A program made the position numbers and the translations under genes. The notes beneath the pieces were generated by a model, which saw only the letters and a list, made by a program, of their open reading frames with translations, searched no databases and was not told the DNA's origin. Below are positions 1 through 64,000 of a DNA stretch of 64,000 nucleotides, piece after piece. This stretch comes from Aequorivita lipolytica (GTDB lineage: Bacteria > Bacteroidota > Bacteroidia > Flavobacteriales > Flavobacteriaceae): positions 496,001-560,000 of the forward strand of contig NZ_VORU01000001.1 in assembly GCF_007997135.1 (NCBI RefSeq), read 5' to 3'. The stretch's first letter is position 1, and each line of letters starts with the position of its first letter.

Positions 1-416
1 TCAATACTGGTGGTCGGTGCCATTTGCGACAATTCCGAAGCGGAAATTGATACAACTGCAGATGTCTGTACCGTTTGATTTCGTGTAGAATACCCTGTAA
101 CAACAACCTCTTCCAAAGACGCACCAGGCATCAATGTAATGTTTATTGAATTTTGGGCTCCTACTTTTACTTCCTTGGTGTCAAAACCTACATAACTAAA
201 AGTAAGTGTCTGGCCCACATTTGCAGAGATGGTGTAATTTCCATCAAAATCTGATTGTGTACCACTACTTGTACCTTTAATAATAACGTTTGCACCAGGC
301 AATGGCAGACCTGTATCGTCTGTCACTGTACCTGTAATAGTTTTTTGCTGCGCGAAGGTAAGCTGCACAACTAACACTAATAATAGCGTTAAAATTCCAC
401 TAAACTTTGTTCTCAT
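1..416 (-). CDS. SusC/RagA-type TonB-linked outer membrane receptor, N-terminal part only
   Basis: The gene is cut by the window edge; only the first 138 codons are visible. The start is the ATG at 416. The product opens with a signal peptide (MRTKFSGILTLLLVLVVQLTFAQ) and continues with a carboxypeptidase-regulatory-like domain (GTVTDDTGLPLPGANV, then the SDFDGNYTI and FSYVGF motifs). It then enters the TonB box/plug region (SLEEVVVTGYSTRN). This order is typical of SusC/RagA proteins, which import glycans or peptides across the outer membrane with a SusD lipoprotein. The substrate and the partner lie outside the window. The EEVVVTGY run makes the family assignment firm; the substrate is unknown. 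Confidence 0.9.
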   Translation of the reverse strand, partial: MRTKFSGILTLLLVLVVQLTFAQQKTITGTVTDDTGLPLPGANVIIKGTSSGTQSDFDGNYTISANVGQTLTFSYVGFDTKEVKVGAQNSINITLMPGASLEEVVVTGYSTRNQTVQTSAVVSISASELSQMAPTTSI

Positions 417-536
417 TTTTATAAATTATTTGAATTAGCCAACGGCAAAAATCATAATAAAAAGTTAATTACACAAGTATTTGCTCCCAATTTTATGTTT
501 TATTTGGCTAAATCCCGTGGGTTAAGGTGATCTTCG

Positions 537-2234
537 CTAAAATTTTGATGAAATGCTGATGTGTATTTTGGTATTAGAAAAACTGAAATCTCCATCTTGC
601 GCATTACCGTTGGCGACGTTAAAACGAAATAACCCGGCTTGAGTGCTCAGCCCAAGACCAAGACCGAAACTGTAGATGTTCTGTTTCACTGAGATGGTTT
701 CGTTCTCAAAATAGCCAAAGTCTATAATGCTATGAACGTAAACCCCGTCATTAAATTGATAGCGATATTCTGTATTCAGTATGGAAAAAAGAGAGGCGTC
801 AATGCTGTTCTCGTTAAAACCGCGAATGCTATTAATTCCTCCGAAACGAAATAGCTCATTGGTCAAATAGCTTTCGCTAAAAAGAACACTAGTGCTATTT
901 GCTACAAATATGGAGTTTCTATAATTCAAATTGAAAATATTGTTTACTGTAGCTTCAATGCTAATTTGACTCTCAGATTTATCTTCCTTTTTGCGGGATC
1001 CAAAGCCCATATCCAAGTATATTGATGTTTTTACAGGAAAAAGTTTTCGATTTTGGGGTTTTATGTAGTTGCCTCCTAAAATGAAGAATTGAGATTTAAA
1101 ATCCTCGATTGGAACACCTGCCACTGCTTCATCCAGTAGGTTGCTAGAATCATAACCTTTGTAGCCAATATGAATAGTGGATTTTGGGTTAAGCTGATAG
1201 GTAGTGCGAACTTGTTGCTCGGTTGTAATAAAGGTGCTATCTCTTTTAAATATCATCAGCTCTCCACTCAAACCGAATGGGGTGGCAAATAGGTAGGGTA
1301 GTGTAAGCTTGGTTCTAAAATTCACTTGCTCTTTTCCATCTGCTTTATAGTTAATCAAAAGTTGCTCGCCGTAGTTTAAGTTATTGTTTAGCTCTAAATT
1401 TAGATATCCGTTGAATGTTAATTTTTGAGTTTCCTCATCGGTGGCAAAACCTAATATTCCATCAAATAGATTGTTGTTCTGTTTTTCCAGATAAAAATAT
1501 ACTACAGTGGAGTCTTTTCGGAATAATGCCTCTGGGGGTTTTATAGTGGACACAAACCCAAGGCTGTTTAAACTTTCATTTTGTGAAACCAATTTTTTCT
1601 GGTTGAAAATTTTTGTCTTGCGGATGCCTGAGTAATATTTCAGAAATGATCGCGGGAACTTTTCATATCCTTTTACTACGATGGAATCTATCGTTCTGAT
1701 CTTTCCGTTGTCTATAAACAAGGTTGCACTCAAGCCATTATTTTCATCTTTGTGGAAACCTGTAAGTTTTACCCGTGCAAAAGCATTTCCTTTTTGGTTG
1801 CGGAGTGCGGTTAGTTTTCTCAATGAATTGGGAATGGTTTCAAAGGGCAGCACAAAATATGATTCGTCAATTTCTGAAACCACTTGTTGAAGTTCTTTTT
1901 TTGTGAAATCTTCTTCAGAATAAAAAATTTTCAGTTCGCTGTATTTTCTTCCGAGGAAAAAATCTGCGCTGTAGCTGCTATCGTTTTCTTTTTTCAGTTC
2001 AAGCAGTTCGCTTTCAATATAACCCATGCGCTGAAGTTTCAAATACAGCGTATCTGCTTCGCTTTTCAAAGAAGTGAAGTCTTTGAAAGTAGTTTGCATT
2101 CGCAGTGAATCTGCCATGCTTTTAGAAATAGCCTTTTCAGCCTTTATGGAAAGCGAAAGCTCCTGTGCTTTTATTCCGAAGATAAAACAGCTATATATAT
2201 TAAGGTACAGAAAAAAGTAAAGTGGGTGTTTCAA
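537..2234 (-). CDS. Omp85/BamA-TamA superfamily outer membrane barrel protein
   Basis: A protein of 565 residues with an N-terminal signal peptide (residues about 1-23, cleaved after KAQ). A region of about 230 residues follows that resembles POTRA-type repeats, then a C-terminal beta-barrel of about 300 residues. The barrel carries the FRFGGINSIRGFNEN segment, matching the conserved RGF loop of Omp85 proteins, and ends in aromatic F. It probably helps insert or secrete outer-membrane proteins, but it is shorter than BamA and may be a TamA/TpsB-like paralog. The only start that keeps the signal peptide is TTG at 2234. A 7-bp-period repeat array begins two bases upstream of it. The gene is divergent from rpsL. 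Confidence 0.8.
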   Translation of the reverse strand: MKHPLYFFLYLNIYSCFIFGIKAQELSLSIKAEKAISKSMADSLRMQTTFKDFTSLKSEADTLYLKLQRMGYIESELLELKKENDSSYSADFFLGRKYSELKIFYSEEDFTKKELQQVVSEIDESYFVLPFETIPNSLRKLTALRNQKGNAFARVKLTGFHKDENNGLSATLFIDNGKIRTIDSIVVKGYEKFPRSFLKYYSGIRKTKIFNQKKLVSQNESLNSLGFVSTIKPPEALFRKDSTVVYFYLEKQNNNLFDGILGFATDEETQKLTFNGYLNLELNNNLNYGEQLLINYKADGKEQVNFRTKLTLPYLFATPFGLSGELMIFKRDSTFITTEQQVRTTYQLNPKSTIHIGYKGYDSSNLLDEAVAGVPIEDFKSQFFILGGNYIKPQNRKLFPVKTSIYLDMGFGSRKKEDKSESQISIEATVNNIFNLNYRNSIFVANSTSVLFSESYLTNELFRFGGINSIRGFNENSIDASLFSILNTEYRYQFNDGVYVHSIIDFGYFENETISVKQNIYSFGLGLGLSTQAGLFRFNVANGNAQDGDFSFSNTKIHISISSKF

Positions 2235-2235
2235 A

Positions 2236-2263
2236 TCAGTGTTCAGTATTCAATGTTCAATAA
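2236..2263. repeat. Imperfect tandem array, 4 x 7 bp
   Basis: Four consecutive 7-mers (TCAGTGT, TCAGTAT, TCAATGT, TCAATAA) lie directly upstream of the TTG start of the Omp85-type gene. This is one of a family of unrelated-unit, same-period arrays in this window. Confidence 0.8.
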
Positions 2264-2374
2264 ATAACATTACTTCTTGAGCAAGCAGCATTCCCAAAAC
2301 TAACGTTTCAACTTGCCATTTCATATCTAAAAATAAAAAATATTAAAAGTAGGCGGAAAATTAATTCGGTAAGG

Positions 2375-2405
2375 TTTGATTTATGAAAAAAAAATTCTAC
2401 ATTTG
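2375..2405 (+). promoter_or_regulatory. Promoter of the rpsL ribosomal protein operon
   Basis: TTTG at 2375-2378 and TACATTTG at 2398-2405 are separated by 19 bp. This is an exact match to the Bacteroidetes housekeeping promoter (-33 TTTG, -7 TAnnTTTG). Transcription should begin near 2410, giving a leader of about 50 nt before rpsL. Confidence 0.85.
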
Positions 2406-2408
2406 CAT

Positions 2409-2424
2409 CCCCTAAAAATAGGGG
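2409..2424 (+). promoter_or_regulatory. Hairpin at the very 5' end of the rpsL leader
   Basis: CCCCTA-AAAA-TAGGGG forms a 6-bp stem with a 4-nt loop at the predicted transcription start and is followed by a T-rich stretch. It could stabilise the transcript 5' end or act as a weak attenuator. Confidence 0.5.
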
Positions 2425-2460
2425 TGTTTTATTTTTAAACAGTAATAATACATATTTTAT

Positions 2461-2835
2461 ATGCCAACAATTTCACAATTAGTACGTAAAGGAAGGACCA
2501 AAATAACCAAGAAGAGTAAATCGGTTGCTTTGGATTCGTGCCCACAACGTCGTGGTGTTTGTACGCGTGTATATACTACTACACCTAAGAAACCAAACTC
2601 TGCTATGCGTAAAGTAGCAAGGGTTAGGCTTACAAATGGTAAAGAAGTAAACGCATACATACCAGGCGAAGGTCACAATCTCCAAGAGCACTCGATAGTA
2701 TTGGTTAGAGGTGGAAGGGTAAAGGATTTACCAGGAGTTAGGTATCACATTGTTCGTGGAGCTTTAGACACCGCAGGTGTTGCAGGCCGCACACAACGTA
2801 GATCTAAGTATGGTGCAAAACGCCCAAAGAAGTAG
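2461..2835 (+). CDS. rpsL: 30S ribosomal protein S12
   Basis: The product has 124 residues, the usual length for S12, a protein at the decoding centre of the 30S subunit. The conserved loop PKKPNSA (42-48) and the segment [13 protein letters not shown] (84-96) are intact. K43 and K88, the common streptomycin-resistance positions, carry the wild-type lysine. It is the first gene of the str cluster, followed by rpsG and fusA, and is transcribed from the strong promoter at 2375-2405. The start is the ATG at 2461. Confidence 0.98.
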
Positions 2836-2923
2836 AAACGCAATGCTTGCGTTTTAAGAAAAATGAAAACGGGTTAATGTTAAGTGTTAGCAGAACAACT
2901 AGCAATTAGGATTAACCATTAAC
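2836..2923 (+). promoter_or_regulatory. Structured rpsL-rpsG intergenic region
   Basis: Directly after the rpsL stop there is a perfect 8-bp hairpin (AAACGCAA-TGC-TTGCGTTT, 2836-2854). Further on, 7-mer-like units (GGTTAAT, GTTAAGT, GTTAGCA) face inverted ones (AACCATT, AACAAAA) and could pair through GTTAATG/CATTAAC. This resembles the inverted 7-bp arrays found elsewhere in the window. A role in S12/S7 expression is only inferred. Confidence 0.4.
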
Positions 2924-2933
2924 AAAACAACAA

Positions 2934-3410
2934 ATGAGAAAAAGACAGGCCAAAAAAAGACCCCTTTTACCAGATCCAAGGTTTAACGACCAGTTGGTTA
3001 CGCGTTTCGTAAACAATATGATGTGGGACGGAAAAAAGAGTGTGGCTTTCAAAGTTTTCTATGATGCCATTGACATTGTAGACGAAAAGAAACAAGACGA
3101 AGAAAAAACTGCGTTGGAGCTTTGGAAAGATGCACTTTCCAATGTTATGCCTCACGTAGAGGTGCGTAGCCGTAGAGTTGGTGGGGCAACCTTCCAAATT
3201 CCTATGCAAATACGTCCAGACCGTAAAATTGCAACCGCAATGAAATGGTTGATTACTTATTCAAGAAAAAGAAACGAGAAATCCATGGCTGCAAAACTTG
3301 CAGGTGAGATTCTTGCTGCTGCCAAAGAAGAAGGTGCTGCTGTAAAGAAACGTATGGATACTCACAAAATGGCAGAAGCTAACAAAGCATTCTCACATTT
3401 CAGATTCTAA
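2934..3410 (+). CDS. rpsG: 30S ribosomal protein S7
   Basis: The product has 158 residues. S7 nucleates assembly of the 30S head and contacts the E-site tRNA. The N-terminus ([17 protein letters not shown]) and the central [16 protein letters not shown] segment are characteristic. It follows rpsL by 98 bp and precedes fusA by 3 bp, so S7 and EF-G are probably translationally coupled. In E. coli, S7 is the feedback regulator of the str operon through the rpsL-rpsG gap. The gap here is structured but has no obvious similarity to the E. coli site. Confidence 0.98.
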
Positions 3411-3413
3411 AAA

Positions 3414-5555
3414 ATGGCACAAAGAGATTTAAAATACACAAGAAATATCGGGATTGCTGCGCACATTGATGCTGGTAAGACCACAACTACAGAACGTATC
3501 CTTTTTTATACAGGCGTAAGCCATAAAATTGGTGAGGTTCATGATGGAGCTGCAACCATGGACTGGATGGAGCAAGAGCAGGAGCGAGGTATTACTATTA
3601 CTTCGGCTGCTACTACTTGTACTTGGAAGTTTCCAATGGAAAACGCCGAGGTGCTTCCAGAAACAAAAGAATACAACTTTAATATTATTGACACTCCTGG
3701 TCACGTAGATTTTACCGTAGAGGTAAACCGTTCGCTTAGAGTGCTTGATGGTTTGGTGTTCCTTTTTAGTGCAGTAGATGGTGTTGAGCCACAGTCTGAA
3801 ACTAACTGGAGACTTGCTGACAACTATAAGGTGCCTCGTATTGGGTTCGTAAATAAAATGGACCGTCAAGGTGCTAACTTTATGGAAGTTTGCCAACAGG
3901 TAAAAGACATGTTGGGTAGCAATGCAGTGCCAATTGTTTTGAACATTGGTGACGAGGAAAATTTTAGAGGAATTGTTGATTTGGTTAAGAACCGTGCTGT
4001 TATATTTCATGATGACTCATTTGGTGCTACTTTTGACGTTATTGATATTCCTGAAGAATTAAGGGCTGAGGCAAAAATGCTAAGAGGTAAACTTATTGAA
4101 GAAGTTGCCGCTTACGATGAAAATTTGCTCGAAAAATATATGGAAGATGAAAACTCCATTACCGAGGATGAAATCCACGCTGCGCTTCGTGCTGCTGTTA
4201 TGGATATGAGTATCATTCCAATGGTATGTGGTTCTTCTTTCAAAAATAAAGGGGTTCAGTTTCTTTTAGATGCTGTATGTCGTTATTTACCAGCTCCAAC
4301 TGATAAAGAAGGTATTATAGGTATTAATCCAGATACTGAAGAAGAAGAAATTCGCAAGCCAGATGTTACTGCTCCTTTTGCAGCATTAGCATTTAAAATT
4401 GCTACAGATCCTTTCGTAGGTCGTTTAGCTTTCTTCCGTGTTTATTCCGGTCGTTTGGATGCAGGTTCTTATATCTTGAACAACCGTTCAGGAAAAAAAG
4501 AACGTATCTCTCGTATCTACCAAATGCATTCCAACAAACAAAACGCTATCGATTTTATCGAGGCTGGAGATATTGGAGCGGCAGTTGGATTTAAAGATAT
4601 TAAAACTGGTGATACCATGTCCGACGAAAAACACCCAATTGTATTAGAAAGTATGAACTTCCCCGATCCAGTAATTGGTATCGCGGTGGAGCCTAAAACA
4701 AAGGTTGATGTTGATAAATTGGGTATGGCTTTGTCAAAGCTTGCCGAAGAAGACCCTACATTCCAAGTACGTACAGACGAAGCTTCTGGACAAACAATCA
4801 TTTCTGGAATGGGTGAGCTTCACTTGGATATTATTGTTGACCGTTTACGTCGCGAATTCAAGGTTGAAGTAAATCAAGGTCAGCCGCAGGTTGAGTATAA
4901 AGAAGCGGTTACAAAAGTTGCCGATCACAGAGAAGTATATAAAAAACAATCTGGTGGTCGTGGTAAATTTGCTGATATCGTGTTTACCTTAGGTCCAGCA
5001 GATGGAGAAGATGATGCTAAAGAAGGACTTGTGTTTGTAAACGCCGTAAAAGGTGGTAACGTACCAAAAGAGTTTATACCTTCAGTTGAAAAAGGTTTCA
5101 AACAAGCAATGGCTAATGGCCCGCTTGCAGGTTTTGAAGTTGACAGTATGAAGGTTACTTTGAAAGATGGATCTTTCCACCCTGTGGATTCTGATGCACT
5201 ATCTTTTGAGCTTGCCGCAAAAATTGGTTTCAAAGAAGTTGCCAAAAAAGCAGGAGCTGTAATCCTTGAACCTATTATGAAACTTGAGGTGATTACGCCA
5301 GAAGAGAATATGGGTGATATTGTGGGTGACCTGAACCGTCGCCGCGGAACAATCAGTAACATGGGCGATCGTGCCGGAGCAAAAGTTATCAAAGGCGAAG
5401 TGCCACTTTCTGAAATGTTTGGTTATGTAACCACTTTGAGAACGTTGTCTTCTGGCCGTGCAACTTCCACTATGGAATTTTCACATTACGCTGAAACTCC
5501 TTCAAATATTTCTGAGTCAGTAATCGCGGCAGCAAGAGGAACCGCTAACGCATAA
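3414..5555 (+). CDS. fusA: Elongation factor G
   Basis: A translocase GTPase of 713 residues that moves mRNA and tRNA through the ribosome. Visible motifs are the P-loop HIDAGKTT (about 17-24), a switch I region with RGITI, G3 DTPGHVD (from D93) and G4 NKMD (147-150). Domains II to V follow, including the SGRGKF-type and GELHL segments. Length and motif completeness indicate the canonical, GTP-hydrolysing EF-G. It sits between rpsG and rpsJ, the typical str cluster position. Confidence 0.98.
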
Positions 5556-5566
5556 TAATTTCAGCA

Positions 5567-5872
5567 ATGAGTCAAAAAATAAGAATAAAGCTAAAATCTT
5601 ACGATCACAATTTGGTGGACAAATCTGCTGAAAAAATCGTAAAGACTGTAAAGAGTACTGGTGCTGTAGTAACAGGACCAATTCCTTTACCAACACACAA
5701 AAAAATCTTTACCGTATTGCGTTCTCCACACGTGAACAAGAAAAGTAGAGAGCAATTCCAACTAAGTTCTTATAAAAGACTTTTGGATATCTACAGTTCT
5801 TCTTCAAAAACAATTGACGCTCTAATGAAATTGGAGTTGCCAAGTGGTGTTGAGGTAGAGATTAAAGTATAG
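5567..5872 (+). CDS. rpsJ: 30S ribosomal protein S10
   Basis: The product has 101 residues. It carries the S10 core ([13 protein letters not shown] near the N-terminus, then TGPIPLPT and the [10 protein letters not shown] loop). S10 is a 30S head protein that also takes part in NusB/NusE antitermination. It lies 11 bp after fusA, so it reads as the end of the str cluster. A 167-bp structured gap with a terminator-like hairpin separates it from rplC. This is a different break point from E. coli, where rpsJ opens the S10 operon. Confidence 0.97.
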
Positions 5873-5942
5873 TTTTTTTGTTGGCGGTCGATTAATCGCT
5901 CGCCAACAAAAAAATCGAAAATGTCCTCAACGATGGTTGGGG
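5873..5942 (+). promoter_or_regulatory. Two hairpins in the rpsJ-rplC gap
   Basis: A perfect 14-bp stem (T7-GTTGGCG at 5873-5886 pairing with CGCCAAC-A7 at 5901-5914) starts immediately after the rpsJ stop codon. A second stem, CCTCAAC/GTTGGGG with one G-U pair, lies at 5925-5942. Together with the terminator-like hairpin that follows they make a three-stem leader ahead of rplC. Confidence 0.6.
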
Positions 5943-5965
5943 AAAAACGGAAACAAAGTAATATT

Positions 5966-5997
5966 CAGGGTTGAATTTATTTTGACCCTGTTTTTTT
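5966..5997 (+). terminator. Terminator or attenuator between rpsJ and rplC
   Basis: CAGGGT (5966-5971) pairs with ACCCTG (5985-5990), followed by seven T residues (5991-5997). This is a standard intrinsic terminator shape inside what is otherwise a continuous ribosomal gene block, so it may be a conditional attenuator. Confidence 0.65.
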
Positions 5998-6039
5998 GAA
6001 TAGAAATTTAAATAAGTAATAATCAATAAATAATTAAAT

Positions 6040-6651
6040 ATGTCTGGGTTAATTGGAAGAAAGATAGGGATGACCAGCATCTTTGACGAGAACGGAAAGA
6101 ACATTCCGTGTACCGTTATTGAGGCAGGACCCTGTGTTGTCACCCAAGTCAGAACCATAGAGGTTGACGGGTACAATGCTCTTCAACTTGGTTTCGATGA
6201 CAAGAAGACTGTAACTAAGGCTGCCGAAGGGCACGCCAAAAAAGCAGGAACCGTTGCAAAACGCAAAGTTGTTGAATTCAAGGGATTTGAAGAAAAATAC
6301 AAATTAGGTGACACAATTACTGTGGAACATTTTATTGAAGGTGAATTCGTGGACATCGCGGGTACATCTAAAGGTAAAGGTTTCCAAGGGGTTGTAAAAC
6401 GTCACGGTTTTGCCGGTGTTGGTCAGGCCACACACGGTCAGCACAACCGTTTACGTGCGCCAGGTTCCATTGGAGCTGCATCTTATCCTGCTAGAGTATT
6501 CAAAGGAATGCGTATGGCTGGCCAGATGGGGAACGAAAGAGTAAAAGTTGAAAATTTAAGAGTTTTGAAAGTAGTTCCTGAAAAGAATCTACTTGTGGTA
6601 AAAGGAGCAGTTCCTGGCCATAAAAACGCTTATGTAATGATCGAGAAATAA
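6040..6651 (+). CDS. rplC: 50S ribosomal protein L3
   Basis: The product has 203 residues. L3 is an early-assembly 50S protein near the peptidyl transferase centre. The N-terminal [10 protein letters not shown] motif and the central segment with [15 protein letters not shown] are diagnostic, the latter holding the usual Q/H loop region. It overlaps the rplD start by one base (stop/start TAATG arrangement), so L3 and L4 are translationally coupled. The upstream gap contains three hairpins and no clear TAnnTTTG promoter. Confidence 0.98.
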
Positions 6652-7280
6652 TGAAGGTAGCTGTATTAGACATAAACGGAAAAGACACAGGCCGGAAAGT
6701 TGAACTTTCTGCAGATGTGTTTGGAATAGAGCCTAACAATCACGCGGTTTACCTTGATGTGAAACAATACCTTGCCAATCAAAGACAAGGAACTCACAAA
6801 GCTAAGGAACGTGCTGAAATTTCTGGTTCTACCAGAAAGATAAAGAAACAAAAAGGAACTGGTACTGCCCGTGCGGGTAGCATCAAGTCTGGTATATTTA
6901 AAGGTGGTGGTAGAATGTTTGGACCTCGTCCACGTAGCTATTCTTTTAAATTGAACAAGAACCTAAAGCGTTTGGCACGTAAATCTGCCCTTACGATGAA
7001 GGCAAATGATAAAGCTATTTTTGTACTAGAAGACCTTAATTTTGACGCTCCAAAAACCAAGAGTTTTACTGCGGTTTTGAACAGTTTAGGGCTTAATGAC
7101 AAAAAATCTTTATTTGTGTTGGGAGACTTAAATAATAATGTATATTTGTCCTCTCGCAATTTGAAAGGTACCGAAGTTATAACTAACTCACAATTAAGTA
7201 CTTACAAAATTATGAATGCAAACAGTTTAGTGCTGTTTGAAGGTTCTTTGGAAGGAATTGAAACAAACTTAAGTAAATAG
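6651..7280 (+). CDS. rplD: 50S ribosomal protein L4
   Basis: The product has 209 residues. L4 lines the peptide exit tunnel. The segment [16 protein letters not shown] with GGG(R)MFGP is the conserved tunnel-loop signature. It overlaps rplC by one base and precedes rplW by 7 bp. In proteobacteria, L4 represses its own operon through the leader ahead of rpsJ. Here the candidate site would be the structured gap ahead of rplC, but this is inference. Confidence 0.98.
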
Positions 7281-7287
7281 AAACAAG

Positions 7288-7578
7288 ATGAACATCTTAA
7301 TTAAACCTATAATTACGGAAAAAGCTACCAAAGATGCTGAAGACAAAAATGTTTTTGGCTTTGTAGTGAACCCAAAGGCGAATAAGGTAGAAATCAAGAA
7401 AGCGGTGGAAGCTGCTTACGGAGTTTCTGTTGAAAAAGTTCGCACAATGAATGTCCGCCCTGATAGGAAGACCCGTTATACAAAAACAGGTGTCCAAACT
7501 GGTAAAACGAATGCTTACAAAAAAGCAATCGTACAGGTGGCGGAAGGTGATACAATAGATTTTTACAGTAACATCTAA
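7288..7578 (+). CDS. rplW: 50S ribosomal protein L23
   Basis: The product has 96 residues, normal for bacterial L23, which surrounds the tunnel exit and docks trigger factor and SRP. The motifs IKPIITEKAT (5-14), KANKVEIKKAVEAAYGV and KTNAYKKAIV are typical. It is placed between rplD and rplB as in nearly all bacterial S10 clusters. Confidence 0.97.
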   Translation: MNILIKPIITEKATKDAEDKNVFGFVVNPKANKVEIKKAVEAAYGVSVEKVRTMNVRPDRKTRYTKTGVQTGKTNAYKKAIVQVAEGDTIDFYSNI

Positions 7579-7603
7579 GGGAACTTAGATTAATTAGACA
7601 CAA

Positions 7604-8428
7604 ATGTCAGTAAGAAAATTAAAACCAATCACCCCAGGTCAGCGTTTTAGAGTTGTAAATGGTTTCGACGCCATTACAACTGATAAGCCGGAGAAGTCTT
7701 TACTCGCTCCGAACAAACGATCTGGTGGTCGAAACAGTACAGGTAAAATGACCATGCGCTACATAGGTGGTGGTCATAAAAAGAAATATCGAATTATCGA
7801 TTTTAAACGCGATAAAGTGGGGGTTCCTGCTACCGTGGCAAGTATTCAATACGATCCAAACCGTACTGCGTTTATCGCACTTTTGAACTATCAAGATGGT
7901 GAAAAGCGATATGTAATTGCACAGAACGGACTTCAAGTTGGGCAGAATATCCTATCCGGTGAAGCAGTAGCTCCAGAGATTGGAAATGCCATGCAACTTT
8001 CAGCTATTCCATTAGGTACTATTATTTCCTGCATCGAGCTTCGTCCCGGTCAAGGAGCTATTATGGCTCGTAGTGCTGGTGCATTCGCACAACTTATGGC
8101 TCGTGATGGTAAATATGCTACCGTTAAACTTCCTTCAGGTGAAACCCGATTAATTTTGGTGAACTGTATGGCTACCATTGGTGCCGTTTCTAACAGTGAC
8201 CATCAATTATTAGTTTCAGGTAAAGCTGGTAGAAGTAGATGGTTGGGCAGAAGACCACGTACAAGACCAGTAGTTATGAACCCTGTTGATCACCCAATGG
8301 GTGGTGGTGAAGGTAAATCTTCTGGAGGTCACCCACGTTCTAGAAAAGGTATCCCTGCAAAAGGTTACAGAACCCGTACTAAAACGAAAGCAAGTAATAA
8401 ATATATCTTAGAACGTAGAAAGAAATAA
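7604..8428 (+). CDS. rplB: 50S ribosomal protein L2
   Basis: The product has 274 residues. L2 is needed for subunit joining and supports peptidyl transferase activity. The C-terminal [20 protein letters not shown] stretch contains the conserved histidine (the equivalent of H229). The N-terminal RNA-binding domain carries [20 protein letters not shown]. Rps19 follows 3 bp downstream. Confidence 0.98.
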
Positions 8429-8431
8429 GTT

Positions 8432-8710
8432 ATGGCAAGATCGTTAAAAAAAGGACCGTACGTTCATTACAAACTAGACAAGAAAGTTCAACAAAACGTT
8501 GATGATAATAAGAAAACCGTAATCAAAACTTGGTCACGTGCTTCTATGATTACTCCAGATTTTGTTGGCCAAACCATCGCTGTACACAACGGGCGACAAT
8601 TTGTTCCTGTATATGTAACAGAAAACATGGTTGGGCATAAACTAGGAGAATTTTCACCTACCAGATCATTCCGTGGTCACGCAGGTGCTAAAAACAAAGG
8701 TAAAAAATAA
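8432..8710 (+). CDS. rpsS: 30S ribosomal protein S19
   Basis: The product has 92 residues. S19 forms a head complex with S13. The N-terminal [11 protein letters not shown] and the C-terminal [19 protein letters not shown] are near-universal S19 motifs. It lies between rplB (3 bp) and rplV (6 bp) in the S10 cluster. Confidence 0.98.
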
Positions 8711-8716
8711 TAGGCC

Positions 8717-9127
8717 ATGGGAGTTCGTAAAAGAGAAAGAGCAGAAGCAATCAAGGAAGCAAAGAAGACAATGTACTTTGCCAAATTGAATAATTGCCCC
8801 ACTTCACCAAGAAAAATGCGTTTAATGGCAGACTTGGTACGTGGTGAGAAAATAGACAAAGCACTTAATATTTTGAAGTTTAGTTCAAAAGAATCTTCGC
8901 GCAAGTTGGAGAAACTACTTTTGTCTGCCATCAATAACTGGCAACAAAAAAACGAAGACGCTTCAGTAGAAGATGCAAATCTTTTTGTTAAGGAAATCCG
9001 TGTGGATGGTGGAACAATGTTGAAAAGACTTCGCCCAGCACCGCAAGGCCGCGCACACAGAATTAGAAAGCGCTCCAACCACGTAACACTGGTATTGGCA
9101 GCTAACGATAACACACAAAGCAATTAA
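8717..9127 (+). CDS. rplV: 50S ribosomal protein L22
   Basis: The product has 136 residues. L22 contributes the beta-hairpin at the tunnel constriction where macrolides bind. Diagnostic parts are the [14 protein letters not shown] segment and the tip-loop region with [19 protein letters not shown], both intact. It sits 4 bp before rpsC. Confidence 0.97.
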
Positions 9128-9131
9128 TTAA

Positions 9132-9860
9132 ATGGGACAGAAGACAAATCCAATCGGGAATCGCTTAGGTATCATTAGAGGTTGGGAATCCAACTGGTAC
9201 GGAGGGAACGACTACGGCGATAAACTTGCCGAAGACTACAAGATCAGGAAGTATATCCATGCTCGTTTAAGTAAAGCTAGTGTGAGTAGAGTAATTATTG
9301 AGCGTACGCTTAAGCTTGTAACCGTTACTATAACCACTGCCCGTCCCGGTATCATTATCGGAAAAGGTGGTCAGGAAGTAGACAAGCTAAAAGAAGAGCT
9401 CAAGCAAATTACAGATAAAGAAGTACAGATCAACATCCACGAGATTAAAAGACCTGAACTTGATGCATTTTTGGTAGCTGCGAGTATTGCACGCCAAATT
9501 GAAAGCCGTATTTCATACCGTCGCGCAATCAAAATGGCGATTGCAGCAACAATGCGTATGAATGCTGAGGGTATTAAAGTTCAAATCTCAGGACGTTTGA
9601 ATGGCGCTGAAATGGCACGTTCAGAATCTTACAAAGAGGGTCGTATTCCTTTATCAACTTTTAGAGCCGATATTGACTACGCTTTAGTTGAGGCACACAC
9701 TACTTATGGTAGACTGGGTGTTAAAGTATGGATTATGAAAGGTGAAGTATATGGAAAGAGAGAGCTTTCCCCACTTGTTGGTTTATCAACTGGCAAAAAA
9801 GGTGGTGGTAAAGGAGCTCCAGCAGGACGCGGTGGCAACAAAGCACGTCGCAGAAAGTAA
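9132..9860 (+). CDS. rpsC: 30S ribosomal protein S3
   Basis: The product has 242 residues. S3 helps form the mRNA entry channel and has helicase activity. The N-terminal [20 protein letters not shown] and the KH domain motif [14 protein letters not shown] are clear. The C-terminal domain has the [13 protein letters not shown] motif. A lysine/glycine-rich tail ends the protein. Rplp follows at 18 bp. Confidence 0.98.
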
Positions 9861-9878
9861 TTTTTTAAATAGAAGAAA

Positions 9879-10298
9879 ATGTTACAACCTAAAAGAACAA
9901 AGTACCGTAAACAAATGAAAGGCCGTATGAAAGGCGATGCCGGTCGTGGCAACCAGCTAGCATACGGAACCTTCGGTATAAAATCGTTGGAATCAGAATT
10001 TCTTACAGCAAGACAAATTGAAGCTGCACGTATCGCTGCTACTCGTTTTATGAAGAGGGAAGGTTCTATTTGGATTATGATTTTTCCAGATAAACCAATC
10101 ACCAAAAAACCTCTTGAAGTACGTATGGGTAAAGGTAAAGGTGCTGTAGAATATTACGCTGCTGTAGTTAAACCGGGAAGAATGCTTTTCGAAGTATCCG
10201 GTGTTACACTTGAAACGGCAAAAGAAGCATTGCGCCTTGCGGCACAAAAGCTTCCGGTTAAAACTAAATTTGTAATGTCTCGGGATTTCCAAGCATAA
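9879..10298 (+). CDS. rplP: 50S ribosomal protein L16
   Basis: The product has 139 residues. L16 positions the A-site tRNA in the 50S subunit. The segment [19 protein letters not shown] at the start and [24 protein letters not shown] in the middle are typical. The arginine in the MKGR motif (the hydroxylation target in E. coli is a C-terminal-region Arg) cannot be judged here. Order rpsC-rplP-rpmC is canonical. Confidence 0.97.
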
Positions 10299-10310
10299 TT
10301 TTTTTGAACG

Positions 10311-10502
10311 ATGAAACAATCAGAAATTAAAAAAGCATCAACGGCTGAACTTAATGAAGCATTCGCTGAATCAAGAAAGGCGTATTCAGACCTTAAAATG
10401 GCTCATACCATTTCACCGTTGGAAAATCCAATTCAACTAAGATCCCACAGAAGGGCGATAGCAAGAATAGCGACGGAACTAACTAATAGAGAAGTGCAAT
10501 AA
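10311..10502 (+). CDS. rpmC: 50S ribosomal protein L29
   Basis: A short helical protein of 63 residues located next to the tunnel exit. The motif TAELNEAFAESRKAYSDLK and the ENPIQLRSHRRAIARI segment match the L29 family. It lies 12 bp after rplP and 15 bp before rpsQ. Confidence 0.95.
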   Translation: MKQSEIKKASTAELNEAFAESRKAYSDLKMAHTISPLENPIQLRSHRRAIARIATELTNREVQ

Positions 10503-10517
10503 TTGTACAGCTGAAAG

Positions 10518-10781
10518 ATGGAAGAAATTAAAAGAAACTTAAGAAAAGAACGTGTAGGTGTAGTAACCAGTAGCAAAATGGACAAGTCTATTGTAGTTGC
10601 AGAGGTTAAAAAAGTAAAGCACCCTATGTACGGAAAGTTCGTTTTGAAAACGAAAAAATACGTGGCGCACGACGAAACAAACAACTGCAACGAAGGTGAC
10701 ACTGTAAGGATTATGGAAACACGTCCTTTGAGTAAAACCAAATGTTGGAGATTAGTAGAAATAATTGAAAGAGCGAAGTAA
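10518..10781 (+). CDS. rpsQ: 30S ribosomal protein S17
   Basis: The product has 87 residues. S17 binds 16S rRNA early in 30S assembly. The motif [19 protein letters not shown] and the C-terminal [19 protein letters not shown] are diagnostic. It ends 2 bp before rplN, so the S10 and spc clusters are continuous here. Confidence 0.97.
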
Positions 10782-10783
10782 TT

Positions 10784-11152
10784 ATGTTACAACAAGAATC
10801 AAGACTCAAAGTCGCAGATAATACCGGTGCTAAGGAAGTACTTACCATCCGTGTATTGGGCGGTACCAAAAGAAGGTATGCCTCTATTGGTGATAAAATT
10901 GTAGTTTCTGTAAAAGAAGCCACACCAAACGGAAGCATTAAAAAAGGAGCAGTTTCTACAGCAGTAGTAGTACGTGTTGCTAAGGAAATTAGAAGACCTG
11001 ACGGTTCTTACATCCGTTTCGACGATAATGCTTGTGTACTTTTGAACCCGCAAGGGGAAATGAGAGGGACACGTGTTTTCGGACCGGTAGCAAGAGAACT
11101 TCGTGACAGACAATTTATGAAAATAGTATCATTAGCACCAGAGGTGCTTTAA
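10784..11152 (+). CDS. rplN: 50S ribosomal protein L14
   Basis: The product has 122 residues, the standard length. L14 is a subunit-interface protein and binds the silencing factor RsfS. The motifs [18 protein letters not shown] and [19 protein letters not shown] are universal. It is the first spc-type gene and is separated by only 2 bp from rpsQ. Confidence 0.98.
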
Positions 11153-11153
11153 T

Positions 11154-11480
11154 ATGAAAACTAAGATGGCAAAGCTTAAAATAAAATCAGGCGATACAGT
11201 AGTAGTTACTGCCGGAGACCACAAAGGTTCTGAAGGCAAAGTAATGGTGGTGTTCCTTGAGAAAAACAAAGCAATCGTAGAAGGAGTAAATATGGTTTCC
11301 AAACATGAGAAGCCAAGCGCAAAAAACCCACAAGGTGGAATTGCAAAAAAAGAAGCTCCTATCCATATTTCAAACCTTTCATTGGTAGATCCAAAATCTG
11401 GAAAAGCAACACGAGTAGGTTACAAAATGGAAGATGGTAAGAAAGTACGGTTTTCAAAACAATCGAATCAAGCAATATAG
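11154..11480 (+). CDS. rplX: 50S ribosomal protein L24
   Basis: A KOW-domain protein of 108 residues (or 104 if the second ATG at 11166 is used) that initiates 50S assembly. The KOW motif is [18 protein letters not shown], and [15 protein letters not shown] is the conserved central stretch. The first ATG lies one base after the rplN stop. The second gives the more usual MAKLKIK start, so the exact start is uncertain. Confidence 0.95.
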
Positions 11481-11482
11481 TT

Positions 11483-12034
11483 ATGGCATATTCACCAAGA
11501 CTTAAAGAAGAGTACAAAAGCAGAGTGATCAATTCACTTACTGACGAATTTGGTTACAAAAACGTTATGCAGGTACCAAAATTGGAGCGTATCGTTGTTT
11601 CCCGCGGAGTGGGTGCAGCAGTAGCAGACAAAAAACTTATTGACTATTCGGTTGATGAGTTTACAAAGATAACCGGGCAAAAAGCGGTTTCAACAAACTC
11701 TAAAAAGGATGTTGCAAACTTCAAACTTCGTAAAGGCATGCCAATTGGTGTGAAAGTTACGTTGCGTGGAGAGCGTATGTACGAATTTTTAGACAGGTTG
11801 GTTACTTCAGCTTTGCCAAGGGTACGTGACTTTAACGGAATTAAAGCAACCGGTTTTGACGGAAGAGGAAATTACTCTTTGGGAATCACCGAACAAATTA
11901 TCTTCCCAGAAATCGATATCGATAAAGTGAAGAAAATTGAAGGAATGAACATTACGTTTATCACTTCGGCAGCTACCGATAAAGAAGCTAAATCATTATT
12001 ACAAGAATTGGGATTACCCTTTAAAAAGAACTAA
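11483..12034 (+). CDS. rplE: 50S ribosomal protein L5
   Basis: The product has 183 residues. L5 binds 5S rRNA and contacts S13. Visible motifs are [20 protein letters not shown] near the N-terminus and GLPFKKN at the C-terminus. The middle carries [24 protein letters not shown]. It is 2 bp from rplX and 3 bp from rpsN. Confidence 0.97.
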
Positions 12035-12037
12035 GAG

Positions 12038-12307
12038 ATGGCTAAAGAATCAATGAAAGCCCGCGAGGTTAAGAGACAAAAAACGGTATTGAAGTATGCT
12101 GCCAAACGCAAAGCTTTAAAAGAAGCTGGCGATTGGGAAGGTTTGCAGAAACTACCAAAAAATGCCTCACCAGTACGTTTGCACAACCGTTGTAAACTTA
12201 CCGGAAGACCAAGAGGGTATATGAGAACTTTTGGAGTTTCACGTGTAATTTTTCGTGAAATGGCAAATTCAGGGTTAATTCCAGGAGTGCGCAAAGCATC
12301 TTGGTAA
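12038..12307 (+). CDS. rpsN: 30S ribosomal protein S14, zinc-free type
   Basis: A protein of 89 residues, the long form of S14. The C-terminal half has [22 protein letters not shown] but lacks the paired CxxC zinc ligands found in the short zinc-binding form. It is followed by a 105-bp gap to rpsH that contains two hairpins, unusual within the tightly packed spc cluster. Confidence 0.97.
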
Positions 12308-12313
12308 GAATAA

Positions 12314-12329
12314 GAACAGGTTTCTGTTC
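12314..12329 (+). promoter_or_regulatory. Small hairpin after rpsN
   Basis: GAACAG-GTTT-CTGTTC is a perfect 6-bp stem just after the rpsN stop codon, in the gap before rpsH. Function unknown. Confidence 0.35.
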
Positions 12330-12362
12330 AAAATGAAAAGTATAAACTGGTTGTAGGTTTGG

Positions 12363-12380
12363 TCCCGATAGCTATCGGGA
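12363..12380. repeat. 18-bp palindrome, copy 1 (rpsN-rpsH gap)
   Basis: TCCCGATAGCTATCGGGA is a perfect palindrome. Flanking GGTTTGG and CCAAAAACC can extend it to a longer stem. An identical 18-mer occurs at 13388-13405. I recall this palindrome being frequent in flavobacterial intergenic DNA but cannot verify the count. Confidence 0.8.
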
Positions 12381-12412
12381 AATCCAAAAACCACTTCCGA
12401 AAATTGAAATAA

Positions 12413-12814
12413 ATGAATACAGATCCAATTTCAGATTATCTAACGCGAGTTAGAAATGCTGCAAAAGCCGGACATCGCGTAGTAGAGATTCCAGCGTCAA
12501 ATCTTAAAAAGGAGATTACAAAAATCCTTTTTGATCAAGGTTATATTTTAAGCTACAAATTTGATGACGAAAGTACCCCACAAGGTATCATCAAAATTGC
12601 GTTGAAATACGACAAGATTACCAAGGAATCGGTGATCAAGAAAATACAAAAAATAAGTAAACCAGGTTTACGTAAATACGCAGGTTCAACAGAACTTCCT
12701 CGTATTCTGAACGGTTTGGGTATTGCCATTGTTTCTACTTCTTCAGGAGTTATGACCGGCAAACAGGCCAAGGAACAGAATGTAGGTGGCGAAGTATTGT
12801 GTTACGTTTACTAA
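12413..12814 (+). CDS. rpsH: 30S ribosomal protein S8
   Basis: The product has 133 residues. S8 binds the central domain of 16S rRNA and is the autogenous repressor of the spc operon in E. coli. The N-terminal DPISDYLTRVRNA and C-terminal GIAIVSTSSGVMTGKQAKEQNVGGEVLCYVY are typical. The 105-bp gap upstream holds a hairpin and the palindrome copy 1, which could hold a control site. Confidence 0.98.
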   Translation: MNTDPISDYLTRVRNAAKAGHRVVEIPASNLKKEITKILFDQGYILSYKFDDESTPQGIIKIALKYDKITKESVIKKIQKISKPGLRKYAGSTELPRILNGLGIAIVSTSSGVMTGKQAKEQNVGGEVLCYVY

Positions 12815-12829
12815 AAAATAGACAAAGAA

Positions 12830-13372
12830 ATGTCAAGAATAGGTAAAAACCCGGTAGCAATTCCACAAGGAGTTACAGTTGATGTAAAAGACAACGTGAT
12901 TACCGTAAAAGGAAAATTAGGCGAGTTAACTCAGGAGTATGCTGATGTAACGGTAAAAGTAGAAGACGGACAGGTATTGGTTGAACGGCCTTCAGATTCA
13001 AAAGACCACACTGCAAAGCACGGTCTTTACAGATCTTTGATCAATAATATGATTGAAGGTGTAAGCAATGGCTGGACCAAATCTTTAGAATTGGTAGGTG
13101 TGGGTTACCGCGCCAGCAACCAAGGACAAAAATTAGATTTAGCGTTAGGATATTCACACAATATCGTTTTGAACATCGCTCCAGAAGTGATAGTTGAAAC
13201 AATATCTGACAAAGGTAAAAATCCAATCGTAAAACTAACATCACACGACAAGCAATTGGTAGGGCAAGTAGCGGCAAAAATACGTGGCTTCCGTAAACCT
13301 GAGCCGTACAAAGGAAAAGGGATCAAGTTTGTAGGTGAACAATTAAGAAGAAAAGCAGGTAAATCTGCATAA
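12830..13372 (+). CDS. rplF: 50S ribosomal protein L6
   Basis: The product has 180 residues with two L6 repeats. L6 sits near the GTPase-associated centre. Diagnostic parts are [15 protein letters not shown] at the start and [24 protein letters not shown] at the end. It lies 15 bp after rpsH; a 65-bp gap with palindrome copy 2 follows. Confidence 0.98.
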
Positions 13373-13387
13373 AAATATTTTTCGGTC

Positions 13388-13405
13388 TCCCGATAGCTAT
13401 CGGGA
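13388..13405. repeat. 18-bp palindrome, copy 2 (rplF-rplR gap)
   Basis: Identical to the palindrome at 12363-12380. Flanking TTTCGG and CCGAAA can also pair, so this copy too has a compensating outer stem although its flanks differ in sequence from copy 1. Confidence 0.8.
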
Positions 13406-13406
13406 C

Positions 13407-13434
13407 TAAAATCCGAAATCTAAAATCGAAAATC
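13407..13434. repeat. Imperfect tandem array, 4 x 7 bp
   Basis: Units TAAAATC, CGAAATC, TAAAATC and GAAAATC run to within 3 bp of the rplR start codon at 13438. Confidence 0.75.
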
Positions 13435-13437
13435 GAC

Positions 13438-13794
13438 ATGGCATTATCAAAGTACGAAAGAAGAGAGCGCTTGCGCATGAGGATCAGAAAAACGGTTGAG
13501 GGGACTGAAAGTCGCCCACGTTTGGCTGTTTTCCGCAGCAATAAAGAAATATACGCTCAGATTATTGACGATGTAAATGGAAAGACCATTACCGCTGCAT
13601 CTTCAAGAGATAAAGACATTGACGCTTCAAAAGTAAACAAAGTTGAAGCTGCAAAATTGGTAGGAAAAGCAATCGCTGAGAAAGCAGTAAAAGCAGGTGT
13701 AGAAGCCATCGCTTTTGACAGAGGCGGTTACCTATACCACGGAAGAGTAAAATCATTAGCTGAAGGTGCACGCGAAGGTGGCCTTAAATTCTAA
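13438..13794 (+). CDS. rplR: 50S ribosomal protein L18
   Basis: The product has 118 residues. L18 binds 5S rRNA together with L5 and L25. The motif [21 protein letters not shown] and the C-terminal [26 protein letters not shown] are diagnostic. It begins directly after a 7-bp-period repeat array and ends 5 bp before rpsE. Confidence 0.97.
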
Positions 13795-13799
13795 GCAAT

Positions 13800-14324
13800 A
13801 TGTATCAAGATTATAAAAACGTAGAATTAGTAAAACCAGGAGGTCTTGAATTGAAAGACCGTTTGGTAGGTGTACAACGTGTAACCAAGGTGACCAAAGG
13901 TGGTCGTGCCTTCGGATTTTCAGCTATTGTAGTTGTTGGAGACGAAAAAGGAGTGGTTGGCCAAGGTCTTGGGAAATCCAAGGATGTAGCCAGCGCTATA
14001 GCGAAAGCTATTGAGGATGCTAAGAAAAACTTAGTTCGCATCCCGCTTAATAAAGTGACTCTTCCACACGAACAAAAAGGAAAATACGGCGGAGCCCGTG
14101 TTAACCTTCTTCCAGCTGCGCCTGGTACCGGAGTAATTGCTGGAGGTGCCGTACGTGCCGTATTGGAAGCAGTTGGAGTTCACGATGTATTGTCAAAATC
14201 TCAAGGATCTTCCAATCCACACAACGTGGTAAAAGCAACTTTTGATGCCCTTTTGCAAATGCGAAGCGCACAAACCGTTGCCAACCAACGTGGAATTTCA
14301 CTTGAAAAAGTTTTTAAAGGATAA
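13800..14324 (+). CDS. rpsE: 30S ribosomal protein S5
   Basis: The product has 174 residues. S5 is involved in decoding accuracy and mRNA unwinding. The motif [31 protein letters not shown] and the [24 protein letters not shown] segment are clear. Rpmd follows 11 bp downstream. Confidence 0.98.
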
Positions 14325-14335
14325 ATATCAGAACG

Positions 14336-14515
14336 ATGGCAAAAATTAAAGTAACAAAGGTAAAAAGCGTTATAAAACGCCCAAAAAACCAAAAGAGAAT
14401 CATGGAATCTTTGGGTCTTCACAAGATGAACCAAACGGTTGAACATGATGATACGCCAAACATTCTTGGTATGATCAATAAAGTTAATCACTTGGTTTCT
14501 GTTGAAACCAAATAA
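14336..14515 (+). CDS. rpmD: 50S ribosomal protein L30
   Basis: A 59-codon gene between rpsE and rplO. The product starts MAKIKVTKVKSVIKRPKNQK, continues with the MESLGLHKMNQTVEHDDTP motif, and ends HLVSVETK. This is the normal L30 length and position. The ATG at 14336 is 11 bp after the rpsE stop, and rplO starts 14 bp after the TAA at 14513-14515. Confidence 0.95.
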   Translation: MAKIKVTKVKSVIKRPKNQKRIMESLGLHKMNQTVEHDDTPNILGMINKVNHLVSVETK

Positions 14516-14529
14516 GGAAACACGAAAAA

Positions 14530-14982
14530 ATGGATTTAAGTAACTTACAACCCGCCGCAGGATCGGCGAAAAACAAAGGCAAGCGAGTAGGTCGCGGACA
14601 AGGTTCCGGTAAAGGTGGTACTGCCACCCGCGGACATAAAGGAGCAAAATCACGTTCAGGTTATTCCAAGAAAATTGGATTTGAAGGTGGACAAATGCCC
14701 CTACAACGTCGTGTTCCTAAGTTTGGATTTACAAATATCAACCGTAAAGAGTACAAAGGAATCAACATTGATACTTTGCAACAATTGGTTGACGACAAAA
14801 AATTAAATGATACCGTTGACTTTGAAACCTTGGTAGGTTTGGGTCTTGCTGGTAAAAACGAAATGGTGAAGATTTTAGGAAGAGGCGAAATAAAAGCAAA
14901 ATTAAGGGTGTCTGCACACAAGTTCACTGCCTCGGCAAAGGAAGCTATTGAAGCTGCCGGAGGTGAAGTAGTAACATTGTAA
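14530..14982 (+). CDS. rplO: 50S ribosomal protein L15
   Basis: The product has 150 residues. L15 is a late-assembly 50S protein. The glycine/arginine-rich N-terminus (RVGRGQGSGKGGTATRGHKGAKSR) and GFEGGQMPLQRRVPKFGF are diagnostic. The gene is followed by secY after 12 bp, the standard spc order. Confidence 0.98.
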   Translation: MDLSNLQPAAGSAKNKGKRVGRGQGSGKGGTATRGHKGAKSRSGYSKKIGFEGGQMPLQRRVPKFGFTNINRKEYKGINIDTLQQLVDDKKLNDTVDFETLVGLGLAGKNEMVKILGRGEIKAKLRVSAHKFTASAKEAIEAAGGEVVTL

Positions 14983-14994
14983 CAATAGATAAGG

Positions 14995-16338
14995 ATGAAA
15001 TTTATCGAAACCTTAAAGAATGTTTGGAATATAGAAGAGCTGCGTAACCGCATCTTTCTCACCCTTGGAATGCTTTTAGTGTACCGTTTTGGAGCACAAG
15101 TAGTACTTCCGGGGATTGACGCAGATATGCTTGCGAACTTTGCAGGTCAGTTTGATGCTGGCGGTATTGGCGGTTTGCTAAACGCATTTACGGGAGGAGC
15201 TTTTGCTAACGCATCTGTTTTTGCATTGGGTATTATGCCTTACATCTCTGCTTCTATTGTGGTGCAGTTAATGCAAATTGCAGTGCCTTATCTTCAGAAA
15301 CTACAAAAAGAAGGTGAAAGTGGACGTAAAAAAATCAATCAGATTACCCGTTGGTTAACCATCGGTATTTGTTTGGTACAAGCGCCAAGTTATCTTGCAG
15401 GTCTTCCAGCAATGGGAGTTCCAGCAGAAGCTTTTATAATGGGCCAGAGTTTTATGTTTTACTTTTCTTCAGTAATCATACTTGTAACAGGAACCATATT
15501 CGCAATGTGGCTGGGTGAAAAAATTACTGACAAAGGTATAGGGAACGGTATTTCCATATTAATTATGGTTGGTATTATTGCACGTTTACCTCAGTCTTTT
15601 GCTCAAGAATTCGTTTCAAGAGTAATGGAATCAAACGGTGGTTTAATTATGATACTTATTGAATTGGTTATCTGGTTCGTCATTATACTACTATCAATTA
15701 TGTTAGTAATGGCAGTACGCAAGATACCTGTTCAATATGCAAGAAGAACGGCTAGTGGTGGTTATGAGAAGAACATTTTCGGGGCACGACAGTTTATTCC
15801 ATTAAAGTTGAATGCTTCCGGAGTAATGCCAATCATCTTTGCCCAAGCAATTATGTTCGTGCCCTCAGCGGTGGCTAGTCTTAATGATAGTGACTTTTCA
15901 CAGAGTATTCAAGCTACCTTTAGTGATATCTTCGGATTTTGGTACAACTTGGTATTTGCAGTGTTGATTATAATATTCACGTATTTCTATACTGCTATCA
16001 CGGTGCCAACAAACAAAATGGCTGACGATCTAAAACGTAGTGGTGGGTTTATTCCTGGTATTAAACCAGGCACGCAAACCGCTGAATATTTAGATCGAAT
16101 TATGTCCCAAATTACCCTTCCAGGTTCTGTATTTTTGGCCTTGATTGCTATTTTTCCAGCTTTCGTGGTTAAATTAATGGGTATCCAGCAAGGATGGGCA
16201 TTATTCTACGGTGGTACTTCACTCCTAATTATGGTAGGTGTAGCTATCGATACAATGCAACAAGTAAACTCGTACTTATTGAACCGTCACTATGATGGCT
16301 TAATGAAAAGCGGCAAAAATAGAAAAGCAGTAGCATAA
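14995..16338 (+). CDS. secY: Protein translocase subunit SecY
   Basis: A polytopic inner-membrane protein of 447 residues with about 10 transmembrane helices, the channel subunit of SecYEG. The conserved [20 protein letters not shown] motif of helix 2 and the cytoplasmic loop with [24 protein letters not shown] are present. infA starts 2 bp after it. The adk and map genes often found between secY and infA in other bacteria are absent here. Confidence 0.98.
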
Positions 16339-16340
16339 TT

Positions 16341-16556
16341 ATGGCAAAACAAAGCGCAATAGAACAGGATGGAAGTATAGTGGAAGCACTATCAAACGCA
16401 ATGTTCCGTGTAGAACTCGAAAACGGTCACGTAGTAACCGCTCATATTTCTGGTAAAATGCGAATGCACTACATAAAATTGTTGCCTGGAGATAAAGTGA
16501 AACTGGAAATGAGCCCTTACGATTTAACAAAGGCCAGAATAACATACAGATATTAA
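16341..16556 (+). CDS. infA: Translation initiation factor IF-1
   Basis: An S1-type OB-fold protein of 71 residues that occupies the A site during initiation. The motifs [22 protein letters not shown] and [18 protein letters not shown] are typical. It lies 2 bp after secY. A 95-bp gap follows before rpmJ, with a perfect 7-bp hairpin (CAGATGG-TT-CCATCTG, 16608-16623). Confidence 0.97.
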
Positions 16557-16607
16557 TACAATGTACCTCGCGGTTCATTGAACTATAAAAACGAAAACAG
16601 ATGAAAC

Positions 16608-16623
16608 CAGATGGTTCCATCTG
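16608..16623 (+). promoter_or_regulatory. Hairpin between infA and rpmJ
   Basis: A perfect inverted repeat, CAGATGG-TT-CCATCTG, in the 95-bp gap. No T-run follows it, so it is not a terminator; the role is unknown. Confidence 0.35.
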
Positions 16624-16651
16624 ACCTTTAAAAATTAAATAATAAAGACAG

Positions 16652-16768
16652 ATGAAAGTTAGAGCATCCGTAAAGAAAAGAAGTGCCGACTGCAAGATTG
16701 TTCGCAGAAAGGGCAGATTATATGTAATTAACAAAAAGAACCCAAAGTTCAAACAAAGACAAGGATAA
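16652..16768 (+). CDS. rpmJ: 50S ribosomal protein L36, zinc-free form
   Basis: A 38-codon gene beginning [17 protein letters not shown] and ending FKQRQG. Compared with the zinc-binding form, ligand positions 11, 27 and 33 are Ser, Asn and Phe, and only Cys14 remains. It therefore cannot bind zinc in the usual way. Rpsm starts 3 bp downstream. I recall this form as usual for Bacteroidetes. Confidence 0.95.
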
Positions 16769-16771
16769 GTT

Positions 16772-17146
16772 ATGGCAAGAATCGCAGGTGTAGATATCCC
16801 GAAGCACAAAAGGGGTGTAATCGCGTTAACGTATATCTTCGGAATCGGTAAAAGCCGTGCCCAAGATATTCTGAAAAAAGCCGAGGTTAACGAAGACAAA
16901 AAAGTAAGTGAATGGAACGATGATGAAATCGGTGCCATTCGTGATGCTGTGTCGTCTTTCAAAATCGAAGGTGAATTACGTAGTGAAGTTCAATTAAGCA
17001 TTAAACGCTTAATGGATATTGGTTGTTACAGAGGTATTCGTCACAGATCGGGTCTTCCGCTTCGTGGCCAACGTACTAAAAATAACTCCCGTACAAGAAA
17101 AGGAAAACGTAAAACTGTTGCTAACAAGAAAAAAGCAACTAAATAA
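16772..17146 (+). CDS. rpsM: 30S ribosomal protein S13
   Basis: The product has 124 residues. S13 bridges the 30S head and the 50S subunit. The motif [26 protein letters not shown] and C-terminal [22 protein letters not shown] are diagnostic. It is the first gene of the alpha cluster and is followed by rpsK after 11 bp. Confidence 0.98.
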
Positions 17147-17157
17147 AACCTAGAGTT

Positions 17158-17559
17158 ATGGCAAAGACAACTTCCAAAACTGGAAAAACAGTTAAAAAAC
17201 GCAAGGTTAATGTTGAATCTGTTGGTGAAGCACACATTACTGCTTCATTCAACAACATTATCGTTTCGTTAACAAATAAGAACGGAGATGTTATCTCTTG
17301 GTCCTCAGCCGGTAAAATGGGCTTTCGCGGATCTAAGAAAAACACTCCTTATGCAGCTCAATTGGCATCAGAAGATTGTGCGAAAGTTGCACACGACGCT
17401 GGTTTACGTAAAGTAAAAGTTTACGTAAAGGGGCCAGGAAACGGTAGAGAATCTGCAATACGTTCCATCCACAATGCAGGAATTGAAGTAACTGAGATTA
17501 TCGACGTTACGCCAATGCCGCACAATGGATGCCGTCCTCCAAAAAGAAGAAGAGTTTAA
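17158..17559 (+). CDS. rpsK: 30S ribosomal protein S11
   Basis: The product has 133 residues. S11 lies on the 30S platform and contacts the Shine-Dalgarno helix region. The C-terminal half has [24 protein letters not shown], then [19 protein letters not shown] recall that S11 is one of the proteins reported to sequester the anti-SD tail in Bacteroidetes ribosomes. The 211-bp gap that follows before rpsD is the largest in the ribosomal block. Confidence 0.98.
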
Positions 17560-17565
17560 TATTTT

Positions 17566-17723
17566 TTATTCTCTATTGCTTTTCAAAAAAAAGCATTCTT
17601 TATTGTTGCCTAGCGCAAAAATAAATAGAGAATAAATAATAATAATAAGTAATAATTAATAACAAGTATCAATCTGAAGGAATAAAGAACTAAAGGATAG
17701 TACAGGCGCAATGTATTGCGTCT
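17566..17723 (+). promoter_or_regulatory. Structured rpsK-rpsD intergenic region
   Basis: TTATTCTCTATT (17566-17577) pairs perfectly with AATAGAGAATAA (17624-17635) and encloses a smaller GCTTTT/AAAAGC stem. A separate 9-bp hairpin with a 2-nt loop (AGGCGCAAT/ATTGCGTCT, 17704-17723) lies 48 bp before the rpsD start. S4 is a feedback regulator in other bacteria, so a site here is plausible but unproven. Confidence 0.45.
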
Positions 17724-17770
17724 CCACAAATGACCTTAATTTAGTTTTCCTTCATAACCTTAAATTAGAA

Positions 17771-18376
17771 ATGGCAAGATATACTGGTCCAAAAACTAAA
17801 ATAGCCCGTAAGTTCGGGGAAGCAATTTTCGGGGACGATAAATCTTTCGAAAAAAGAAACTACCCTCCGGGGCAACACGGTAACACACGTCGCCGTGGTA
17901 AAAAATCTGAATATGCAATCCAATTGATGGAGAAGCAAAAAGCAAAATATACCTATGGTATCTTGGAGCGTCAATTCAGAAATATGTTTAAAAAAGCAAC
18001 AGCTGCTCCTGGTATTACAGGTCAGGTATTGCTTCAATTGGCGGAGTCTCGTCTAGATAATGTTGTGTACCGAATGGGAATTTCCCCAAGTCGCTCTGGT
18101 GCTAGACAATTAGTCTCTCACCGTCATATCACCGTTAATGGTGAAAAAGTAAACATTCCATCTTACCAGTTGAAACCTGGAGATGTAGTGGCCGTTAGAG
18201 AGAAATCAAAATCTCTTGGCGCAATCAACGATTCGTTGGCAAACGCAAATCATGTTTACGAGTGGATCACTTGGAACGACGAAAAAAAGGAAGGAACTTT
18301 CGTTTCTGTACCTGAGCGTATCCAAATCCCAGAAAACATTAACGAGCAGTTTATCGTCGAATTATATTCTAAATAA
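17771..18376 (+). CDS. rpsD: 30S ribosomal protein S4, zinc-free type
   Basis: The product has 201 residues from the ATG at 17771 ([16 protein letters not shown]). The frame is open 20 codons further upstream, but that extension is not S4-like. The N-terminal domain lacks the four cysteines of zinc-binding S4. The S4 RNA-binding domain is visible as [33 protein letters not shown]4 initiates 30S assembly. It lies 19 bp before rpoA. Confidence 0.97.
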
Positions 18377-18395
18377 TAAAAACAGAAAGTCAATT

Positions 18396-19388
18396 ATGGC
18401 AGTATTTAGTTTTCAGAAGCCTGATAAAGTTATAATGGTAAATTCTACCGATTTCGAGGGGAAATTTGAATTTCGTCCTTTGGAACCGGGTTACGGACTT
18501 ACCGTTGGTAACGCATTAAGACGCGTATTACTTTCCTCTTTGGAGGGATTCGCCATTACTTCAGTTCGCATTGAAGGCGTGGATCACGAATTTTCTACCA
18601 TTGCAGGAGTAGTGGAAGATGTTACCGAAATTATTTTGAACCTTAAGCAAGTTCGTTTCAAAAGACAGATTGATGAGATAGATAACGAAACCGTTACTAT
18701 TTCAGTTTCTGGGAACGAGCAGTTAAAGGCTGGTGATTTCCAAAAGTTCATTTCAGGTTTCCAAGTATTGAATCCAGAATTGGTTATTTGCAATATGGAC
18801 AAGAAAGTGAACCTTAATATGGAAATCACTATCGAAAAAGGCCGCGGTTATGTTCCTGCAGAAGAGAACAAAAAAGCGAACGCTCCATTGGGAACCATCT
18901 TTACAGATTCTATCTACACTCCAATTAAAAATGTGAAGTACAGTATTGAAAACTTCCGTGTAGAGCAAAAGACAGATTACGAAAAATTAGTTTTCGAAAT
19001 CGTTACAGACGGATCTATTCATCCTAAAGATGCTTTAACCGAAGCTGCAAAAACATTGATTCACCACTTTATGTTGTTCAGCGATGAGCGCATTACTTTG
19101 GAAGCAGATGAGATTGCACAAACTGAAACTTATGATGAAGAATCCCTTCACATGCGTCAGTTGCTTAAAACTAAACTAGTAGATATGGACCTTTCTGTCC
19201 GTGCGCTAAACTGTTTGAAAGCTGCAGAGGTTGATACTTTGGGAGACTTAGTATCTTACAACAAAAATGACTTGATGAAGTTCCGTAACTTCGGTAAAAA
19301 ATCGCTTACAGAGCTTGAAGAGCTTGTAAACGTGAAAGGCCTAAATTTCGGGATGGATCTTGCAAAATATAAATTAGATAAAGACTAG
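18396..19388 (+). CDS. rpoA: DNA-directed RNA polymerase subunit alpha
   Basis: The product has 330 residues, the usual length. The N-terminal dimerisation domain contains [21 protein letters not shown]; the C-terminal DNA-binding domain has [22 protein letters not shown] and [16 protein letters not shown]. The true start is the ATG at 18396 ([12 protein letters not shown]). An in-frame upstream extension overlaps rpsD and is not used by the family. A 7-bp-period inverted array separates it from rplQ. Confidence 0.98.
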
Positions 19389-19390
19389 TT

Positions 19391-19463
19391 GATTAACGAT
19401 TTTAGATTGACGATTGTAGAATTATTGAAATCGTCTATCTAAAATCGTAAATCTAAAATCAAA
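19391..19463. repeat. Inverted pair of 7-bp arrays between rpoA and rplQ
   Basis: Five 7-mers of the form GATTnnn (19391-19425) face units ending AATC (to 19463). The two halves form a long stem: 19396-19415 pairs with 19429-19448 with one mismatch over 20 bp. It sits 2 bp after the rpoA stop. There is no T-run, so it is not a classical terminator. Confidence 0.7.
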
Positions 19464-19529
19464 TTAACCCATCATAATTTGCTCTCCGAATAATGGATAT
19501 TGCAGCAAGATGATGATAACAAAAATGTC

Positions 19530-20039
19530 ATGAGACACGGAAAAAAAATAAATCACTTAGGTAGAAAAACTGCCCACAGACACTCAATGTTGGCCAACAT
19601 GGCTTGCTCACTAGTTGAGCATAAACGTATCAACACTACTGTTGCAAAAGCAAAAGCGTTGAAGAAGTTTGTAGAGCCATTGGTAACAAAGTCTAAGGAA
19701 GACACCACACATAACCGTCGTTTGGTTTTTGCAAAAATGCGTCAAAAGGATGCAGTTGCAGAACTTTTTAGAACTGTTGCGCCAAAAGTTGGTGACCGTC
19801 CAGGAGGTTACACCCGTATTATTAAATTGGGTAACCGTTTAGGTGATAACGCTGATATGGCAATGATAGAGCTTGTAGATTTCAATGAAATTTACAATGC
19901 CGGTAAAGCTACTAAGAAGAAGACCACACGTAGAAGTCGTCGTGGAAGCGGAACAGGAACTGAAGCTGCCGCTGCTGCACCAGCTGCAAAAGCCGCTCCA
20001 GCAAAGGCTGAAAAAGAAGCGAAGAAAGAAGAAGAATAA
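19530..20039 (+). CDS. rplQ: 50S ribosomal protein L17 with charged C-terminal tail
   Basis: The product has 169 residues from the ATG at 19530 ([21 protein letters not shown]). An open 10-codon stretch upstream is not conserved in the family. The core ends near residue 120. An Ala/Lys/Glu-rich tail of about 45 residues follows and is longer than in E. coli L17 (127 residues). It is the last gene of the ribosomal block and is followed by the intrinsic terminator at 20064-20097. Confidence 0.96.
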
Positions 20040-20055
20040 ATGAACCTGAATTCAT

Positions 20056-20097
20056 TAAATAACAAAGGGATAAACGTTTTCGTTTATCCCTTTTTTT
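20056..20097. repeat. 42-bp direct repeat, copy A (contains rplQ terminator)
   Basis: Positions 20056-20097 match 21240-21281 at 41 of 42 positions (A at 20074, G at 21258). The two copies flank the T9SS-secreted protein gene at 20228-21199. Confidence 0.9.
20064..20097 (+). terminator. Intrinsic terminator of the ribosomal block
   Basis: AAAGGGATAAACG pairs perfectly with CGTTTATCCCTTT (13 bp, TTTT loop) and runs into a 7-T tract. It lies 25 bp after the rplQ stop. Confidence 0.93.
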
Positions 20098-20227
20098 GTT
20101 TTTCGAATAATTGCAAACTACAGTATTAATATTTATAAAAAAACATTTTTAATTAGTTAATAAATTATTTTCAGCGCAAATTTGCGGGCTTTAAATCAAG
20201 TGTTTATTAATTTAAAATTTGAAAATC

Positions 20228-21199
20228 ATGAAAAAGAAATTACTACTACCGCTGCTTCTGCTTTTTATTATTTTTGCGAATGCTCAGAGCGTTTATGAAT
20301 TTGAGACTGAAAATAGTACTTACACAAATTTGACGGGAAGCACATCCCTAAACAACGGTGCTGTTTGGGACGACCCGGAATATACCATTCCGCTAGGTTT
20401 CAATTTTACAATTAGTACGCACACGTTCAGCACTATATACATTGTGGATTGGAGTTTTGGAGGTGAGCTCTCAAACAATCCAATTGATTCGGGAATTTTA
20501 ACATTGATATCACCAATAGGACAGGATATAGCAGATTTGGGCTTCAACTCTGGAATTTCACAATCAAATATTTCCTATAAAACCGAAGGCTCGCCAGGAA
20601 ACAAAATCCTAAAAATTGAATGGAACAATATTGGTTTCCTTGATGATTCCACAGAAAGCGACTTTATGAATCTCCAGCTTTGGCTATACGAAAGTTCAAA
20701 CATTATTGAATATAGGTATGGCCCAAACCAAATTAATAATCCAGCCGAATCTTTTGAAGGTATTTCAGGACCGTTGGTTACTTTGGCAACATCGCTAAAT
20801 ATTGATGAGGGCGAATTGGTGGATAATGGGTATGTAGTGGAGGGAGACCCCGCTAACCCAACAGCAGCGATCGTTGCGTCCGGTGATTTTTATGAGGGCG
20901 ATTATTTGGAAGGCGCCATTCCCGACGGGATGGTTTACAGGTTTACGCCTCAAACGCTTTCAACCGAAGATTTCTCAAAAATCGATTTTAAAATCTATCC
21001 AAACCCAGCTTCGGAATATTTGAATATTAAAACGCAGACAGGCGATTATAATTTCAGCATTTATAATTCACTTGGACAAAGAATGAATGTAACTTCAATT
21101 GAAAATAAAATATATATTTCAAGCCTTTCCAATGGAATCTATTTTATAAAGATAGAAACTGAAACAGGTTCAGCAACAAAAAAGTTTATAAAGCAATAA
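20228..21199 (+). CDS. Secreted protein with T9SS type A sorting domain, unknown function
   Basis: The product has 323 residues from the ATG at 20228. It has a signal peptide (KKKLLLPLLLLFIIFANA), an uncharacterised beta-rich middle of about 230 residues, and a C-terminal sorting domain (residues about 250-323) with FKIYPNPASEYLNI and a LSNGIYFIKIETETG end. It should be exported by Sec, then carried across the outer membrane and anchored by the type IX system. I do not recognise the middle region. It interrupts the rplQ-carA neighbourhood and lies between two near-identical terminators, suggesting it was added as a unit. Confidence 0.85.
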   Translation: MKKKLLLPLLLLFIIFANAQSVYEFETENSTYTNLTGSTSLNNGAVWDDPEYTIPLGFNFTISTHTFSTIYIVDWSFGGELSNNPIDSGILTLISPIGQDIADLGFNSGISQSNISYKTEGSPGNKILKIEWNNIGFLDDSTESDFMNLQLWLYESSNIIEYRYGPNQINNPAESFEGISGPLVTLATSLNIDEGELVDNGYVVEGDPANPTAAIVASGDFYEGDYLEGAIPDGMVYRFTPQTLSTEDFSKIDFKIYPNPASEYLNIKTQTGDYNFSIYNSLGQRMNVTSIENKIYISSLSNGIYFIKIETETGSATKKFIKQ

Positions 21200-21239
21200 T
21201 GCTGATAAAACTTGGCTCTAATTTATAAATTTTAAGAAC

Positions 21240-21281
21240 TAAATAACAAAGGGATAAGCGTTTTCGTTTATCCCTTTTTTT
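21240..21281. repeat. 42-bp direct repeat, copy B
   Basis: Near-identical (41/42) to 20056-20097; contains the terminator at 21248-21282 downstream of the T9SS gene and directly upstream of the carA promoter. Confidence 0.9.
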
Positions 21282-21282
21282 T
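21248..21282 (+). terminator. Intrinsic terminator after the T9SS gene
   Basis: AAAGGGATAAGCG pairs with CGTTTATCCCTTT with one G-U pair, followed by a T-run. Copy of the rplQ terminator. Confidence 0.92.
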
Positions 21283-21286
21283 ATAC

Positions 21287-21294
21287 TATTTTTG
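21287..21294 (+). promoter_or_regulatory. Predicted -7 element for carA
   Basis: TATTTTTG matches TAnnTTTG exactly and lies just beyond terminator copy B, 86 bp before the carA start. A clear -33 TTG at the right distance is not seen. Confidence 0.55.
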
Positions 21295-21310
21295 CAAAGA
21301 ATTTGGAAAT

Positions 21311-21369
21311 GCTTAGATGCTTGATGTCGAATGACTGATGTTTTTAATCTGAAACTTGAAACCAGAAAC
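21311..21369. repeat. Two short 7-bp-period arrays upstream of carA
   Basis: Units GCTTGAT, GTCGAAT, GACTGAT (21319-21339, preceded by an 8-bp GCTTAGAT) and then CTGAAAC, TTGAAAC, CAGAAAC (21349-21369) occupy the carA leader. Confidence 0.55.
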
Positions 21370-21380
21370 CCTTCAAAAGA

Positions 21381-22502
21381 ATGAAATACCAAACACGAAA
21401 AAAAGCACTTATTTTACTTGCAGACGGAACCATTTTCTACGGAAAAGCGGTTGGAAACAAAGAAGGCTCAGCCTTTGGCGAAGTTTGTTTCAATACAGGA
21501 ATGACCGGTTACCAAGAAATTTTTACAGATCCATCTTACTTCGGACAGATTATGGTTGCCACTAATGCCCATATCGGAAATTACGGTGTCAACAAAGATG
21601 AAGTGGAATCTGAAGGAATCAAAATTGCAGGTTTGGTTGTGCGTAATTTCAGCTACCATTATTCCCGCCCTGCTGCCGATGATTCTTTGGAAGAATTTTT
21701 AAATAGAAACAATTTGCTCGCCATCAGCGATGTTGATACACGTGCTTTGGTAAGTTACATTCGCGACAATGGTGCAATGAACGCAGTAATTTCTACCGAA
21801 GTTGATAATATTGAAGACCTTAAAAAGCAATTGGCAGAGGTGCCTGATATGCACGGATTGGAACTCGCTTCAAAAGTGTCTACAAAAGAGCCGTATTTCT
21901 ACGGAGATGAAAATGCCAAATATAAAATTTCAGCCTTAGATTTGGGTATTAAGAAAAACATCCTTCGCAGGCTTGCTGAACGTGATTGCTACATAAAAGT
22001 GTTTCCATACGATGCAAGTTTTTCAGAAATGGAAGCTTTTAATCCCAATGGTTATTTTATTTCAAACGGTCCTGGTGATCCGGAGCCGCTCCACAGTGCA
22101 ATTGAAGTTGTAAAGACAATTTTGGAAAAGGAATTGCCAATGTTCGGGATCTGTTTGGGACACCAAATGTTAGCTTTGGCCAATGGCATTTCCACCTATA
22201 AAATGCACAATGGTCACAGAGGGATAAACCATCCTGTAATGAACCTCGTGACTGGTAAAGGAGAAATAACTTCACAAAACCACGGTTTTGCAATAAGTAG
22301 AGAAGAGGCGGAAGCTAACCCAAATATCGAAATAACACACGTTCACCTAAACGATCATACTGCTGCGGGAATACGTTTAAAAAATAAACCTGCATTCTCC
22401 GTGCAATACCATCCCGAAGCTAGCCCAGGGCCGCACGATGCATCGTATCTTTTTGATCAATTCATCGAAAGTATAGAAAAGCATAAATTGGAAACTGTAT
22501 AA
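21381..22502 (+). CDS. carA: Carbamoyl-phosphate synthase small (glutaminase) subunit
   Basis: The product has 373 residues. It hydrolyses glutamine and passes ammonia to CarB for pyrimidine and arginine synthesis. The N-terminal half has LADGTIFYGKAVG and FNTGMTGYQEIFTDPSYFGQ. The class I amidotransferase domain has the nucleophile C258 in FGICLGHQ and the catalytic His/Glu in QYHPEASPG. carB is not adjacent and is not in the window. It is followed by a strong terminator. Confidence 0.97.
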   Translation: MKYQTRKKALILLADGTIFYGKAVGNKEGSAFGEVCFNTGMTGYQEIFTDPSYFGQIMVATNAHIGNYGVNKDEVESEGIKIAGLVVRNFSYHYSRPAADDSLEEFLNRNNLLAISDVDTRALVSYIRDNGAMNAVISTEVDNIEDLKKQLAEVPDMHGLELASKVSTKEPYFYGDENAKYKISALDLGIKKNILRRLAERDCYIKVFPYDASFSEMEAFNPNGYFISNGPGDPEPLHSAIEVVKTILEKELPMFGICLGHQMLALANGISTYKMHNGHRGINHPVMNLVTGKGEITSQNHGFAISREEAEANPNIEITHVHLNDHTAAGIRLKNKPAFSVQYHPEASPGPHDASYLFDQFIESIEKHKLETV

Positions 22503-22508
22503 GATTCT

Positions 22509-22545
22509 AAGCCTGAAAGGTTTCCAAAACCTTTCAGGCTTTTTA
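22509..22545 (+). terminator. Intrinsic terminator of carA
   Basis: AAGCCTGAAAGGTTT pairs perfectly with AAACCTTTCAGGCTT (15 bp, 3-nt loop), then a short T-run. Confidence 0.93.
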
Positions 22546-22583
22546 ATAGTAAACAATAAGTAATAACAATATATAATAAACCA

Positions 22584-23870
22584 ATGAGCATCATCATCGA
22601 CATCAAGGCCAGACAAATTTTCGATTCCAGAGGAAACCCAACAATTGAAGTTGACGTAATCACCGAGCACGGTTTTATGGGTCGCGCCGCTGTTCCTTCG
22701 GGAGCTTCAACAGGAGAGCACGAAGCTGTAGAGCTTCGCGATGGCGGAAAAGCTTATATGGGCAAAGGCGTTTTGAAAGCTGTTGAAAATGTACAGGGAA
22801 AAATTGCTGGGACACTTTTGGGAATCTCTGTTTTTGAGCAGGAACTTATCGACAAAACAATGATCGATTTGGACGGTACCAAAAACAAATCAAAACTTGG
22901 CGCCAATGCAATTTTAGGAGTTTCCCTCGCTTGTGCAAAAGCTGCAGCCAATGAACTTGGAATGCCTTTGTATCGTTACGTGGGCGGTGTGAGCGCAAAA
23001 ACGCTTCCCGTGCCAATGATGAATATTATAAACGGTGGTTCGCACAGCGATGCGCCTATCGCTTTTCAGGAGTTTATGGTGATGCCCATAAAAGCGAAAA
23101 GCTTTACGCATGCCATGCAAATGGGTTCCGAGATTTTCCACAACCTTAAAAAAGTATTGAAAGATCGCGGTTTGAGCACCGCTGTTGGTGATGAAGGTGG
23201 TTTTGCGCCAACCCTAGACGGAACTGAGGATGCTTTGGACACAATCGCAAAAGCTACGAAAAAGGCAGGCTACAAATTAGGAGACGATGTAATGATAGCC
23301 CTGGATTGCGCTGCCGCGGAATTTTATGTGAAGAAAAAATACGATTATACCAAGTTTGAAGGCGAAAAAGGAAAAGTGCGCACTTCCAAAGAACAAGCCG
23401 ATTACTTGGCTGAACTTTGCGAAAAATATCCTATCATTTCAATTGAGGATGGCATGGACGAAAACGATTGGGAAGGGTGGAAATATTTAACCGAAAAAAT
23501 CGGAAATAAAGTACAATTGGTAGGCGACGATTTGTTTGTGACGAATGTAGAAAGACTTTCAAAAGGTATTTCAGAAAAAATAGCCAATTCCATTTTAATA
23601 AAAGTGAATCAAATTGGAACTTTGACCGAAACTATTGCGGCAGTAAGTATGGCGCACAATGCTGGTTATACTTCCGTAATGAGCCATAGAAGCGGCGAGA
23701 CTGAGGATACTACCATTGCAGATCTTGCAGTGGCGCTTAATTGTGGCCAAATAAAAACCGGTTCTGCTTCCCGAAGCGATAGAATGGCAAAGTATAATCA
23801 ATTGCTGAGAATAGAGGAGCAGTTGGGCGATGTGGCTTATTTTCCGCAGCAAAACGCTTTTAAGATTTAA
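22584..23870 (+). CDS. eno: Enolase
   Basis: The product has 428 residues. It interconverts 2-phosphoglycerate and phosphoenolpyruvate. Visible motifs are [22 protein letters not shown], the metal-site segments ALDCAAAEF and [14 protein letters not shown], the catalytic lysine region [14 protein letters not shown] and [19 protein letters not shown]. All expected active-site segments are present. It is monocistronic: terminators lie on both sides. Confidence 0.98.
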
Positions 23871-23890
23871 TCCAAAATTTATAAATTGAA

Positions 23891-23920
23891 AAACCCTGCC
23901 AAGTGCGGGGTTTCTTTTTT
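23891..23920 (+). terminator. Intrinsic terminator of eno
   Basis: AAACCCTGC pairs with GCGGGGTTT (one G-U pair), followed by CTTTTTT. Confidence 0.88.
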
Positions 23921-24051
23921 CTGAAAAAATCCGTTATATGACGCATCATTTAAGGTTTTTTTAACCTAAGATATTGAGGAGATGTTAAAAAAATTTGTTC
24001 TATATTTTGTACCTTAGCATTTCTGAACAAATAAATAATACACTATATTTT

Positions 24052-25338
24052 ATGGCAAAGATGGCAACCCTCGAGATAGATGGTAAAAAATATGAGTTCC
24101 CCATCGTGGAAGGAACTGAAAATGAATTAGGAATAGATATAAAAAGTCTACGTAGTGACACCAAAGGTGTGGTTACGTTAGATCCAGGATATAAAAACAC
24201 GGGTGCATGCGAAAGCGCCATTACTTTTCTTGATGGAGAAAAGGGAGTTCTTAGGTATCGCGGGTACGCTATTGAAGAACTTGCAGAAAAAGCTCATTTT
24301 TTGGAAGTTTGTTACCTTCTCATTTTTGGTGAACTGCCGACCGAGCAACAACTCAGCAAATTTCACACAGATATAAAAGCACAATCACACGTTGATGAAG
24401 ACGTGAAGCGTATTTTGGACGGCTTTCCAAAGGCCGCACACCCTATGGGAGTGCTGTCTTCGCTTACTTCGGCCTTGGTTGCGTTTAATCCTTCTTCCGT
24501 AAATGTGGACAGCGAGGAAGATATGTACAAAGCCATTGTGAAAATTCTTGGAAAATTTCCTGTTCTTACTGCTTGGACGTATAGAAAGCGAATGGGGCTT
24601 CCGCTAGATTATGGCGGCGATTCATTGGGTTATGTGGACAATTTCTTAAAAATGATGTTCAAAAAACCAAGTGGCGAATATACTACCAATGAAACCGTTC
24701 TGGAAGCTTTAGATAAATTACTGATTCTTCACGCAGACCATGAGCAAAACTGTTCAACATCAACCGTGCGAATTGTAGGTTCATCTCACGCAGGTCTGTT
24801 TGTTTCTATATCAGCAGGAATCGCAGCACTTTGGGGACCACTTCACGGAGGGGCAAACCAAGCTGTTATTGAAATGCTTGAAGCCATTAAAGAAGATGGT
24901 GGCGACACCAAGAAATTTATGGCAAAGGCAAAAGACAAAGATGATCCATTCCGATTAATGGGCTTTGGGCACAGAGTTTACAAGAACTTTGACCCACGTG
25001 CAAAAATCATCAAAAAAGCTGCGGATGATCTTTTGGATAATTTAGGAATTGATGACGATGTCTTGGATATTGCTAAAGCTTTGGAAAAAGAAGCATTGGA
25101 AGATCCTTACTTTGTAGAAAGAAAATTATACCCAAACGTAGATTTCTATTCAGGAATAATCTACCGTGCGCTGGGTATTCCAGTTGAAATGTTCACTCCA
25201 ATGTTTGCATTAGGCCGTTTACCGGGCTGGATTGCACAATGGAGAGAGATGCGTTTGAACAAGGAACCAATAGGTCGTCCACGTCAAATTTACATCGGTG
25301 AAACCCACAGAGAATTTTTGCCGGTAGAAAAAAGATAA
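24052..25338 (+). CDS. gltA: Citrate synthase
   Basis: The product has 428 residues from the ATG at 24052 (MAKMATLEIDGKKYEFP). An open in-frame extension upstream overlaps the likely promoter (TATATTTTGTACC at 24001) and is not used. It condenses oxaloacetate and acetyl-CoA. The catalytic regions are HADHEQNCSTSTVR, GFGHRVYKNFDPRA and DFYSGIIYRALG. Length and the N-terminal beta-domain fit the long, GltA-type (hexameric) citrate synthases. Confidence 0.97.
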   Translation: MAKMATLEIDGKKYEFPIVEGTENELGIDIKSLRSDTKGVVTLDPGYKNTGACESAITFLDGEKGVLRYRGYAIEELAEKAHFLEVCYLLIFGELPTEQQLSKFHTDIKAQSHVDEDVKRILDGFPKAAHPMGVLSSLTSALVAFNPSSVNVDSEEDMYKAIVKILGKFPVLTAWTYRKRMGLPLDYGGDSLGYVDNFLKMMFKKPSGEYTTNETVLEALDKLLILHADHEQNCSTSTVRIVGSSHAGLFVSISAGIAALWGPLHGGANQAVIEMLEAIKEDGGDTKKFMAKAKDKDDPFRLMGFGHRVYKNFDPRAKIIKKAADDLLDNLGIDDDVLDIAKALEKEALEDPYFVERKLYPNVDFYSGIIYRALGIPVEMFTPMFALGRLPGWIAQWREMRLNKEPIGRPRQIYIGETHREFLPVEKR

Positions 25339-25359
25339 ACGCTAATTTTTATATATTTG

Positions 25360-25389
25360 AAAGCACTTCGGTATCGAGGTGCTTTTTTT
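25360..25389 (+). terminator. Intrinsic terminator of gltA
   Basis: AAAGCACTTCG pairs with CGAGGTGCTTT (one G-U pair, GTAT loop), followed by T7. Its T-run merges into the next promoter element. Confidence 0.9.
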
Positions 25390-25396
25390 ATATTTG
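25389..25396 (+). promoter_or_regulatory. Predicted -7 element giving a leaderless amidinotransferase mRNA
   Basis: TATATTTG is an exact TAnnTTTG match. It ends 4 bp before the ATG at 25401, so transcription should start at or next to the first base of the start codon. Confidence 0.6.
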
Positions 25397-25400
25397 CCCT

Positions 25401-26315
25401 ATGATCAAATTAAACATCAACGACGAAATTTCACGATTACGAGCTGTAGTGTTAGGCCGCGCAGATAGTAATGGACCGGTGCCGAAACTGGAAGACGCCT
25501 ACGATCCAAAATCTGCAGAGCACATAAAGGCGGGAACCTACCCAAAAGATGAAGATATGGTGAAGGAAATGGAAGCCGTAGCTGAAGTTTTCAAAAAATA
25601 CGAGGTACAGGTTTTTAGGCCTCATTCAATAAAAGATTACAACCAAATTTTTTCGCGCGATATCGCCTTTGTAATTGAGGATAAATTTATAATTGCCAAT
25701 ATTCTCGATGACCGTTCTATGGAAATTGCGGCCATTGAGCATGTAATTAACCAAATTGATCCTTCAAAAATTATTGAATTCCCAGAGAATGCGCATATAG
25801 AAGGTGGCGACGTAATGCCTTGGGGCGAGTACATTTTTGTGGGCACCTATTATGGCGAAGATTACCCAAGCTTCATAACGGCACGTACTAATATGAATGC
25901 GGTAAAACATCTTCAGAAATTATTTCCACATAAAAAGGTAAAATCTTTCAACCTTAGAAAAAGCAATACAGTTGCAGATGAAAACGCTTTGCACTTAGAT
26001 TGCTGTTTTCAGCCACTTGGCAAAGGAAAGGCAATCATCCACAAAGAAGGTTTTTTGATTGAAGAAGAATATGAATGGTTGGTAAATTTCTTAGGAAAGG
26101 AAAATTGTTTTCATATTACCAAAGAAGAAATGTACAATATGAATAGCAATGTGTTCTCTATTTCACCTGAAGTTGTTATTTCAGAGAAAAACTTTACACG
26201 ATTGAATACTTGGCTGCGTGAACAAGGCTTTACCGTGGAAGAAGTTCCCTATGCAGAAATTTCCAAACAAGAAGGCTTGCTTCGTTGCACAACTATGCCC
26301 CTTATTCGGGATTAG
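25401..26315 (+). CDS. Amidinotransferase / arginine-deiminase superfamily protein (DDAH-like)
   Basis: The product has 304 residues of the guanidino-group modifying superfamily. The catalytic triad elements are visible: the FSRDIAFVIED segment, HIEGGDVMPWG (GGD near residue 134), H198 in ALHLDCCFQPLG and the nucleophile C296 in GLLRCTTMPLIRD. Members hydrolyse arginine or methylated arginine, or transfer an amidino group; the exact substrate cannot be read from sequence. It lies alone between the gltA terminator and an outer-membrane barrel gene. It probably serves arginine breakdown or nitrogen supply. Confidence 0.85.
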   Translation: MIKLNINDEISRLRAVVLGRADSNGPVPKLEDAYDPKSAEHIKAGTYPKDEDMVKEMEAVAEVFKKYEVQVFRPHSIKDYNQIFSRDIAFVIEDKFIIANILDDRSMEIAAIEHVINQIDPSKIIEFPENAHIEGGDVMPWGEYIFVGTYYGEDYPSFITARTNMNAVKHLQKLFPHKKVKSFNLRKSNTVADENALHLDCCFQPLGKGKAIIHKEGFLIEEEYEWLVNFLGKENCFHITKEEMYNMNSNVFSISPEVVISEKNFTRLNTWLREQGFTVEEVPYAEISKQEGLLRCTTMPLIRD

Positions 26316-26393
26316 TATATTTTTTTTTACTTTCAACCAAAAAGCCATTGTTTACGTAAATATTCTAAATAATCCTTTTTAAAGAAAAGTTCA

Positions 26394-27194
26394 ATGAAGA
26401 TACTAAGCTCGCTTATCTTTTCCTTATTCGTTGTTTCAAATGTTTTTTCACAAGGCAAAATTGATGGTTTTTATAAAAGTAAGAATAAAGGCTCCATTGT
26501 TTTAGGCCTCGGTTTTGAAGACCCAAAAAGTTATTTTGCCGGCACCGAAAAAATTGATTTGAGCCGAAATCTCTACTACATAAATCTATTTGCCGCTTAT
26601 GGTATAACAGATAATCTGAACGTAAACACTTCTCTTCCATATCTCAATAGCAATAAAGAAAGTAATTTTCAGGATATTTCTATAATGTTGAAATACCGCT
26701 TTTTTCAATCTGTTTCTGAAAGTGGAAAAATTGAATTTAGTTTGGGCCTAGGTTTTTCAACGCCTATTTCTGATTATAAAACTGGCGGATTAAATGATCT
26801 TGGCCAACAGGCCACAATCATTGAAACCCGTGCAATGGCACATTATAAATGGAATTCCGGTTGGTTTGCGACACTACAAAGTGGCTTTTCTTTAAAATTT
26901 GAAGAAACGCCAAATAGTATTCCAGCAACTTTCAAAATAGGAAAAGCAGCTGGCGACTGGTATTACGATGTCTTTTATGATTACCAACATTCTTTTGGAG
27001 GCATAGATTATTTGGGAACGCCAAGGCCGCAGAACTTCAGGGCATTGGGCGTTGATTATCACAAAGTGGGAGGAACGCTTTATAGATCTTTTTCAGAACA
27101 TTTCGGTTCCGCTTTAAACCTATCTTATGTATTGGGTGGTCGAAATACCTTTCAAGGGCCTGCTTACGGTTTATCAGTAGTGTACAATTTGTAA
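26394..27194 (+). CDS. Outer membrane beta-barrel protein, unknown function
   Basis: The product has 266 residues. A signal peptide (MKILSSLIFSLFVVSNVFSQ) is followed by alternating amphipathic strands throughout (for example YYINLFAAYGITDNLNVNTSLPYL and FSLGLGFSTPI) and a terminal strand GLSVVYNL. This is the profile of a small 12-ish-stranded porin-like barrel. No binding motif or partner gene gives the substrate. It precedes DPP IV by 117 bp, with no clear operon link. Confidence 0.7.
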   Translation: MKILSSLIFSLFVVSNVFSQGKIDGFYKSKNKGSIVLGLGFEDPKSYFAGTEKIDLSRNLYYINLFAAYGITDNLNVNTSLPYLNSNKESNFQDISIMLKYRFFQSVSESGKIEFSLGLGFSTPISDYKTGGLNDLGQQATIIETRAMAHYKWNSGWFATLQSGFSLKFEETPNSIPATFKIGKAAGDWYYDVFYDYQHSFGGIDYLGTPRPQNFRALGVDYHKVGGTLYRSFSEHFGSALNLSYVLGGRNTFQGPAYGLSVVYNL

Positions 27195-27311
27195 GGCATT
27201 GTAACTATTTGAAATTCGCATTAAATAACGCTTCAAAGGCTTATTTAACAAAAAAATCAAGGGCTTTTTCACAAAAAATTAGTAAACTTGGCGTATTAAA
27301 ATTTTAACACT

Positions 27312-29492
27312 TTGAAAAGATTTAACTCCCTAACTTTTTTGCTGCTGTTTCTAACAGCCTTTGCTACCCTTACTGCCCAACAAAAAAACATAAGCCTCGA
27401 AGAAATTTGGGGTGGAACTTTCCGTACCGAAGGTCTTGATGCCCTGCACTCCATGAACAATGGAAAAGAATATGCAGTGTTAAATTATGACAGGCAAAAC
27501 AAAGTTTCAACCGTAGATGTTTACGATTATAAAAGTGGTGAAAAAGCCAGAACGCTTTTAAATTCTGCCGATTTAAAAGGTATTGATTATGTAATTTCTT
27601 ATGAATTCAGTGAAGATGAATCTAAAATTCTTTTTACAACAGAGCTACAGAAAATCTATCGCCATTCTTCCCGTGGTACTTATTATGTTTACGATGTAGC
27701 TTCCAAAAAGTTTAGCCTTGTTTCAACCAATAAAATTCAGGAGCCAACTTTCAGTAACGATGGTAGCAAGGTTGCTTACGGTTTTGAAAATAATCTTTAT
27801 ATAAAGAATTTGGAAACAGGTGAAACCAAGCAAATAACTTACGATGGCAAAAAGAACAGCATCATCAACGGGATTACAGATTGGGTTTATGAGGAAGAAT
27901 TCGCTTTTGTACGCGCTTTTGAATTTAGTAAAGATGGCGATAGGCTTGCCTATATAAAGTTTAACGAAACCGAAGTGCCACAATTTAATATGGATCTTTA
28001 TGGCGACCAGTTATATCCAACAGCAGACACTCTTAAATATCCAAAAGCGGGAGAGGCAAACTCCAAAGTTTCATTACATTTTTATGATTTAGTTAGCGAA
28101 AAGACTTCTGAAGTCAATCTTTCAAAATACAACAGTTATTACATTCCGAGATTGCTGTGGACAAAAGATAATAATCTTTTAAGCGTGCAGTTAGCCAATC
28201 GCCATCAAAACGTGATTGATTTGGTTTTTGTGGATGCTTCAGACAACACTTCAAAATTGATTTTGGCTGAAAAGGATGACGCTTATGTAGATGTTACAGA
28301 TAATCTTACCTTTTTAAATAACAACAGCTTTTTCTGGACTAGTGAAAAAGATGGCTGGAACCATATTTATCAGTACGACAAAAACGGAAAACTATTAAAC
28401 CAAGTAACAAAAGGTCCTTGGGAGGTAACAGCCTATTACGGTTTTGATCAAAACACTGGGCGTGTTTATTACCAAAGTACGGAAAGCGGAAGCATTAACC
28501 GCGATGTGTATTCCATCCTTCCTTCGGGAAAAAATAAAGTGCGTTTAACGCAACAAACTGGAACAAACGCAGCTGATTTTAGTGCAGACTATACTTATTT
28601 TATTAATACATTTTCAAACGCGACTACACCTTATGTTTTCACTCTTCACGAAGCTAAAACTGGGAAACTGCTTCGCGAAATAAAGAACAATAACGACGTA
28701 AAAAGCCTTTTGACTTCCTATAAAATTTCGCCTAAAGAATTTTCTACCATAAACATAAATGGCGAAGACTTAAATATGTATATGATAAAACCGTTGGATT
28801 TTGACGAGACAAAGCAATATCCATTGTTTCTGTATCAATATTCCGGTCCTGGTTCTCAAAATGTTTCCAACAGTTGGATGGGAACAAATGATTATTGGCA
28901 TGAAATGCTAGCAAACGAACAAGATATAATTATAGCTTGTGTTGACGGTCGCGGCACAGGTTATAAGGGAAGAGATTTCAAAAAAATCACCCAAAAGGAA
29001 TTGGGTAAATACGAAGTGGAAGACCAGATAGCGGTTGCAAAAAAACTAGGTTCAGAAACATATATCGATGCCTCCAGAATTGGAATTTGGGGCTGGAGCT
29101 ATGGAGGATTCATGTCTTCAAACTGTCTTTTCCAAGCGCCAGATACTTTTGAAATGGCTATTGCCGTTGCCCCAGTTACAAGCTGGAGATTTTATGACAG
29201 CATTTATACGGAGCGCTACATGCAGACTCCTCAGGAAAACGCTTCGGGTTATGATAACAATTCACCGCTTTCTCACGTAGATAAGTTGAAAGGAAAATTT
29301 CTTTTGGTACACGGCAGCGCTGATGATAATGTACACGTTCAAAACAGTATGCGTTTAATAGAAGCTTTGGTACAAGCCAAAAAGCAATTTGATTGGAGAA
29401 TCTATCCAGACAAAAACCACGGTATTTACGGCGGCAATACACGCCTTCATCTTTATACTTTAATGACCAATTTTATCAAGAACAATTTATAA
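27312..29492 (+). CDS. Dipeptidyl peptidase IV (S9 family)
   Basis: The product has 726 residues with a signal peptide (KRFNSLTFLLLFLTAFATLTAQ). An eight-bladed propeller domain (about 50-480) comes before an alpha/beta hydrolase domain. The catalytic serine is in GWGWSYGGFMSS (about residue 594), with Asp in GSADDNVH (about 670) and His in DKNHGIYGG (about 701). The double-Glu motif WVYEEEF that recognises the free N-terminus is present, typical of DPP IV. It removes X-Pro dipeptides in the periplasm. The start that keeps the signal peptide is TTG at 27312. Two POT transporters follow directly, which fits peptide uptake. Confidence 0.93.
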   Translation: MKRFNSLTFLLLFLTAFATLTAQQKNISLEEIWGGTFRTEGLDALHSMNNGKEYAVLNYDRQNKVSTVDVYDYKSGEKARTLLNSADLKGIDYVISYEFSEDESKILFTTELQKIYRHSSRGTYYVYDVASKKFSLVSTNKIQEPTFSNDGSKVAYGFENNLYIKNLETGETKQITYDGKKNSIINGITDWVYEEEFAFVRAFEFSKDGDRLAYIKFNETEVPQFNMDLYGDQLYPTADTLKYPKAGEANSKVSLHFYDLVSEKTSEVNLSKYNSYYIPRLLWTKDNNLLSVQLANRHQNVIDLVFVDASDNTSKLILAEKDDAYVDVTDNLTFLNNNSFFWTSEKDGWNHIYQYDKNGKLLNQVTKGPWEVTAYYGFDQNTGRVYYQSTESGSINRDVYSILPSGKNKVRLTQQTGTNAADFSADYTYFINTFSNATTPYVFTLHEAKTGKLLREIKNNNDVKSLLTSYKISPKEFSTININGEDLNMYMIKPLDFDETKQYPLFLYQYSGPGSQNVSNSWMGTNDYWHEMLANEQDIIIACVDGRGTGYKGRDFKKITQKELGKYEVEDQIAVAKKLGSETYIDASRIGIWGWSYGGFMSSNCLFQAPDTFEMAIAVAPVTSWRFYDSIYTERYMQTPQENASGYDNNSPLSHVDKLKGKFLLVHGSADDNVHVQNSMRLIEALVQAKKQFDWRIYPDKNHGIYGGNTRLHLYTLMTNFIKNNL

Positions 29493-29520
29493 AAATCAAC
29501 CCTAACTAACAATTAATCTT

Positions 29521-30927
29521 ATGTCAGAAGCACTTCAATATCAAAAGCAAAAGGAACTATTCGGCCATCCAGTTGGTCTTTATATCTTGTTTTTTACCGA
29601 AATGTGGGAACGTTTTTCCTACTACGGTATGCGCGCCATTTTGGTGCTGTATTTGGTAGCGGAAGCTTCCAGCGGAAACCCTGGTCTAGGTTGGAGCAAT
29701 GGAGACGCACTTTCACTTTACGGTACATATACCATGTTAGTTTACGTAGCTTCCATACCAGGAGGTTGGATTGCCGATAAATTTCTGGGACAAAAACAGT
29801 CCGTTCTCGTTGGTGGGATTTTACTTGTTTTAGGTCACGGTATTCTTTCAATTGAACAAATGTGGGCCTTTTACACGGGCCTTGGGCTAATCGTTGCGGG
29901 TGTTGGTATGTTAAAACCAAATATTTCAACAATGGTTGGAGGTCTTTACAAGCCTGGAGATATTAGAAGGGATAAAGGTTTTACCATATTTTATATAGGT
30001 ATAAACGTAGGTGCATTCCTTTCCAGTTTAATCGTGGGTTATGTGGGTGAAGTTTATGGCTGGCACTATGGTTTTGGACTGGCCGCAATAGGTATGGCTT
30101 TAGGACTTATCCAGTATTTGGTTGGACAAAAACATTTAAAGTTTGTAGGTAATAACACTAACAAATCTTTGGATCCCGAGGAACAAGCGGCAATGAAAAG
30201 ACCGCTCTCGAAAATTGAGAAAGATAGAATGATTGTCTTGTTCATTTCCTTCATTTTGGTAATTGTATTCTGGGGCGCTTTTGAACAAGCTGGTGGACTT
30301 ATGAATATATACGCATCCGAAAAAACAGATAGAATGTTGATGGGTTGGGTAGTTCCGGCTTCTTGGTTTCAATCGCTGAATGCACTTTTCATTATTATTT
30401 TAGGTACATCTGTTGCGGGTTATTGGGCACATAGAAAGCTAAAAGGGAAAATCTCGACCTCACTTTTCAAAATGTGTTTGGGATTGATCATTATGGGTAT
30501 GGGCTTCTTTTTTATGACCGCCGCTGCAGCACAATTTAATAGCGATGGATCTTCTGCGATGTACTGGTTGGTGCTGGCCTATTTGTTCCATACTGTTGGG
30601 GAGCTTTGTCTTTCTCCAGTTGCGCTTTCATATATCACCAAATTAGCGCCACTAAAATACGCTTCATTAATGATGGGGGTTTATTTTGCTATGACCGGTC
30701 TTGGTAACAAAGTTGCTGGTCTTTTAGGCGAATCTGCTTCAGATTTGGGAGAGTTTACCGTGTTTACCGGAATAGCAGTCTTCTGTGTTATCTTTGGATT
30801 ACTAGTTTTACTAATAAGAAAGAAACTAGAAAAACTTACCCATGGAGCTGAGGATAATGAGCGCGAAATTGATGGCGACAACGAAGGATTTGAAATTGCA
30901 GATCCAAACATCAATAAGGTTCAATAA
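29521..30927 (+). CDS. Proton-coupled oligopeptide transporter (POT family), first copy
   Basis: The product has 468 residues and about 12 transmembrane helices. The POT signature FFTEMWERFSYYGMRAILVLYL with the ExxER-like proton-coupling motif is at residues about 28-50. The second signature FYIGINVGAFLSSLIVGYVGE and GELCLSPVALSYITKLAP are present. It imports di- and tripeptides with protons. It lies 28 bp after DPP IV and 31 bp before a second POT gene, so the three probably form one transcript for peptide use. Confidence 0.95.
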   Translation: MSEALQYQKQKELFGHPVGLYILFFTEMWERFSYYGMRAILVLYLVAEASSGNPGLGWSNGDALSLYGTYTMLVYVASIPGGWIADKFLGQKQSVLVGGILLVLGHGILSIEQMWAFYTGLGLIVAGVGMLKPNISTMVGGLYKPGDIRRDKGFTIFYIGINVGAFLSSLIVGYVGEVYGWHYGFGLAAIGMALGLIQYLVGQKHLKFVGNNTNKSLDPEEQAAMKRPLSKIEKDRMIVLFISFILVIVFWGAFEQAGGLMNIYASEKTDRMLMGWVVPASWFQSLNALFIIILGTSVAGYWAHRKLKGKISTSLFKMCLGLIIMGMGFFFMTAAAAQFNSDGSSAMYWLVLAYLFHTVGELCLSPVALSYITKLAPLKYASLMMGVYFAMTGLGNKVAGLLGESASDLGEFTVFTGIAVFCVIFGLLVLLIRKKLEKLTHGAEDNEREIDGDNEGFEIADPNINKVQ

Positions 30928-30958
30928 ACTCTAAATAATTTTACTAAAGTTAAGATCC

Positions 30959-32749
30959 ATGAATACAGATATAGAAAATCTATTTAAAGACAAAGTTTTA
31001 GGGCACCCGGCGGGACTTTTTATACTTTTCTTTACTGAAATGTGGGAACGTTTTTCCTTCTACGGAATGCGAATTCTTTTAGTACTATTTCTTACCGCGC
31101 CACTTTTAAGTGACAACCCCGGTTGGGACTGGCCAAGAGAGCACGCGCTTGCACTTATTGGTACCTATGCTTCGCTTTTATACTTAACGCCAATTATTGG
31201 TGGTTGGATAGCAGATAAGATTACGGGTTATCGTATGGCTGTAGTTATTGGCTGTATAATTATGACGCTGGGTCACGCATCTATGGCGCTGGAAACTACT
31301 GCTTCATTTTACTTGGGGCTTGCCCTTTTAGTTATAGGTACAGGTTTCTTTAAGCCGAATATTACTTCCATCATTTCTGAAATGTACAAAGGCAAAGAGT
31401 CTAAAAAAGACGGTGCTTACACTATTTTCTATATGGGTGTAAATGCAGGTGCTTTCTTCGGAATGATGCTTTGTGGCTATTTGGCTGAAAATTATGGATG
31501 GGCTTGGGGCTTTGGTCTTGCTGGTATTTTTATGTTCTTCGGAATGCTTCAATTTTTATTGGCGAATAAAATTTTTGGCGAAATTGGTGCAAAACCTTCC
31601 AAAGTACACGAAGTGGAAATACCTCAAAATATAAATGAAGAAAGACCAGAATTACGTGAAGATGGAGTAGAAGTGGCACCAATAAAGATGAATCCGTTTA
31701 CAATGTTTGATTATGTTTTAATAATATTATCATCCGTTGGAGGTTTACTTTATCTATTCAACGATCCTTTAGAGAAAATTGGCGGCACCTCATTGGTACC
31801 CTTTGAAATTGGTGGAATGAGCGGAACTAATATCGTAGTTCTTGCAGCCTTGGCAATGTTCTTGGTTTTATTAGTTACTCGAATTGCACGCTATTTACCA
31901 ATTGTTAGGGACAGATTGATTGCGGTATCCATCTTCGGATTATTTACCGTTTTCTTTTTCGCATTTTTTGAGCAATCATTGGGTTCTATGACCCTTTTTG
32001 CGCAAGACTATACCGATAGAAATCTTACCGGTGACTCTGCCTTTATTTTCAAAATAGTTGACGCGCTTTTAACCACGGTTCCCTTAATTATAATTTCATA
32101 TGTAATCTATCTGCTCGTTAAGAAAACCCATAATAGAATAGCACTATCCAATGTTGCACTCGTAATTGCCTTTATAGGTATTTGGGGGCTAGTTATTTTT
32201 AGATTGTACGACAAGTTTAACCAAACCGAATTAGAGGTAGATGCCACTTGGTTTGGAATTCTAAATTCGTTTTTTATCATAACCTTGGCACCCATATTTT
32301 CTAAATGGTGGGAAAGTAAATACAATCCAAGTGCGGCCGTAAAATATGGAATCGGTTTAATTTTGTTGGGATTGGGCTTTGCCATTCTATCATACGGTGC
32401 ATCAGATATTCCTCCGGGCGCGATGACCGCCAAAGTGAGTATGGTTTTCCTTATTTTAGCATATTTATTGCACACAATGGGCGAGTTGTGTCTTTCTCCA
32501 TTAGGACTTTCCTATTTAAGTAAATTAGTACCAGCACGTATGATTGGCTTTATGTTCGGGGTTTGGTATCTTGCCATAGCCGTTGGTCAAAAAGCAGCAA
32601 ATACTATGGGTGGAATGATAGATAAAATTTCAGCAGAATATTCCATGGGAACTTTCTTTTTAATATTTACTTTGATTCCTATTGGCGTTGGTCTTATTTC
32701 AATGATGTTGAATCCTGTACTAAAAAAACTTATGCACGGCATTCGTTAA
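30959..32749 (+). CDS. Proton-coupled oligopeptide transporter (POT family), second copy
   Basis: The product has 596 residues, about 130 longer than the adjacent paralog because of a charged cytoplasmic loop (about 215-250) and extra transmembrane segments in the middle. The N-terminal signature FFTEMWERFSFYGMRILLVLFL, FYMGVNAGAFFGMMLCGYLAEN and GELCLSPLGLSYLSKLVP are conserved. The insert pair of helices between the two six-helix bundles is typical of several bacterial POTs. Probably differs in peptide preference from the first copy. A strong terminator follows. Confidence 0.94.
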   Translation: MNTDIENLFKDKVLGHPAGLFILFFTEMWERFSFYGMRILLVLFLTAPLLSDNPGWDWPREHALALIGTYASLLYLTPIIGGWIADKITGYRMAVVIGCIIMTLGHASMALETTASFYLGLALLVIGTGFFKPNITSIISEMYKGKESKKDGAYTIFYMGVNAGAFFGMMLCGYLAENYGWAWGFGLAGIFMFFGMLQFLLANKIFGEIGAKPSKVHEVEIPQNINEERPELREDGVEVAPIKMNPFTMFDYVLIILSSVGGLLYLFNDPLEKIGGTSLVPFEIGGMSGTNIVVLAALAMFLVLLVTRIARYLPIVRDRLIAVSIFGLFTVFFFAFFEQSLGSMTLFAQDYTDRNLTGDSAFIFKIVDALLTTVPLIIISYVIYLLVKKTHNRIALSNVALVIAFIGIWGLVIFRLYDKFNQTELEVDATWFGILNSFFIITLAPIFSKWWESKYNPSAAVKYGIGLILLGLGFAILSYGASDIPPGAMTAKVSMVFLILAYLLHTMGELCLSPLGLSYLSKLVPARMIGFMFGVWYLAIAVGQKAANTMGGMIDKISAEYSMGTFFLIFTLIPIGVGLISMMLNPVLKKLMHGIR

Positions 32750-32768
32750 TACACAATACTTTACAGTA

Positions 32769-32803
32769 AAATAGCGTTCCTTTTTATGGAACGCTATTTG
32801 TTT
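32769..32803 (+). terminator. Intrinsic terminator of the DPP IV-POT-POT unit
   Basis: AAATAGCGTTCC pairs perfectly with GGAACGCTATTT (12 bp), followed by a T-rich tail. Confidence 0.9.
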
Positions 32804-32832
32804 CAAATACAAAAATTTTTAAAGCCTTTAGA

Positions 32833-33366
32833 ATGAAATATTTAGTACTACTTTTTATTGTTTTTTCCGCAGCCACAGTTCATTCCCAAAAAATCAATTG
32901 GATGACAATGAATGAAGCGTTAGAAGCACAAAAAAAAGAACCGAAAAAGATTTTTATGGACGTTTACACCACTTGGTGCGGTCCCTGCAAAATGCTGGAT
33001 AAAAATACGTTTAGCGATGCAGACGTGATTGAATATTTAAACAAAAACTATTATTCAGTGAAGTTCAATGCCGAAGGGACAGAGGAAGTTTATTTTAATG
33101 ATTTTACATATACCAATCCAAATTATGACCCTGAGAGAAAAGGAAGAAATTCGCAACATTTGTTTGCGCACGCCTTAAAAGTAACTGCGTATCCAAGTGT
33201 AGTTTTCTTTACGGAAAAAGGTGATTTAATTCAAGCAGTTCCGGGATACAGAACACCGCCACAGCTAGAAATTTTTCTAAAAATGATACAGACAGACGAT
33301 TATCTAAAAATAACAACAACCGAAGCTTGGGAAGATTATCAGAAAAACTTTAAACCTACATTTTAG
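32833..33366 (+). CDS. Secreted thioredoxin-family protein
   Basis: The product has 177 residues with a signal peptide (to about residue 19) and a thioredoxin fold with the redox motif TTWCGPCKMLDKNTF (C49 and C52). The cis-proline lies in KVTAYPSVVFF. It probably keeps periplasmic thiols reduced or acts in disulfide exchange. It sits after the peptide transport genes but beyond a terminator, so it is likely transcribed separately. It converges on comEC with a 27-bp gap. Confidence 0.88.
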   Translation: MKYLVLLFIVFSAATVHSQKINWMTMNEALEAQKKEPKKIFMDVYTTWCGPCKMLDKNTFSDADVIEYLNKNYYSVKFNAEGTEEVYFNDFTYTNPNYDPERKGRNSQHLFAHALKVTAYPSVVFFTEKGDLIQAVPGYRTPPQLEIFLKMIQTDDYLKITTTEAWEDYQKNFKPTF

Positions 33367-33393
33367 TTTAGCCATTACGGTTTCATATTCGGG

Positions 33394-35418
33394 CTATTCT
33401 ATTGGGAAAGCTCCTTGTTTTGCAGTATGGCAGAACGGGAGCTTTTTTAATTTACAAGTTTTTTCCCAACGTTTCACATAAGTAAAATAGTTGCTGCCAT
33501 CGGCAATAATCTGTTTAGGCTTTAGGCTATCTATAATTCGGTTGAGATTTATTTTGGGACTGTTGGTGAGCAGCAATGTATGTGTAATTTGATGATTCGG
33601 AAAAATCCCCAAACTATCTAAAACGAGGATATTTTTATCCTTATAACGAAACAACTTCGGAAGCTCTTCTTCAGAATAAGTATTAATGTTTACAGCAGTT
33701 ATGAATGATTTAATAGGATACGTATCAGAAATATTTTTGGTTGAATCATTTTTAAAAACCATAAAATGCTGTCTGCTTTTATAGCCAATCAATGTTTGCT
33801 TGCTTCTCTGAAAAACCACTAATTGATTCGTTGACGTACTTAACTCATCATAAATATAAATGGTTATTAAAACTGAAAATGCCAAGAGCGAACTGACCAG
33901 TCTTTGATAATTCATTTTCGTGAAAAACAATGCCAAAGCAACTATCAAAAGATAAGCGCCTAAAACTTTTAGGGTTGAAAAGTGAATGTTCTGGAATAGA
34001 TATTCATCTTGTGTCGCAACCCAATGTATAAAACCATTTAGTCCTTCAATCAAAAAATTATACATTTCTGCAAACCAGTCTGGCAGACTGTTTAAACTCG
34101 TTAAGACCACAATCAATATTCCGCCACACATTAAGACTGTTAAAAACGGAAGGACTACAATATTAGTCAACAAAAATAATCCAGGAAACTGATGAAAATA
34201 ATAAAGGCTTAAAGGGAACACGCCAATTTGCGCACAAATTGTAACCGATACAATTGCCCAAACTTTGCGTAAAACCCAATATTTGGAATAGCCTATTTTA
34301 TAAAAAAGAGGTTGCAGCCAAACTATAAAGAACACCGCCAAATAGCTAAGCTGAAATCCAACTTGGAACAGCCAAAGCGGATTAATTATTAAAAGTGTCA
34401 AAAACGAAAGGAACAAAGTATTTATGGAATTGCTTTCACGATTAAAGAGTTTGGCAAGGGCAAAAAAACTGAACATTGTAACAGCTCTTGTTACCGAAGG
34501 TGAAAGTCCCGAAAGCAAAGCAAACCCCCAAAGCAGAAGGACGATCAAAATAGCTTGGAAAAATACACCGTATTTCCATCGTAACAATGGCTTGAAAAGA
34601 AATGCAAGGATAATGTATAAAATCCCCACGTGGAGTCCCGATACAGCCAAAATATGCACCGCACCCGCGGCAGCATATTCATCGTAAAGATTTTTATCAA
34701 TGTCTTTCTTTTCGCCTAAAACGAGCGCTTGTATAATTGCGCGCTCATCGGTTTTCAATTTTGTGTTTTGAAGTTTTTCAATAATGCCAGCTCGTAGGTT
34801 CTGCGCTATTCCCTTTAAGGTTTTCGAACCTTTTTTAGTCTTCAAAATGTCGTTTTCTGAAATGCGTAACTGATTGTAAACACCCAAAGATTTCAAATAT
34901 GACGAATAATCAAATTGGTGCGGATTGAGCGGTTTGGAGATTTCTAAAATTGGGGTGTAAACCAGCAGCATTTCATCTGGGAATACAAATTTCGTCAAAG
35001 AATCTTTGGAGATATTCAGCAGTATTTTTCCATTCGTGGGTACGCCATTTATTGCGTTTACTGTGGTAAAATATTTTAAATTGTATTTATCGGGTTTTAG
35101 AGTTTGCGCAATTTTTAGTTGCAGCAATGTGGGTGTATTTTCAGAAGTAATGCGTGTATAATGATTCGGCTGAAACTGCGGCATTCGCATTTGATAGCTA
35201 AAATAACCGATGGCGAAAAAGCATAGATAAGTAGCAACTCCAAAATAAATGTTTTGAATCAATTGTTTTCTGGCCCATAACCAAAGCCCATAAACTCCTA
35301 AGAGAAGAAGTAAAAGATAATTCAATAAAAAGGTTGTAATAGGGAGGAAGTACGCTGTTAGAATACCCAGCACAAGTAATACCGAAAACTTTACAACTGT
35401 GAAGTTTATAAATTTCAT
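33394..35418 (-). CDS. ComEC/Rec2-family competence channel protein
   Basis: The product has 674 residues. The N-terminal part has membrane segments and an OB-like domain. The ComEC core (about 225-490) carries the signature ALVLGEKKDIDKNLYDEYAAAGAVHILAVSGLHVG. The C-terminal part (about 540-674) is a degenerate metallo-beta-lactamase-like region without a clear HxHxDH motif. ComEC takes single-stranded DNA through the inner membrane. No other competence genes are nearby, which is common for this gene in flavobacteria. Confidence 0.92.
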   Translation of the reverse strand: MKFINFTVVKFSVLLVLGILTAYFLPITTFLLNYLLLLLLGVYGLWLWARKQLIQNIYFGVATYLCFFAIGYFSYQMRMPQFQPNHYTRITSENTPTLLQLKIAQTLKPDKYNLKYFTTVNAINGVPTNGKILLNISKDSLTKFVFPDEMLLVYTPILEISKPLNPHQFDYSSYLKSLGVYNQLRISENDILKTKKGSKTLKGIAQNLRAGIIEKLQNTKLKTDERAIIQALVLGEKKDIDKNLYDEYAAAGAVHILAVSGLHVGILYIILAFLFKPLLRWKYGVFFQAILIVLLLWGFALLSGLSPSVTRAVTMFSFFALAKLFNRESNSINTLFLSFLTLLIINPLWLFQVGFQLSYLAVFFIVWLQPLFYKIGYSKYWVLRKVWAIVSVTICAQIGVFPLSLYYFHQFPGLFLLTNIVVLPFLTVLMCGGILIVVLTSLNSLPDWFAEMYNFLIEGLNGFIHWVATQDEYLFQNIHFSTLKVLGAYLLIVALALFFTKMNYQRLVSSLLAFSVLITIYIYDELSTSTNQLVVFQRSKQTLIGYKSRQHFMVFKNDSTKNISDTYPIKSFITAVNINTYSEEELPKLFRYKDKNILVLDSLGIFPNHQITHTLLLTNSPKINLNRIIDSLKPKQIIADGSNYFTYVKRWEKTCKLKKLPFCHTAKQGAFPIE

Positions 35419-35467
35419 GCCCCATAGTTTAAGTGGTACACTTAAAATTTACTGGGGGGAATGTTTT

Positions 35468-35757
35468 TTAGATTTTAAGAGATTCGGGGTTTTGTCTGCT
35501 ATCCCAGATTCTTTGAATCAATATTTTATCAATGCTGTTTTCGTAAAATATTAAATAATCTTTAACTATTACAAATCTTATATTATCAATATCAGTCGCT
35601 TTTCCAATTTTAGGATTTAAGGAAATTGTATCAACAGATTCTTTAAACAACTCAAACAATTTTAAACTATAAACGTTGGATTTATTTCTTTCCAATAAGC
35701 CAGAATTCCCTTCCGGTCGTTGTGCGCAGTTTGTGACCAAATTATTTTTTTAGCCAT
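35468..35757 (-). pseudogene. RelE/ParE-family toxin, apparently frameshifted
   Basis: The ATG at 35757 opens a normal ParE-type N-terminus (MAKKIIWSQTAHNDRKGILAYW) but this frame stops at 35662. The rest of the toxin (ERNKSNVYSLKLFELF to RIWDSRQNP) continues in a frame one base off; the break is near 35685-35694. Together the pieces make a full toxin of about 96 residues. The ATG overlaps the last 16 bases of the antitoxin gene, the classic layout. A shorter reading from TTG would lack the first helix. Inactivation, programmed frameshifting or a sequence error are all possible. Confidence 0.7.
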
Positions 35758-35981
35758 TTTTCAATTTCGGCATTTGCTTCTTCATTTGTCAAATAACGGC
35801 CGTTTTTGTAATCTTCCCGCGCTTCTTCAATAGCTGCTTTTTGTGCTTCGTTCAGGATGTAAACATCTTCATTATTATGAATATTCAGAAAGCGCATCAT
35901 ATTTTCCAAAATTTCACTGTTTTCCGTATCTTTAATTTTGGCGATCAATTTTTTTTCAGTTCCGCAGTTTCCATATTTCAA
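35742..35981 (-). pseudogene. Antitoxin of the same pair, apparently frameshifted near its start
   Basis: The body, from LIAKIKDTENSEILENMMRFL to LTNEEANAEIEKWLKK, looks like the small addiction-module antitoxins paired with ParE toxins in Bacteroidetes. In the body frame the only start is TTG at 35981, giving an odd KYGNCGTEKK beginning. In another frame the ATG at 35974 gives METAELKK, the expected beginning, but it runs out of frame at a run of eight A residues (plus-strand T run 35949-35956). Nine A residues would restore one continuous protein. The gene may be broken, or rescued by slippage on the A run. Confidence 0.6.
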
Positions 35982-36010
35982 ACTTTACTCTAAGATACGA
36001 AAAAAATTGG

Positions 36011-36604
36011 CTAAATAACTCTGCGAACTTCCACAAAAGCTTTTTTCCAATAATTCTCACCAAGTGATGAAATGATCACGCCGGCGCGTGTTGTAGAGTG
36101 AATAAACTTCACTTCGCCACGTTTTGATTCAACCACCAAGCCTACGTGGTTAATGGTGTTCCTACTGCTGGTTTTGAAGAATACCAGATCACCTTCTTCA
36201 ATATCCTTAAAAGAAATAAGAATTCCTTTAGTAGCCATATCGCGCGAAATACGTGGCAGCGTAATATTTTCCTTTTGAAAAGCTGTATAGACCAAACCTG
36301 AGCAGTCCATTCCGGAATCAGTCGTGCCTCCAAATTTGTAGCGTGTACCCTGAAAGGTTTTGGCGAAGTCGATAATGCCTTTCTTAATTTCTTTTGGACT
36401 ATCTTCAGAATTGTTAGAATCTAATTCTTCTTCGTTTTGACGAGTAGTAATTTTACTGTTTTTATAAGTGTTTACCTTTCGAGTCGATTTGGTTTTAGTT
36501 TCATTTTTTCCAATAATCGCTTCGGGAACTTTTCCGGTGTTTTTCGTGCTTCCGCAGGATATGAGAAATAATGTAAAAAAGGAAAGAAAGAGTAGTTTTC
36601 TCAT
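36011..36604 (-). CDS. NlpC/P60 (C40) peptidase lipoprotein
   Basis: The product has 197 residues. A lipoprotein signal with lipobox LISC puts the acylated Cys at position 17. A low-complexity charged linker (about 25-72) is followed by the NlpC/P60 domain. The catalytic residues are C101 (GMDCSGLVY), H153 (NHVGLVV) and H169 (FIHSTTRAGV). It should cut D-gamma-Glu-diamino-acid bonds in cell-wall peptides from the outer or inner membrane face. It lies 45 bp after lpxB on the same strand, in an envelope-related group with ddl. Confidence 0.93.
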   Translation of the reverse strand: MRKLLFLSFFTLFLISCGSTKNTGKVPEAIIGKNETKTKSTRKVNTYKNSKITTRQNEEELDSNNSEDSPKEIKKGIIDFAKTFQGTRYKFGGTTDSGMDCSGLVYTAFQKENITLPRISRDMATKGILISFKDIEEGDLVFFKTSSRNTINHVGLVVESKRGEVKFIHSTTRAGVIISSLGENYWKKAFVEVRRVI

Positions 36605-36648
36605 CGGGTTGTGATAGCGGATTAAAGCTTAAAAATATGAAATATTAT

Positions 36649-37767
36649 TTAATTCTCCTTTAGATCGGAATATATTAGTTTAGCCGTATTTTCACTAGCG
36701 CCCCTTCCGCCGAGTGCTTTTTCAAGATCGTAATAATCCAAGAACATGGAAGCGCGTTGATAGGGATCCAGAATATTGGCCAGTTCCTCTTTCAGCCTTT
36801 TTTTGTTGAAATCTGTTTGAATAAGTTCCGTAACAACTGTTTTATTGAGAATTAAATTCACCAAAGAAATATAGTCCAGCTTAATAACCCTTTTTGCAAT
36901 TTCATAACTAATTCTGCTGCCTTTGTAACAAACCACTTGCGGTACCTTAAAGAGCGCAGTCTCTAACGTAGCAGTTCCCGAAGTAACGAGCGCAGCTTCT
37001 GAAATACTCAAAAGATCATAGGTTTTGTTAGTTACAAAATGCACATTTTTAATACTGAGAAATGTTTCATAAAACGATTTCTCTTGGCTCGGCGCACCTG
37101 CAATAACAAATTGATAGTCCTTAAAACCCTCTGCCACGGAAATCATTATTTCCAGCATTTTTTTTATTTCCTGTTTTCTGCTTCCTGGGAGCAGTGCCAC
37201 GATAGGGCGTTCGTCCAACCCATTTTCTTTTTTGAAGGTTTTGGGCACAACTTGTTTTCTGTTGTAAATAGCATCAATAAGTGGATGGCCTACAAAATGC
37301 ACGGGAAAGTTATGTTTCTCTTCATAAAATTCTTTTTCAAAAGGAAGGATAACATACATTTTATCCACATCGCGTTTTATGTCTTTTATACGGCCTTCTT
37401 TCCACGCCCAGATTTGAGGTGAAATATAATAATGTGTTTTGTAGCCTTTTTGGCGCGCCCATTTGGCGATGCGAAGATTGAAGCCCGGATAGTCTATAAA
37501 AATTATAACATCTGGATTGAATGCGGCGATATCTTTCTTGCAGAGTTTAATGTTTTTCAGAATAGTGCCAAGATTCATCACCACTTCTGCAAAACCCATA
37601 AAGGCGAGTTCGCGGTAATGTTTTACTTCTGTCCCGCCAACGGCTTTCATCAAATCGCCACCCCAAAAGCGAAAGTTGGCTTCGGGATCTTCCTTTTTTA
37701 AGGCTTTCATTAAATTGGCTCCGTGCAAATCTCCGGATGCTTCGCCTGCTATTAGGTAGTATTTCAT
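36649..37767 (-). CDS. lpxB: Lipid-A-disaccharide synthase
   Basis: The product has 372 residues, a GT19-family glycosyltransferase. It joins UDP-diacylglucosamine to lipid X to make the lipid A disaccharide. Recognisable parts are MKYYLIAGEASGDLHGANL at the N-terminus, FIDYPGFNLRIAKWA, YYISPQIWAWKEGRIKDIKRDVD, LLPGSRKQEI and TSGTATLETALFKVPQVVCYK. All conserved blocks are present. It is preceded by ddl; the gap contains an inverted 7-bp array hairpin. Confidence 0.96.
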   Translation of the reverse strand: MKYYLIAGEASGDLHGANLMKALKKEDPEANFRFWGGDLMKAVGGTEVKHYRELAFMGFAEVVMNLGTILKNIKLCKKDIAAFNPDVIIFIDYPGFNLRIAKWARQKGYKTHYYISPQIWAWKEGRIKDIKRDVDKMYVILPFEKEFYEEKHNFPVHFVGHPLIDAIYNRKQVVPKTFKKENGLDERPIVALLPGSRKQEIKKMLEIMISVAEGFKDYQFVIAGAPSQEKSFYETFLSIKNVHFVTNKTYDLLSISEAALVTSGTATLETALFKVPQVVCYKGSRISYEIAKRVIKLDYISLVNLILNKTVVTELIQTDFNKKRLKEELANILDPYQRASMFLDYYDLEKALGGRGASENTAKLIYSDLKEN

Positions 37768-37783
37768 TATTCTTGGTTAATGG

Positions 37784-37854
37784 GTTGCAGGTTACAAGTT
37801 GCAAGTTGCATCAAAAAAAAACTTGCAACTTGTAACTTTTAACTTGAAACTACT
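37784..37854. repeat. Inverted pair of 7-bp arrays between ddl and lpxB
   Basis: Four units GTTGCAG, GTTACAA, GTTGCAA, GTTGCAT (37784-37811) face five units AACTTGC, AACTTGT, AACTTTT, AACTTGA, AACTACT (37820-37854). 37791-37807 pairs perfectly with 37820-37836 (17 bp). The last units overlap the ddl stop codon at 37850-37852. Confidence 0.85.
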
Positions 37855-38827
37855 TTAGTACATTTTGAATCAATATATCAAAAAACTCCGTTAATGTCAT
37901 TCCTGCTTCGCGGGCTTGTTTTGGAATGATGCTTTCCGCTGAAAGGCCTGGGTTGGTATTAATCTCCAAGAAATAGGGTTTTCCTTTTTCTATAATAAAT
38001 TCGCTGCGGGTGATGCCTTTCATATTCAGTAATTTGTAAATACGAACGGCTTCTTTCTTGACCATTTCCGTTTCTTCTTCTGAAATTCTTGCGGGAGTTA
38101 TTTCTTGCGATTTTCCGAGGTATTTTGCTTCGTAATCAAAGAATTCGTTTTCTGAAACAATTTCCGTTACTGGAAGCGCTATTATCTCTTCGCCATTATT
38201 ATAAACGCCCACTGAAACTTCAACGCCAACCAAAGCCGTTTCAACAATTATTTCGGAATCTTCTGTAAATGCTTTTTTAATCGCTGGCATCATTGCGTCC
38301 ATTTCATTCACTTTGCTAATTCCAAAGCTGGAGCCAGAACGGTTTGGTTTTACGAAGCACGGCAAGCCGGTTTTCATTATAATTTCTTCCACATTAATTT
38401 CTGTGCCTTCATTCACATAATATGAATTTGCCGCACGGACCCCAAAATTTTTCAAAACTGAAAGGCAATCACGTTTGTTAAAACTCAATGCCGCTTGATA
38501 ATAATCTGAACTTGTGTGTGGAATGCCAAGCAATTCCCAATAGGCCTGCAAATAGCCGTCTTCACCGGGCGTGCCATGAATTGTGTTGAAAACAGTATCG
38601 GGACGAATAATTTCACTGCCGTTGTTGAAACTGAAATCTGCTTTATTTACGGGATGTTTAGTGCCGTTTTCAGCCACGAAGTACCAGCCTTCTTTAATAA
38701 TATGGACTGGATACACTTCATACTTATTTTTATCGAGCGCTTTGCAAACTACTCCGCCGCTGTTTATTGAAATTTCGAACTCGCTGGAATAACCGCCCAT
38801 AGCCACGGCAATATGTTTTTTACCCAT
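37850..38827 (-). CDS. ddl: D-alanine--D-alanine ligase
   Basis: The product has 325 residues, an ATP-grasp enzyme that makes the D-Ala-D-Ala dipeptide of peptidoglycan. The N-terminal AVAMGGYSSEFEISINSG is the family start motif. Further motifs are GTPGEDGYLQAYWELLGIPHTSS, LPCFVKPNRSGSSFGISKV and FLEINTNPGLSAESIIPKQARE. The start is the ATG at 38827, 25 bp downstream of an exact -7 element. A divergent PASTA protein gene lies upstream. Confidence 0.96.
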   Translation of the reverse strand: MGKKHIAVAMGGYSSEFEISINSGGVVCKALDKNKYEVYPVHIIKEGWYFVAENGTKHPVNKADFSFNNGSEIIRPDTVFNTIHGTPGEDGYLQAYWELLGIPHTSSDYYQAALSFNKRDCLSVLKNFGVRAANSYYVNEGTEINVEEIIMKTGLPCFVKPNRSGSSFGISKVNEMDAMMPAIKKAFTEDSEIIVETALVGVEVSVGVYNNGEEIIALPVTEIVSENEFFDYEAKYLGKSQEITPARISEEETEMVKKEAVRIYKLLNMKGITRSEFIIEKGKPYFLEINTNPGLSAESIIPKQAREAGMTLTEFFDILIQNVLK

Positions 38828-38852
38828 AACAATTGATTAAATGCTGCGTTTA

Positions 38853-38860
38853 CAAAAGTA
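38853..38860 (-). promoter_or_regulatory. Predicted -7 element for ddl
   Basis: On the minus strand the sequence is TACTTTTG, an exact TAnnTTTG match, placing the start of transcription about 20 nt before the ddl ATG. Confidence 0.5.
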
Positions 38861-38873
38861 TTAAAAAGTTGGA

Positions 38874-38936
38874 GTTGTCCGTTATCAGTTGTCAGTTATC
38901 TGTTGACAATGGATTTCAATTTCGATTTTAATTTGA
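38874..38936. repeat. Tandem arrays, 5 x 7 bp then 4 x 6 bp
   Basis: GTTGTCC, GTTATCA, GTTGTCA, GTTATCT and GTTGACA (38874-38908) are followed after 4 bp by ATTTCA, ATTTCG, ATTTTA and ATTTGA (38913-38936). They lie in the divergent ddl/PASTA promoter region. Confidence 0.85.
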
Positions 38937-38962
38937 ACAAAAGATACTACCTTTGGGTTTTA

Positions 38963-38970
38963 TATTTTTG
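38963..38970 (+). promoter_or_regulatory. Predicted -7 element for the PASTA gene and rluD
   Basis: TATTTTTG matches TAnnTTTG exactly, 19 bp before the ATG at 38990. Confidence 0.55.
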
Positions 38971-38989
38971 TGTATTAACAAACAAACCT

Positions 38990-39619
38990 ATGACTTTTTT
39001 CCAGTTCGTATTTTCCAAGGCATTTTTAAAGCAGTTGCTCTTGGCTATTGTAGCATTGCTAATTTTAACTTTTTTGATATTTTGGTGGTTACGCTACAGT
39101 ACAAACCATAACGAAACGATAGAAGTGCCTAATCTCGCCAAACTTTCTTTGGACAAAGTAGAAGAGAAACTGGACGAAATGGATCTTCGGTACGAGATTT
39201 TGGATTCTGCAAATTACAATCCCGATTTTCCGAAGTATTCCGTAATAGAACAAATTCCGAAACCGGGTAAATTTGTGAAGGAAGACCGAAAATTATACCT
39301 GACCTTAAACCCGTCTGGCTTCCGAAAAATTGAAGTGCCCGATATTTTGGGCCGTACGCGTCGCCAAGCGGGACCGACACTTTTGGCAATGGGTTTTAAA
39401 ATTGGCAAAATAAGTTACCGCCCGCACATTAGTGATAACGTTTTGGAAATGCGCTACAAAGGTGAAAAGCTGGATGTGGGCACACCGCTTCAAATAACTT
39501 CAGAGATAGATCTGATTGTTGGTGACCAATCACTCAACAGAATTCAATCTGAAGATGATCCTTCTGAAGATAATCCAGAAGCACCAATTAATAGTGAAGA
39601 AGAGAACAATGAATTTTAA
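38990..39619 (+). CDS. PASTA-domain membrane protein
   Basis: The product has 209 residues from the ATG at 38990 (MTFFQFVFSKAFLKQ). An open frame further upstream includes the promoter and is rejected. One transmembrane helix (about 14-36, LLLAIVALLILTFLIFWWL) anchors two or three PASTA repeats (IEVPNLAKLSLDKVEEKL, IEVPDILGRTRRQAGPTL, and a third from about 150). An acidic tail follows. There is no kinase or transpeptidase domain, so it is a stand-alone PASTA protein, perhaps sensing peptidoglycan. It overlaps rluD by 11 bp. Confidence 0.88.
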   Translation: MTFFQFVFSKAFLKQLLLAIVALLILTFLIFWWLRYSTNHNETIEVPNLAKLSLDKVEEKLDEMDLRYEILDSANYNPDFPKYSVIEQIPKPGKFVKEDRKLYLTLNPSGFRKIEVPDILGRTRRQAGPTLLAMGFKIGKISYRPHISDNVLEMRYKGEKLDVGTPLQITSEIDLIVGDQSLNRIQSEDDPSEDNPEAPINSEEENNEF

Positions 39620-40652
39620 GGAAGAAGAAATTGATGATACGGACGGTAATGATGATCTGTACGAACATTACCGCTTTACGGCAGACAAAGGGCAGGGCGC
39701 ACTTAGGGTAGACAAATACCTGATGAATCTCATTGAAAAAGCTACCAGAAACAAAATACAAAAAGCCGCCACGGCTGGAAACATTCACGTAAACGGAGTT
39801 GCTGTAAAAAGCAATTACAAAGTAAAAGGATATGATGTGGTAACTGTGCTATTTGAGCATCCGCCATACGAGTTTCTATTGGTGCCCGAGAATATTCCGA
39901 TTGACATAGTTTATGAAGACGATGCGGTTCTAATAGTGAACAAACAACCAGGAATGGTAGTGCATCCCGGCCACGGAAATTACAGTGGAACACTAATAAA
40001 TGCGCTGACGTACCATTTTGAAAATCTTCCTAACAATAGTAGTAATCGTCCGGGACTGGTCCACAGAATAGATAAAGACACTAGCGGATTATTAGTAGTT
40101 GCAAAGACTGAGGAAGCAATGACGCACCTAGCCAAACAGTTTTTTGACAAAAGCACGGAGCGTGAATATGTGGCTATTGTTTGGGGAAATGTGGAAGACG
40201 AGGAAGGAACTATTGAAGGCAACATAGGTCGTCATCCCAAGAACCGTTTGCAAAACACCGTTTACGAAAACGACGAAGAGGAAAAAGGAAAACCTGCCGT
40301 TACACACTACAAAGTTTTGGAAAGGCTAGGTTATGTTACTTTGGTTTCCTGTAGATTGGAAACAGGCCGTACGCACCAAATTAGAGTGCATATGAAATAC
40401 ATTGGCCACACGCTTTTCAACGATGAGCGTTATGGTGGCGAAAAGATATTAAAGGGAACTACATTCAGTAAGTACAAACAATTTGTAGATAATTGTTTTA
40501 AAGTGCTGCCGCGGCAAGCTTTGCACGCGCGCACTTTGGGTTTCGTGCATCCTGTTACTAATGAATTTATGCGTTTTGAAAGCCCTATTCCAGAAGATAT
40601 GGAGGCGTGTATAGAAAAATGGCGAAATTATTCACAGCACGTTGTTGAGTAG
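39609..40652 (+). CDS. rluD: 23S rRNA pseudouridine synthase, RluD type
   Basis: The product has 347 residues from the ATG at 39609 (MNFKEEEIDD). An acidic lead is followed by an S4 RNA-binding domain (LRVDKYLMNLIEKATRNKIQKAATAGNIHVNG). The catalytic domain follows with D155 in HRIDKDTSGLLV, then ETGRTHQIRVHMKYIGH. It isomerises uridines in helix 69 of 23S rRNA. The ATG lies inside the end of the PASTA gene, implying coupled translation. Its last 68 bases are overlapped by the tail of a toxin gene on the other strand. Confidence 0.92.
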   Translation: MNFKEEEIDDTDGNDDLYEHYRFTADKGQGALRVDKYLMNLIEKATRNKIQKAATAGNIHVNGVAVKSNYKVKGYDVVTVLFEHPPYEFLLVPENIPIDIVYEDDAVLIVNKQPGMVVHPGHGNYSGTLINALTYHFENLPNNSSNRPGLVHRIDKDTSGLLVVAKTEEAMTHLAKQFFDKSTEREYVAIVWGNVEDEEGTIEGNIGRHPKNRLQNTVYENDEEEKGKPAVTHYKVLERLGYVTLVSCRLETGRTHQIRVHMKYIGHTLFNDERYGGEKILKGTTFSKYKQFVDNCFKVLPRQALHARTLGFVHPVTNEFMRFESPIPEDMEACIEKWRNYSQHVVE

Positions 40653-40944
40653 AAAATTTAGCCGTTTCGATTTTCCAAATTTCTGGATCGCGGCTGGTGT
40701 GTAGAGCTGCGATAATTCTTATTTCTGACGGATAAATTTTGTAGAATATCCCGACTGGGAAGGTTTTTAGATACACTATTCGAACATCCTCAATTCTTCT
40801 TTGAAAAGCTTCTAGGTAATTCTGAATATGAAAAATAGAAGCTTCTGTTTCTTCAAGAAGTTTATTGGCAAGTTCGGGATTTATCTTTTTGTAGAAAAGC
40901 AATATTTCACGTAAGTCCTTTTTAGCCAACGGACGAATAGACAA
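40585..40944 (-). CDS. RelE/ParE-family toxin with C-terminal extension
   Basis: The product has 119 residues. The typical fold is complete: an N-terminal helical hairpin (LAKKDLREILLFYKKINPELANKLLEE), then beta strands with IRIVYLKTFPVGIFYKIYPSEIRIIAALHTSRDPEIW. Most members end shortly after the TSRxPxxW motif. This one continues for about 27 residues because the frame runs antisense into the end of rluD. It should act as a ribosome- or gyrase-directed toxin or mRNA interferase, but the target cannot be told. The antitoxin gene ends one base upstream. Confidence 0.85.
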   Translation of the reverse strand: MSIRPLAKKDLREILLFYKKINPELANKLLEETEASIFHIQNYLEAFQRRIEDVRIVYLKTFPVGIFYKIYPSEIRIIAALHTSRDPEIWKIETAKFSTQQRAVNNFAIFLYTPPYLLE

Positions 40945-40945
40945 A

Positions 40946-41176
40946 TTATTTTGCTTTTTTTAGTTCGGCTTTCACTTCTTCCCAAGATAGACCGGGCTCT
41001 TTAGCCTCATCTGCCTCTGCAACGCGCTCATCAATTATTTTTTTATGCGCATCACTTAAAGAATAGTCTTCGGGTTGCTCTTTTTCTTGCATCATCAAAT
41101 ACACCTGAAACTCCTCCATGGTTTTAAAATGGGTTTTGTCGAGGTTCAACTCTTCTTCTATGTGGATTGTAGTCAT
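40946..41176 (-). CDS. Addiction-module antitoxin of the second pair
   Basis: The product has 76 residues. It has a short N-terminal region (MTTIHIEEELNLDK) and a C-terminal toxin-binding region (YSLSDAHKKIIDERVAEADEAKEPGLSWEEVKAELKKAK) typical of the small antitoxins that accompany ParE/RelE toxins. It is one base from the toxin start, so the two are co-translated. A perfect -7 element lies 16 bp upstream of the ATG. Antitoxins of this type usually repress this promoter together with the toxin. Confidence 0.82.
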   Translation of the reverse strand: MTTIHIEEELNLDKTHFKTMEEFQVYLMMQEKEQPEDYSLSDAHKKIIDERVAEADEAKEPGLSWEEVKAELKKAK

Positions 41177-41192
41177 GGAATATGGTTTTATT

Positions 41193-41200
41193 CAAATATA
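41193..41200 (-). promoter_or_regulatory. Predicted -7 element of the second toxin-antitoxin pair
   Basis: On the minus strand TATATTTG matches TAnnTTTG exactly, 16 bp before the antitoxin ATG. Confidence 0.55.
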
Positions 41201-41231
41201 TGAAATTTCAAAGCTTGTTTTTATAAAATAT

Positions 41232-41268
41232 AAAAGCCTCTTTTCGCTACTATGGAAAAGAGGCTTTT
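41232..41268 (-). terminator. Intrinsic terminator of the FG-GAP protein gene
   Basis: AAAAGCCTCTTTTC (41232-41245) pairs perfectly with GAAAAGAGGCTTTT (41255-41268). On the minus strand it is followed by a T-rich stretch. Confidence 0.85.
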
Positions 41269-41294
41269 GTATCTTATAAAATAGTTTACATAAT

Positions 41295-43052
41295 TTATTT
41301 CTTCACCCACTTAGCAGTAATCGTTTTCTTTCCATCAGAAATACTAACGAAATACAACCCACTGTTTAAATGTTTCAGATTATAAGTGGAAGTAGTTTCC
41401 AGATTTCTTTCTTCGGAAAAAACCGCTTTACCGTCTACGCTATATATTTTCACTTTTGCATTTAATATTTCCTGTGGAATATTAAACGTCAAGATTCCTT
41501 CCGAAGGATTGGGGAATATGCTGATTACTGAACTAGCATTGAAATCTGTAACGCCTACAATCTCCTCTATTTCTACAAAGCCATCGCGGGTATTATTGCC
41601 TTTGTAGCCGTTTCGTTTTATATTGTCTGGGTTATAGGGTACATTCAGGTTGTAAACATTTACGAAAGTAGAGTCAACACCTGAACCAAAGGTTTGGGTA
41701 TAACTGTTGGCGGTAAGATCTAAAAGTCCGTCGTTGTCCACATCGCCAACTACGGCGCCATTTAGAAAGGTAAATCCGCGGGGGCGTAAGGGGAAGCCTG
41801 GTACTTCACCACTTCCGTCAAGGGAATAGGCGTGTATATAGCCAATACCCGCCGCATCTGTCAAAACACTCGGGAATATTACTTCAAAAACGCCATCATT
41901 GTTTATATCGGCAATGGAGAGCACGCCTTCGGTGCCGCCATATTTTTCTATTGGGAAATTGGGTAGGTTATTGCCTTCCGCTGTAAGTCCATACACGGTA
42001 GGGAGCTGTGCGCCGGGAGTACCGCTCGTATTTCTGTCTGACATAAAAATTTCAAAAGTGCCGTCCGCATTAATATCTAGCACTGTTGGTGGGGAGTAGG
42101 TCCATTCGCTGGTAGCAATTGGCCAGCCAGCTTTATAGGTACCATCGTGCTCCATAACGTAAAAACCTGGAGCATCGCCGTGGTTGCTACCTATTATTTC
42201 CAAATCTTCGTCATTATCAAGATCAGCAAGAATAGGGGACTGGTAAGAGTATTTTACGTTTGGGTCAAACACTGGAAAGCCTGGAAAAACCTGGCCTTGT
42301 TTATCAAAAATATACATTCCAGCTGAAGAAGCCGCAATTACCACATCGGCATTACCATCGTTATCTACATCTGCTATTGAAGGAGTAAAGGCTGGAGTGG
42401 CGGCTATTTCAACGGGCCAATTGGCATTGATGGGAGTGCCGTCCATTTTAATAGCATGCACAAATCCTTGCGCACTAGCTACTCGCTCTCCTGTAATAAT
42501 ATCCAGCACACCATCTCCGTCAACATCGGCTGCGGCAGGGGCGTTGAGCATCCAATGGTTACTGAAGTTTAATGGCCAACCGGGCAGGTCGTTGCCTAAG
42601 GGGTCTAAAAGGTAAACACGGCCTGCGTTGGGAATACCACCAGTGTTTACAATTATTTCCAACGTGCCATCATCATCCAAATCTGCTACTGTGGGCGGGA
42701 GAAGGATAGTTCCACTTACTGGTTTTTCCCACAGTACAGTTCCGTCACCTTCCAATGCATAGAGGGTATTCCAGATTCCGTAGAGTATTTCTTCTACACC
42801 GTCGTTATCAATATCGGCAAGCGTGGTGCCGCGCGTATTTTTAAAAGTTGGGTTTGCAGGTTGGCCATAGCGCCATAGCAGGTCAAACACTTGTGACTTT
42901 TCTTGATTGTAATAATTTTCAGGCAGTGTAACTATTTCAACTGAAATGGTTCCGTCTTCATTGAGGCTAGCTTTTTTCCCCTGTTGCTGGGCGTTAGTTG
43001 TTGCAATTATTCCTAAGAATAGAAGTGAAAGGAGGGTAGTGGTTTTTTTCAT
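41295..43052 (-). CDS. Large secreted FG-GAP/VCBS-repeat protein with T9SS type A sorting domain
   Basis: The product has 585 residues. A signal peptide (to about NAQQ at 20) is followed by at least seven calcium-binding DxDxDG-type FG-GAP repeats (for example DIDNDGVEEILYG, DVDGDGVLDIITG, DVDNDGNADVVIA, DINNDGVFEVIFP) that should fold into a beta-propeller. The C-terminal sorting domain starts near ISIFPNPSEGIL and ends GLYFVSISDGKKTITAKWVKK. It should be exported by the type IX system to the cell surface. The specific ligand is unknown; such proteins are often adhesins or polymer binders. Confidence 0.9.
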   Translation of the reverse strand: MKKTTTLLSLLFLGIIATTNAQQQGKKASLNEDGTISVEIVTLPENYYNQEKSQVFDLLWRYGQPANPTFKNTRGTTLADIDNDGVEEILYGIWNTLYALEGDGTVLWEKPVSGTILLPPTVADLDDDGTLEIIVNTGGIPNAGRVYLLDPLGNDLPGWPLNFSNHWMLNAPAAADVDGDGVLDIITGERVASAQGFVHAIKMDGTPINANWPVEIAATPAFTPSIADVDNDGNADVVIAASSAGMYIFDKQGQVFPGFPVFDPNVKYSYQSPILADLDNDEDLEIIGSNHGDAPGFYVMEHDGTYKAGWPIATSEWTYSPPTVLDINADGTFEIFMSDRNTSGTPGAQLPTVYGLTAEGNNLPNFPIEKYGGTEGVLSIADINNDGVFEVIFPSVLTDAAGIGYIHAYSLDGSGEVPGFPLRPRGFTFLNGAVVGDVDNDGLLDLTANSYTQTFGSGVDSTFVNVYNLNVPYNPDNIKRNGYKGNNTRDGFVEIEEIVGVTDFNASSVISIFPNPSEGILTFNIPQEILNAKVKIYSVDGKAVFSEERNLETTSTYNLKHLNSGLYFVSISDGKKTITAKWVKK

Positions 43053-43221
43053 GGGTTTTTGCTTTAATCAGTTTTTATAAAGTTATTAAATATTATTGGG
43101 TTTTACATTATGAATCATCCTCAGATAATTAGGGACTTTCAAATGCTTTTGAATTATAAATTTCTATTTCAAAAATTTGTATTTTGTAGCATGTAATCTC
43201 CTAATTACCAATAGTGTGCTT

Positions 43222-43851
43222 ATGAAAATAAATAAATTTTTTGCCTTGGGCGGAGTTGTGGGACCTATACTTTTCATCGTAATGACTAGTTATTTCGGAA
43301 GTATAAGATTAGGCTATAACCATATGCATCAATTTATAAGCGAATTGGGAGCAACGGGTACGGCAAACGCCCAATTGATGAACTTTGCGGGTTTTATACC
43401 TTCCGGAATTTTGATTGCCGTTTTCGGAATTTCACTTTTAATGGTGCTTAAAAAGCAAAAATATGCGGCGATTGGTTCCGCATCAATCATCTTTTTTGGA
43501 CTGGGAATTTTGGTTGACGGTTTCTTTTCCTGCGATGCCGGCTGTCCCGAGGCAGGGTCAATGGAAAATATGATACATAATGCGGTTGCCCCTATTGCTT
43601 TTCTGGCAGCAATAGTGGGTACAGGTTTACTTGGTTTTTCGTTTAAAAGAACACCTGCTTTTTATTCTTTGTGGAAGTATTCTATATTCACTTGCTTTAT
43701 TTCGTTTGTGTCTTTGCTGGCGCTGCTCGCTTCTCTGGAATCACGAATGTTTACCGGCCTCTGGCAACGGCTGTTACTGCTCTCTATATTTTTGTGGTGC
43801 GGCATTGTGGGGTTACGCATTTTTAAACTAGGGAATAATAAAAAGCCATAG
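43222..43851 (+). CDS. DUF998-family integral membrane protein
   Basis: The product has 209 residues from the ATG at 43222 (MKINKFFALGGVVGP). Six hydrophobic segments span the protein. The motif HMHQFISELGATGTANAQLMN matches the DUF998 signature (a conserved SELG near the first loop). A second loop has CDAGCPEAGSMENMIHN, with two conserved cysteines. The function of DUF998 is unknown. It stands alone between a divergent FG-GAP gene and a 385-bp noncoding stretch. Confidence 0.8.
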   Translation: MKINKFFALGGVVGPILFIVMTSYFGSIRLGYNHMHQFISELGATGTANAQLMNFAGFIPSGILIAVFGISLLMVLKKQKYAAIGSASIIFFGLGILVDGFFSCDAGCPEAGSMENMIHNAVAPIAFLAAIVGTGLLGFSFKRTPAFYSLWKYSIFTCFISFVSLLALLASLESRMFTGLWQRLLLLSIFLWCGIVGLRIFKLGNNKKP

Positions 43852-44236
43852 AGTTTAATAATGGATGAGGTTTAGTTTTCTCGTTTCTTATATGCATTCC
43901 TTCCCCTTAATAATTTCAAATCAAAAGTTCATTTTTTCTTTCATGGAAGGTGGCTTTTTCTGCCAAAAGACGGAAGGGGTTTTCAGATGTTTTTAGTTTT
44001 ACCTCGTGTACCCACCCCGCCCTTCGGGCACCCCTCGCTTTCAGGGTGGGGAGCGCTTACTTTTCTATAAATTCCCATACTCTTAACAAAAAGTTAAAGT
44101 TGCTTTATTTTGCTCTTTTTAGAATGGAGCAGCTATAAAAAATGGGGATTCCGTTTATATTTACCGTTCGATAAATTTTAGTTGGTTATACTGCGTGTTT
44201 ATCGTATTGTTATTAATTATAAAACTCCCTTTACGA
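43852..44236. other. Noncoding stretch with a GC-rich hairpin
   Basis: This 385-bp stretch has no convincing gene; the one 62-codon open frame (43950-44138) is low-complexity and crosses the hairpin. At 44011-44050, CCCACCC faces GGGTGGG and encloses GCCC-TTC-GGGC. The local GC content is far above the surroundings. Similar GC-rich snippets (also at 62640-62650) look like remnants of a dispersed repeat. A weak promoter-like TATATTTA lies at about 44156, ahead of the peptidase gene. Confidence 0.5.
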
Positions 44237-46378
44237 ATGAAAAAATTAATTATTTGTTTTCTACTCGCTGCTTTCGTGCTGCCTGTTCAGGCCAACGAAG
44301 GTATGTGGTTTTTAATGCACATTGAGCGGTTAAACTACCGCGATATGCAAAAAATGGGTCTTCAGCTTACGCCCGAAGAAATTTACAGTATAAACAACGC
44401 CAGCCTCAAGGATGCAATTGTTCAGTTTAACCGTGGGTGTACTGCTGAGATTATTTCAGACAGCGGTTTGGTATTGACCAACCATCACTGTGGGTACAGC
44501 CAGATTGCTGAACTTTCTACCGCTGAAAACGATTATTTGACTAACGGATTTTGGGCAGGAAATAACGCTGAGGAATTAAAGCCGAAAAAACTTTCCGTTC
44601 GCTTTTTTGTAAGAATGGACGATGTTTCAAAACGTATTTTAGCTTTGGTGAACGATAAAATGACCGAAGCCGAACGTGAAGCAACTATAAACCGTGAGAT
44701 TGCCAAGATTGAGCAGGAAAACAACGAAGACGGGAAATATACCGTTTCAGTGAAATCTTTTTACCAAGGAAATGAATTTTACTACTTTGTTTACCAAGAT
44801 TATAACGATGTGCGTTTGGTAGGTACTCCTCCTGCAAACATCGGGAAATTTGGTGGCGATACTGACAATTGGGAATGGCCACGCCACACTGGTGATTTTT
44901 CACTTTTTAGAGTTTATGCCGATAAGGACGGAAATCCTGCGGAATACTCAAAAGAGAATGTGCCACTTAAACCAAAATATCACCTAAAAACTAGTATTAA
45001 AGGTTTTGAGGAAAATGATTTTGCAATGATTTTAGGGTATCCAGGCAGAACCAACCGTTGGATGCCTGCCGGTGGTATTGAGCAGAATGTGAAATTTGCA
45101 TATCCCGCTTGGGTAGAAGCTTCAAAAACATCTATGGACGTGATGAAGACTTATATGGATAAAGACCAGCAAGTAAAGCTTGATTATGCTTCCAGCTATG
45201 CCGGAATTGCCAATTACTGGAAGAACCGCCAAGGGATGATTGATGCACTTACGCAGCATAAAACCGCCGAAAGCAAGCGCGACGATGAAAAGGCTTTTCA
45301 GAAATGGGCCGGTAAAAAGGCCAATAAACAGTATGCCGATGTAATTCCTGTTATTAATAACTATTACAGTAAAACGAACGCGGCGAGCGCTCATGACAAC
45401 TATCTAGGATTGTTATTACGTACACGTATGGCAACCGTTCCGTACCGATTGGGTAACGCGATTGATTATTATTTACAACAAAACGAAGCTAAGCAGGCTG
45501 AGGTTAAGCCTCAATTGGATGAACAAATAAATGATCTTTACGAAGGACTTTACATTCCTTTGGAAAAAGATGTGCTTGCCGCACAGATGAAACTTTATTC
45601 TACAAAAGCTGAAAACATAGCGCCAATGGTAGCGAGAGTTGCCACTGCAAACAACAAAAGTGACGCTGGTTGGAATGATTATTTGAACACAGCTTTTGAG
45701 AACAGTATTTTTCAATCAAAAGAAAAGTTGGAAGCCTTTATGGCAAATCCAGATGCTGAAGTTTTAAAGAACGATCCGTTGTTTCAGCTTTCTACAGATT
45801 TATTGACGCGCTACCGCTTTCAGTCTGAAGAGGAAAAACAATTGGATGCCGATTTTGAGCGTGCTTATAGAATGATGGTTCAAGGGATGCGCCTGCAAAA
45901 CCCAGACGAGAAATACTATCCCGATGCCAATAGCACCCTGCGTTTAACGTACGGGAAAGTGATAGCACTTCCAGCTGATAAGCGTAACGACGCAATAAAA
46001 AATTATTACACAACTTTAAAAGGCACCGTAGCAAAATACCAACCGGGCGATGATGAGTTTGATATGCCTAAAAAACTGATTGATCTCTATGAGAAAAAAG
46101 ATTTTGGGCAGTATGCAGACGCTGATGGCTATTTGCCAGTAAACTTTTTGACCGATAACGATATTACAGGTGGAAACTCCGGCTCTCCAGTATTAAATGG
46201 AAAAGGGGAATTAATTGGTCTAGCTTTTGACGGAAACATTGAAGCTATGGCAGGAGACGTTATTTTTGATGACCAATTACAGCGCACCATAAATGTAGAC
46301 ATACGTTATGTATTATTCTTGATAGACAAGTTTGCTGGAGCAAGTCATATTATTGATGAGTTGACTTTGGTGAAGTAA
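44237..46378 (+). CDS. S46-family dipeptidyl peptidase, DPP7 type
   Basis: The product has 713 residues from the ATG at 44237 (MKKLIICFLLAAFVLPVQA signal peptide). The N-terminal MWFLMHIERLN is family-typical. The catalytic His is in LTNHHCGY (H83/H84), the Asp in the DTDNWEWPRHTGDF segment, and the Ser is S648 in GGNSGSPVLNG. Eighteen residues after the serine, in AFDGN, is Gly666. In characterised enzymes Gly there gives DPP7 (hydrophobic P1) and Arg gives DPP11 (Asp/Glu P1), so DPP7 specificity is inferred. It releases dipeptides in the periplasm and complements DPP IV and the POT carriers. Confidence 0.93.
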   Translation: MKKLIICFLLAAFVLPVQANEGMWFLMHIERLNYRDMQKMGLQLTPEEIYSINNASLKDAIVQFNRGCTAEIISDSGLVLTNHHCGYSQIAELSTAENDYLTNGFWAGNNAEELKPKKLSVRFFVRMDDVSKRILALVNDKMTEAEREATINREIAKIEQENNEDGKYTVSVKSFYQGNEFYYFVYQDYNDVRLVGTPPANIGKFGGDTDNWEWPRHTGDFSLFRVYADKDGNPAEYSKENVPLKPKYHLKTSIKGFEENDFAMILGYPGRTNRWMPAGGIEQNVKFAYPAWVEASKTSMDVMKTYMDKDQQVKLDYASSYAGIANYWKNRQGMIDALTQHKTAESKRDDEKAFQKWAGKKANKQYADVIPVINNYYSKTNAASAHDNYLGLLLRTRMATVPYRLGNAIDYYLQQNEAKQAEVKPQLDEQINDLYEGLYIPLEKDVLAAQMKLYSTKAENIAPMVARVATANNKSDAGWNDYLNTAFENSIFQSKEKLEAFMANPDAEVLKNDPLFQLSTDLLTRYRFQSEEEKQLDADFERAYRMMVQGMRLQNPDEKYYPDANSTLRLTYGKVIALPADKRNDAIKNYYTTLKGTVAKYQPGDDEFDMPKKLIDLYEKKDFGQYADADGYLPVNFLTDNDITGGNSGSPVLNGKGELIGLAFDGNIEAMAGDVIFDDQLQRTINVDIRYVLFLIDKFAGASHIIDELTLVK

Positions 46379-46408
46379 TTTTATAGCTTCTGAAAAGCGG
46401 CATTTTAA

Positions 46409-46450
46409 AAAAAACCACGAATTCTAAATTATGGGATTCGTGGTTTTTTT
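46409..46450. terminator. Bidirectional terminator between S46 peptidase and pldA genes
   Basis: AAAAAACCACGAAT (46409-46422) pairs with ATTCGTGGTTTTTT (46436-46449). A-rich and T-rich flanks on either side suit termination of the two converging genes. Confidence 0.85.
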
Positions 46451-46545
46451 ATTTTTTCAGCTGAAATAGAAATGTGCAAATTCCAATTCTCTTGCGAAGT
46501 CTTCTTTCAAAGTTGGGAAGGAAAAACTAAATGCAAATCGAAGTT

Positions 46546-47439
46546 TTAATATAACGAAAGACCAACTCCCACAGTAGTTTGGTTGTGGTTATAATCTATT
46601 AGGCTCTCGCCATAGCCTGTAAAAACCTGTGCGTGTACTTTTAGGTTTTTAATAAAGCGATAGCTATAATCAAGTCTTGCACTTGCGTGACTGTTACTGC
46701 CGCCCCTGAGTGAATGGCGTGTTGCCAATTCAAAATTGTGGTTTCCTGCATTATAACTGAGATCGAGTTGCGCGCGACCCATATAGTCATCAATGTCTGG
46801 GTTGTCATCATTATTTTCGGCTTCTGGCAGGCGTATCCAAGGTTTTAAAACAATCTGTACTTTGTTTACTTCCCAACCCATTTGAAAAATAACACGGTTC
46901 CAGCTTCTGCTCAACGGGTTTGAGCGGCCATTACTTTGATGGTTCAGCCCGACGCCCATATAAACCCCTTTAAAATTTCCTATGCGGTAAGGCGTGCCAA
47001 ATATAAGAAAGGCTTCCGGTTGGTAATTGGTTTCCCGAAAAGGTCTTGAGAGTGTATTATTGTAGATCTGCCAGCGTGAACTTTGGGAATAGGCACCCCA
47101 AACGTCGCCGCCTATCTTTTTGCCAAAGATATTATGAAGAATTTTTGTTTTAAAGCTTATTTGAAAAGCTAACTCAATATTGTCATAGCCAATAGGCTCC
47201 TCAACAACATTGTTTTCATTAATACTGGTGGGGGTGTCATTTACATTTGTTGTATAATTTGCGAACAAAATATAAACTGGCTTGTAGGGAAGAATACTGA
47301 ATTCAACTTTTTGTGATTGCGAAGTGGAATCCAGCTGCCAAGTTTCTGCCAGCGTTGGGTATTTGTTTATGTCTTGCGCACGGGTGTGGAAAGAGATGAA
47401 TATTAAAAATGCAAAGAATAAAAAAGTGGGGTTCTTCAT
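46546..47439 (-). CDS. pldA: Outer membrane phospholipase A
   Basis: The product has 297 residues with a signal peptide (to about residue 21). The OMPLA active-site motif NHQSNGRSNPLSRSWNR carries H167 and S169, and N181 completes the triad-like set. The EAFLIFGTPYR strand and C-terminal TTVGVGLSLY are barrel strands. It is a calcium-dependent A1/A2 hydrolase that removes misplaced phospholipids from the outer leaflet. An exact -7 element lies 17 bp upstream of the ATG. It is divergent from the DUF808 gene. Confidence 0.92.
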   Translation of the reverse strand: MKNPTFLFFAFLIFISFHTRAQDINKYPTLAETWQLDSTSQSQKVEFSILPYKPVYILFANYTTNVNDTPTSINENNVVEEPIGYDNIELAFQISFKTKILHNIFGKKIGGDVWGAYSQSSRWQIYNNTLSRPFRETNYQPEAFLIFGTPYRIGNFKGVYMGVGLNHQSNGRSNPLSRSWNRVIFQMGWEVNKVQIVLKPWIRLPEAENNDDNPDIDDYMGRAQLDLSYNAGNHNFELATRHSLRGGSNSHASARLDYSYRFIKNLKVHAQVFTGYGESLIDYNHNQTTVGVGLSLY

Positions 47440-47456
47440 TTAAATGATTTAAGCGG

Positions 47457-47464
47457 CAAAGATA
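47457..47464 (-). promoter_or_regulatory. Predicted -7 element for pldA
   Basis: Minus-strand TATCTTTG matches TAnnTTTG exactly; the predicted leader is about 13 nt. Confidence 0.5.
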
Positions 47465-47501
47465 TATGAGGATTATTAAAGCTTATGTTAATGCCTATTT
47501 T

Positions 47502-47509
47502 TATATTTG
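47502..47509 (+). promoter_or_regulatory. Predicted -7 element for the DUF808 gene
   Basis: TATATTTG matches TAnnTTTG exactly, 75 bp upstream of the ATG at 47585. Confidence 0.5.
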
Positions 47510-47584
47510 AACAATTAAACGGGCTTCTTCAAAGTGCGCATTAATAAAAAATTCAATTGATCGGGGATATTTAAAAAGGAATTT

Positions 47585-48469
47585 ATGGCATCAGGAATTT
47601 TCGCAATATTAGATGATGTGGCTGCACTACTTGACGATGTGGCAATGATGAGCAAGGTTGCCGCCAAGAAAACGGCGGGCATATTAGGGGATGATTTGGC
47701 GGTTAATGCTGAAAAAGCCTCCGGGTTTGCATCTACGCGTGAAATTCCTGTACTGTGGGCCATCACCAAAGGTTCTTTTTTAAACAAATTGATAATACTC
47801 CCCATTGCATTTCTGCTGAGTGCTTTTTTGCCTTGGGCCGTCACTATAATTTTAATACTTGGAGGGCTTTATTTGGCTTACGAAGGTGCAGAAAAAATAT
47901 ATGAATTCCTTTTTCCACATGCGCATACCCAAGAATCTTTGGTGGATGAAGGCCTTACGGAAAGCGAAATATTAGCAATTGAAAAGGAACGCGTAAAAGC
48001 AGCTATTGTTACAGATTTTATTCTTTCTATAGAAATAGTAATCATAGCCTTGGGAACGGTAGTTAAAGAAAATTTGACTACACAAATTATTGTAGTTACC
48101 ATTATTGCCTTGATAGCCACTGTAGGTGTTTATGGTATTGTAGCATTAATTGTGCGTATGGACGAAGCTGGCTACAAATTAATAAAGCACAGCAAAGAGG
48201 AAAACAGTTTTTCAAGAAAATTAGGAACCTTCTTGGTTCAAGCACTTCCGAAGGTAATAAGAGCGCTAAGCATAATTGGAACCATCGCATTAATCTTAGT
48301 AGCTGGCGGAATTTTTGTTCACAATATCGATTTTTTTCATGATTTGTTACCATCTATACCTTCAATAATTACAGAATTTGTTGTAGGCCTTTTAGTGGGT
48401 TTTCTTTGTTTGATTGTAGTGGTGGGTATTAAAAAAGCGTGGGGAGTAATGCAAAAGACAAATGAATAA
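47585..48469 (+). CDS. DUF808-family inner membrane protein (YedI-like)
   Basis: The product has 294 residues. The N-terminus MASGIFAILDDVAALLDDVAMMSKVAAKKTAGILGDDLAVNAEKASGF is the unmistakable DUF808 start. Five or six transmembrane helices follow (about 63-105, 135-190 and 215-285). The function is unknown in any organism I know of. It is flanked by pldA (divergent) and by a TTG-started membrane-anchored protein. Confidence 0.9.
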   Translation: MASGIFAILDDVAALLDDVAMMSKVAAKKTAGILGDDLAVNAEKASGFASTREIPVLWAITKGSFLNKLIILPIAFLLSAFLPWAVTIILILGGLYLAYEGAEKIYEFLFPHAHTQESLVDEGLTESEILAIEKERVKAAIVTDFILSIEIVIIALGTVVKENLTTQIIVVTIIALIATVGVYGIVALIVRMDEAGYKLIKHSKEENSFSRKLGTFLVQALPKVIRALSIIGTIALILVAGGIFVHNIDFFHDLLPSIPSIITEFVVGLLVGFLCLIVVVGIKKAWGVMQKTNE

Positions 48470-48562
48470 TGAGTAATTCTTAATGCGAATTGATGAATTC
48501 CGTCAATCACTCCCTAATTTCAAATCAATTTTACGACATTTGAAAACCTTTAAATTTTCAGA

Positions 48563-49102
48563 TTGAAAAAACAAATTGCCGCCATATTATTCCTATTTGT
48601 GCTTTTCGCTCCTGTGGTGACAATGTTTTTATTTCTTCATTATGAAAAATCCTCGATCAAGCGCGAAATAAAATGGAAAATGATTGCCGGAATGGATCGA
48701 GAGGAATTGGTGCTTCTGAAATTTTCAAAAGAAGAAACCCAAACAAAACTTCGCTGGGAACATTCAAAAGAATTTGAATATGATGGGCAGATGTATGATG
48801 TTGTTTCCAAAGAAATAAAGGGAGATTCTATTTTCTACCGTTGTTGGTGGGATCACGAGGAAACCAAACTTAACAAAAAGCTGCAAAAATTAGTAGCCAG
48901 CGCCTTTGATAATGACGAAAACAAACAGCGAAACCAAAAGCAGCTAAACGTTTTTTTTCAATCATTTTTCTGTGTATCACTTTTTGATTGGCAAGCTTCA
49001 CTTTCGGAAATACCAGTGAAGAATTGTAATAATACAAACTATCTAAACAATTTTAGTCCAATTCAAAAAAGTCCGCCAACGCCTCCTCCCAGGCATAGTT
49101 AA
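48563..49102 (+). CDS. Membrane-anchored protein of unknown function upstream of a TonB receptor
   Basis: The product has 179 residues starting at TTG 48563, the only start that retains the hydrophobic N-terminus (KKQIAAILFLFVLFAPVVTMFLF). The remainder appears extracytoplasmic: a charged region with WEHSKEFEYDGQMYDVVSKE and CWWDHEETKLNKKLQKLV, then a tail rich in Asn and Phe ending SPPTPPPRHS. I do not recognise a named domain. Proline-ended small proteins of this kind sit ahead of TonB receptors in Bacteroidetes, which suggests a shared role in metal or heme uptake. It is inferred only from position. Confidence 0.6.
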   Translation: MKKQIAAILFLFVLFAPVVTMFLFLHYEKSSIKREIKWKMIAGMDREELVLLKFSKEETQTKLRWEHSKEFEYDGQMYDVVSKEIKGDSIFYRCWWDHEETKLNKKLQKLVASAFDNDENKQRNQKQLNVFFQSFFCVSLFDWQASLSEIPVKNCNNTNYLNNFSPIQKSPPTPPPRHS

Positions 49103-49126
49103 CGTCCAAAACGATATAATAATTAC

Positions 49127-49150
49127 CTCTTTCAATATATTTTGAAAGAG
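49127..49150 (+). promoter_or_regulatory. Hairpin ahead of the TonB receptor gene
   Basis: CTCTTTCAA (49127-49135) pairs perfectly with TTGAAAGAG (49142-49150) over a 6-nt loop. It could end the upstream gene or act in the receptor leader; it is not a typical Fur box. Confidence 0.4.
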
Positions 49151-49201
49151 TACTCTTGTGTTATTAATTGACACGTTAACTTAAAACAAACCAATTATAA
49201 A

Positions 49202-51607
49202 ATGAAGAAACTATTTGTTTTATGGTTATTGTTGGGTTTTGCGGGAACTTCCTTCGGCCAAACCATTACCATACTAGATAATCAAACCAACGAGCCTATA
49301 GAGTTGGTTACGCTTACAAATACCAAATCACATTTATACGCCACTACAGACTCTAAAGGTCAAGCCGATATTTCAGCATTCAAGAATATAGCAAATATTG
49401 AAATACGTAGTTTAGGGCATAAAACACTCATAAAAAGTTATGCCGAATTAGAGTTGGAAAACTTTACTGTTTCGCTCGAAATCTCCAACTTCAACTTAGA
49501 TGAAGTGGTTATTTCAGGTTCGCGATGGCGGCAGAGTAGTGACGATGTGCCTTCAAAAATCATTTCTATTTCGCCAAAAGAAGTAGCGCTACAAAACCCA
49601 CAAACAGCTGCCGATCTTTTGAGTATTTCTGGAAAAGTGTTTGTGCAGAAAAGTCAGCAGGGTGGTGGTAGCCCTATGATTCGCGGTTTTGCAACCAGCA
49701 GATTGCTTTATTCCGTTGATGGGGTAAGGATGAACACGGCAATTTTCCGTTCCGGAAATCTTCAGAATGTAATTAATCTTGATCCTTTTGCCATTGAGGG
49801 CACCGAGGTTCTTTTTGGACCAGGCTCCGTAATTTATGGGAGTGATGCCATTGGTGGGGTAATGAGTTTTCAAACCTTGACGCCACGACTTTCACTGAGC
49901 AATTCGCCTTTAATAACAGGGAAGGCAAATGTGCGCTATTCTTCTGCCAACAATGAAAAAACCGGCCATTTTGATGTGAATTTAGGTTTTAAAAAGTGGG
50001 CATTCGTTACCAGCGTCACTTCTTGGGATTACGACAATTTACGCCAGGGAAGCCACGGTCCGGAAGATTACATAAAAGATTATTATGTGCAGAGACAGGA
50101 CAGTACAGATGTGGTAATTACACAGGAAGATAAATTGTTGCAGATTCCGTCGGCATTTTCACAAATAAATATGATGCAGAAAATACGTTTTCAGCCCAAT
50201 GAACGCTGGGATTTTCAATATGGTTTCCATTTTTCGGAAACTTCACCTTATGGAAGATATGACAGGCACCAAAGGGTTCGCCATGGATTGCCCCGTTATG
50301 CAGAATGGGACTACGGCCCACAGATTTGGATGATGAACAATCTAAACATTAATCACACTGCAAACAATTCAGTATTTGATCAAATGAGCCTACGTTTGGC
50401 ACATCAATGGTTTGAGGAAAGTAGGATAGACCGCTCGTTCAATAAAACAGAAAGAAGCACCCAAGAGGAAGAGGTAGCGGCATACTCTGTTAATCTCGAT
50501 TTTATTAAAGCAACTGGAGAAAGAAATACTTTCTTTTATGGTTTTGAGTATGTTTTGAACGACGTAAACTCAAAAGGGGAACTAACCGATATTTCAACAG
50601 ATATTTCTGAAGTGGGACCAGCGCGATATCCAAAATCAAAGTGGCAATCCTTGGCGGTTTATGTTACCGACGAATATAAGGCTACAGATAATTTCACCTT
50701 AAGCGGTGGAGCGCGTTACAACTATGTTTTACTCGATTCTGAATTTGACACTACTTTTTATCCGTTTCCTTTTACCGAAGCCAACTTAAAGAATGGTGCG
50801 CTTACGGGTAGTTTGGGAGGCGTTTACCGCCCTAGCGGTTCTTGGGTGCTAAGTGCCAATCTTGGAAGTGCTTTTAGAGCGCCAAATGTAGATGATGTGG
50901 GAAAGGTTTTTGATTCGGAACCTGGAAGCGTCGTTGTTCCCAATCCAGATTTAAAACCTGAATACGCTTACAATGCAGATTTAGGTATTGCCAAGGTTTT
51001 TGGAGATATAGTGAAAGTAGATATTACAGGATATTACACCTCTTTGAAAGATGCTCTTGTGCGCAGGGATTTTAAACTGAACGGCCAAGATAGTATTCTT
51101 TACAAAGGTGAATTGAGCCAAGTACAGGCAATTCAAAACGCAGCAGTGGCACACGTTTATGGAGTGCAAGCTGGCGTTGAGGTAAAACTGCCAAAGGGGT
51201 TTGGATTTTCTACAGATGTCAACTTCCAAAAAGGGGAAGAAGAACTTGATAATGGAGAAAGCAGTACCTCACGACACGCCGCGCCGTTTTTTGGAGTGTC
51301 CCGATTAAATTATAAAGCAAACAAGCTAAGTATGGAACTGAATGTTAACTATCAAGGTAAGTATGATTTTGATGAGCTTCCCGAAGGTGAAAAGGAAAAG
51401 ACAGAAATCTATGCTTTGGATAAAGACGGAAATGCATTTGCGCCTTCTTGGTACACGCTCAACTTTAAAGCGCTTTACAAATTAACAACCACTTTTGATA
51501 TAAGTGGTGGAATTGAAAATCTAACAGACCAGCGTTACAGGCCATACAGTTCAGGAATATCTGGTGCGGGAAGAAATTTTATTCTTTCATTGACCGCACA
51601 TTTTTAG
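49202..51607 (+). CDS. TonB-dependent outer membrane receptor, probably heme/hemoglobin type
   Basis: The product has 801 residues. A signal peptide (to about FGQ at 20) is followed by a carboxypeptidase-regulatory-like domain (about 21-100). The TonB box region is LDEVVISGSRWRQ, and the plug carries GSPMIRGFATSRLLYSVDGVRMN and GPGSVIYGSDAIGGVMSF. The 22-strand barrel follows, with FRAPNVDDVGKVF and NPDLKPEYAYN, which resemble the FRAP/NPNL motifs of heme receptors. It ends in LSLTAHF. Heme as the substrate is inferred from these motifs only. Two terminator-like hairpins lie within 140 bp after it. Confidence 0.88.
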   Translation: MKKLFVLWLLLGFAGTSFGQTITILDNQTNEPIELVTLTNTKSHLYATTDSKGQADISAFKNIANIEIRSLGHKTLIKSYAELELENFTVSLEISNFNLDEVVISGSRWRQSSDDVPSKIISISPKEVALQNPQTAADLLSISGKVFVQKSQQGGGSPMIRGFATSRLLYSVDGVRMNTAIFRSGNLQNVINLDPFAIEGTEVLFGPGSVIYGSDAIGGVMSFQTLTPRLSLSNSPLITGKANVRYSSANNEKTGHFDVNLGFKKWAFVTSVTSWDYDNLRQGSHGPEDYIKDYYVQRQDSTDVVITQEDKLLQIPSAFSQINMMQKIRFQPNERWDFQYGFHFSETSPYGRYDRHQRVRHGLPRYAEWDYGPQIWMMNNLNINHTANNSVFDQMSLRLAHQWFEESRIDRSFNKTERSTQEEEVAAYSVNLDFIKATGERNTFFYGFEYVLNDVNSKGELTDISTDISEVGPARYPKSKWQSLAVYVTDEYKATDNFTLSGGARYNYVLLDSEFDTTFYPFPFTEANLKNGALTGSLGGVYRPSGSWVLSANLGSAFRAPNVDDVGKVFDSEPGSVVVPNPDLKPEYAYNADLGIAKVFGDIVKVDITGYYTSLKDALVRRDFKLNGQDSILYKGELSQVQAIQNAAVAHVYGVQAGVEVKLPKGFGFSTDVNFQKGEEELDNGESSTSRHAAPFFGVSRLNYKANKLSMELNVNYQGKYDFDELPEGEKEKTEIYALDKDGNAFAPSWYTLNFKALYKLTTTFDISGGIENLTDQRYRPYSSGISGAGRNFILSLTAHF

Positions 51608-51665
51608 TCGTGTCCGCAATAATTTTAAACACTGAAAAAAAAGTTAATGATAACGCTATTTTTCT

Positions 51666-51673
51666 TATATTTG
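51666..51673 (+). promoter_or_regulatory. Predicted -7 element downstream of the TonB receptor
   Basis: TATATTTG matches TAnnTTTG exactly in the gap after the receptor gene and before a hairpin and terminator. No clear -33 is seen. Confidence 0.35.
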
Positions 51674-51678
51674 GATTG

Positions 51679-51750
51679 AGCCTTTAGGCTTATTTCTCCC
51701 CAATTAATTTGAAAAGAGCCCGTGCTGTAAAGTTGCGGGCTCTTGATTTT
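51679..51750 (+). ncRNA. Candidate small RNA
   Basis: A predicted transcript of about 72 nt starting just after the TATATTTG element would contain a small AGCCT/AGGCT stem and end at the perfect AAGAGCCCG/CGGGCTCTT terminator (51714-51744) with its T-rich tail. It could equally be only the receptor-gene terminator; no known RNA family is recognised. Confidence 0.2.
51714..51750 (+). terminator. Intrinsic terminator after the TonB receptor gene
   Basis: AAGAGCCCG pairs perfectly with CGGGCTCTT (51736-51744), followed by TTGATTTT. Confidence 0.8.
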
Positions 51751-51812
51751 AATAGGTTTCCTAAAAAAGGAAATCTTACGGCACACTTGTGGGTGCGCCT
51801 TAATTCGGAAAG

Positions 51813-51950
51813 ATGAATTTCAACTTAGAGAATGAAAACAAAGATTTCCTTCCCCCGGTTGGCTTACTAATGCGCTTGGCAAATTTAACAAAACAGGGCA
51901 TAATGAAAATCTTTTTAGATGAAGTAGACATATTCAGTTATTGGGAATAA
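51813..51950 (+). CDS. Possible small protein of 45 residues
   Basis: An ATG-started frame beginning MNFNLENENKDFLPPVGLL and ending DEVDIFSYWE. The composition is protein-like and it fills the otherwise empty gap between the TonB receptor terminator and the converging STAS gene. There is no recognised family and no promoter was identified directly ahead, so it is a weak call. It could also be a remnant of a longer gene. Confidence 0.25.
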   Translation: MNFNLENENKDFLPPVGLLMRLANLTKQGIMKIFLDEVDIFSYWE

Positions 51951-51966
51951 TGCAAACTAAAAGCAG

Positions 51967-52275
51967 CTATACCCGCACTCTAGGGATTTTATTGAAATAA
52001 CGGATTCCAGTAAAGGAGAAGGTTAATTTTACCATTTCGTTCTTTCTGCAGAGCAGTATAATTTCCTTATTGTTTTCACGCGCTTTTTCAGTGGTAATGT
52101 AGAGCATGTAGGCTCCTGCAGCATCAAGGTTTTCCAATGGATCCAAATCTAAAATTAAGGACGGTGTCCTGTCTAGCGCAGTTTCAATTTTATGTTGAAC
52201 TTCTGAGAGGTTGCCGCTGTACAATCTACCTTCTAAGCGTAATAGGCGATTGGTTAAAAAACTTTGAAATAACAT
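51967..52275 (-). CDS. Small STAS-like domain protein
   Basis: The product has 102 residues. The segment PSLILDLDPLENLDAAGAYMLYITTEKARENNKEIILLCRKNEMVKLTF has the beta-alpha pattern and the LDxxGxxML element of STAS (anti-sigma-antagonist) domains. The usual phospho-serine position in D-S-x-G is an alanine (DAAG), so classical switching by phosphorylation is unlikely. No cognate kinase is nearby. It converges on the small candidate gene upstream of it. Confidence 0.6.
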   Translation of the reverse strand: MLFQSFLTNRLLRLEGRLYSGNLSEVQHKIETALDRTPSLILDLDPLENLDAAGAYMLYITTEKARENNKEIILLCRKNEMVKLTFSFTGIRYFNKIPRVRV

Positions 52276-52502
52276 TAGAATGTGAATAAAAATTAAACTT
52301 CACATAGGTTTTTTGTAGGAAATTAAGGGCTATTCGATTTGGAAAGGAAAATTGAAGTGTGAATTTACAAAATGTTGGCAGAACTACAGTCCCAATTACT
52401 GTGGGAAGATAGCTACCAAAAGAAAGATTCTCCAATTTTTCTAAATTGACGGATAATCAATAACAAGTCTCGGGCTGTAATAGCTAATCCACTTCTTTTT
52501 AA

Positions 52503-52510
52503 TAGTTTTG
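52503..52510 (+). promoter_or_regulatory. Predicted -7 element for the ABC-F gene
   Basis: TAGTTTTG matches TAnnTTTG exactly. The transcript would carry a leader of about 150 nt that contains the long hairpin that follows. Confidence 0.5.
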
Positions 52511-52525
52511 CAGCCTCAAAAATAG

Positions 52526-52632
52526 GACGTAAGATCAAAAGACTTAAGACGTAAGACAAAATAAATCTTTTAAGTAAAGATTTATTTTTGAAAGCATTTA
52601 GTCCTATGTCTTAAATCATACAGTCTTACGTC
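52526..52632 (+). repeat. Long hairpin built from inverted 7-8-bp arrays, ABC-F leader
   Basis: Units GACGTAA, GATCAAAA, GACTTAA, GACGTAA, GACAAAA (52526-52561) face CTATGTC, TTAAATC, ATACAGTC, TTACGTC (52604-52632). Between them AAAATAAATCTTT (52558-52570) pairs perfectly with AAAGATTTATTTT (52576-52588). The outer arms pair imperfectly over about 30 bp. Confidence 0.75.
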
Positions 52633-52666
52633 ATTTAAGAAAAATTCACAAGTATTAAAATAAAAT

Positions 52667-54304
52667 ATGATTTCAATAGATAATTTAGCGGTCGAGTTTA
52701 GTGGTGATACGCTTTTTAGCGATGTTACTTTTGTGGTGAACGAGAACGACAAAATAGCCCTAATGGGAAAAAACGGCGCTGGGAAAAGTACGATGATGAA
52801 GATAATTGCCGGTGTTCAGAAACCCACTCGCGGAAACGTGCGCGCACCAAAGGATGCCGTGATAGCTTATTTGCCGCAGCATTTGTTAACAGATGATACT
52901 GCAACGGTTTTTGAGGAAGCGTCAAAAGCCTTTAAGCAGATTTTTGAAATGCGCGACGAAATGGATCGCCTCAACAAAGAGCTGGAAACCCGCACAGATT
53001 ACGACAGTGATGCATATATGAACATAATCACCAAAGTAGCGGAAGTTGGCGAAAAATATTATGCACTCGAAGAAATAAATTACGAAGCCGAAGTGGAAAA
53101 AGCCCTACGCGGTCTTGGTTTTAAGAGAAGCGATTTACATCGCCCAACTTCAGAATTCAGTGGCGGATGGCGAATGCGGATTGAATTGGCAAAACTACTA
53201 CTTCAAAAACCGGATTTGATTTTGCTGGATGAGCCCACAAACCACGTTGATATTGAATCGGTGATCTGGTTGGAAGATTTCTTACTGAATAAAGCAAAAG
53301 CAGTAATAGTAATTTCGCACGATAGAAAATTTATTGACAATATAACAAACCGCACCATTGAAGTTACAATGGGAAGGATTTATGATTACAAAGCAAATTA
53401 CAGCCATTACTTGCAATTGCGAGCCGATAGAAGATCACATCAAATAAAAGCATACGAAGAACAGCAAAGATTTATTGCGGAAACCCAACAATTTATTGAT
53501 CGTTTTAAAGGTACTTACTCCAAAACCAATCAGGTAAACTCTCGAGAAAAGATGTTGGAAAAGTTGCAGGTAATTGAAATTGATGAAATAGACACTTCAG
53601 CATTGGCACTTCGTTTTCCACCTGCACAGCGCAGTGGCGATTATCCGGTTGTAGCCGAAGGACTTACTAAGAAATACGGCGACCTTGTAGTTTTTAAGGA
53701 TGCCAATATGAGCATTTCTCGAGGTGAAAAAGTGAGTTTTGTAGGAAGAAATGGCGAGGGGAAATCCACCATGATTAAAGCCATTATGGGCGAAATTGAT
53801 TTTGAGGGAAACTGCGCTCTGGGCCACAATGCCAAAGTAGGCTATTTCGCCCAAAACCAAGCCGCACTTTTGGATAAGGAACTCACCGTTTTCCAGACTG
53901 TAGATGAGGTTGCCAAAGGCGACATCCGTACACAAATAAAAAACATTCTCGGAAGGTTTATGTTCAGTGGCGATGATATTGACAAAAAAGTAGCATTGCT
54001 TTCCGGAGGTGAAAAAACACGTTTGGCAATGGTGAAGTTATTACTGGAACCCGTAAATGTTTTGATTCTCGATGAACCTACGAACCATTTGGATTTAAAA
54101 TCGAAAGATGTGCTGAAAGAAGCCTTACTTCAGTTTGACGGCACCTTGATTTTGGTGTCCCACGACCGTGATTTTCTTCAAGGCCTTTCCGAAAAAGTCT
54201 TTGAATTTAAGGACAAACGCGTGATTGAGCATTTTGAAAGCATAGACGATTTTCTTCAGCGCAATAGAATTGAGAATTTGAAGGAGATTGATTTGAAGGT
54301 TTAA
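52667..54304 (+). CDS. ABC-F family ATPase (translation-associated)
   Basis: The product has 545 residues with two ATP-binding cassettes and no membrane segment. Walker A motifs are GKNGAGKST (34-42) and GRNGEGKST (about 359-367). Signature motifs are EFSGGW and LLSGGEKTRLAM, and Walker B is LILLDEPTNHVDIES and LILDEPTNHLDLKS. The linker between the domains (about 245-300) is the ABC-F P-site interaction region. Members act on the ribosome, relieving stalling or protecting from antibiotics. This copy resembles the housekeeping YbiT/Uup-like group more than known resistance proteins, but the linker alone cannot settle it. Confidence 0.92.
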   Translation: MISIDNLAVEFSGDTLFSDVTFVVNENDKIALMGKNGAGKSTMMKIIAGVQKPTRGNVRAPKDAVIAYLPQHLLTDDTATVFEEASKAFKQIFEMRDEMDRLNKELETRTDYDSDAYMNIITKVAEVGEKYYALEEINYEAEVEKALRGLGFKRSDLHRPTSEFSGGWRMRIELAKLLLQKPDLILLDEPTNHVDIESVIWLEDFLLNKAKAVIVISHDRKFIDNITNRTIEVTMGRIYDYKANYSHYLQLRADRRSHQIKAYEEQQRFIAETQQFIDRFKGTYSKTNQVNSREKMLEKLQVIEIDEIDTSALALRFPPAQRSGDYPVVAEGLTKKYGDLVVFKDANMSISRGEKVSFVGRNGEGKSTMIKAIMGEIDFEGNCALGHNAKVGYFAQNQAALLDKELTVFQTVDEVAKGDIRTQIKNILGRFMFSGDDIDKKVALLSGGEKTRLAMVKLLLEPVNVLILDEPTNHLDLKSKDVLKEALLQFDGTLILVSHDRDFLQGLSEKVFEFKDKRVIEHFESIDDFLQRNRIENLKEIDLKV

Positions 54305-54305
54305 A

Positions 54306-54353
54306 AGTTTATTGGTTTATGGGTTTAAGAGTTTATGGGTTTATAAGTTTAGA
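54306..54353. repeat. Imperfect tandem array, 6 x 8 bp
   Basis: AGTTTATT, GGTTTATG, GGTTTAAG, AGTTTATG, GGTTTATA and AGTTTAGA follow the ABC-F stop codon after 1 bp. Confidence 0.9.
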
Positions 54354-54429
54354 TATCACTGGAGATTAAAACTGATAATGCTCTTCTTTTCTGTAATGAT
54401 TAATCGCTACCTTTAGAAATAAACAAATT

Positions 54430-55140
54430 ATGGAAAAACCAGACTTTTCAAAACTGAAAGCACTTTACATAAACTGTACATTAAAACAATCTCCGCGGAT
54501 GAGCCATACGCAGGGATTGATAGATGTTTCACAGAACATAATGGAAGCTGAAGGAGTTTCCTTTGAAAACATCCGTTTAGTAGACCATCCCGTTGCTTAC
54601 GGAGTATATCCTGATATGACCGAGCACGGCGCTAAGGAAGATGCTTGGCCTGAAATTTGGAAAAAAGTGGACGCTGCAGATATTTTAATTATTGGCACAC
54701 CTATTTGGTTGGGAGAAAAATCTTCCATCGCCAGTAAATTGATTGAACGGCTGTATGCTATGAGCAGTTTACAGAATGAAAAAGGGCAATATTATTTTTA
54801 CGGAAAAGTAGGCGGTTGCATCATTACCGGAAATGAAGATGGAATAAAGCATTGTGCTATGGGCATCTTGTATTCGCTGCAGCACGTGGGCTACAGCATT
54901 CCGCCGCAGGCAGATTGTGGTTGGATAGGCGAAGCTGGACCAGGGCCAAGTTATGGGGATGAGGAAAGTGGTGCAAAAAACAACGATTTCACCAACCGAA
55001 ATACCACTTTTATGACGTACAATTTGCTTCATTTAGCAAAAATGCTAAAAGAGCAAGATGGTTACCCCGCTTATGGTAATTCTCGAAAAAAATGGGACGA
55101 TGGCACCCGCTGGAATTTTGAGAATCCTGAATATCGATAA
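54430..55140 (+). CDS. Flavodoxin-fold NAD(P)H-dependent FMN oxidoreductase
   Basis: The product has 236 residues. The N-terminal LKALYINCTLKQSPRMSHTQGLID is the flavin-phosphate loop of the flavodoxin-like/NADPH:FMN reductase fold, and IIGTPIWLGEKSSIASKLIERL contacts the isoalloxazine ring. The C-terminal third is rich in Gly and polar residues (WIGEAGPGPSYGDEESGAKNND). The reaction (quinone, azo or FMN reduction) cannot be told. A promoter-like TACCTTTA lies about 25 bp upstream of the start. No partner gene is evident. Confidence 0.82.
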   Translation: MEKPDFSKLKALYINCTLKQSPRMSHTQGLIDVSQNIMEAEGVSFENIRLVDHPVAYGVYPDMTEHGAKEDAWPEIWKKVDAADILIIGTPIWLGEKSSIASKLIERLYAMSSLQNEKGQYYFYGKVGGCIITGNEDGIKHCAMGILYSLQHVGYSIPPQADCGWIGEAGPGPSYGDEESGAKNNDFTNRNTTFMTYNLLHLAKMLKEQDGYPAYGNSRKKWDDGTRWNFENPEYR

Positions 55141-55248
55141 TATTATGGTTGCAAGTAACAACCGTATTTCTTAATATGGTTTCAATAAAAGATCTCGTGA
55201 TTTCGGCATAATGATTGCTTCTTTCTCGTTATTAAAAAATGGTAAATT

Positions 55249-55755
55249 ATGAAAACAACAAATATTTTATCTGTAGTTTTATTTTGCTTTATTTTTGGAA
55301 GCGTAAATGCACAAGACAAAAAAGTAAAAGCACAACTGGCTAACAAAGCAGAGCAAAGTGAAATTGACATTTTATTGAACTCCAAATCTTTCGAATTTAT
55401 AGCAAATACAGCTTTACCGCTGGGGCAGCCTCCAAGAAATTTAGTTGGCAGTAATTATTCGGTAACATTTTCACCAGATCTCATTATAAGCAATATGCCG
55501 TTTTATGGTCGTTCCTATAGCACTACTATGGTTAGCGGTAGGGACAAAGGAATGCGTTTTAAAGATGCTCCAGAAATTTTTACTGTGGAAAAACAGGGCA
55601 AAGGTTTTGAAGTCAGGGCTAAAGTGAAAAATGACAATGAGACCTATACTGTTTTACTTATAGTAAGTGCTTCTGGTTATGCTACACTTTCCATCACTAC
55701 AAATGATCGTCAAATAATGGATTATCAAGGAGAAGTAGTAAGTATCCGGGAATAA
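55249..55755 (+). CDS. DUF4251-family periplasmic protein
   Basis: The product has 168 residues with a signal peptide (to about NAQ at 22). The body, from FEFIANTALPLGQPPRNLVGSNYSVTFSPDLIISNMPFYGRSYS to TLSITTNDRQIMDYQGEV, matches DUF4251, a Bacteroidetes family of unknown function. I know no activity for it. It lies between the flavodoxin-type gene and a PH-domain gene, with no shared function apparent. Confidence 0.8.
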   Translation: MKTTNILSVVLFCFIFGSVNAQDKKVKAQLANKAEQSEIDILLNSKSFEFIANTALPLGQPPRNLVGSNYSVTFSPDLIISNMPFYGRSYSTTMVSGRDKGMRFKDAPEIFTVEKQGKGFEVRAKVKNDNETYTVLLIVSASGYATLSITTNDRQIMDYQGEVVSIRE

Positions 55756-55762
55756 ATCGTCT

Positions 55763-55802
55763 TCTAAACATCTAGCAATCTAAAAATCCAGCAATCTAAC
55801 AA
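55763..55802. repeat. Imperfect tandem array, 5 x 8 bp
   Basis: TCTAAACA, TCTAGCAA, TCTAAAAA, TCCAGCAA and TCTAACAA run into the start codon of the PH-domain gene; the last A is the A of the ATG. Confidence 0.9.
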
Positions 55803-56179
55803 TGAGCTTATTCAACAAAATATTGGGAAACTCCAGTGAGGTTTCTGCCGAAAAATTAAATGAAAAATACGGTCGCCTTTTAATTGATGGTGAAGTTGTG
55901 GAACTCGGTTTCTCACTTTTCCGCGATGTATTTATGTTTACAAACAAACGCCTTATTTTAATTGACGTGCAAGGATTAACTGGCAGTAAGGCTGAATACA
56001 AATGTTTGCCTTATAAACATATTTCGAGATTTTCCTTAGAAACCGCCGGCACTTTCGATCTTGACGCCGAACTAAAAATCTGGATTAGCAGCGAGGATCT
56101 GCCAACTGTAAGCAAAAAATTCAATAAAAGCATAGACATCTACGAAGTGCAGAAATATTTGGCAGCAAAAGTTTTGTAG
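55802..56179 (+). CDS. Bacterial PH-domain protein
   Basis: The product has 125 residues and no signal or transmembrane segment. The fold-forming motif FRDVFMFTNKRLILIDVQGLTGSKAEYKCLPYKHISRFSLETAGTFDLDAELKIW is typical of the bacterial PH (YvbH-like) family. The role is unknown; such proteins are usually cytosolic oligomers. Its start is continuous with an 8-bp-period array. Confidence 0.8.
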   Translation: MSLFNKILGNSSEVSAEKLNEKYGRLLIDGEVVELGFSLFRDVFMFTNKRLILIDVQGLTGSKAEYKCLPYKHISRFSLETAGTFDLDAELKIWISSEDLPTVSKKFNKSIDIYEVQKYLAAKVL

Positions 56180-56244
56180 AATTATTCAAAAGTCAGCTTA
56201 GAGACTATTTAAAAAAACATTCGTGAATTCGTGGTAAAAATTTT

Positions 56245-56628
56245 TCAAAGCACCAATTCTTGAAATAACCGCTCCAACGTTTTTTCCAAGTCTTCGCTAA
56301 ACCCATTGTGCGGCCGTGAAGTTTGAATTGAAGAGCTGCGTTGTGCTGTAAGCCATCTGAACCTGTCTGGTATTTCCCATTGTGCCACGGGACCGCCTGC
56401 TTTTGATCCCGAGCAGATTTTTTCAAAGGCGTTGAGGTTTTGTTCAAAATCCACTACCTCCAGTTCGCAGGAAAAAAGTTTTAGTTTTTCGTTATCAATT
56501 TGGTATTTGCAGTTTAGATATTTGGCACCCTTGCTAAAAAGTATGATGCCTACATTCAGAAACTCCTCGCGTTCCACACGAGGCACCAAACGTATTACCG
56601 CGTATTCATACAAGTTTTTCCCGGGCAT
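56245..56628 (-). CDS. DUF3037-family protein paired with a HipA-like kinase
   Basis: The product has 127 residues. The N-terminus YEYAVIRLVPRVEREEFLNVGIILFS is the DUF3037 signature, and the rest is an alpha/beta domain without known catalytic motifs. Its start codon lies inside the last 23 bases of the HipA-like kinase gene, so the two are translationally coupled. I know no experimental function for DUF3037; the pairing suggests it is the partner, substrate or regulator of the kinase. Confidence 0.85.
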   Translation of the reverse strand: MPGKNLYEYAVIRLVPRVEREEFLNVGIILFSKGAKYLNCKYQIDNEKLKLFSCELEVVDFEQNLNAFEKICSGSKAGGPVAQWEIPDRFRWLTAQRSSSIQTSRPHNGFSEDLEKTLERLFQELVL

Positions 56629-57403
56629 CCTGAATCTGTTTTACAAAGTTGTTTGAATTATTTCTTCTAAGTACTAAAAACTGGTAATACACCTCCCTGA
56701 TCTCTTCGGCATTCATTTCAGCGCCTTCCCAATTTAGCCAGTCTGTAGGAATTAAATTTGTTATTTCACGCAATTTTTCATCTGGAAGAAGCGCCATCAT
56801 TTCGCTATTTATTTCTTCAACTAAAGTAGCTTGAGGCAAGAGAACATGGTCTTTAATATATGGAAATGTACTTAGCGCCGCCTTTTGCCAATCGCCCCAA
56901 GAATGGTGAAAATAAAAGGTAGCTCCGTGGTCTATAAGCCAAAGTTCTTTATGCCAAATAAGCATATTGGTATTTTTTACCGTCCGGTCTATATTTGTTA
57001 TTAAAGCATCGAGCCATATAATTTTAGAAGCTAATTTTTCATCAACAGTTGTAACTACAGGGTCAAAAGTTAATGCGCCCGAAAGAAAGTGTAAAGCCAA
57101 GTTAAGCCCTTGGCTACCTTTTAAAAGATCTTGAATTTCTTCATCGCCTTCACTACGGCCGAAGGCTTCATCAAGGTTTGCAAAAACCAGTTCCGGAATT
57201 TGCAATCCCAAGGTTCGTGCAATTTCTCCGCCCAGCAATTCCGCAATTAATGCTTTTACTCCGTGACCCGCACCGCGAAATTTTAGAACATATTTAAAAT
57301 CGTCGTCCGCTTCGGCCAAAGCGGGTAAGGAACCTCCTTCTCGTAGTGGAGTTATGTAACGCGTAACGTTTACGGTGCGGAGTTCTATTTTATTGATTGT
57401 CAT
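56606..57403 (-). CDS. HipA-like kinase domain protein
   Basis: The product has 265 residues from the ATG at 57403 (MTINKIELRTVNV). It has the HipA-type kinase core: the ATP-binding lysine region FKYVLKFRG (K41), the catalytic loop DALITNIDRTVKNTN (D139, N144) and the metal-binding LIDHG (D158). It lacks the N-terminal sub-domain and the C-terminal features of full HipA toxins (about 440 residues), and there is no HipB-like HTH antitoxin next to it. Instead a DUF3037 gene overlaps downstream. The promoter -7 lies 6 bp upstream, so the mRNA is predicted to be leaderless. Confidence 0.8.
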   Translation of the reverse strand: MTINKIELRTVNVTRYITPLREGGSLPALAEADDDFKYVLKFRGAGHGVKALIAELLGGEIARTLGLQIPELVFANLDEAFGRSEGDEEIQDLLKGSQGLNLALHFLSGALTFDPVVTTVDEKLASKIIWLDALITNIDRTVKNTNMLIWHKELWLIDHGATFYFHHSWGDWQKAALSTFPYIKDHVLLPQATLVEEINSEMMALLPDEKLREITNLIPTDWLNWEGAEMNAEEIREVYYQFLVLRRNNSNNFVKQIQDAREKLV

Positions 57404-57409
57404 CGCTTG

Positions 57410-57417
57410 CAAAATTA
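57410..57417 (-). promoter_or_regulatory. Predicted -7 element giving a leaderless HipA-like kinase mRNA
   Basis: Minus-strand TAATTTTG matches TAnnTTTG exactly; only 6 bp separate it from the ATG at 57403. Confidence 0.55.
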
Positions 57418-57548
57418 GGGTTATTTGTGAATATGGAACTAGAATTCCGTGGAGATGTTTTTAGTGGGTGTCAAAAATTGATTTTGGTTATTTTTGAAAG
57501 TTTAAATTCGTATTTTGCGTAGATGCGAAACATTTAAACTAAAAGCTA

Positions 57549-59027
57549 TTGAATTTAACCATTGAAAACATTCTGCTTGTTGGTTCGTTATTGCTTTTTA
57601 TAAGTATAATTGCGGGTAAGACTTCTTATAAATTTGGCGTTCCCACTTTAGTTCTATTCTTGGGCATTGGAATGCTTGCTGGTGAGGATGGAATTGGCGG
57701 TATTAGCTTTAACGATCCGCAGTTGGCGCAATTGATAGGAATAATTTCATTAAATTTTATTCTTTTTTCAGGGGGTCTGGACACCGATTGGAAAGCAGTA
57801 AAGCCCATAGTGAAGGAAGGTTTCGCGCTTTCAACTTTGGGTGTTTTACTTACTGCTGTTGGCTTGGGAACCTTTGTTTATTTTGTTACCGATTTTACTA
57901 TTTATGAAAGTTTGCTTCTGGGCAGTATAGTATCATCTACCGATGCCGCTGCTGTATTTTCTATTTTGCGATCTAAAAATCTCGCACTCCGTTCTAATTT
58001 ACGTCCTACCCTAGAGATGGAAAGCGGGAGTAACGACCCGATGGCTTATGTTTTAACCATTGCTTTTTTGGGATTGGTAATCAATCAAGATAAAGGATTG
58101 GCCTCCATGATTCCGTTGTTTTTTCAACAAATGATTATTGGAACCATAGCTGGTTTTGGCTTTGGAAAGTTAAGCAAGATTATAATCAATAAAATCAACT
58201 TAGATTTTGAGGGTTTATATCCGGTGCTTGTAATTGCTTTAATGTTCATCACCTTTTCCGTAACCGATTTTGTGGGAGGAAACGGCTTTTTAGCCATATA
58301 TATTTGTGCAGTCTTTTTGGGTAACCAATACTTAATCCACAAAAAGACCATTCTTAAAATGTATGATGGTTTGGCGTGGTTGATGCAGATTGTACTTTTC
58401 TTAACTTTGGGACTTTTAGTGTTTCCTTCACAGATTGTTCCTGTTATTGGTATTGGACTTATAATTTCCTTGTTTTTAATCTTTGTAGCGCGTCCTGTGG
58501 CGGTTTTTATCAGCTTGATTCCCTTTAAAATGAAATTGCGCAGACGGTTTTATATCTCGTGGGTAGGCTTGCGCGGGGCTGTACCCATTGTATTTGCAAC
58601 CTACCCTTTACTGGCTGGAATAGGCAAGGCAAATATGATTTTTAATATTGTATTTTTCATTTCACTTACCTCTATTTTGATACAGGGAACTACCCTTTCA
58701 GTAGTTGCGAAGTGGTTAAAAGTGAGTATTCCCAGTGAAGAGAAAAAATTGACTCCCTCAGAGAAATTTCTAGAAGAACATCCCAAAACAGAAATGCGCG
58801 AGATAGGTATTGCAAGAGGAAACAGGGTTGTGGGTAAAAAAATTGTCGATATTGAATTCCCCAGAACTGCCATTATTGCAATGATAAAAAGAAATGAAAA
58901 ATACATTACACCCAACGGGAGTACTGAAATTAATGCAGATGACGTGCTTATTGTGCTTTCTGAAACAAAAAAGGGAATTGGAAAAGTGTACAAAGCTTTA
59001 AAGATTAAGGAGTTTTCAGCTTCGTGA
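57549..59027 (+). CDS. Cation/proton antiporter of the NhaP2/CPA1 type with TrkA-C domain
   Basis: The product has 492 residues starting at TTG 57549 (the first transmembrane helix begins here). About 12 helices span residues 5-390, with the core motif SSTDAAAVFSILRS and the ion-site ESGSNDPMAYVL. A TrkA-C/RCK-C domain follows (about 420-490), ending in the DDVLIVLSETKKGIGKVYKAL segment. It exchanges K+ (or Na+) for protons and is ligand-gated through its C-terminal domain. It lies apart from neighbours on both sides. Confidence 0.9.
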   Translation: MNLTIENILLVGSLLLFISIIAGKTSYKFGVPTLVLFLGIGMLAGEDGIGGISFNDPQLAQLIGIISLNFILFSGGLDTDWKAVKPIVKEGFALSTLGVLLTAVGLGTFVYFVTDFTIYESLLLGSIVSSTDAAAVFSILRSKNLALRSNLRPTLEMESGSNDPMAYVLTIAFLGLVINQDKGLASMIPLFFQQMIIGTIAGFGFGKLSKIIINKINLDFEGLYPVLVIALMFITFSVTDFVGGNGFLAIYICAVFLGNQYLIHKKTILKMYDGLAWLMQIVLFLTLGLLVFPSQIVPVIGIGLIISLFLIFVARPVAVFISLIPFKMKLRRRFYISWVGLRGAVPIVFATYPLLAGIGKANMIFNIVFFISLTSILIQGTTLSVVAKWLKVSIPSEEKKLTPSEKFLEEHPKTEMREIGIARGNRVVGKKIVDIEFPRTAIIAMIKRNEKYITPNGSTEINADDVLIVLSETKKGIGKVYKALKIKEFSAS

Positions 59028-59077
59028 ATTCCATAAAAAATAAATTATATTCGTAGTAATCATATAATTAAATAATT

Positions 59078-60319
59078 ATGAAAAGTCAAAAGCTTCTATT
59101 TATTATAGCATTGTTTTGTTCGCTAACTATTTTTGCCCAAGATATTTCTGTAGGAAAAAGAGATAAACTTCATTCAGAAATACTTCAGCAGGATCGTGAG
59201 TTCTCGGTTTATTTTCCACCTTCATATAATACTACTGTAAACCAAAAGTATCCCGTACTTTATATTTTGGATGGCGATTACAATTTTCAATATGTAGCTG
59301 GCTTTTTAGAATTGCAGGGTGCTATAAGTGAAATTATTCCAGAAATGATTTTGGTAGCCATTTCAGGAAAAGGAACCAATGAATACCGGAAAAACTGTAA
59401 ACCCAAAATTGAGGGCGTGGAAGATAGCGGCAACGCAGAAGAAGTGGTGCGTTTTATTGAAAAGGAATTGATTCCGTATGTAAACAAAAACTATAAAACG
59501 GCAGATTATAAAATTCTAGGCGGGCATTCTGTTGGTGGAATATTTGTAATTAACACTGCAATAAACCATCCTGATCTTTTCAACAATTATATCGCTATCA
59601 GTCCTGCGCTTTGGTGGGGAAATAATGCGATGGAAGAGGTGATGGAAAAAACTTGGGGCAAAACCAAAAGCACAACGGCAAGCCTATACATTTCGCTTGC
59701 AAATGAAGAGGGAATGGGCGTGGATAAATTTCTGAAAAAAGTACCAAAAAGTATAATGGACAAAAATATAAAGTATCAGGAGTTCCCCACTGAAATTCAC
59801 AACTCCGTAGGTCTTTCCAGCTATAAATGGGCATTGGGTGCCATTTTTAAAAATTGGTACGTAAAGGAAGAATACTTCGGTTCTGCGGAGGCCCTAAAAA
59901 AACATTATGCCGAAGTGCAAAAACAGTACGGGAGCATATTCAATATTCCGTTTACCGTTTTGGGCAACACACATTATATGCTTCAAAAAAACGATAAAGA
60001 GCGTGCAAAAGTGCAGATGGCTTTGAAGGAATTGAACCCGAATGCTTTTGTGCTATTTAATACTTACAGAGCGGGAAAACTTGTGACGAGCAAAGATTAT
60101 GAGGAGGCTGAACAGTTATTGAAAGATGCCTTGGCAGTTAACCCTAATAACTTTGATAGCTATAATGTTTTGGCGAAAATTGAATCTGCCAAAGGGAATG
60201 AAATGGAAGCAAATGAAACCATCAACAAAGCTATAAATTTGGCAAACCAGCAGCGAGCGCGGCAATGGCAAATAAATGAACTGCTGGAAACAAAGGCGGA
60301 AATAAATAAAAAGCCGTAG
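59078..60319 (+). CDS. Secreted esterase-D-type alpha/beta hydrolase with TPR tail
   Basis: The product has 413 residues. A signal peptide ends at about residue 20. The hydrolase domain has YPVLYILDGDYNFQYVAGF and the nucleophile S151 in GGHSVGGIF; the acid/His residues are likely around residues 215-240. The C-terminal 100 residues form TPR-like helices (KDYEEAEQLLKDALAVNPNNFDSYNVLAKIESAKGNEMEANETINKA). Related proteins cleave siderophore or ester substrates; the substrate here is not known. It is followed by a DUF3124 lipoprotein after 21 bp. Confidence 0.85.
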   Translation: MKSQKLLFIIALFCSLTIFAQDISVGKRDKLHSEILQQDREFSVYFPPSYNTTVNQKYPVLYILDGDYNFQYVAGFLELQGAISEIIPEMILVAISGKGTNEYRKNCKPKIEGVEDSGNAEEVVRFIEKELIPYVNKNYKTADYKILGGHSVGGIFVINTAINHPDLFNNYIAISPALWWGNNAMEEVMEKTWGKTKSTTASLYISLANEEGMGVDKFLKKVPKSIMDKNIKYQEFPTEIHNSVGLSSYKWALGAIFKNWYVKEEYFGSAEALKKHYAEVQKQYGSIFNIPFTVLGNTHYMLQKNDKERAKVQMALKELNPNAFVLFNTYRAGKLVTSKDYEEAEQLLKDALAVNPNNFDSYNVLAKIESAKGNEMEANETINKAINLANQQRARQWQINELLETKAEINKKP

Positions 60320-60340
60320 TTTTATTAGGAATATTGAGAG

Positions 60341-60880
60341 ATGAAAAACCTTTATTACATATTACAGATCACAAGCGTGTTTTTTTTATTTGGATTATCA
60401 TTGGCCTGCGATGATTCTAAGAAAATAAGCTCGTACCATGCAAATCATTGGGAAGATCACTATGTGGATCCCGAAGCCATAGGGACAAAAAGTGATTCGC
60501 TGCAGGAGGGGAAAACTTATTTGAGTATTTATTCGCACATCTATAGTTTTTCATTAGAGAAATCACAGAATTTAACTGCTATGGTAAGCCTTAGAAATGT
60601 GAGCGCTACGGACACTATCTACATTTCAAAAGCAGATTATTACAACACCAAGGGCGAATTGATTCGTCATTATTTTAAGAAACCAATTTATTTGAAACCA
60701 TTGGAAACCGTTGAAATCGTGATAGACGAAAGTGACGAACACGGCGGTAGTGGTGCAAATTTTATTTTTGAATGGTCCACAAAATCTACAACTCCCGAAC
60801 CGCTTTTTGAAGCAATTATGACTTCACTAAGAGGATCGCAAGGTATAAGCTTTACTACTATTGGGAGAAGGATTGATTGA
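60341..60880 (+). CDS. DUF3124-family lipoprotein
   Basis: The product has 179 residues. A lipobox LSLAC gives an acylated cysteine at about residue 23. The body, with YLSIYSHIYSFSLEKSQNLTAMVSLRNVSATDTIYISKADYYNTKGELI and DEHGGSGANFIFEW, matches DUF3124. The function is unknown. It is probably co-transcribed with the preceding esterase. A ten-unit 7-bp array starts immediately after its stop. Confidence 0.8.
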   Translation: MKNLYYILQITSVFFLFGLSLACDDSKKISSYHANHWEDHYVDPEAIGTKSDSLQEGKTYLSIYSHIYSFSLEKSQNLTAMVSLRNVSATDTIYISKADYYNTKGELIRHYFKKPIYLKPLETVEIVIDESDEHGGSGANFIFEWSTKSTTPEPLFEAIMTSLRGSQGISFTTIGRRID

Positions 60881-60950
60881 AATACGAAGTGCGAAGTGCA
60901 AACTACGAAGTGCGAAATATGAGGTGCGAAATACGAAATACAAAATCTGA
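60881..60950. repeat. Imperfect tandem array, 10 x 7 bp
   Basis: Ten units with consensus RRTRCGA (for example AATACGA, AGTGCGA, AGTGCAA, ACTACGA, AATATGA, GGTGCGA) follow the DUF3124 stop codon without a gap. The period is exact over all ten units. Confidence 0.93.
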
Positions 60951-61009
60951 GATTCTACTTGTGCTTTAGAGTTAAGTTGCAATTTTTTTCACAGCTAAAT
61001 AACTCACCG

Positions 61010-61059
61010 CCGAATCCCAAATCAACAAATTCCGAATTAACGAATCACAAATCCCAATA
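61010..61059. repeat. Loose tandem array, 7-8 bp period
   Basis: CCGAATC, CCAAATC, AACAAAT, TCCGAAT, TAACGAAT, CACAAAT and CCCAATA. Weaker than its neighbours; it lies just upstream of the yaaA promoter element. Confidence 0.6.
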
Positions 61060-61067
61060 GTTTTCGT

Positions 61068-61075
61068 TATTTTTG
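61068..61075 (+). promoter_or_regulatory. Predicted -7 element for yaaA
   Basis: TATTTTTG matches TAnnTTTG exactly, 17 bp upstream of the ATG at 61093. Confidence 0.55.
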
Positions 61076-61092
61076 AAGAAAAAGCTAAGTAG

Positions 61093-61854
61093 ATGAAAAT
61101 AGTAGTTTCCCCAGCTAAAACGCTGGATTTCGAATCCAAACTTCCCACCACACGCGGCACCCAACCTAAGTTTTTGGAAGAGGCTGAAATGATAAACAAC
61201 AAACTGGAGCGCAAGAGTAAAAAGTCGGTTGCGGAATTGATGGACATTAGCGATAAACTAGCTGAGTTAAATTACCAGCGATATAAAGAATTCAATACAC
61301 CATTTACCAAAGAAAACGCACGTCCTGCGGTTTATGCTTTTGCTGGCGATGTTTACACAGGCCTGGACGCTTACACCATTCCTTCTGAGAAAATTGATCT
61401 TTTGCAGAACTCACTGCGCATACTTTCGGGAATGTATGGAATATTGCGGCCACTGGATTTAATGCAGCCTTACCGTTTAGAGATGGGTACCAAACTTCCG
61501 GTAAACCGCAAAAAGGATTTGCATTCCTTTTGGAAAAAAACACTCACGGAATCGTTAAATGCCGAATTGGAAGATGAAGAACTTTTCCTCAATCTTGCGA
61601 GTGTGGAATACTTTAATGCGATTGACGAAAAGAAACTTAAAGTACCTATAATTTCACCAGTTTTCAAGGATTTCAAAAATGGCAAGCTAAAGATTATTTC
61701 CTTCTTCGCCAAAAAAGCGCGTGGCAGCATGGCTCGTTTTGCCATTGATACTAATGTGAAAACTTTGGAAGATTTGAAAGCCTTTAATTATGACGGTTAT
61801 GGCTATAGTGAGGAATATACATACAAAGAAAGTGAACCTGTTTTTATAAGGTAA
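61093..61854 (+). CDS. yaaA: Peroxide stress protein YaaA
   Basis: The product has 253 residues. The N-terminal [31 protein letters not shown] and the central [45 protein letters not shown] and C-terminal [15 protein letters not shown] are the conserved blocks of this family. In E. coli it protects DNA and proteins from peroxide by limiting free iron. It ends just before a pair of tandem arrays that lead into the next gene. Confidence 0.95.
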
Positions 61855-61855
61855 T

Positions 61856-61958
61856 TGAAACTGAAATTGAAATCGAAATCGAAATCGAAAAGTTTATTTC
61901 AACTATCAAATCAACCATCAACCATCAACCATCAACCATCAACAATCAACAATCAACA
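61856..61958. repeat. Tandem arrays, 6 x 6 bp and 7 x 7 bp
   Basis: TGAAAC, TGAAAT, TGAAAT and three CGAAAT/A units (61856-61891) start at the yaaA stop. Then ATCAACC x4 and ATCAACA x3 (61910-61958) end 6 bp before the TTG start of the next gene. These are the most regular arrays in the window. Confidence 0.95.
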
Positions 61959-61964
61959 ATCCCA

Positions 61965-62624
61965 TTGTTTCACCACATCCACCCATACCCACCCTATATT
62001 CCCAAAAACGCAACCAAACTTATTGTCGGAACGCTGCCGCCGCCAAGATTTACAACTGGCGAATTAAAGGAAGGTGATGTGGATTTCTGTTACGGAAGCC
62101 GCGACGGGCAGTTATGGTTAATACTTGACAAAATATTCAGCCTAAATTTAAAATTTGAAACCACTGCCGAAGCCATCACTCAACGTGAACACTTTCTTAA
62201 GAAAATGGGCATTGGTATTTGCGATGTGGTAGCTTCCGCAAAGCGCGAAAAAGTAGATGCTTCAGATATTGGGATGCAAAATGTGGAGCTGCGCGATTTG
62301 ATTGCCGTACTTCAACAAAACCCTAATATTGACACGCTTCTTTTTACTGGTGGAAATAGTAAAAACGGCCCCGAATATTTCTTCCGAAGAAATCTAAAAG
62401 ATTACAATATTTCGCTGAAATTGGTTTCCAATGTAGTACCTAGAATCCATAATTTTGAATTGCCCGAGAGCGGGAGAATTGTTAAAACCGTTTCTTTAAT
62501 AGCACCATCGGGAGCAGCAAATAGAGCTGTTGGCAGTCTTGCCGACTATAAAAAAATGAAAGACGAATTTCCCGAAAAAACCACAATTGATTTTCGCGTG
62601 GAACAGTATAAACCTTTTTTTTAA
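61965..62624 (+). CDS. Uracil-DNA glycosylase-family protein
   Basis: The product has 219 residues from the TTG at 61965 (MFHHIHPYPPYIPKNATKLIVGTLPPPRFTTGEL). This start gives the family-typical N-terminus and there is no suitable ATG. The fold of the UDG superfamily is suggested by VGTLPPPRF at the base-pocket position, GICDVVASAKREKVDASD, LLFTGGNSKNGPEYF and SLIAPSGAANRAVGSL. Members of this Bacteroidetes group are annotated as UDG-like; whether it removes uracil is not known. Confidence 0.75.
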   Translation: MFHHIHPYPPYIPKNATKLIVGTLPPPRFTTGELKEGDVDFCYGSRDGQLWLILDKIFSLNLKFETTAEAITQREHFLKKMGIGICDVVASAKREKVDASDIGMQNVELRDLIAVLQQNPNIDTLLFTGGNSKNGPEYFFRRNLKDYNISLKLVSNVVPRIHNFELPESGRIVKTVSLIAPSGAANRAVGSLADYKKMKDEFPEKTTIDFRVEQYKPFF

Positions 62625-62639
62625 ATACAATTAAAATTG

Positions 62640-62650
62640 CCCCTTTGGGG
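62640..62650. repeat. GC-rich mini-hairpin between convergent genes
   Basis: CCCC-TTT-GGGG, continuing with TTAGGGGGAC. The GGGGAC part encodes the last codons of the VCBS protein on the minus strand. It is similar in character to the GC-rich hairpin at 44011-44050. Confidence 0.5.
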
Positions 62651-64000
62651 TTAGGGGGACGTAAAATTAAAAATCTGCAAGGGCGCATTGTTGCTCACTA
62701 CCATAAACATTTCCTTACCGTTTATTTTGATGGCTTTCATATTTTTAGAATCGCTGGCTATAAAAGGTACATATTCCTTAGAATAGTTGAAACCACCCTT
62801 ACCATCGCCCAATAAAACATAACCGTAGTTGCTGTCATAACGGATGGTTTCCACCTCGGCATCATAAATGGCGCCAACGCCCATAATATCCAACTTTCCA
62901 TCATTGTTGAAATCGCGGGAAATGAAAGATAGTGTAGGCCCCAATTGGGCTTCGTTGGGCAATGGCCTTACTTTAAATTTTCCACCGCCCAGATTTTCCA
63001 CGTAAATGCTTTCAAAATCATGACTGGTCAATTTATAAGCTTCTTTTAATTCTTCGGCCCCATATATTCCGTCCATATCTAAGTTGGAAAATTCCTTATA
63101 ACTTTTTATTTTATCCAGCAGAAATGGATTTTGCTGGCTACTGCATTCCTTACCGCGAACGGGAACAAGCCTACCATCGTTTATCTTGCTCATAGCTACA
63201 TCAAAGCTGCCGTTATTGTCAAAATCCTTGGCATAAATGAATAGCGGTTTTTCTGCGGAAGGATGAAATTTATTGTTTCCGCCTATATTTCCAAAAACAT
63301 AATCCGCATCGCCGTCGCCATCAAAATCTGCGGCAGTTACGGAAAACCACCAACCTTCGGTATTTTCAAGTCCGGTTATATTTTCGTTTTTGGCAAACTT
63401 TCCGTTATTATTGCTGAAAATTGTTGGTGCCATCCACTCTCCGGTTACCAAAAGATCGAGGTCTTTATCGTTGTCATAATCGGTAAAAACGGCTGCAGAA
63501 ATCATCCCGATTTCTTTAAGCGAAGGACTTTCTTCGGTAGCATCCTTAAAGATTCCGTTTTCATTTTTAAGAAGATAGGAGCGTGGTGCAAGCGGATATT
63601 TTCTTGGAATCACATTGCCGCCAACAAATAAATCCTGGTCGCCATCACCATCGTAATCTGCCGCCACAACGCTTTTGCCAGAAACTAACATGGTTGGCAA
63701 AGCTTCTTTTTTATAGGTGAAATTGCCTTTGCCATCGTTCATGAAAAGCCTATCCTGTAAAAGCGGACTGTTCTCATCCAGTTCATAACCTGCAGTCGCA
63801 ACGTAGAGGTCTTGGTCGCCATCGCCATCGGCATCAAAAAATAGAGCTTGGGCATCTTCAAATTTTGCATTGTTTTTCCAAAGAGCTTCATTTGTTTTCA
63901 TGAAACTTCCATTTGTTTTTTGAATGTAGAGAGCAGCTTCGGCATTGGCGGCATTTCCTACGAAAAAATCATCCAAACCATCACCGTTAACATCTGCTAC
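62651..64000 (-). CDS. VCBS/FG-GAP repeat protein, 5' end beyond the window
   Basis: The open frame continues through the window end (codons for VADVNGDGLDDFFVGN at 64000-63953), so the visible 449 residues are the C-terminal part of a longer gene. At least six DxDxDGxxD calcium-binding repeats are seen (for example FDADGDGDQDLYVA, DYDGDGDQDLFVG, DYDNDKDLDLLVTG, DFDGDGDADYVFG, DFNNDGKLDIMGVG). No sorting domain is present; it ends PLQIFNFTSP. Such proteins of the CRTAC/UnbV type are secreted or outer-membrane attached in Bacteroidetes. The start is not visible. Confidence 0.85.
   Translation of the reverse strand, partial: VADVNGDGLDDFFVGNAANAEAALYIQKTNGSFMKTNEALWKNNAKFEDAQALFFDADGDGDQDLYVATAGYELDENSPLLQDRLFMNDGKGNFTYKKEALPTMLVSGKSVVAADYDGDGDQDLFVGGNVIPRKYPLAPRSYLLKNENGIFKDATEESPSLKEIGMISAAVFTDYDNDKDLDLLVTGEWMAPTIFSNNNGKFAKNENITGLENTEGWWFSVTAADFDGDGDADYVFGNIGGNNKFHPSAEKPLFIYAKDFDNNGSFDVAMSKINDGRLVPVRGKECSSQQNPFLLDKIKSYKEFSNLDMDGIYGAEELKEAYKLTSHDFESIYVENLGGGKFKVRPLPNEAQLGPTLSFISRDFNNDGKLDIMGVGAIYDAEVETIRYDSNYGYVLLGDGKGGFNYSKEYVPFIASDSKNMKAIKINGKEMFMVVSNNAPLQIFNFTSP

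Follow-up and report, generated by a model that had tools for sequence, protein, structure and literature searches.

The ten-unit array that follows the DUF3124 gene is most probably a slippage-driven, dispensable heptanucleotide simple-sequence repeat in an untranslated gap, of a class that is already known. Four observations form the basis of this view, namely the 7-nt period, its excess over shuffled sequence, one whole-unit change and the near-absence of the array in relatives that have both flanking genes.

Structure and setting of the target array

In the window (the whole stretch of DNA that was analysed, 64 kb), the gap between DUF3124 and yaaA is 212 nt long and the target array stands at its opening (Table 1). 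The array consists of ten GAAGTGC-like 7-mers without indels. Identity was 41/63 (0.65) at lag 7, 40/56 (0.71) at lag 14 and 33/49 (0.67) at lag 21, and just 0.18 to 0.31 at the remaining lags from 1 to 20. TRF delimited the array at 60879–60946, with 9.7 copies, 68% matches and a score of 45. Both results bear out the original prediction of ten successive 7-mers without indels. The start, which had been placed at the base after the stop codon, needs correction: since the GA of the DUF3124 TGA stop (60879–60880) already belongs to the 7-nt period, the periodicity begins inside the stop codon. The array had also been called the longest of its kind in the window, and by TRF copies this stands (9.7 against 9.3 for the array 3' of yaaA), whereas the neighbour is far more regular, with 91% matches and a score of 84.

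The lag-7 score of the target was 23, a value that 20,000 dinucleotide shuffles of the 218-nt stretch did not reach (maximum 14); shuffled gap sequence of the same composition, proposed as a check, thus never gave an equal score. A coding explanation, which had been dismissed from the start, is rejected, as the array lies past the stop codon and its 7-nt unit does not divide into triplets.

The genome belongs to Aequorivita, as the named proteins closest to that of the DUF3124 gene come from Aequorivita records. The TATTTTTGAA core of the block ahead of yaaA lies within 45 nt of the yaaA start in 21 of the 22 gaps found in the genus, and the GTTTTCGTTATTTTTGAAG block is the probable yaaA promoter; the -7 motif of Bacteroidota promoters is TAnnTTTG. 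A phase-variation contingency repeat was considered as well; the target array lies 3' of a stop codon and 5' of this conserved block.

Table 1. Positions of the target array, its neighbours and the heptad hairpin in the window
Feature	Position	Strand	Remarks
DUF3124 gene, 179 aa	60341–60880	+	PF11322, E 3.5e-47
Target ten-unit period-7 array	60881–60950	+	periodicity from 60879
Looser second stretch of CGAATCC/CAAATCA-like 7-mers in the DUF3124-yaaA gap	61010–61057	+	by eye; no score of its own
GTTTTCGTTATTTTTGAAG block ahead of yaaA	61060–61078	+	core TATTTTTGAA
yaaA, peroxide stress protein	61093–61854	+	PF03883, E 3.4e-90
More regular 7-bp array TCAACCA, 9.3 copies, 3' of yaaA	61899–61961	+	TRF
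Heptad hairpin, a gene-less pair of complementary period-7 arms	37783–37851	-	RNA fold z -4.13

Period-7 arrays in the genome and in the orthologous gaps

The genome sample comprised 864 kb (the window and 40 stretches of 20 kb), divided by our own longest-ORF rule with ATG starts into 107 kb of noncoding and 757 kb of called coding DNA. Arrays were counted as self-match segments at each lag and set against shuffles. Of period-7 arrays, the noncoding part had 62 (2.8 in shuffles) and the called coding part 14. Period 8 was a distant second in noncoding DNA (18 against 2.4), periods 6, 9 and 10 were slightly raised (8, 6 and 5 against 1.6, 2.0 and 2.0) and periods 4, 5 and 11 stayed at chance level. 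Period-8/16 arrays also occur in the window, at 54306–54351 and 55763–55803. Some arrays were near-perfect (TGACTAC in 13 copies) and others, the target among them, strongly diverged, and the units varied between arrays. The proposed class with a common period and no common sequence is confirmed by these counts, as is the expected difference between noncoding, coding and shuffled DNA. Recurrence elsewhere held for the period and hardly for the exact unit: of 199 genomes of the family, 4 had GAARTRC three times in tandem and 6 an AAATCCC-type unit, so that the period recurs and the unit does not.

Array density was 0.58 per noncoding kb in the sample of the own genome and 1.05, 0.36 and 0.30 in the samples first drawn from three relatives; another 400 kb from the first of these had 19 arrays in 39.6 kb of gaps. 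Eight Bacteroidota genomes outside Aequorivita (100 kb each) had 0 to 0.27 arrays per noncoding kb, the maximum coming from a single GC-rich genome with 3 arrays in 11.2 kb. The density was 0.05 in 46 mixed Bacteroidota loci, and 5.6 kb of E. coli noncoding DNA contained no period-7 array. Aequorivita is rich in period-7 arrays, the contrast with other taxa coming from small samples.

The position of the arrays relative to genes gave a less uniform picture. In a first pooled look, 33 of the 87 arrays lay close to a stop, where 9.8 were expected, and codirectional gaps had 0.89 arrays per kb, divergent ones 0.24 and convergent ones 0.26. Counting one array per gap, 19 of 45 arrays of the own genome abutted stop codons against 7.0 by random placement, and after removal of two repeat-rich stretches 11 of 34 lay near a stop against 4.1 (the best of 2000 random sets gave 11). 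Corresponding counts were 10 of 26 against 3.8 for all 600 kb of the relative G007, 3 of 3 for G014 and 2 of 6 for G022. In a replicate of 400 kb of G007 drawn afterwards, 3 of 10 arrays were near a stop against 2.4, and the codirectional density of 0.43 was not above the 0.53 and 0.60 of the other gap types. Because of this negative replicate stop-codon anchoring is not relied on here, and together with codirectional preference it was set aside as a general rule; the association in the own genome is suggestive. A stop signal in all frames built into the units was also rejected, as it showed no enrichment in the own genome. A sense-strand stop was present in the consensus unit of 8 of 21 near-stop arrays against 11.4 expected, and of 19 of 31 other arrays against 16.8.

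The DUF3124-yaaA gap was followed through 28 genomes of the genus, of which 23 had a DUF3124 match and 22 a gap before yaaA; locus L031 (DUF3124 at 38% identity, no yaaA found) was left out of the 23 loci. The comparison of orthologous gaps, suggested as a check, gave a clear period-7 array (lag-7 score of at least 12) in 13 of 22, with differing units; compared with 500 shuffles, 18 of the 22 gaps reached p<0.05. The units were CGAGCGA/CGAATTA in A. soesokkakensis and others and CAAATCT in A. vitellina. The first 32 nt of the array region, stop codon included, are common to four species, so an array at this site predates them. Five of the 22 gaps are just 50–78 nt long. With both genes kept, the array was near-absent or absent at L029, L030, L036, L039, L042, L044 and L047; at L029, L030 and L047 the gap had no period-7 signal. 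A. aquimaris has just 2.6 units left in a gap of 60 nt, whereas two relatives with flanks 90–91% identical have 17 units in gaps of 147–149 nt. From these comparisons the target array appears to be old in the genus yet dispensable. The 365-nt gap at L025 (G008) contains a short array and a longer stretch that by eye has CCCGTAGGGA-like inverted ends.

Windows of G007 and G014 were 97–100% identical over a tract that starts about 100 nt ahead of the DUF3124 stop and takes in yaaA, and 68–93% identical upstream of it; the near-identical tract of the two species (loci L022 and L041) spans at least 1.5 kb. We read it as the probable product of recent recombination. The single difference between the two in the gap is one 7-nt unit (one event), which gives a direct view of the mutational step.

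In the explanation that we favour, whole 7-nt units would be gained and lost at the target, presumably by slippage, and base substitutions between these events would make the units diverge. The preference for 7 nt would most likely come from the replication machinery, in line with a suggestion that the polymerase might interact with a length of 7 nt (PMC4679880, in the part of the paper available). The excess that peaks at period 7, the arrays of differing units in the orthologous gaps, the absence of a fold at the target gap, the shrunken array of A. aquimaris and the unit step between G007 and G014 count for this explanation. Of the course originally outlined, copying by slippage followed by drift agrees with the one-unit difference in the freshly shared tract (one event), whereas selection does not agree with an array that is absent or tiny in several relatives. 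Some observations point the other way. That most of the genus has kept a period-7 array at a single site is longer persistence than might be expected of a purely neutral, transient repeat. The whole-unit change was seen once and could come from unequal recombination, although we infer slippage as its source. The stop-codon abutment in the own genome is not predicted by slippage alone, and at L025 lag 8 outscored lag 7 (22 against 15).

PF05635 genes, complementary arms and the alternative explanations

A subset of the arrays lies around genes of PF05635, the 23S-rRNA intervening-sequence protein family of small four-helix-bundle genes, for relatives of which the structures 2gsc and 2rld have been solved. 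According to the available parts of the respective papers, the family has similarity to the Avd protein of diversity-generating retroelements (PMC10053308), occurs in rRNA insertions of CPR bacteria (PMC11270868) and is found beside some cas genes (PMC3936711). The own genome has 21 matches, and there are 5–21 per genome across the 28 genomes of the genus. Fifty loci were fetched, made up of the 21 own ones and 29 high-scoring ones of the genus out of more matches. A period-7 array lay within 160 nt of 27 of the 50, compared with 87 of the 641 ORFs of the own sample (Fisher 2e-10) and 55 of the 493 ORFs of G007, the ORF background still including PF05635 genes. Some of the 50 loci are orthologous (L239, L261, L265 and L273 all represent the paaA-paaB site), so the effective number is smaller. 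In the converse test, 14 of the 72 arrays (86 arrays minus 14 lying mostly within called ORFs) had a PF05635-like stretch no more than 600 nt away, against 2 of 326 array-free gaps (Fisher 1e-9).

The arms on either side of the gene are often complementary to each other. Among the 50 loci, complementarity exceeded the 95th percentile of mismatched pairs in 39 and the 99th in 12, and 22 ranked first of 50; direct similarity of the arms was also raised (20 above the 95th percentile, 12 above the 99th). In other genera, 80 genomes were searched and 60 had a match; 29 loci were fetched from these, one per genome. Period 7 was present at 18 of the 29 with 0.2 expected from shuffles, whereas periods 4–6 and 8–13 gave 0–3, and complementarity was weaker (9 of 29 above the 95th percentile, 3 of 29 above the 99th). 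For other genes in the fetched PF05635 loci the control gave 2 of 6 in other genera and 1 of 7 in the genus, numbers too small to draw on. An inverted partner within 700 nt that beat all 30 controls was found for 18 of the 72 arrays of the own genome, with about 2.3 expected; the window hairpin is one of these.

The gap between paaA and paaB, identified with NCBIfam models and sorted by eye in 28 species (L286–L313), showed several states of one site. It was an empty 10-nt gap in 3 species, heptad arms around a PF05635 gene in 8 (441–449 nt, one gene apparently broken), arms without a gene in 13 (79–123 nt) and other content in 4. The fold z was below -2 in 10 of the 13 arm-only gaps (best -6.2); in the group with other content, two of three folded gaps were just below -2. 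By eye the hairpins have at least two different-looking unit families. In the own genome the paa (phenylacetyl-CoA epoxidase) cluster at C14:369–379 kb (L112 9300–19100) has five PF05635 matches between genes, four of them with a period-7 array on at least one side; the arms between paaB and paaC are of a hexamer (GAAATC) rather than a heptad.

A search of titles and abstract openings, mostly of non-subscription papers, found no literature that connects PF05635 genes with heptamer repeats or with complementary repeats in intergenic DNA, and we did not find an earlier report of the clustering of period-7 arrays around these genes, often as complementary arms between operon genes, which is apparently unreported. 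A joint reading, to which we give a low probability, is one in which the Aequorivita period-7 arrays and those around PF05635 genes of other Flavobacteriaceae would be intercistronic, IVS-like selfish elements, each with two complementary heptad arms, with or without a four-helix-bundle gene, placed after a stop. The arms would match within an element and differ between elements, gene-less hairpins would be derivatives and solo arrays such as the target would be scars; the protein may recognise the arms.

That the target itself is the leftover single arm of such an element, the other arm having been lost, is unlikely. The proximity of PF05635-like stretches to arrays and the frequent complementarity of the arms at PF05635 loci speak for it, the target too begins at a stop codon between codirectional genes, and the orthologous gap of L027 (G022), with a weak period-7 signal, forms a strong hairpin (z -8.2). 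Against this, the other 21 of the 22 orthologous gaps have a fold z above -2.4, and 54 of the 72 sample arrays lack a significant partner. The target lacks an inverted partner up to 700 nt away (10.0, control mean 9.8), none of the 22 DUF3124-yaaA gaps, its own included, has a trace of PF05635 (best E 1.6), and its gap gave no RNA fold signal (z +0.45); an RNA hairpin and a PF05635 remnant at this site are rejected on these grounds. The target is therefore a solo array, like most of the sample.

A functional role as a 3' untranslated or regulatory element, such as an array bound by a protein and kept at period 7 by selection, is less probable still. Its long retention, with the period kept while the sequence changes, and its tight position after the stop codon would fit such a role, whereas the relatives listed above keep both genes with little or no array, a 5-nt difference between L034 and L041 breaks the phase, and no RNA structure was found at the target; nor was there any indication of function at the DUF3124-yaaA locus. 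Chance or composition has next to no probability left and is ruled out by the shuffles of the gap and of the genome sample.

As a heptanucleotide simple-sequence repeat, the target on its own belongs to a repeat class already known, and its evolution is seen site by site. The class ties together two unexplained matters, the bacterial preference for 7-nt units and the role of the widespread PF05635 four-helix-bundle genes outside rRNA, and if the link were causal both questions would become testable in culturable marine bacteria.

Comparison with known repeat systems

CRISPR was rejected, the target units being head-to-tail without spacers. Ribosomal intervening sequences (IVS), as described in the available part of PMC4990558, have complementary ends and an S23 ORF and are excised by RNase III. 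The PF05635-linked subset resembles them, from sequence alone, in the protein family and in an ORF within complementary ends, and the 441–449 nt at paaA-paaB compare with 428 nt for the IVS of Coxiella (PMC4990558, same part). The PF05635-linked elements differ in lying between operon genes, not in rRNA, and in having heptad repeats as arms; the target array has neither an enclosed S23/IVP ORF nor a stem.

GGGNATC heptamers of Xanthomonas and Nostoc are, in the accessible text of PMC4692102, mostly noncoding, preferably between aligned ORFs, and many lie within 50 bp of stop codons or overlap them; their sequence is another one, and the target has no GGG tract in its units. As the target lacks G-tracts, a quadruplex reading does not apply. 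The cyanobacterial heptamers of the Calothrix type go by the name STRR. They are likewise tandem heptanucleotides, with three fixed unit sequences (Calothrix, cited in the part of PMC4692102 at hand).

A 2015 paper describes TAACTGA direct repeats, with other heptamers, in A. sublithincola and Gramella (PMC4679880, in part). As here, these are intergenic heptamers, in A. sublithincola of the same genus, that are not evident at the same gap in close relatives; the words "four helix", "S23" and "intervening" do not occur in the main text of that paper (PMC4679880). The target unit is not TAACTGA.

A survey of long simple sequence repeats from 2007 is reportedly Mrazek's. According to the available text of PMC4679880, an earlier survey had found heptanucleotides to be the commonest long repeats in the majority of its genomes. 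The heptanucleotide simple-sequence repeats of PMC4679880 and PMC4692102, as far as the accessible parts describe them, share with the present arrays the 7-nt unit and the over-representation in many genomes, and slippage linked to the polymerase has been proposed for them. The arrays described here are often strongly diverged, with units that differ by locus, and at the one gap followed they persist while the units change. The target has tandem 7-nt units beyond chance and varies in unit number (one event), and its class is mostly noncoding, as the counts above demonstrate. The original prediction had named no element with these properties; heptanucleotide repeats are in fact a recognised, over-represented bacterial class, known from Aequorivita sublithincola among other species (PMC4679880 and PMC4692102, in the parts available), and the target therefore belongs to a known kind.
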